This document shows, in pieces, positions 1 through 18,998 of a DNA stretch of 18,998 bases. The translations under genes were made by a program, and so were the position numbers. The stretch comes from a bacterium (GTDB lineage Bacteria; Cyanobacteriota; Vampirovibrionia; Obscuribacterales; Obscuribacteraceae). How positions within the stretch are numbered: the stretch's first letter is position 1; each line of letters starts with the position of its first letter. The stretch lies in contig JAUIJG010000042.1 in the NCBI GenBank assembly GCA_030431355.1, positions 1 through 18,998 on the forward strand, written 5' to 3'. The notes below the pieces were generated by a model, which made no database searches, was not told the DNA's origin, and was given only the letters and a program-made list of their open reading frames with translations.

Positions 1-1
1 G

Positions 2-226
2 GCCATGGTTTTAGAAAGTGGGATATCTCCACAATCTGCCCTGGCTCAAGTAAAAGATGAGCTTGGCTCCAGGTTCGGATTCGAAGTGGAGTATCTGGAA
101 GCCTGTCATCCTGAGAGTCTCGAAATTATGCATGGGAATGAGTATACAGGCGAGCCATTTGTTCTTCTGGTGGCGGCCAAATTGGGAAGCGTAAGATTGA
201 TAGACAATCTTCTGGTTAAAAAGTAA
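2..226 (+). CDS. panC: Pantothenate synthetase (pantoate--beta-alanine ligase), C-terminal part
   Basis: This is the 3' end of a gene that begins before the window; the frame is open from base 2, so the internal ATG at 5 is not the start. PanC joins pantoate and beta-alanine with ATP to make pantothenate, the coenzyme A precursor, in the cytosol. About 74 residues are visible. They match the C-terminal domain of PanC: a VEYLEACHPESLE strand-turn, corresponding to the usual 'VDYVEVVDPETLE' block, and the near-invariant end AAKLGSVRLIDNLL. The ATP- and pantoate-binding N-terminal domain lies outside the window. The stop overlaps the last 11 bases of the convergent ilvC-like gene, so the two are tail-to-tail with no room for a terminator. 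Identification is by family resemblance of a short segment, but the RLIDN ending is characteristic. Confidence 0.85.
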   Translation, partial: AMVLESGISPQSALAQVKDELGSRFGFEVEYLEACHPESLEIMHGNEYTGEPFVLLVAAKLGSVRLIDNLLVKK

Positions 227-1199
227 GGTTTTCTTTGAGCCTTTCGCCGGTTCTGTTTATGCGACTGTTTTTCTCCTCCGACTCGCTGCGGGTCATAAGG
301 TTGTCCGCTGAAGCGCAGTCCTGGATGAATGTTTCGGCAAAAGATCCGTTCTCTATTCTTTGTAGAATGTGCTCCAGGTTGTGACGGGTCTTTCTGTCTA
401 TGATTTCGGGTCCGCTCATATAAGCGCCATACTTTGCCGTGCTGGAAATGGCGCTTCGCATACCGGATAAGCCTCGGTCGAAGAGGAGGTCGGCAATAAG
501 TTTTACCTCTTTGAGGCATGAAATATATGCCAATTCAGGTTGATAGCCTTTGCTTACAAGTGTTTCGAAGCTGGATTTGATCAGCTCCGGCAGTCCTCCA
601 CACAATACTGCCTGTTCACAAAAGAGATCTACATTTGTCTCTTCTTCAAAAGTCGTTTCTATCACTCCGGCTCGGGTTGATCCGATTGCGCCCGCGAAGG
701 CCAGGCCGATCTTTTTTGCTTTTCCGGAGGCGTCCTGTTCTACGGCTAGCAGCGCCGGTAGTCCTGAACCTTCCAGGTAGAGGCTTCTGACCTGGTGTCC
801 AGGCCCTGTAGGTGCCACCAGGATGACATCCGCCTCCCTGGGAAGGGTTATCGTTTTGTTGTGAATGGCGAACCCGTGGGCAAAAACATAGGCTGTTTCA
901 GGTTTTGCCCACTTTGAGATTTCATTTTTGAATACCCGGGGCATCACCTCGTCGGGTAGGGTCATCAGAATCAAATCAGCCGCCTGGGCGGCTTCCTGGA
1001 TTGATGTAGGCTCAAAACCGTCAGCCCTGGCCTCGCTCCATGATTTTCCCTCTATTCTGGCGCCCACCCTGACTTTCATACCGCTATCTCTAAGATTGAG
1101 TGCCTGGGCTCTTCCTTGATTTCCGTACCCGATAACACTTAATTCGAGCTCTTTCAAGTGGCTTGGATCTGCACTTTCGTTATAAAAAATAGTGGCCAT
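216..1199 (-). CDS. ilvC: Class I ketol-acid reductoisomerase homologue with altered active site
   Basis: KARI converts acetolactate to dihydroxyisovalerate with Mg2+ and NAD(P)H in valine/isoleucine synthesis; homologues can also reduce ketopantoate. The 327-aa length fits class I. Visible are the Rossmann motif GYGNQG (24-29), a cofactor loop with GKSW (51-54), FAHGF with His108, ETTFEEETNVDLFCEQ with Glu187, Asp191 and Glu195, CLKE with Glu231, and Ser252 in the knotted C-terminal domain. Two of the eight polar residues conserved in the family are changed: Lys of 'APKGPGH' is Thr131 (codon ACA), and the first Glu of the 'FECLHE' pair is Ser227 (codon TCA). AEYGD also reads AKYGA. Isomerase activity is therefore doubtful and a reductase-only role is possible (inference). 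The start has GGAG at about 7 nt. The gene converges on panC and diverges from the opine-dehydrogenase-like gene. The symbol marks homology, not proven function. Confidence 0.85.
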   Translation of the reverse strand: MATIFYNESADPSHLKELELSVIGYGNQGRAQALNLRDSGMKVRVGARIEGKSWSEARADGFEPTSIQEAAQAADLILMTLPDEVMPRVFKNEISKWAKPETAYVFAHGFAIHNKTITLPREADVILVAPTGPGHQVRSLYLEGSGLPALLAVEQDASGKAKKIGLAFAGAIGSTRAGVIETTFEEETNVDLFCEQAVLCGGLPELIKSSFETLVSKGYQPELAYISCLKEVKLIADLLFDRGLSGMRSAISSTAKYGAYMSGPEIIDRKTRHNLEHILQRIENGSFAETFIQDCASADNLMTRSESEEKNSRINRTGERLKENLTF

Positions 1200-1444
1200 T
1201 AAACACTCCGGGTTTTTAAAGAAAATGAAATTTTTAGTACCTGGTTGCGAAAGTATATTCCTAAAAGATCTAACCGCTGTAGCATCTTATATAGTGTCTT
1301 CATTTTTCTTAAAATGGTGATTATATCTAAGGTTAAACCTTCCGGAAAAGGCTTGTCTTCTGGTCGCATCAGGTCTATTCTGAATAAGTCGTTCGTCCAT
1401 CACTCTCATCAAAAGCAGATCCTTAGTGGCTTTGTTTTGTATTT
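1200..1444. promoter_or_regulatory. Divergent intergenic region between KARI homologue and opine-dehydrogenase-like gene
   Basis: This AT-rich spacer must hold the promoters of both divergent genes. On the minus strand a TATACT hexamer (near 1250) could be a -10 box for the KARI homologue, but I see no convincing -35 at 17 nt. The KARI ribosome site (GGAG on the minus strand, + strand ctcc near 1207-1210) is clear. The plus-strand gene has no obvious Shine-Dalgarno before its ATG triplet at 1445. No strong palindrome was seen. Confidence 0.4.
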
Positions 1445-2668
1445 ATGATGATGGAGTTTTTTAACCCGGGGGCTTACTTGATTCATTCCAGTCCTTTAGT
1501 TCAGGGTAGCCAAACAAAAGCGGGCTCAGTTGTCGGTTCGGTGAACTCTCAGGAGACCGAGCAAAAGAATAAGCGTCATCGAATATGCATTATCGGTGAT
1601 GGCATAGAGAGTCTTGCGGTCGCTAATTTGTTCAGCGATGAGTCTGTGCAAGTCTTCCCCGTAGACAGCCCGGACAAAGGTTTCTACTTTGGTGTTCATA
1701 GTTTTGAGATCAGGCAAAGAAACGCGAGTGTTTGTTTCTCCAGGGGATCTATAGGCCGCGACCTGGTTTACGAAGATTTGTCTCTATCAGTCAAAGATAG
1801 TCGAGCTGTTTTTGTTTGTGCTGATGCCACCAAGTATAGTGATATTGCGGGGCGGCTTCATGAATATTTAGAGAACGGCCAAGTTATTGCTCTGGTTAAT
1901 GCTCCTCTGGGGGCAGGATTGCAGTTTCAAGAAGCGCTCAGGCAGAATGAATGCCAGGCTCAGGTCAGCATTATCGAGCTGGGCAGAATTTTTGATTCCA
2001 TCCTTGTGGAGTCCGGTGTGCTGTTGATCTCTGGTTTGAGAAAAAGGATTCCGGTTAGCGGCCTCACCCGCAACGACACCCGTAAGGGGTTGCACATTAT
2101 TCAATCCCTGGTGGATGAAACCGTTCCTGCTTCTAATGTCTTTGAACGGGGCTTCACCGACGTGGAGAGAATCGTAAGACCGGTTCTCGCTCTTTGTTTT
2201 GTAATAGGCGCTTCCGGTGCGGAAAATCCCCGGGTAAACGAGTACATGATGAGGTTACTCTCTTCCATCGAAAGCGAGTTGCGTCTCCTCTCCTCCTCTT
2301 ATGGTTTCCGTGCGCCTGACCTACTAAAGTCGATTCATGATTTCATGAATGTGGGCGACCTCGCTTCTGATACTCAGTATGAAACCCTGGAAGAGGCTGT
2401 AAATGAGCTCATAAAGGTCATTCTTGGCGGGGCCGAACTAAAGCAGGATCTTTATTTATCGGTTCTGGAAGAAGATGTTCGGGAAATTTATTCCTTGCTG
2501 GCGGACTTTGGTACCCATGCACATATTTGCCTGCCTACCATCAACAGTGTTCTTGATCTGGCGTCATCCGTCCTGGGCAAAGATATGAGAGAGTGCGGAA
2601 GGACCGTATCTAATCTAGGACTTGTGGGTTTTGATAACCAGGAAATAGTAGATCTGGTCAATAACTAA
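1445..2668 (+). CDS. Opine/octopine dehydrogenase-like Rossmann protein, catalytic His replaced
   Basis: The 407-aa protein has the two-domain layout of the octopine/nopaline dehydrogenase family, which reductively joins an amino acid to a 2-oxo acid using NAD(P)H. A 45-residue N-terminal extension precedes a Rossmann strand RICIIGDGIESLAVA (46-60) with a GxGxxx dinucleotide loop. A second half-site VFVCADATKYSDIAGRL and a 'GQVIALVNAPLGAGLQF' segment (145-161) match the 'GQ-VVLNPG-GGAL-F' part of the family. The C-terminal helical domain starts near 229 (NVFERGFTDVERIVRP). Where family members carry 'NPxIHP' with the catalytic His, this protein has Arg245 (VRP). The catalytic role is therefore uncertain; it may act on another substrate or be non-enzymatic. 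The start is uncertain: ATG ATG ATG at 1445-1453 lacks a clear ribosome site, and an AGGAG near 1550 has no in-frame start after it. Cytosolic; no signal peptide. No terminator follows. Confidence 0.6.
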   Translation: MMMEFFNPGAYLIHSSPLVQGSQTKAGSVVGSVNSQETEQKNKRHRICIIGDGIESLAVANLFSDESVQVFPVDSPDKGFYFGVHSFEIRQRNASVCFSRGSIGRDLVYEDLSLSVKDSRAVFVCADATKYSDIAGRLHEYLENGQVIALVNAPLGAGLQFQEALRQNECQAQVSIIELGRIFDSILVESGVLLISGLRKRIPVSGLTRNDTRKGLHIIQSLVDETVPASNVFERGFTDVERIVRPVLALCFVIGASGAENPRVNEYMMRLLSSIESELRLLSSSYGFRAPDLLKSIHDFMNVGDLASDTQYETLEEAVNELIKVILGGAELKQDLYLSVLEEDVREIYSLLADFGTHAHICLPTINSVLDLASSVLGKDMRECGRTVSNLGLVGFDNQEIVDLVNN

Positions 2669-3152
2669 ATTCCTGGATGTCATGAACTGGCGGAGGTCTG
2701 AGAGTTGCTTTGTTGTCATGGTGTGGCGCAGGTAGGTAAGCCATAACATTTCAACCCTGTTTCCCTCGATTGGTTTTATATCCAAAAGAAGTCAAGTTGC
2801 TGTGTTTTCTTGTGGAATCATGGTTTGGCTGGGATGTCATGGTAATTGTCGGGTTGGCTGGAGAGGTTTTCTCGGCTTTGATCAGGCGAATTTTCTATTT
2901 GCCTGGACACCAGCCTTTTATATAGCTTTCTAGTGTTCTTTTTTGAATTCATAACCAATACAAAGCACTTATTTCTCTGTAATTCCCGAGTAACTTTTTC
3001 AAGGCACAAGAATCTCTTCTGAGATGTGTTCGATGCCAGGAATCAATCTCTCGTGCGCAGTGAAGTTTGGTCTCGCATTCGGTTGTGATCAATCCAACTA
3101 CCTTAGCGTAGTCTGAAATCTCAGACTCAGCATTCTACCGATAAGGAAACCT
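2669..3152. other. Long AT-rich intergenic region upstream of the tandem paralogues
   Basis: I see no convincing gene in these 484 bases. A 63-codon reading frame on the minus strand starts with TTG and resembles nothing known. The region contains TTGCCTGG at 2899-2906, running into CTGGACACCAG, an 11-base imperfect palindrome; this core recurs in other intergenic regions of the window. It ends with a perfect hairpin (3110-3127) and a ribosome site AAGGA (3143-3147). It probably carries the promoter of the downstream operon, but I cannot point to a good -35/-10 pair. Confidence 0.4.
3110..3127 (+). promoter_or_regulatory. Leader hairpin upstream of paralogue A
   Basis: AGTCTGA (3110-3116), loop AATC, TCAGACT (3121-3127): a perfect 7-bp stem with a 4-base loop. 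It ends 25 bases before the ATG at 3153, just upstream of the AAGGA ribosome site. No T-run follows, so it is not an intrinsic terminator. A 5'-UTR structure, mRNA-stability element or protein-binding site is possible. The second paralogue has a hairpin of different sequence at exactly the same distance. Confidence 0.55.
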
Positions 3153-4247
3153 ATGGGTAAATTCACCACAGCCAATTACCCTGAACTCCTCGGAGTTACA
3201 GAGGTATGCCAGATTTCCGATGAGGAAATTTGGAAGAATTTGCTCTCCCCAATAACAAAGGCTTTGCTCGGACCAATCAAGGGTGTTAAACCACCGGTGG
3301 TGCTTGAAACCATCGCTGGATTTTTCCCCGGAGACGAGGTGTCGAACCTCAACCAGCATAAGCTCTATGGTGGAAGAGAAGAGTTTGTTAGGTTCCCCTA
3401 CGTCTCCAACGTCTACGAAACAGCAAATGGACTTTTTGTGGTCAAGCGCGATCTCCAGAAGTTCGAAGTGTTTTGCTGGTTCGGTGATGTGAGCCGTGGC
3501 AGAGGAGAGATGATTTTGAAAGCAGGTCTTCGAGACCGGCGATTTGATGGATCGAAAAGGGCAAACGACTCTGCTCTTCTCGATTACCCTTACGACGACC
3601 CGATTTTTCATCGTCCTTTGAGCGCTGAATTGAAGTCGCTTGAGTTGTCCATCTATGCTTTCATGCCTGGTTCTCGAATCAGTCATGTGGCAGGGGACCT
3701 GGACTACGAGCGCTTCGTACAACAGCCTTTTCGCTACCTATCGGATGTGGAGACGTTCAAGCATTACTTCGATATGGCCTGGCGTTCAAACCGAGCTCCT
3801 GGCCAATACGCGGTGCCCATCCATGATGTCTCCGGTATTGTGCTCGGCGGCTTCAAAAAGCTTGCTCGTAGCGCCGGGTACGACTTGCTGGAGATGGCTC
3901 CCAGTCACTATCATGTGGCTCGCTGGGGTCTTCAACGTGGCTACAGTTTTGCCTACCGCGTTCAGCAAGATGCTTTCGAAGGTTTGCGAAACGGCATCGA
4001 CAGGCTCAAGCGCAAAGGCTTGATTTTAAACCGTGTTCAAGAGTCGTGGTTGCCGGTCATTCAAAGTCTTCGTCCGCAGGAGGAGATTCCGGACAATCTT
4101 TGTCTGGGTGGACCTGTGTGGCCGCAGAACAACATCGATGACCAGTGTCTCTGGCTCTACAAACCAATTAGCAGAAGGGCGCATGGTTTCATACCTGCTT
4201 GCTTCGAGAGCACTCTTGAAGCCGGCAAGGAAGAGAACTGCGCCTGA
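3153..4247 (+). CDS. Conserved protein of unrecognised family, tandem paralogue A
   Basis: I do not recognise this 364-aa protein. It is clearly homologous over nearly its whole length to the next gene (4341-5471). Shared blocks are PELLG near the N-terminus, FPGDEVSNLN, GG-E-FVRFP, a Lys-Arg-Asp turn (VVKRD/VIKRD), LRDRR-DG-KRAND-ALLD, ELS-Y, SHYHVARW (251-258), QESW, IPD-L-LGG--WPQ-NI and W-YKP-S-RA. The first two thirds look beta-rich and the region after SHYHVARW helical. There is no signal peptide or membrane segment, so it is probably cytosolic. The conserved His, Tyr, Arg and Asp residues could form an active or binding site, but no known catalytic motif is visible. The last 20 or so residues do not align with paralogue B. 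The start is set by AAGGA at 3143-3147. It probably forms an operon with the next two genes (93-bp gap, same strand). Confidence 0.85.
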   Translation: MGKFTTANYPELLGVTEVCQISDEEIWKNLLSPITKALLGPIKGVKPPVVLETIAGFFPGDEVSNLNQHKLYGGREEFVRFPYVSNVYETANGLFVVKRDLQKFEVFCWFGDVSRGRGEMILKAGLRDRRFDGSKRANDSALLDYPYDDPIFHRPLSAELKSLELSIYAFMPGSRISHVAGDLDYERFVQQPFRYLSDVETFKHYFDMAWRSNRAPGQYAVPIHDVSGIVLGGFKKLARSAGYDLLEMAPSHYHVARWGLQRGYSFAYRVQQDAFEGLRNGIDRLKRKGLILNRVQESWLPVIQSLRPQEEIPDNLCLGGPVWPQNNIDDQCLWLYKPISRRAHGFIPACFESTLEAGKEENCA

Positions 4248-4295
4248 ACGCAAAAACACTTTTCAATACAGATTTCATACTTCTTGCTTAGCCGA

Positions 4296-4315
4296 ATGGA
4301 GCTGTATAGCTCCAT
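4296..4315 (+). promoter_or_regulatory. Hairpin between paralogues A and B
   Basis: ATGGAGCT (4296-4303), loop GTAT, AGCTCCAT (4308-4315): a perfect 8-bp stem and tetraloop. It ends 25 bases before the ATG of paralogue B and just upstream of AGGAG (4328-4332). The following bases include only a short T4 run (agacttttaatc), so it is at best a weak terminator or attenuator. A role in differential translation or stability of the two cistrons is equally possible. Confidence 0.55.
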
Positions 4316-4340
4316 AGACTTTTAATCAGGAGATGATGGA

Positions 4341-5471
4341 ATGTCCAATAACGACCATTTCAAAGAATCCAACATTCCAGAACTTCTCGGTTTGACTCCT
4401 GTTTCCGTGGTCTCCGACAGGGAGATCTGGGAACACCTGGTAACGCCTCAAGTAAAGGCGATGCTGGGAGACATCATCAGCCGCAAGGTTGAGGTTCGCG
4501 AGCGAACCGAGGGTGATTTTCCGGGAGACGAAGTTTCGAATCTGAATGACCACCGAATGTTCGGCGGCGTGGAAGGATTCGTTCGCTTCCCATTCATCAA
4601 TACCTTCATCCAGACCAAGTATGGTGCCCTCGTCATCAAACGAGACGGCGTCAAGTTTAAGGTCTTCGCATGGTATGGCAAATCGTCAGCCAAGAAGATG
4701 GAGCTGATTTTCAAGGTGGCTCTGCGTGACCGTCGCTATGATGGCACTAAGCGCGCCAATGATACCGCTCTTCTCGACTTCGAGTATGACGATCCCGAGC
4801 TCAACCATGTGCTCGATATCGATGGCATGCCCGAAAATTCCAAGACGGTTGAGCTTTCTGTTTATGGCTATTTGCCAGGCTCTTTGATCGTCGATGCAAC
4901 CGGCGACCAGGAGCTGAACAACTTTGTCGGCAATCCATTTCTGTTTGTCGATAAGCCGGAGAAGTTCATGGAACTTTTCTGGAAAGCCTGGAACAGCACC
5001 AGAAGCCCGGGACAAACCGGTAGCGCCGTCCCTGATGTCGCGCGTCTGGTTCCCAGCGCGGTGGAACGTTTTGCCATCAACCAGGGCTACGACTACATCG
5101 AGAATGCTTCCAGTCACTACCATGTGGCTCGCTGGGCACAGTCCATCGGGTACCTCTATACCTGTGAAGAGCAAGATGCCGCCATCCAGGCTCTGGGTGA
5201 AGGCATCGAACGTTTGAAGTCCGAAGGCAGAGCGCTGAAGCGTCACCAGGAATCATGGGTTTGTGTCTTGCAGCATCTTCCGCGCAAGCACATTCCTGAT
5301 GACCTGTACCTTGGCGGTGCCCAATGGCCCCAGGACAACATCGGTCAACAAAACCTCTGGATGTACAAGCCACTTTCCGACCGCGCCAAAGAGGCTGCGG
5401 CAAAAGCTGGAAAAGTGCAACAGAGGAAGTGCGGTTCTACCAAAAAGAAGACCGCGCGCAAAGAGAGGTAA
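4341..5471 (+). CDS. Conserved protein of unrecognised family, tandem paralogue B
   Basis: This 376-aa protein is the second copy of the tandem pair, co-linear with paralogue A from PELLG through W-YKP-S-RA. Relative to A it has a small insertion before ELSVYGY (DGMPENSKT) and a Lys/Arg-rich C-terminal tail, with KKK and RKER in the last 12 residues, which A lacks. The tail could bind nucleic acid or acidic lipid, but this is inference. SHYHVARW is at 258-265, and the DNA coding for it is almost identical to that of A although the rest has drifted. No signal peptide or membrane span is visible. The start has AGGAG (4328-4332) 8 nt upstream. The codons look richer in C-ending choices (GTC, AAG, GAC, TTC) than many neighbours, perhaps reflecting high expression. 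The stop codon overlaps the ribosome-site region of the small membrane protein that follows. The function is unknown to me. Confidence 0.87.
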   Translation: MSNNDHFKESNIPELLGLTPVSVVSDREIWEHLVTPQVKAMLGDIISRKVEVRERTEGDFPGDEVSNLNDHRMFGGVEGFVRFPFINTFIQTKYGALVIKRDGVKFKVFAWYGKSSAKKMELIFKVALRDRRYDGTKRANDTALLDFEYDDPELNHVLDIDGMPENSKTVELSVYGYLPGSLIVDATGDQELNNFVGNPFLFVDKPEKFMELFWKAWNSTRSPGQTGSAVPDVARLVPSAVERFAINQGYDYIENASSHYHVARWAQSIGYLYTCEEQDAAIQALGEGIERLKSEGRALKRHQESWVCVLQHLPRKHIPDDLYLGGAQWPQDNIGQQNLWMYKPLSDRAKEAAAKAGKVQQRKCGSTKKKTARKER

Positions 5472-5476
5472 ATCTC

Positions 5477-5629
5477 ATGTCTGCAACGCTGGTGGAAGGT
5501 TTCCAAATCCTGGGATTCCTGGGACTTTGGATGGCTCTTACCGTTGGCCTCTTCTTCCTGATCACTTATCCCGTCTGGGTTAAGGAACTGACTGCCTCCA
5601 GTTGGTGGAAGAAGCGATTCAAGCGCTAA
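5477..5629 (+). CDS. Small single-span membrane protein
   Basis: A 50-aa protein that starts 5 bases after the stop of paralogue B. The ribosome site AGAGG lies within the last codons of B (about 5463-5467), so translation is probably coupled. Residues 9-33 are hydrophobic (ILGFLGLWMALTVGLFFLITY), one membrane span. The C-terminus is aromatic and basic (SSWWKKRFKR), which by the positive-inside rule should face the cytosol. It is the last gene before a strong terminator and so belongs to the paralogue operon. I do not recognise the family. It could anchor the two soluble paralogues to the membrane (inference from gene order only). It is also possible that it is an independent small transporter subunit or membrane peptide. 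Confidence 0.7.
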   Translation: MSATLVEGFQILGFLGLWMALTVGLFFLITYPVWVKELTASSWWKKRFKR

Positions 5630-5648
5630 GGTTTTGACCTTACCGCGG

Positions 5649-5682
5649 GAAGAGGACGGCGTCTTGCTGTCCTCTTCTTTTT
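5649..5682 (+). terminator. Rho-independent terminator of the paralogue operon
   Basis: GAAGAGGAC (5649-5657), an 11-base loop, GTCCTCTTC (5669-5677), then TTTTT (5678-5682). The stem is a perfect 9 bp and lies 19 bases after the stop of the small membrane protein. On the opposite strand no T-run follows, so it serves the plus strand only. Confidence 0.9.
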
Positions 5683-5752
5683 GGATTGGCAAAAACTATA
5701 ACAGATAGTAAAAATGGTGTGATAAAAATTGAGAGCAGAGGCAAATCTACTT

Positions 5753-6601
5753 TCAGCAGTCCTGCATGGAGGCTTCGGTTGTCACAATGTCGATCTCCTG
5801 ACTTGATTTCAAGCCGGTGGAAGAATTGCCGTCTTCTGATTCTTCTTCCTTCTTTGCGTCAGCGTAGTGGGCACAGATTATTGTGACATTGTCCGGGGCT
5901 CCCCGGGCTAGAGTCTCATTCAATAGATCATCACAGGCTTCTCTAACTGAATCACAGGTACTCACTATGTCGGCGATTTCGGCATCGTCCACGACACCTG
6001 ATAGTCCATCGCTTGAAAGAATCAGCCAATCACCGGGCTTGACGCTGGAGGGAGTGTTGTCTATCTCCACTTTCTTTTTGTGTCCCACACATCGGGTGAG
6101 ATAGTGTCTGAATGGACTTGTTTTGAGTTGTTCTTCGGTCATCTTGCCCTGGGCTACCATCTCCATGACCACCGAGTGATCCTGGGTGAGAACAATAGTT
6201 TTGCCATCCCTGACCAGGTATGCTCTGGAGTCTCCCACATGGGCAATTTGAAGTTCACCTTCTTCGGATTGAACCACAGCCACTATGGTTGTTCCCATGT
6301 CTCGGGCTTCGGGGTCGTCCGCTGCTGCCTCGAACACCCTGGTATTGGCATTTGCCACAGCTTCCACTAGCCAGGTCTGAAGATCTTTCTGGGATTTACC
6401 ATCGATGGCATAGGTCTCCAATGATTCACGCATAGCGTTGACGGCTATGCGACTGGCTTTGCTGCCTCCCTGCATACCGCCCATGCCGTCAGCAACCACC
6501 AGAACACGATGATCCTCACTCATGAAAAAATTGTCTTGATTCTCATCACGTTTCAGACCTGGGTCTGTCACAGCGGCTACCTGCCACGTGATTTTCTTCA
6601 T
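5753..6601 (-). CDS. PP2C-family protein serine/threonine phosphatase
   Basis: A 282-aa metal-dependent phosphatase (PPM/PP2C, Stp/PrpC type) that removes phosphate from Ser/Thr of proteins, usually opposing a Hanks-type kinase; no kinase gene is in the window. The bacterial PP2C motifs appear in order: KRDENQDNF (17-25), VVADGMGG (35-42) with metal-binding Asp38, HVGDSRAYL (121-129), LTQDHS (138-143), LILSSDGLSG (193-202) with Asp198, and PDNVT (236-240) with Asp237. The C-terminal 35 residues (after CAHYADAK) are acidic and Ser/Thr-rich, outside the fold. There is no membrane span, so the enzyme is cytosolic. The start chosen is the ATG at 6601, because AGGAG lies about 8 nt upstream and the conserved fold begins at once. 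A longer frame reaching 6691 would add 30 unrelated residues. No terminator follows on its strand. Confidence 0.93.
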   Translation of the reverse strand: MKKITWQVAAVTDPGLKRDENQDNFFMSEDHRVLVVADGMGGMQGGSKASRIAVNAMRESLETYAIDGKSQKDLQTWLVEAVANANTRVFEAAADDPEARDMGTTIVAVVQSEEGELQIAHVGDSRAYLVRDGKTIVLTQDHSVVMEMVAQGKMTEEQLKTSPFRHYLTRCVGHKKKVEIDNTPSSVKPGDWLILSSDGLSGVVDDAEIADIVSTCDSVREACDDLLNETLARGAPDNVTIICAHYADAKKEEESEDGNSSTGLKSSQEIDIVTTEASMQDC

Positions 6602-7050
6602 TTTGGAAACTCCTGAAGTTCTCTGGTTGTCATCGGCAATCGCAACAAAAAATTGGCATAAGGGATCTATACCCAGCTTGCCAGCATGCATATACAGTTT
6701 AATTCAAGCTTTTTGCTCCTGACATCAATCGGGAAAAATCTTATGTGGATGTCAAAGTCCCTTGACTTGCCTGGTCGGCTTTGTGGGGAGAAGGCATTCT
6801 GGCTTATTCTCGAAGTATTAAGTGACATAGATTTACATAGAGCACCTGGAAATTCTAAGACGTTAGAAGAGATCTTAGAACTGTACAAACTGTTTTTTGC
6901 ATTTCCTGGAGATTCCACTTCCAGTTACTTGATTCATACAGAAGTTGATTTGGAGCCACCGACTAACATGTCGAGCGAAGATGTCTCGACAGAGATTCAG
7001 GTCAACAGTTTCCAACCTTAAGCAAAGTGATCAAAGCAAAGGAGGCGAAG
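6602..7050. other. Intergenic region between PP2C and the repeat protein
   Basis: This AT-rich spacer between divergent genes should hold both promoters. It contains TTGCCTGGTC at 6767-6776, a core also found twice before pckG. It also has an inverted repeat TGTCGAG (6969-6975) / CTCGACA (6985-6991) with a 9-base loop, which could be an operator or leader hairpin 59 bases before the ATG at 7051. A doubtful reading frame on the plus strand is listed separately. No clear -35/-10 pair was found. Confidence 0.35.
6686..7021 (+). CDS. Doubtful small protein upstream of the repeat protein
   Basis: A 111-codon reading frame that ends 29 bases before the next gene. If read from the ATG at 6743, a weak GGGA lies 8 nt upstream and the product is 92 aa. 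The middle part (GEKAFWLILEVLSDIDL, then LEEILELYKLFFAF) could form amphipathic helices, and the C-terminal third is acidic. I recognise no family. It has no good ribosome site at 6686 and lies in an AT-rich spacer where chance frames are expected, so it may not be real. Confidence 0.22.
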   Translation: MHIQFNSSFLLLTSIGKNLMWMSKSLDLPGRLCGEKAFWLILEVLSDIDLHRAPGNSKTLEEILELYKLFFAFPGDSTSSYLIHTEVDLEPPTNMSSEDVSTEIQVNSFQP

Positions 7051-8301
7051 ATGCGAAATTTGCTCAGGTTTGCATTTGCCGCAATTCTGGCAATTCTGCT
7101 TGCTTCTACGGGGTTTTATCTTGCCGGGGGGAACTCAAACAAGTCGACACCGTTTCCCGAAAAACTTTCTGAGAGACTAAATTTGCCTGGAGAGGCAGAT
7201 TCTCAGGGTTTTCGCAAAGTCATCTACAAAGCTGATGGCGTTACACCGGACCGAGCCGAAGTTGTTTTCAGAAACGGCGAGACCGGCATCGTCCACTATC
7301 GACCGGATTTTTCGGTCAGTTCTTACCAGGTTTTCTACCCCGGCGACGAGGCAGACAAAGGGAAGTTGGTCCTCAAAACCGATGTTGAGTTGGCCGAAGA
7401 CGGCGAGCATCTGGTAAGCGAGAAGCGTTATCGTGTAGACGGAAGCCTGGAGGTTCTAGGTACTCGCTTGCAGGAAGGTTCTTACCAGGTCACTCACCTT
7501 CTCGAAGATGGTATCACTCGACACGAGGTGCATGTTTTCCGTGAAGCCGGTGAACTTTACAGCCGCTCCGGTTACTATGTTGATGGCACCATGAAGTTTC
7601 TTGTGGTGACAAAGAGTACATTAGAGACGGAAGAATCACGGTTCTACCAGGACGGCACCAGGGCTTCTTACTTGCATCAAGTAGGTAATTTGCTCGAGGG
7701 TGAAACCTGGTATGAGAACGGCATTCGTCAGACTGTCTTCAAGCGTTCTCAGAACTGGGAGAACTACTCTTACACCATGGATGTGGAGGTGAACTACTAC
7801 TTCCCGTCCGGTGAGTTTGATCAGAAGAGGACCTTTCGCTACAACGGAGTTCTGGTAGAACGCCGGCCTGGCGCTAGTTCTCTTGCTGCATCCGACGATG
7901 CTGCTATTCAAACCTGGAAGATGATAAACAAAGACAGACCGGTAGAGGAGAGATTCTCTGCCGACAATCTGAGACTTGAGTCGATCTCTTTTCCGATCTT
8001 GAACGGTCAAGAGAAGGTGGTCGTGGTTTATCCGGAATCCGGTGAATTCCCTGTTGAAGAGCACTTCAGAACGCGTGATCAAGATAAAAAATTGCTGCGG
8101 CATGTGCGTTACTACAGGGAGAATGGAACCCTGGCAAGAGAAGAAGTCAGAAATTCGGCAGGCAAGATAGTTGAGAAAAAGGAGTTCGCGGAATCGCCCT
8201 CTTCAATCAAGCTTCAATTGCCGGGTTATGCCGCTGACACCTATGATACTCGCCAGCCCCCGGTACTTCCTGCCACGCCGGAGTATGTCGATTTTTACTA
8301 A
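7051..8301 (+). CDS. Membrane-anchored or exported protein with MORN/YwqK-like repeats
   Basis: A 416-aa protein. The start at 7051 is fixed by a perfect AAAGGAGG 5 to 6 nt upstream; an in-frame GTG at 7027 is upstream of that site. Residues 4-26 form a basic-then-hydrophobic signal or anchor (RFAFAAILAILLASTGFYLAG), so the rest lies outside the cytoplasmic membrane. The body is built of short beta repeats of the type aromatic-x-x-D/N-G followed by strands: YRVDGSLEV, YYVDGTMKF, FYQDGTRAS, WYENGIRQT, YYRENGTLA and others. This pattern resembles MORN_2/YwqK-type repeats. Such repeats are usually binding scaffolds, and the ligand here is unknown. The C-terminus is Pro-rich and ends YVDFY. It is followed 20 bases later by a small membrane protein in the same unit. 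The function is not known. Confidence 0.85.
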   Translation: MRNLLRFAFAAILAILLASTGFYLAGGNSNKSTPFPEKLSERLNLPGEADSQGFRKVIYKADGVTPDRAEVVFRNGETGIVHYRPDFSVSSYQVFYPGDEADKGKLVLKTDVELAEDGEHLVSEKRYRVDGSLEVLGTRLQEGSYQVTHLLEDGITRHEVHVFREAGELYSRSGYYVDGTMKFLVVTKSTLETEESRFYQDGTRASYLHQVGNLLEGETWYENGIRQTVFKRSQNWENYSYTMDVEVNYYFPSGEFDQKRTFRYNGVLVERRPGASSLAASDDAAIQTWKMINKDRPVEERFSADNLRLESISFPILNGQEKVVVVYPESGEFPVEEHFRTRDQDKKLLRHVRYYRENGTLAREEVRNSAGKIVEKKEFAESPSSIKLQLPGYAADTYDTRQPPVLPATPEYVDFY

Positions 8302-8321
8302 TCGGCGGTAAGGAGCAAAGC

Positions 8322-8525
8322 ATGGTTAATCTGCTTTATATATTTGCTCTGGTTGTTGTTCCGATTGCCCTTGTTTATTGGGTGATTCGGAGGGGTGACC
8401 AGGAGCAAGAAAAGTATGAGAACGTGACTTTTGTCTGTAGAAGTTGCGAGAGTTTTTATGCCGGTCCAGGTGCGCCTGTGAAGTGTCGCGCCTGTGGTGG
8501 CAATGTCGAACTCTTCCGAAGATAA
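8322..8525 (+). CDS. Small membrane protein with a cytosolic zinc ribbon
   Basis: A 67-aa protein. Residues 3-22 form one membrane span (LLYIFALVVVPIALVYWVI), followed by RR and a short charged linker. The C-terminal domain has two knuckles, C39-x2-C42 (CRSC) and C55-x2-C58 (CRACGG), spaced 12 residues apart. This is a typical zinc ribbon; FVCRSC then Cys-Arg-Ala-Cys-Gly-Gly resembles rubredoxin/zinc-ribbon ends. The RR after the span suggests the ribbon is in the cytosol. AAGGAG lies 7 nt before the ATG. It is the second gene of a two-gene unit with the repeat protein and precedes a terminator. The partner or target is unknown; the gene order suggests a link to the repeat protein. Confidence 0.8.
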   Translation: MVNLLYIFALVVVPIALVYWVIRRGDQEQEKYENVTFVCRSCESFYAGPGAPVKCRACGGNVELFRR

Positions 8526-8543
8526 AGAGTGAGACACGAAGCG

Positions 8544-8586
8544 GACGGAGTAGCAAATAGCCTGGCTTTTGCTCTCCGTCTGTTTT
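8544..8586 (+). terminator. Rho-independent terminator after the zinc-ribbon gene
   Basis: GACGGAG (8544-8550) pairs with CTCCGTC (8574-8580), and the inner AGCAAA (8552-8557) pairs with TTTGCT (8568-8573). This gives a 13-bp stem with one bulged T and a 10-base loop. TGTTTT follows at 8581-8586. Confidence 0.85.
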
Positions 8587-8644
8587 CGCGTTCTTCTAAA
8601 ATTGACTGCTTTTGAATAAAGCAACTATAAAGAATAATAGAATA

Positions 8645-8671
8645 GAGAACAGCTGTTTTTGAGCTGCTCTC
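8645..8671 (-). terminator. Probable terminator of the M20 amidohydrolase gene
   Basis: Read on the minus strand, GAGAGCAGCT, a 7-base loop CAAAAAC and AGCTGTTCTC make a 10-bp stem with one G-U pair. On the plus strand that pair would be an A-C mismatch, so the structure favours minus-strand RNA. A T-rich but interrupted tract follows. It lies 16 bases after the stop at 8688. Confidence 0.6.
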
Positions 8672-8687
8672 CAATTTGAAAGTCCAA

Positions 8688-9872
8688 TTAACTCCGCGCT
8701 TCAAGTAGATGAATTGCGGCTCCTGCCATGAGTGCTGCTCCGATCGGTAAACAGTCCTCGTCAATATCGAACGTCTCAGTGTGCAACTTTCTGGGAGAGT
8801 CCTCAATCCGGGCACCGAGGAAGAAATAGCAAGAAGGAAATTTCTTCGATAGAAAACTAAAGTCATCTCCGCCCATTTGCATCTCTGCTGCATGCACCCG
8901 GCTTTCGCCTATCATGTCCTCGGCCACTGATTTTACGATGGCTGAAATTTCCGCGTTGTTATCGACTGGTGGATTTTCTACCACATAGTTTAGGTCGAAT
9001 CTGCCGCCGAGAACGGTGGCAATATTTAGTGCTTGTTCAAGCTCTTTTCTCACCATTATTTGAGTGCTTTCGTAGAAGTACCTTACTGTGCCGGTCAACT
9101 CTACATAGTCACTAATGATGTTGGGCGCGAAGGTATTACTTTTGATACCACCCACTGTGACAACCAGCGGCTCCAGGGCGGAATTCTTTCTTGAGACTAC
9201 GGTTTGTATCGCCTGTACCACCTGGGAAGCCATAACTATCGGGTCCAGGCTTGTTTCCGGGTAGGCGCCATGGCTACCCTGTCCATGGATTTTGAATTCA
9301 AACTTATCGCAGGCGGCCAGGATTGGACCGTTTCTAACCGCTATCTCTCCGGTTTGCAAGTCAGGGAAGACGTGCAAGGATAGAACGCTATCCACATTAT
9401 CGAAAGCACCGTCTTCGAGCATAAGAGAGGCACCGCTTTTGCCACTAGAATTAGTATCTTCTTCAGCCGGTTGAAAAACTATTCGAACCGTTCCGTGAAG
9501 GTCTTTTGTCTGGGCTAGCAGTAGGGCTGAACCTATTCCTATGGCTGTATGGGCGTCATGGCCGCAAGCATGCATGATGCCAGGATTTTGAGAGCAGTAG
9601 TCGGCCTGGTTGCTCTCTTTGATCGGGAGCGCATCCATGTCAGCTCTTATGGCCACCACCGGATCCCCTGAGCCGATTTCAGCTACCAGCCCGGTGTTCC
9701 CTATTCCCTGTCTGACAGATATTCCGGCTTCGTTTAGTACCGCAGCCACGTACTCCGCCGTCTTCTCTTCCTTGAAGCTAAGCTCCGGATGTTTGTGAAT
9801 TCTGCGTCTATGCGAAACCAGGGTGGATTTGATACTTGTGGCTTCTTTTAGAAAGTCTATGCTGTTAATCAT
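8688..9872 (-). CDS. M20-family metal-dependent amidohydrolase (N-acyl-amino-acid/hippurate hydrolase type)
   Basis: A 394-aa zinc (or Mn) enzyme of the M20D group, which cleaves amide bonds of N-acyl or conjugated amino acids (HipO, IAA-amino-acid hydrolase, N-acetyl-diaminopimelate deacetylase relatives). The motifs are: RRRIHKHPELSFKE at the N-terminus; VVAIRADMDALPI; MHACGHDAHTA with metal ligands Cys103 and His105; VFQPAEED with catalytic Glu137 and ligand Glu138; LHVFPD with His167; the lid domain with GQGSHGAYPETSLDPI; MGGDDFSF; and a C-terminal KLHTETFDIDE whose His (about 364) is the last ligand. All family residues are present, so the enzyme is probably active. The start is the ATG at 9872. 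The frame can be extended with a TTG to 9914, but neither start has a good ribosome site. No signal peptide is visible. The substrate cannot be told from sequence. Confidence 0.9.
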   Translation of the reverse strand: MINSIDFLKEATSIKSTLVSHRRRIHKHPELSFKEEKTAEYVAAVLNEAGISVRQGIGNTGLVAEIGSGDPVVAIRADMDALPIKESNQADYCSQNPGIMHACGHDAHTAIGIGSALLLAQTKDLHGTVRIVFQPAEEDTNSSGKSGASLMLEDGAFDNVDSVLSLHVFPDLQTGEIAVRNGPILAACDKFEFKIHGQGSHGAYPETSLDPIVMASQVVQAIQTVVSRKNSALEPLVVTVGGIKSNTFAPNIISDYVELTGTVRYFYESTQIMVRKELEQALNIATVLGGRFDLNYVVENPPVDNNAEISAIVKSVAEDMIGESRVHAAEMQMGGDDFSFLSKKFPSCYFFLGARIEDSPRKLHTETFDIDEDCLPIGAALMAGAAIHLLEARS

Positions 9873-10242
9873 TGTTTCTGTGTTTCTGTCATTTTCGTCC
9901 CGAATTATGTCCAACCAACAGGGGTAGACTGTGGGTTAATAGACCCTCGGTGATCCTACTACATGGAACTATCATTGGGTTTATCTATTAACTGATGCGT
10001 AACTCGCTTAGTAGCGATGATATCCGTAAGGTCCCTTGACATCCTGGATTATCGGAACCACTGCCTGTGGTGTGATATTTGGTATTAAGGTCATGCAAAC
10101 ATGCACCAAATGCGGCATCTCGTTCTTGGGTGAATGGATCTGGCTTTGCTCTCTTGCTGCCAGTGTTTCATTGGGATCTGTCTTGTGTTATTCTTCGGCT
10201 AACAGCGTCAGATTCAAATTTACTCTCTAGAAGGAGCACTTC
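9873..10242. other. Intergenic region between M20 gene and the exported protein
   Basis: This spacer lies between divergent genes. It contains TTGACA at about 10036-10041, but the bases 17 nt downstream are not a -10 box. A small reading frame with a CxxC motif (10093-10230) is listed separately as doubtful. AAGGAG at about 10230-10235 is the ribosome site of the next gene. No other structure of note was seen. Confidence 0.35.
10093..10230 (+). CDS. Doubtful small membrane peptide with CxxC
   Basis: A 45-codon frame from ATG at 10093, or 64 codons from a TTG at 10036. It begins MQTCTKCG, a half zinc-knuckle, followed by a hydrophobic stretch (WIWLCSLAASVSLGSVLCY) that could span the membrane. 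The only ribosome-site candidate is AAGG, 3 nt before the ATG. It ends 12 bases before the next gene. The pattern of Cys pair plus membrane span echoes the 67-aa zinc-ribbon protein, but the frame is short and could be chance. Confidence 0.22.
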   Translation: MQTCTKCGISFLGEWIWLCSLAASVSLGSVLCYSSANSVRFKFTL

Positions 10243-10962
10243 ATGAAAAGAACACCTCTAATTTTAGCCCTCGCCGGTGTTCTCATGTTGGGACCAGCAT
10301 TCCCGACAATGACGATGGCTCAGACCTATAACGGGCAGGCATTGCAGGGTCGGGTTACTTATGTACCCACAGGCACCCTCCTCGATGCCACTTTAACAAG
10401 CCCCATCGATAGTGCCGTGGCCAAACCCGGCGACATTTTTAACGCTAGACTTTATGCGCCTATGTACCTGGGCAGTGACCTGGTTTTACCGACTAATACC
10501 GATCTTCAAGGTCAGGTGATTTCCGCCGACAAAGGTGGGCTGGCCGGTAAAAACGGTGCCATGAGCCTGAGACTGACAGCAGCGGTTACGCCGGATGGTG
10601 TCAGATACCCACTCTCCGCTGTCATAACGGCAGATCAAGCCGACAAGAAAGTGGTTCAGGATGACGGTCAGCTTAAGGGACGGACAACCAAAAAGACCAT
10701 AACTTCAGGAGTAGCCCGTACAGCAGCCTGGACTGCCGGCGGAACCCTTCTAGGTGTGATCTTTGCTCCCATCGTTGCCGGCTCTGTCGGCGCAGGAGCG
10801 ATTGCCGGAGTAGCCACCGGTGGAGCTGTCGGACTGGGCAGCAACCTGTGGAGAAAAGGTAAGGACGTCAAAATTCCCAGCGGTACTCGCGTTAAATTTG
10901 CCCTGGATCAACCCATGGCTCTAACAAACAGCATTGCAGGAGCCCCCTCTTACATGAAGTAA
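10243..10962 (+). CDS. Exported protein with beta domain and glycine-zipper segment
   Basis: A 239-aa protein with AAGGAG 8 nt before the ATG. Residues 1-26 are a signal peptide (MKRTPLILALAG, then a hydrophobic core, cut probably after MTMA). Residues 35-140 look like a beta domain: 'VPTGTLLDATLTSPIDS', 'AKPGDIFNARL', 'LVLPTNTDLQGQVISADK'. This is the style of conserved secreted proteins in which a 'PAGT' turn, 'KPGD-F' and 'IPAGT' recur (the last is seen here as KIPSGTRVKFAL near the end). Residues 160-203 are rich in Gly and Ala (GGTLLGVIFAPIVAGSVGAG) and could be a membrane hairpin or glycine zipper. The product is probably periplasmic or outer-membrane associated. I cannot assign a named function; a cell-envelope role is a guess from export. 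It is a monocistronic unit ending at a strong terminator. Confidence 0.85.
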   Translation: MKRTPLILALAGVLMLGPAFPTMTMAQTYNGQALQGRVTYVPTGTLLDATLTSPIDSAVAKPGDIFNARLYAPMYLGSDLVLPTNTDLQGQVISADKGGLAGKNGAMSLRLTAAVTPDGVRYPLSAVITADQADKKVVQDDGQLKGRTTKKTITSGVARTAAWTAGGTLLGVIFAPIVAGSVGAGAIAGVATGGAVGLGSNLWRKGKDVKIPSGTRVKFALDQPMALTNSIAGAPSYMK

Positions 10963-10986
10963 AAGGGACACCCGGCGTGTTCTTAG

Positions 10987-11020
10987 AAGGGCGAGGTTAG
11001 AACCTCGTCCTTTTTGTTTT
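10987..11020 (+). terminator. Rho-independent terminator after the exported protein
   Basis: AAGGGCGAGGT (from 10987) pairs with ACCTCGTCCTT (to 11012), with one G-U pair and loop TAGA. The T-rich tail TTTTTGTTTT at 11011-11020 overlaps the end of the stem. Confidence 0.9.
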
Positions 11021-11105
11021 ATTGATCTTTTGAACAAGCCGAGGTTTTCTTTCAATATCTGTCGGGGAACATAATAGATCCGTATAAAGCTAGATAAGCT
11101 CTTCT

Positions 11106-14100
11106 ATGAGAATTTGTTCCATGGGTTCCGACTCAAGCCTTTTCGACCTCAGCTCTGACGACCTATCATCTCTGCAAGACCAGAGTCGCATTGTGGTATC
11201 TCGCTCGGAGGATAGTGAGCCGGGCAGTGGATTTTTGGCCAATCGACAGGAGCAGACGACAGCCGGGGTGCTGATCGGTTCGGTCAGGGACATTTTAGGC
11301 GAGCCGCAGAGTTTTGAAGAGAAGCAAGAGAGAGCTTCTTCCAACGATTTTTTGGGTCATGTGGTGGCCGACGTTCTGGTCATGATTCCCAAGTTTAAGG
11401 CTGTGAAAGCCGGTATAGCCAGAACAGCCCTTTTAACCAATCCCCATGACGGACTTTCCCAGGACCCTCTTGCCCTGGGTTCTAGCTTTCTCGAAGGAGC
11501 CGCTCTAAACAAAGTAAGCCGGTCTGTGTTGCCGGGAAGCTCGCTAAGTAATCTGACAGAGCGCTATCTGGGCAGTGGTTTGCGGGCTGAGTCCGCCACT
11601 CATTTGAGCGCTGGTTTTGGATTCGGCGCGGTAAAGTCCGGATTTGACTCCAGAACCTGGCTTGATGAGAACGGTGAGCTGTCGGTTACCGCAGGTCTGG
11701 AAACCATGGCAAAGACAGGAACAGCGGCGGCTCTTATCAACTTGCCTGCCGGTCTGGTCGGTATGCGTTCCGCTCGCTGGTCCGGCAATGCCTTCAAGGC
11801 TAATACTCTTGGTCCCAGGGCCCATTCATTCTTGATCGGCACCACGTCTGGTTATACCAGTGGAGCGGTAGTAGGTGGAATCGAGGCTGTTAAGGAAGGG
11901 AAGAGTTTCTCAGAGACCCTGGGGCAGATGAATGAGGCTGGTCTCGTCGGCGCAGGTACAGGCATGCTGTTCATGTCAGCCATGCCCCTGGAGAAGCCGC
12001 TTTATGGAGATCTCAAAAAGCCGGTTCAGCCCAGTCGATTTCGGGAAACCAGCATAGACATGGTCAGTGAGAGGTCCCTGGGGTTGAAGGCCAGGGAATT
12101 TGAGCTTGAAAGTGCGTTCCCGGCAGGCTCAAAGATTAGAGATATAGAGGCTGTTGACGGAACACTGACCTCCAAAAGAAGAAAAATCCCCCTTGAAGAG
12201 ATGGAGTACCATCCCCGGGATGATCTTAAATTGACCGATCTCTCCAGGCGTCTGACCTATCAGGGAAACCGCAAAGAGTCTTTTGCCGTGGTTCCGGAAT
12301 CTTCTAAAGGGAAGCAGTTTGGCTCCTTTGAGGAATTTGCAAGGGTTGTGAGGATGGAGGAAATAGATACAAGAGTATACAAATTCAACAATGGTGAGAC
12401 AGAAATTGTTGTTTCCGAAGGTCATGCCAGGAAGCTGGATCAGATTCGTCAATTGCGTTTGTTAGCTGCTGAGACAACGGCTTTTGACGGACTTTCTCCG
12501 GTGCAAAGATCAAAGATCTCGGCGGGTTTGGACAGCAGTAACCCTCAATATGTGGGAGACTCTATTACGGCTCAGAAGGAGCTTTTAGCGCAGTTTATAG
12601 ACAGGGGTAAGGTAGACAAATCTTATCGTGTTATGAAAGCGAGAGAGTCTCTGGCTAGAAACGCAGACAACCGAGCAGCGCTCCCCGAAGACATTGTCGC
12701 TGTTATTGAGGAGCTGCCAAATCCGGGAATGGTGAAAAGGGTTGTTATTAGTGAAGGTTCCAATCCCAATGATGTCTGGACCCGGCAAACCTATGACCCT
12801 GAATTCGTCTCTGCCGCCACAGCATCTAAAGATGGCGAGATTACGTTTTACAAGCCTAACGTGGACTTTGTCAGTGTGTCCCCGGGCAAAGTCAATATAG
12901 ACGGCAAGTTAAACCGATCTGAGCTACGCTTTTATGCGGACCATGAATGGTCGCACCTTGCCCATTTCGGAGATGATCAGAGCTTCGGACTTTTCAAACT
13001 GGCTGAGGTGGCAGATTTAGATGTATCTGCCGGGAAGACAGCTCTAACCCTGGAGCAGCGGAAGCTCCCGGCGAAAGAGCGCGATCGAACCGGGACAGAC
13101 AAGTATTTTGCAAGGACCTACGCGCGAAGGGATTCCCAGGAAAATTGGGCTGTTCACATGGGGGAAGAATTCATGTCTCCTGAGGTGGCAAACTTTATCT
13201 CGTTGACCGAAGGCGCGCCGGTGAGGAGCACCATACTTGCCAGAAGCGTAAGCTCCAATTCCAGGACCGGAAATGGTCGAAATGTTTTCGGTTTGTCCCT
13301 GGCTCGCAGGGTGCAACATACCCAGGAGAGGGTGATCCCAGAAGCTCAAAAGGTACTGGAAGGAAAAATCGGCAGTGGTTCAGGAACGGAGAGAGTGGCT
13401 GCTGTGGAGCTTCTCGGTCATCTAGGCAATAGAGACAGACATGTCGGTATGCTTCTGAAAGTAGCGGATGATCCGGCTTCCCTCGGTATTCGTGAGAGTG
13501 TCGAAGGGATATCGGACGGCTTTCTAACCAGAATGCATCGCTTGAAAGATCTTGACGAACATTCGCTGGCTGATACCGCATTTGATGCGGCTCGCAGGCT
13601 TTCAACAAACAGAATGCATGGAGAACCCGATGTGAGTTTCCTGGTTGGTCAGGTAAAGGGTTCCAGAGGTCAAGTAAGGGAGCTTGCCCTGGAGCGGCTG
13701 AAAGCATTGCCTGATGGCGATGAACTTGTGCGTTTTGCCCGGCTTGCCGGAGACGAAACGAACATGGGTGCCTTAATGGAATTGTTGCCCAAGGTCAGCA
13801 GCAAGCAAGCCCAGAGTCTTGTCTTTGAAGAGATTATCAATCTGGCCAAAGGCTCTGAATTTGGCTCTCAATTTACCACCGCCTTTCTCGTTAAAACTAT
13901 AAGATTCATGCCCTCCCAGAGGCTAAGAGCCCTGGAGGTTCTTGGTGATAAGGTGGCAAGCGATCCCGGTGTTCCTTCGAAGGAGCTGGAAGGTTATATG
14001 CTTACTTTGACAGGCAATCATGACAAGCAGGTGGCGGCCCGGGCTGAGAAGCTTTTGCATTCAATGCAAGAGTCTAGAGCAGTTTCTGAAGCGATTAATC

Positions 14101-14351
14101 TGATTGGCTCCGGCGGAAGCGATGGACGGATTAAGGGGTTGCGAATGGCTCAGCAGCACAAAGATAGACGGCTTATAGCGCCTGCGCTGAAGATGGCTGT
14201 GAGTGGAACTCCGGAGGAAGCCGCCCTTGCTTACCAGGTGCTTCAGCAGTTTGAGTGGCGTCTTGTTCGTCACGAGGCTGGAGTATTGAAATCCGATGGT
14301 GTCGATTTTGACACCGCCAAGCTGAGAGATCGTCTGACAAAAGCCGGGTAA
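11106..14351 (+). CDS. 1081-aa protein with HEWSH metalloprotease motif and C-terminal HEAT-like repeats
   Basis: A very long protein of no family I can name. Residues 1-80 are polar and low in order. Residues 80-300 alternate with glycine-rich hydrophobic stretches (AAALINLPAGLVGM, FLIGTTSGYTSGAVVGGI, GLVGAGTGMLFMSAMP) that could insert in or pack on a membrane. Residues 605-620 hold YADHEWSHLAHF: His613-Glu614-x2-His617 is a zinc HExxH signature. A possible third ligand is Glu679 in SQENWAVHMGEEF, a spacing and context (ENWA, like 'EdfA') seen in HExxH peptidases. From about 758 to the end the sequence has helical pairs of the HEAT/ARM type, such as ERVAAVELLGHLGNRDRHV, RELALERLKALPDGDEL and AALAYQVLQQFEWRLV. 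There is no classical signal peptide. The ATG at 11106 and the in-frame ATG at 11121 both lack a clear ribosome site, so the start is unsure. The gene converges on mutL with a 13-bp gap. Confidence 0.85.
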   Translation: MRICSMGSDSSLFDLSSDDLSSLQDQSRIVVSRSEDSEPGSGFLANRQEQTTAGVLIGSVRDILGEPQSFEEKQERASSNDFLGHVVADVLVMIPKFKAVKAGIARTALLTNPHDGLSQDPLALGSSFLEGAALNKVSRSVLPGSSLSNLTERYLGSGLRAESATHLSAGFGFGAVKSGFDSRTWLDENGELSVTAGLETMAKTGTAAALINLPAGLVGMRSARWSGNAFKANTLGPRAHSFLIGTTSGYTSGAVVGGIEAVKEGKSFSETLGQMNEAGLVGAGTGMLFMSAMPLEKPLYGDLKKPVQPSRFRETSIDMVSERSLGLKAREFELESAFPAGSKIRDIEAVDGTLTSKRRKIPLEEMEYHPRDDLKLTDLSRRLTYQGNRKESFAVVPESSKGKQFGSFEEFARVVRMEEIDTRVYKFNNGETEIVVSEGHARKLDQIRQLRLLAAETTAFDGLSPVQRSKISAGLDSSNPQYVGDSITAQKELLAQFIDRGKVDKSYRVMKARESLARNADNRAALPEDIVAVIEELPNPGMVKRVVISEGSNPNDVWTRQTYDPEFVSAATASKDGEITFYKPNVDFVSVSPGKVNIDGKLNRSELRFYADHEWSHLAHFGDDQSFGLFKLAEVADLDVSAGKTALTLEQRKLPAKERDRTGTDKYFARTYARRDSQENWAVHMGEEFMSPEVANFISLTEGAPVRSTILARSVSSNSRTGNGRNVFGLSLARRVQHTQERVIPEAQKVLEGKIGSGSGTERVAAVELLGHLGNRDRHVGMLLKVADDPASLGIRESVEGISDGFLTRMHRLKDLDEHSLADTAFDAARRLSTNRMHGEPDVSFLVGQVKGSRGQVRELALERLKALPDGDELVRFARLAGDETNMGALMELLPKVSSKQAQSLVFEEIINLAKGSEFGSQFTTAFLVKTIRFMPSQRLRALEVLGDKVASDPGVPSKELEGYMLTLTGNHDKQVAARAEKLLHSMQESRAVSEAINLIGSGGSDGRIKGLRMAQQHKDRRLIAPALKMAVSGTPEEAALAYQVLQQFEWRLVRHEAGVLKSDGVDFDTAKLRDRLTKAG

Positions 14352-14364
14352 ACTCTTGTATTTC

Positions 14365-16290
14365 TCAGGCTGGATGAAACATCTCAAAGAGCTTGTTTCT
14401 AGAGAATTTCAATCTGACAGGTCTGCCGTGGGGACAGGTATCATGTCGTTCTGTCTTTAGCCAGGCGCTGACTAATTTCAATATATCCCTTTCTGACAGA
14501 GGCATTCCGTTTTTGATGGCGGATTGGCAAGCCAGGGACTTGGTGGCGTCCAGGGTTATATTCGCTTGTTGGGTGATATCCAGTTCGTCCAGCATGGTCT
14601 GGATTATGGATGGGTAGTTCTGGTGGGCCAGCTGAATCGGAACCTGGGTGCAGCTGATACCATCGCTATCGGATATTTCAAATTCAAAACCGAGCTTGGC
14701 GAGCTCTTTTTGGCTCTCTTTCAGTACTTCAGTTTGTTCGGATGATAGCTCCAGAGGAACAGAAATACAGAGCATCTGGTTGTCTTCGGAGGTCCTTCCC
14801 CGAGTCTCTTGATTGGCAAGAATTTTTTCGTAGAGATATCTCTCATGGGCGATGTGCTGTTCTATCAGCTCGATACCTTCTCTTGTTTCAAAAAGATAGT
14901 ATGTATTGTGCAAGTAACCGGCCAGGCGCCAGCCAGCAGGAAGTGAAATCTCTTCTTCTTCTATGAATAGCTGAGAGTCATCTCTGTGGTTGCGCAAATA
15001 GTCCACAGTGGATACGCTGGTGATGGTATTAGTAGTAGTGTCGGGTGTATAGGATAGCTCTTCGGCGAATGAAAGTTGCTCAGTGCTCTGGGAAGCTGGC
15101 TCTATCTGCTTTTCAAAAGTCTCTGAAGAATCATAATTCCACTCTGCCGACTCTCTTGTCAGGCGACCGGCGCCGGCGCGATCATAACCTACCGGGTTTT
15201 GAGACCGTTGAGATTGAAAAGTTTCGGGAGTTTCTGAATAGAATGATTCGGCCTCCATTCGCTCCTCTCTACCTCTGGCCATAGCTTCAACCAACTCTTT
15301 TCTAGGTTCCCGCACAGCGGTACCAATCGCTCTGTGCAGAGTCGTGTAGACATTGTGGCTGTTGGAGTATTTGATCTCTTTTTTGGTGGGGTGAATGTTG
15401 ACGTCGATTTCGTTCTGGGCAAGCTGTATGGAGATCACAGCTATCGGGCTTTTGCCTCGGGGTATCAAATCAGAGTAGGCATAATCCAGGGCTTTTAAGG
15501 TGAGAGGGCAACGCACCGGTCTGCCGTTAACTATGGTTAGTATTCCTTTTTTATCGCCTCTAAACTGGGTCGGTCTCGCTGCATAACCGTGAACCGAAAC
15601 TCCTACCACCGGGTCGTTCAAGGATACTTCGCATAGATTGTCCGATTCTTTTACCAGTTTGGTTTCAACGATTGTCTGGTGAAGGTCTCCCGACCCCGAG
15701 GTTTTAAGTCGTTTGTTGCCGTTGAATCTAAACTCGAATCCAATATGGGGATAACTGACCGCAAGGCTCTGAATAATCTCCTGGATATGACCGGCTTCGG
15801 TGCTTGCTCTTTTGAGAAACTTCAAGCGAGCCGGCACGTTGTAAAATAGCTCTCTGACGTCCATTACGGTGCCTTTAGAGCAACCGGTTTCCACGGCTTC
15901 TACCTTGCTGTCTTTTATTTCTATCTTCGTTCCTGTCTCTCGTCCTTCGGCTCTGGTTAGACAAGTGAACTTGGAGATTGACGCTATGCTGGGCAGGGCT
16001 TCGCCTCTAAATCCGAGCGTAGATAGACTTTCTAGATCCGATGCGCTGGATAGTTTGGATGTGGCATGGCGTTGGAATGCCAGGGTGGCGTCTTCCGGAG
16101 ACATACCGCAGCCATTGTCGGCTACTCTGATGTCTCTTGCGTCCTTACTCACATCGACTTCAATGTTTGTGGCGCCGGAATCGATGGCGTTTTCCACAAG
16201 TTCTTTCACTACGGATGAGGGTCTTTCGACTACCTCACCGGCAGCAATTTGGCTCGCTACATGGTCGGGCAATATACTAATTCTATTCAT
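14365..16290 (-). CDS. mutL: DNA mismatch repair protein MutL (endonuclease type)
   Basis: A 641-aa MutL, which couples MutS mismatch recognition to strand incision. The N-terminal GHKL ATPase is complete: Glu30-x3-Asn34-Ala-x-Asp37 (KELVENAIDSGA), DNGCG (58-62), HATSKL (75-80), GFRGEALPSI (93-102), then FYNVPARLKFLK, VNGRPVR and DVNIHPTKKEI of the transducer domain. A long variable linker (about 330-455) is Ser/Glu-rich. The C-terminal domain has the nuclease motif, normally DQHAxxExxxxE, as EQHIAHERYLYE (477-488): the first Asp is Glu and the Ala is Ile. The other nuclease motifs are present: ACQSAI, CPHGRP with Cys619 and His621, and FSRNKLFEMF at the end. It is probably nicking-competent, but the first ligand change deserves attention. 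The ATG at 16290 has no clear ribosome site. mutS is not in the window. The 3' end faces the 1081-aa gene 13 bp away. Confidence 0.96.
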   Translation of the reverse strand: MNRISILPDHVASQIAAGEVVERPSSVVKELVENAIDSGATNIEVDVSKDARDIRVADNGCGMSPEDATLAFQRHATSKLSSASDLESLSTLGFRGEALPSIASISKFTCLTRAEGRETGTKIEIKDSKVEAVETGCSKGTVMDVRELFYNVPARLKFLKRASTEAGHIQEIIQSLAVSYPHIGFEFRFNGNKRLKTSGSGDLHQTIVETKLVKESDNLCEVSLNDPVVGVSVHGYAARPTQFRGDKKGILTIVNGRPVRCPLTLKALDYAYSDLIPRGKSPIAVISIQLAQNEIDVNIHPTKKEIKYSNSHNVYTTLHRAIGTAVREPRKELVEAMARGREERMEAESFYSETPETFQSQRSQNPVGYDRAGAGRLTRESAEWNYDSSETFEKQIEPASQSTEQLSFAEELSYTPDTTTNTITSVSTVDYLRNHRDDSQLFIEEEEISLPAGWRLAGYLHNTYYLFETREGIELIEQHIAHERYLYEKILANQETRGRTSEDNQMLCISVPLELSSEQTEVLKESQKELAKLGFEFEISDSDGISCTQVPIQLAHQNYPSIIQTMLDELDITQQANITLDATKSLACQSAIKNGMPLSERDILKLVSAWLKTERHDTCPHGRPVRLKFSRNKLFEMFHPA

Positions 16291-16450
16291 GGGGAAATAC
16301 TAACACGGCGGCTGAAGGCTTCTCAGGGTGATAGCCAAAACAAACTATTTTTTATTCTTCTTTGAATATCCACCTTATATATTTGTCGGCTCTGAAGTTA
16401 AAAGGTTCATTTTTATAAATACTAAAAGATATAATAGAATCTCCTTCAGT

Positions 16451-16490
16451 GCAAAATGGGGATGGCTTCTCGGCCGACTCCCCATTTTGC
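16451..16490 (-). terminator. Probable terminator of the symporter gene (12-bp perfect inverted repeat)
   Basis: GCAAAATGGGGA (16451-16462) and TCCCCATTTTGC (16479-16490) are perfectly inverted around a 16-base spacer that can itself form a short GGC/GCC stem. It begins 10 bases beyond the symporter stop. In minus-strand RNA the lower stem ends in a T4 run within the repeat, the A/U-tract style of intrinsic terminator. It is symmetrical enough to act from either side. Confidence 0.75.
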
Positions 16491-16500
16491 TCAATCTAAA

Positions 16501-17919
16501 TTAGCTTTGCTTCTTCGCTTTGGCTTCCTTCCTGCTTGCGATGTAGTAAGTCAGAAGTCCAGAGAGCATGCCCGGCATGACCTCATAGGTGATCGTCTCC
16601 AGTCCGAGACCTCTCCATCCCATGGTCACCACAAAGCCAATCGCCATGGCGATCAGGATTGTTTTCTCCTTCGGTTTGCCGCCGAAGCAGTAGACCAGGA
16701 GCAAGGGACCAAAAATTGAAGCCAGGGAGCCGGCGGCCAGAAGAACCAACTGCAGAACGCTCTGGGGTCCCCATAGGGCGACACCGAGCGAAAACAGAGC
16801 GACTAGAACTGTGGCTGCCTTCGTGCGAAAGTAGCTGTTTTTGTTGGCGGGCAGGATGTCCCGGGTGAGGGAGGCGGAGCAGCTCAGAATTTGAGAGTCC
16901 GCGGTGGACATTGTCGCCGCGAACACGCCTGCCAGAATCAGCCCGACAAAGACCGAGGGCAAAAGAGCCATGGAAAGCATGGGTAGGGCAAGCTCAGCAT
17001 CAAAGCTGCCGGCATCGGGTAGAAAGATGCGGGCTGCCATGCCGACGAATAGGGTGAGAAAGTTGAAGGCGAATTGCCAACTGTAGTAGTACACCCTGGT
17101 CTTGCCCATGTTTTCGACGCTGTCCATGGACATGAATCGCACCATCACGTGCGGTTGGCCGATAACAGCGATGCCTGCGAATATCCAACCGGCTACGAAG
17201 AGAATCGGTCCGAAGAACGGTCCTAGAGCCATATCCGGCGGGAAAAAGTGCATGTAAGTCGGACTTGCGTTCTGCAGGGCTTCCAAAAACGCACCGGGGC
17301 CGCCGGCCGAAAAGACGGCGGAGGCGAACAAGAGCATCATGGCGCCGAGCATAACGATGGACTGAGCAGCATCGGTCCAGATGGAAGCACGGATGCCGCC
17401 TGCGAAACAGTAGGCGACAACCATGACACAGCCGACGATGGCTCCTATGCTGTAATCCCATCCGAAGAGAACATGCAGAGCTTTGCTGCCTGCGGTTAGC
17501 TGCGCCGCGGCATAGCCCCCGAGGAACAGCAAGGTGACGATGCCGCCCACCAGTCTCACCTTGCGCAACTCTTTTCCGTTCCAATTTGCCAATAGACCGG
17601 CGTAGGTGAGAGACTCGCTGGATTCGCTGTTTGTTCTGAGCCTTTTGTAGACGATCATCGACATCAGAAAATCGCCCACCAGCCAGCCGAGAACCAGCCA
17701 AATTGCCGCTAGACCAACGGTGTAGGTGAGACCGATCATGCCGATAAACATGAATCCGCTGTTCCAGGAAGCGTTGGCGGAGAGAGCCACCAGGATTGGT
17801 GAAACACTTCGTCCGGCCAGAAGATAGTCTTCCGTGGTTGATTTCTGTCTCAGGGTCGAGGCGATGCCTACTCCGACGAAGATCAACAGGAAGAAGACGA
17901 AACTTGCCATTATCATCAT
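16501..17919 (-). CDS. Sodium:solute symporter family (SSS), PutP-like
   Basis: A 472-aa inner-membrane transporter with about 12 to 13 hydrophobic spans, belonging to the SSS family that brings in proline, pantothenate, sugars and other solutes with Na+. Markers of the family are: EDYLLAGRSVSP (30-41) after the first span; ALSANASWNSGF (45-56); the broken helix 'GGIRASIWTDAAQSIVML'; IGQPHVMVRFM, the block most like PutP; and AATMSTADSQILSCSASLTRDI, with the Na+-site Ser/Thr pair. The C-terminus is short and basic (SRKEAKAKK). In PutP an Asp (Asp55) follows 'ALSAGAS'; here the matching residue is Trp52 with Asn53 next, so substrate or ion binding may differ and I do not assign proline. The start at 17919 is supported by AAGAGGAA 6 nt upstream; a leader inverted repeat lies beyond it. 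The gene is monocistronic. Confidence 0.93.
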   Translation of the reverse strand: MMIMASFVFFLLIFVGVGIASTLRQKSTTEDYLLAGRSVSPILVALSANASWNSGFMFIGMIGLTYTVGLAAIWLVLGWLVGDFLMSMIVYKRLRTNSESSESLTYAGLLANWNGKELRKVRLVGGIVTLLFLGGYAAAQLTAGSKALHVLFGWDYSIGAIVGCVMVVAYCFAGGIRASIWTDAAQSIVMLGAMMLLFASAVFSAGGPGAFLEALQNASPTYMHFFPPDMALGPFFGPILFVAGWIFAGIAVIGQPHVMVRFMSMDSVENMGKTRVYYYSWQFAFNFLTLFVGMAARIFLPDAGSFDAELALPMLSMALLPSVFVGLILAGVFAATMSTADSQILSCSASLTRDILPANKNSYFRTKAATVLVALFSLGVALWGPQSVLQLVLLAAGSLASIFGPLLLVYCFGGKPKEKTILIAMAIGFVVTMGWRGLGLETITYEVMPGMLSGLLTYYIASRKEAKAKKQS

Positions 17920-17954
17920 GGATAGTTCCTCTTATGAATTTTTCTTTTCAGGAC

Positions 17955-18024
17955 AGCACAGAATCCGGGTGCCCAGGGCACTCGGTAATTTTTTGTATTG
18001 GGTGATTTCTGTTGATTCTGTGCT
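17955..18024. promoter_or_regulatory. Nested inverted repeat in the symporter leader
   Basis: The outer arms AGCACAGAATC (17955-17965) and GATTCTGTGCT (18014-18024) are a perfect 11-bp inverted repeat. Between them is CCGGGTGCCC-A-GGGCACTCGG, about 17965-17985, a 10-bp near-palindrome with one G-U pair. The inner one is followed on the plus strand by TAATTTTTTG, terminator-like although no plus-strand gene precedes it. In the minus strand the block lies about 35 bases before the symporter start. It may be an operator or a 5'-UTR structure. Confidence 0.5.
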
Positions 18025-18310
18025 TAGTAGTTATTGAGCTGAATAAAAGTATGCTTGACTAGGTCTAAGCTTTAACAAACATCAGCGGTACTAATTCAAG
18101 ATTTAAGACGTAAGCTCTCTTTTAATAAGTGGGGTCTTGCAGAATGCTTCTGATTAATAGCAGGCCGTATCTCGGGTGTTGAAGCTAAGCTAGTTTTGGT
18201 AATGTCAAGTGGTTTGGTCCTTGTTCGGAGCAAGAGTTTCGCAGGATTCTTTTGTTGCATGACAACTACGTGTTTGAATTTTACTGGGCTTTGTAGGAAG
18301 CCACTCATTT

Positions 18311-18660
18311 TTTTTGCCTGGTCTTTTTACCCAGGGCAAAAGCGGGGTGATCTTGAAGCAGGCGGTGTCTAAAGTTAGCGAAGTGGAGCTAGCCGACTTT
18401 TGGCACCATATATAAGGCAACGTTTACACATAAAACATAATGGAGAGTAGAGCCTGATTTGACTGCGATCTCGCCCGATCAGGAAGACCTCTGAATGTGA
18501 ACTCGAAATTCTCTATACCAGGCTTTTCGATGTTAGTATCGCCTCGTTTTAACTGAATCCATCTAACTTTCAGGTCAAGTCAAACAAACCTCTCGGAATA
18601 TTCAATAACTGCCACATCTGCCATATCCAAAACTCTTTCCAGGACTTTTTGCCTGGTCTT
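18311..18660 (+). repeat. Pair of 15-bp direct repeats upstream of pckG
   Basis: TTTTTGCCTGGTCTT occurs at 18311-18325 and again at 18646-18660. Near the first, CCAGGGC at about 18331-18337 can pair with GCCTGG; near the second, CCAGG just upstream can pair with CCTGG. The core TTGCCTGG(T/A)C also occurs at 6767 and 2899, both intergenic. It may be a regulator site or chance repetition. Confidence 0.4.
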
Positions 18661-18748
18661 CATTTGCCGCTGATTTGAGGCAATGAAAGTCATGGAGCGG
18701 GCAAAGAGTTCTGCCGAGAGGTCAGTCAGAAAAAATCACGGAGAAAAA

Positions 18749-18998
18749 ATGACGCAAAACCAAACAGAATTACCGGTGTCATGCGATAACGAAGCATTGG
18801 TCACCTGGGTCGAAAGCATCGCCAGCCTTACCAAACCGGACAACATTCACTGGTGTGATGGTTCCCGGGAAGAATACGACCAACTCTGTTCCCAGATGGT
18901 CGAGCTGGGTACGCTCATCCCTCTCAACCCGGCCAAGCGACCGGGTAGTTTCCTGGCCCGTTCCGACATCGGCGATGTGGCGCGGGTAGAGGATCGCA
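18749..18998 (+). CDS. pckG: Phosphoenolpyruvate carboxykinase (GTP), N-terminal part
   Basis: This is the 5' end of a gene that runs out of the window; 83 codons are visible. The GTP-type enzyme interconverts oxaloacetate and PEP with GTP/GDP in gluconeogenesis. The sequence matches its N-terminus closely: [17 protein letters not shown] (the usual 'P--ihicDGSe-E---L'), then [24 protein letters not shown] and DVARVEDR, all hallmark blocks of the GTP family and absent from the ATP-dependent family. The start at 18749 is supported by GGAG at 18740-18743, 5 nt upstream. The catalytic kinase loop and metal site lie beyond the window. A long leader with two direct repeats precedes it, so the gene may be regulated. 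Confidence 0.93.

What the first reader, a model, noticed from the sequence alone, without database searches (positions are those of the whole stretch)
216..1199. KARI homologue lacking two conserved active-site residues, next to panC
Seen: Thr131 stands where the family has the Lys of 'APKGPGH', and Ser227 where it has the first Glu of 'FECLHE'. The His, the D/E pair, the other Glu and the Ser remain. Both codons are unambiguous (ACA, TCA) inside an intact frame. Known: these correspond to two of the eight conserved polar residues of E. coli KARI (K155 and E389), and KARI can act as a ketopantoate reductase, standing in for PanE in some bacteria. Inference: this may be a reductase-only KARI, possibly supplying pantoate to the neighbouring PanC, with the true ilvC elsewhere.
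Basis: partly seen in the sequence, partly recalled or inferred. Interest (0 to 1): 0.72.

Follow-up and report, generated by a model that had tools for sequence, protein, structure and literature searches.

The report
KARI turned probable ketopantoate reductase
A gene labelled as a branched-chain amino acid enzyme has lost part of that enzyme's two-metal active site and sits beside a vitamin B5 gene, and comparison of genomes suggests that it now makes a vitamin B5 precursor; a similar change seems to have happened separately in another group of bacteria.

Summary
The KARI homologue (216-1199, minus strand) has Thr131 for Lys and Ser227 for Glu, and also Lys230 for His and Cys194 for Gly. All 120 listed homologues share all four; 33 such loci form one clade in the Melainabacteria (Obscuribacterales). 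Ser227 removes a ligand of the second Mg2+; the first Mg2+ site stays.

Of 32 genomes with the variant, 12 also hold a second, canonical-type KARI; only these 12 reach the acetolactate synthase cut-off, and 11 have IlvD. The other 20 have neither, so the variant is unlikely to make valine there. It lies within 2 kb of panC in 23 of 32. In 6 related genomes without it, the same slot, between an opine-dehydrogenase-like gene and panC, holds a DUF2520 (PanG-type) reductase. Chloroflexota have a separately evolved variant (Val131, Gln231); both loci held lie beside panC.

Best reading: a KARI converted, probably twice, into a reductase-only ketopantoate reductase. Against it: PanE co-occurs in 16 of 26 genomes with panB and panC, panC is convergent, and nothing was assayed. 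The window's own genome is not held; DUF2520 was not searched genome-wide.

The parts
216..1199 (-). Variant class I KARI homologue, 327 aa; predicted reductase-only ketopantoate reductase
   Evidence: KARI_N and KARI_C; T131, C194, S227, K230 in all 120 listed homologues; AlphaFold2 model mean pLDDT 90.6
807..809 (-). Codon 131, ACA Thr in place of the family Lys
618..629 (-). Codons 191-194 and the base before codon 195: Asp191 (Mg(I)/Mg(II) bridge) kept, Cys194 for Gly; Glu195 (615-617) kept
   Evidence: ligand roles from passages of PMC5940873
519..521 (-). Codon 227, TCA Ser in place of a Mg(II) ligand Glu
510..512 (-). Codon 230, AAA Lys where canonical KARIs have His, Asn or Gln
2..226 (+). 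3' end of panC (pantoate-beta-alanine ligase), convergent, stop ends overlap by 11 bases
   Evidence: PF02569 positions 211-267; its homologues lie within 2 kb of the variant in 23 of 32 genomes
1445..2668 (+). Opine-dehydrogenase-like gene, divergent from the KARI gene; the other border of the slot
   Evidence: Octopine_DH 22.4 bits, under the cut-off of 30; best PDB match 1bg6, N-(1-D-carboxylethyl)-L-norvaline dehydrogenase, TM 0.73; found in 30 of 33 variant loci counting the window

Best explanation
The protein is a class I KARI paralogue that has become a dedicated NAD(P)H-dependent ketopantoate reductase (2-dehydropantoate to pantoate), feeding PanC. SHOWN: fold and family; loss of Lys131 and of the Mg(II) ligand Glu227; retention of Asp191 and Glu195 (Mg(I)), His108, Glu231 and Ser252; gain of invariant Lys230; presence in 20 genomes in which no canonical KARI, IlvD or cut-off-level acetolactate synthase was found; place beside panC; use of the same slot by a DUF2520 reductase in related genomes; a separate origin of a comparable variant beside panC/panB in Chloroflexota. 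INFERRED: without Lys131 and the second Mg2+ the alkyl migration of acetohydroxyacids cannot run, while hydride transfer from the cofactor to a 2-keto acid held on Mg(I) can; Lys230, one residue before Glu231 on the same helix, may stand in for the second metal as electrophile or proton donor; the substrate is ketopantoate, a known side substrate of ordinary IlvC.
For: Invariant altered site. One clade of 33 variant rows, SH-aLRT 99. Mg(I) = D191, E195 and Mg(II) = D191, E227, E231 in class I KARIs (passages of PMC5940873, and PMC8615647). Of 32 variant genomes the 12 with a second KARI are the 12 that pass the acetolactate synthase cut-off, 11 of them with IlvD; 0 of the other 20 have either. 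panC within 2 kb in 23 of 32, within 200 bases in 15. The slot between the opine-dehydrogenase-like gene and panC holds a Rossmann-like + DUF2520 reductase in G062, G102, G110, G115, G142 and G138 (the last over two contig ends), next to panC on the same strand; 6 such proteins have no tblastn match in the 434,651 bases of the 32 variant loci. DUF2520 proteins are homologues of the shown Francisella ketopantoate reductase FTT1388/PanG (passage of PMC4572677). Among genomes with panB and panC, PanE (ApbA_C) is missing in 9 of 16 variant-only genomes, 0 of 9 KARI-less and 1 of 9 canonical-only ones (Fisher p 0.008 and 0.002). Type III pantothenate kinase lies directly upstream in L029. Chloroflexota variants beside panC, and in L039 also panB; one common origin rejected, AU p 0.007. 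Ordinary IlvC works as a ketopantoate reductase in B. subtilis (passage of PMC11487621) and in Buchnera, with C. glutamicum cited (passages of PMC4306246).
Against: No activity data. PanE-type proteins occur in 19 of 32 variant genomes, in 16 of the 26 with panB and panC; 9 of 9 scanned, of 23 hits, pass the apbA_panE subfamily cut-off, so the variant is not needed as the only such enzyme there. panB was not found in 5 of 32. panC is convergent, not co-transcribed; in 7 of 32 it lies over 60 kb away, on another contig or was not found, and in 2 more 3.7 and 6.5 kb away. Eight of the 20 variant-only genomes have weaker relatives of acetolactate synthase (206-363 bits, cut-off 538). L024, L028 and L029 have also lost Asp191 (Asn) and have Phe227, and L028 and L029 also His108, so even the Mg(I) argument fails there. 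The opine-dehydrogenase-like neighbour is an equally placed candidate. The presence/absence counts are not corrected for kinship and come from draft genomes with no completeness shown. The predicted monomer matched KARI chains at TM 0.6 and rmsd near 20, so no active-site geometry was measured.
Confidence: 0.65

Rival explanations
1. A reductase-only KARI acting on another 2-keto acid, perhaps together with the opine-dehydrogenase-like neighbour, which itself or another enzyme would make pantoate; adjacency to panC would be inherited gene order.
For: The opine-dehydrogenase-like gene is divergent from the variant in 30 of 33 loci and borders the same slot in genomes without the variant. PanE co-occurs in 19 of 32. 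KARIs reduce several 2-keto acids (abstract and passages of PMC4353338).
Against: The DUF2520-for-KARI exchange in the same slot and the Chloroflexota variants beside panB/panC point at the pan pathway. The neighbour is far less conserved (20-60% identity to the window copy) and its dinucleotide-binding loop is degenerate in several loci. L028 and L029 carry the variant beside panC without that neighbour.
Confidence: 0.22
2. It is still a working ketol-acid reductoisomerase of valine/isoleucine synthesis with a tolerant active site.
For: NCBIfam ketol-acid reductoisomerase models score it above their cut-offs (PRK05479 424 of 336, ilvC 356 of 226 bits).
Against: Lys131 and a Mg(II) ligand are gone; 20 of 32 genomes lack IlvD and a cut-off-level acetolactate synthase; where the pathway exists a second KARI is there too, in 8 of the 12 read or placed on the same contig as ilvD and in all 12 on the contig of acetolactate synthase or of ilvD.
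Confidence: 0.04
3. A pseudoenzyme or a subunit with a structural or regulatory part.
For: L024, L028 and L029 have lost still more catalytic residues but keep the fold and reading frame.
Against: In the main group the cofactor loop, His108, Asp191, Glu195, Lys230, Glu231 and Ser252 are invariant in the window and 120 listed homologues, down to 55% identity, which points to a selected active site.
Confidence: 0.07

Closest known systems
Class I ketol-acid reductoisomerase (IlvC, EC 1.1.1.86)
   Same: KARI_N and KARI_C over the whole length, GxGxxG loop, His108, Asp191, Glu195, Glu231, Ser252; 41-46% identity to the canonical copies in the same genomes
   Different: Lys131Thr, Gly194Cys, Glu227Ser, His230Lys; not on the ilv contig; kept in genomes where the rest of the pathway was not found
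IlvC acting as ketopantoate reductase (C. glutamicum, Buchnera, B. subtilis)
   Same: A KARI scaffold that reduces ketopantoate
   Different: Those are ordinary bifunctional KARIs; here the isomerase half of the site is dismantled and the gene lies beside panC
PanG-type ketopantoate reductase (Rossmann-like + DUF2520)
   Same: Occupies the same slot between the opine-dehydrogenase-like gene and panC in related genomes
   Different: A different family; no DUF2520 domain in the window protein
PanE/ApbA ketopantoate reductase (EC 1.1.1.169)
   Same: Proposed reaction; same 6-phosphogluconate dehydrogenase superfamily (passage of PMC4353338)
   Different: No ApbA domain match; different C-terminal fold
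Chloroflexota KARI variant (L039, L041; this work)
   Same: Lys131 lost, one Mg(II) ligand lost, beside panC
   Different: The other ligand is lost (Glu231Gln, Glu227 kept), Val131 not Thr, separate origin

Membership tests
Ketol-acid reductoisomerase (EC 1.1.1.86) | KARI_N and KARI_C domains, full length | tested here: met
   202.9 and 157.8 bits
Ketol-acid reductoisomerase (EC 1.1.1.86) | Mg(I) ligands Asp191 and Glu195 | tested here: met
   Present in the window and all 120 listed homologues
Ketol-acid reductoisomerase (EC 1.1.1.86) | Mg(II) ligands Asp191, Glu227 and Glu231 | tested here: not met
   Glu227 is Ser in the window and all 120 listed homologues; 78 of 78 canonical rows have Glu
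Ketol-acid reductoisomerase (EC 1.1.1.86) | Active-site Lys of APKGPGH | tested here: not met
   Thr in the window and all 120 listed homologues; Lys in 78 of 78 canonical rows
Ketol-acid reductoisomerase (EC 1.1.1.86) | Pathway partners in the genome (acetolactate synthase, IlvD) | tested here: not met
   Neither in 20 of 32 variant genomes at the cut-offs used; both in 11 of the 12 with a second KARI; not testable for the window's own genome
Ketol-acid reductoisomerase (EC 1.1.1.86) | Isomerisation and reduction of acetohydroxyacids | not testable with these tools
   needs an assay
Ketopantoate reductase by function (EC 1.1.1.169) | Genomic link to panB/panC | tested here: met
   panC within 2 kb in 23 of 32; two Chloroflexota loci
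Ketopantoate reductase by function (EC 1.1.1.169) | Complements missing PanE in genomes with panB and panC | tested here: inconclusive
   PanE missing in 9 of 16 variant-only genomes against 0 of 9 KARI-less and 1 of 9 canonical-only, but present in the other 7 of 16 and in 9 of 10 with both KARIs; DUF2520 not searched genome-wide
Ketopantoate reductase by function (EC 1.1.1.169) | Reduces ketopantoate | not testable with these tools
   needs an assay
PanE/ApbA protein family | ApbA/ApbA_C domains | tested here: not met
   no match at E 0.001
PanG-type (DUF2520) family | Rossmann-like + DUF2520 domains | tested here: not met
   no match at E 0.001

The most novel reading that the evidence does not exclude
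The KARI scaffold has been converted at least twice, in Obscuribacterales and in Chloroflexota, into a dedicated ketopantoate reductase by taking the second Mg2+ site apart (Lys131 plus Glu227 in one, Lys131 plus Glu231 in the other), and in both groups some members go on to lose the bridging Asp191, so that a two-metal isomeroreductase turns stepwise into a one-metal and finally perhaps metal-free reductase; in Obscuribacterales Lys230 replaces the lost metal, and the gene took the place of a PanG-type gene at the panC locus.
Probability: 0.45. Interest if true: 0.75.

Novelty: new variant of a known kind. Interest (0 to 1): 0.6.

Why it matters
Automatic annotation calls these proteins ketol-acid reductoisomerase, which would credit 20 of the 32 genomes examined with a valine/isoleucine step that the rest of the pathway does not support. 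If the reading holds, it gives a natural series, with two separate origins, of how a bifunctional two-metal enzyme is reduced to one of its two half-reactions, and it fills the ketopantoate reductase gap in 10 genomes that have panB and panC but no PanE.

Tried and rejected
Rejected: sequencing error or a one-off change (120 of 120 listed homologues agree); operon with panC (convergent, stop ends overlap; 21 of the 23 pairs within 2 kb are convergent, 2 are on one strand); a working BCAA enzyme. Led nowhere: the first genome-contig scan with the single protein found no relative; the PDB fold search of the KARI model returned KARIs only at TM 0.6 with rmsd near 20, so Lys230 could not be placed relative to the metals; the phylum draw of 386 genomes at E 1e-97 listed 11 genomes, G019 and ten others at 49-50% identity; the three of these read (L197-L199) are canonical, the other seven were not read. 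L060 (Myxococcota, Thr131 + Gln231) shows no pan gene among the ORFs of 140 aa or more listed near it (not scanned with Pfam). Paper searches for a KARI specialised as ketopantoate reductase or for this clade showed none: (open-licence PMC only); Tyagi et al. 2005 on E. coli KARI mutants is recalled and was seen only as a reference; Miller et al. 2013 on PanG is not held and was seen only as cited in PMC4572677. The name PanG is used otherwise for B. subtilis YkpB, a PanE relative.

Full report
1. The observation. The ORF at 216-1199 on the minus strand encodes 327 aa and is a full-length KARI homologue by Pfam and NCBIfam. The 120 homologues listed, the best of 8000 scored, all share the four residues. 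Against 78 canonical rows, 150 variant rows (the window, 120 listed proteins, 29 loci; the two sets overlap) differ at 11 positions by the threshold used, and Thr131, Leu147, Cys194, Pro204, Ile226, Ser227, Lys230 and Val232 are fixed in 150 of 150. Seven rows were set aside before that count: L024, L028, L029 (more derived) and L039, L041, L060, L171 (odd). Most of these positions are in or near the active-site motifs.

2. What the residues do. In class I KARIs with the same numbering Mg(I) is held by Asp191 and Glu195 and Mg(II) by Asp191, Glu227 and Glu231 (passages of PMC5940873); in the Methanothermococcus enzyme Glu227 is only a distant contact of site B (passages of PMC8615647). The variant therefore keeps the first site and loses part of the second. 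That mutants at the corresponding E. coli positions can lose isomerisation and keep reduction is recalled from Tyagi et al. 2005 and was not seen; that the two activities can be separated in vitro is stated in PMC4353338 (passage).

3. Who has it. A scan of genome contigs with the alignment gave 519 relatives, of which the best 80 were kept. Twenty-nine (L001-L029) have Thr131: 26 of them the full Thr/Ser/Lys set, and L024, L028, L029 with Asn191 and Phe227 (L024 also Gln230; L028 and L029 also Ser108). Of the other 51, 48 have Lys131 and Glu227, and L039, L041 and L060 are odd. Twenty of the 29 titles name Obscuribacter, Obscuribacterales or Melainabacteria, 4 name cyanobacteria, 4 only a bacterium and 1 a proteobacterium; all 29 genomes are in the class drawn around Obscuribacter phosphatis (G019). 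Three more (G041, G106, G146) came from that class. The 33 variant rows, window included, form one side of a branch (SH-aLRT 99). L171 (G068) is a long-branched paralogue with GYGNQG, Lys131 and Glu227.

4. It is not the valine enzyme where it stands alone. Ten of G001-G029 hold a second KARI, and these ten read as canonical; G106 and G146 hold a second copy of 44-45% identity, not read, on the same contigs as ilvD and acetolactate synthase. So 12 of 32 have both and 20 have the variant alone. IlvD: 11 of the 12, 0 of the 20. Acetolactate synthase over the TIGR00118 cut-off: 12 of the 12, 0 of the 20; 8 of the 20 have weaker relatives of 206-363 bits. All 12 canonical-only genomes chosen as a comparison have IlvD (six of their KARIs were read). 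The genomes are drafts with no completeness shown.

5. Gene context. The variant lies within 2 kb of panC in 23 of 32 genomes, within 200 bases in 15; of the 23, 21 are convergent and 2 (G025, G026) on one strand. In 2 more panC is 3.7 and 6.5 kb away, in 2 about 70 kb, in 4 on another contig and in 1 not found. The opine-dehydrogenase-like gene lies divergently on the other side in 30 of 33 loci counting the window; L028 and L029 lack it and L023 is cut off by its contig end. In L029 a type III pantothenate kinase gene lies directly upstream on the same strand (PF03309 81.9 bits); in L028 it is 4.6 kb upstream.

6. The slot. In class members without the variant, the opine-dehydrogenase-like gene was again found near panC. 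Ten such genomes were fetched. In six (G062, G102, G110, G115, G142, G138; G138 over two contig ends) the gene between the two is a Rossmann-like + DUF2520 reductase on panC's strand; in G067 the same kind follows panB-panC; in G052, G104 and G132 none lies there. G102 has no KARI match at all at E 1e-40; the other five of the six have one canonical-type copy. tblastn with six of these proteins finds nothing in the 434,651 bases of the 32 variant loci. DUF2520 proteins are homologues of Francisella FTT1388, a shown ketopantoate reductase (passage of PMC4572677). Whether DUF2520 genes lie elsewhere in the variant genomes could not be searched, the cap being used.

7. Phyletic pattern. panB is found in 27 of 32 variant genomes, panC in 31 and a PanE-type protein in 19. 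Among genomes with both panB and panC, PanE is missing in 9 of 16 variant-only, 1 of 10 variant-plus-canonical, 0 of 9 KARI-less and 1 of 9 canonical-only genomes (Fisher 9/16 against 0/9 p 0.008, against 1/18 p 0.002, not corrected for kinship). This fits a ketopantoate reductase, but in 16 of 26 pan-complete variant genomes a PanE-type protein is present as well; 9 of 9 scanned pass the apbA_panE cut-off. Redundancy of this kind is known: B. subtilis has three ketopantoate reductases, IlvC among them (passage of PMC11487621).

8. A second origin. L039 and L041 (Chloroflexota) have Val131 and Gln231. In L041 the gene is convergent with panC (PF02569 340 bits), in L039 with panB (PF02548 379 bits) followed by panC (289 bits). 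Of the 120 homologues of L041 that were listed (of 7980), 33 lack Lys131: 28 Val131/Gln231, 1 Ile131/Gln231 and 4 Val131/Asn191/Thr231; 87 are canonical at these sites. With eight trait columns left out, the Chloroflexota variants form one group (99/99) beside canonical rows from the same search, some of them named Ktedonobacter or Thermogemmatispora, and a tree that holds the two variant groups together is rejected (AU p 0.007; the groups were named after the tree had been seen, and only two loci give the Chloroflexota context). L060 (Myxococcota) has Thr131 and Gln231 without a pan gene among the ORFs listed near it.

9. The neighbour. The opine-dehydrogenase-like protein is modelled at mean pLDDT 82.9; its best PDB match is 1bg6, a carboxyethylnorvaline dehydrogenase (TM 0.73), with ketopantoate reductases further down. 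It diverges fast (20-60% identity to the window copy). It is a rival candidate for a pantoate-forming enzyme and is not ruled out.

10. Verdict. What it works like: most likely a one-metal, lysine-assisted ketopantoate reductase built on a KARI. What it is a member of: the KARI protein family by fold and domains, but not a ketol-acid reductoisomerase by its defining second metal site. No assay was possible; the step from reductase to ketopantoate is an inference from context.

Noticed in passing
L039:3886-4881 and L041:8001-8993: Chloroflexota KARI paralogues with Val131 and Gln231 beside panB/panC, a separate origin of a comparable change.
   Followed up: partly
L024:8001-8981, L028:8001-8981, L029:4010-4990; P0136, P0143, P0152, P0220: In both variant groups some members have also lost the metal-bridging Asp191 (Asn), which suggests a metal-free site.
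   Followed up: partly
L060:8001-8945: A Myxococcota KARI homologue with Thr131 and Gln231; no pan gene among the listed ORFs near it.
   Followed up: no
L171:2938-3921: A second, long-branched KARI paralogue in G068 with GYGNQGR, Ser194 and Tyr230 but Lys131 and Glu227, next to a class II tRNA synthetase gene.
   Followed up: partly
window 3153-4247 and 4341-5471: Two tandem paralogous genes (364 and 376 aa) without any Pfam match, found beside the opine-dehydrogenase-like gene in many loci of this group; function unknown.
   Followed up: no
window 1445-2668: Fast-evolving opine-dehydrogenase-like protein whose dinucleotide-binding loop is degenerate in several relatives; five of the variant genomes searched hold a second, more distant copy.
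   Followed up: partly
window 11106-14351: A 1081-aa ORF without a Pfam match; a weak relative of its start lies in L017.
   Followed up: no
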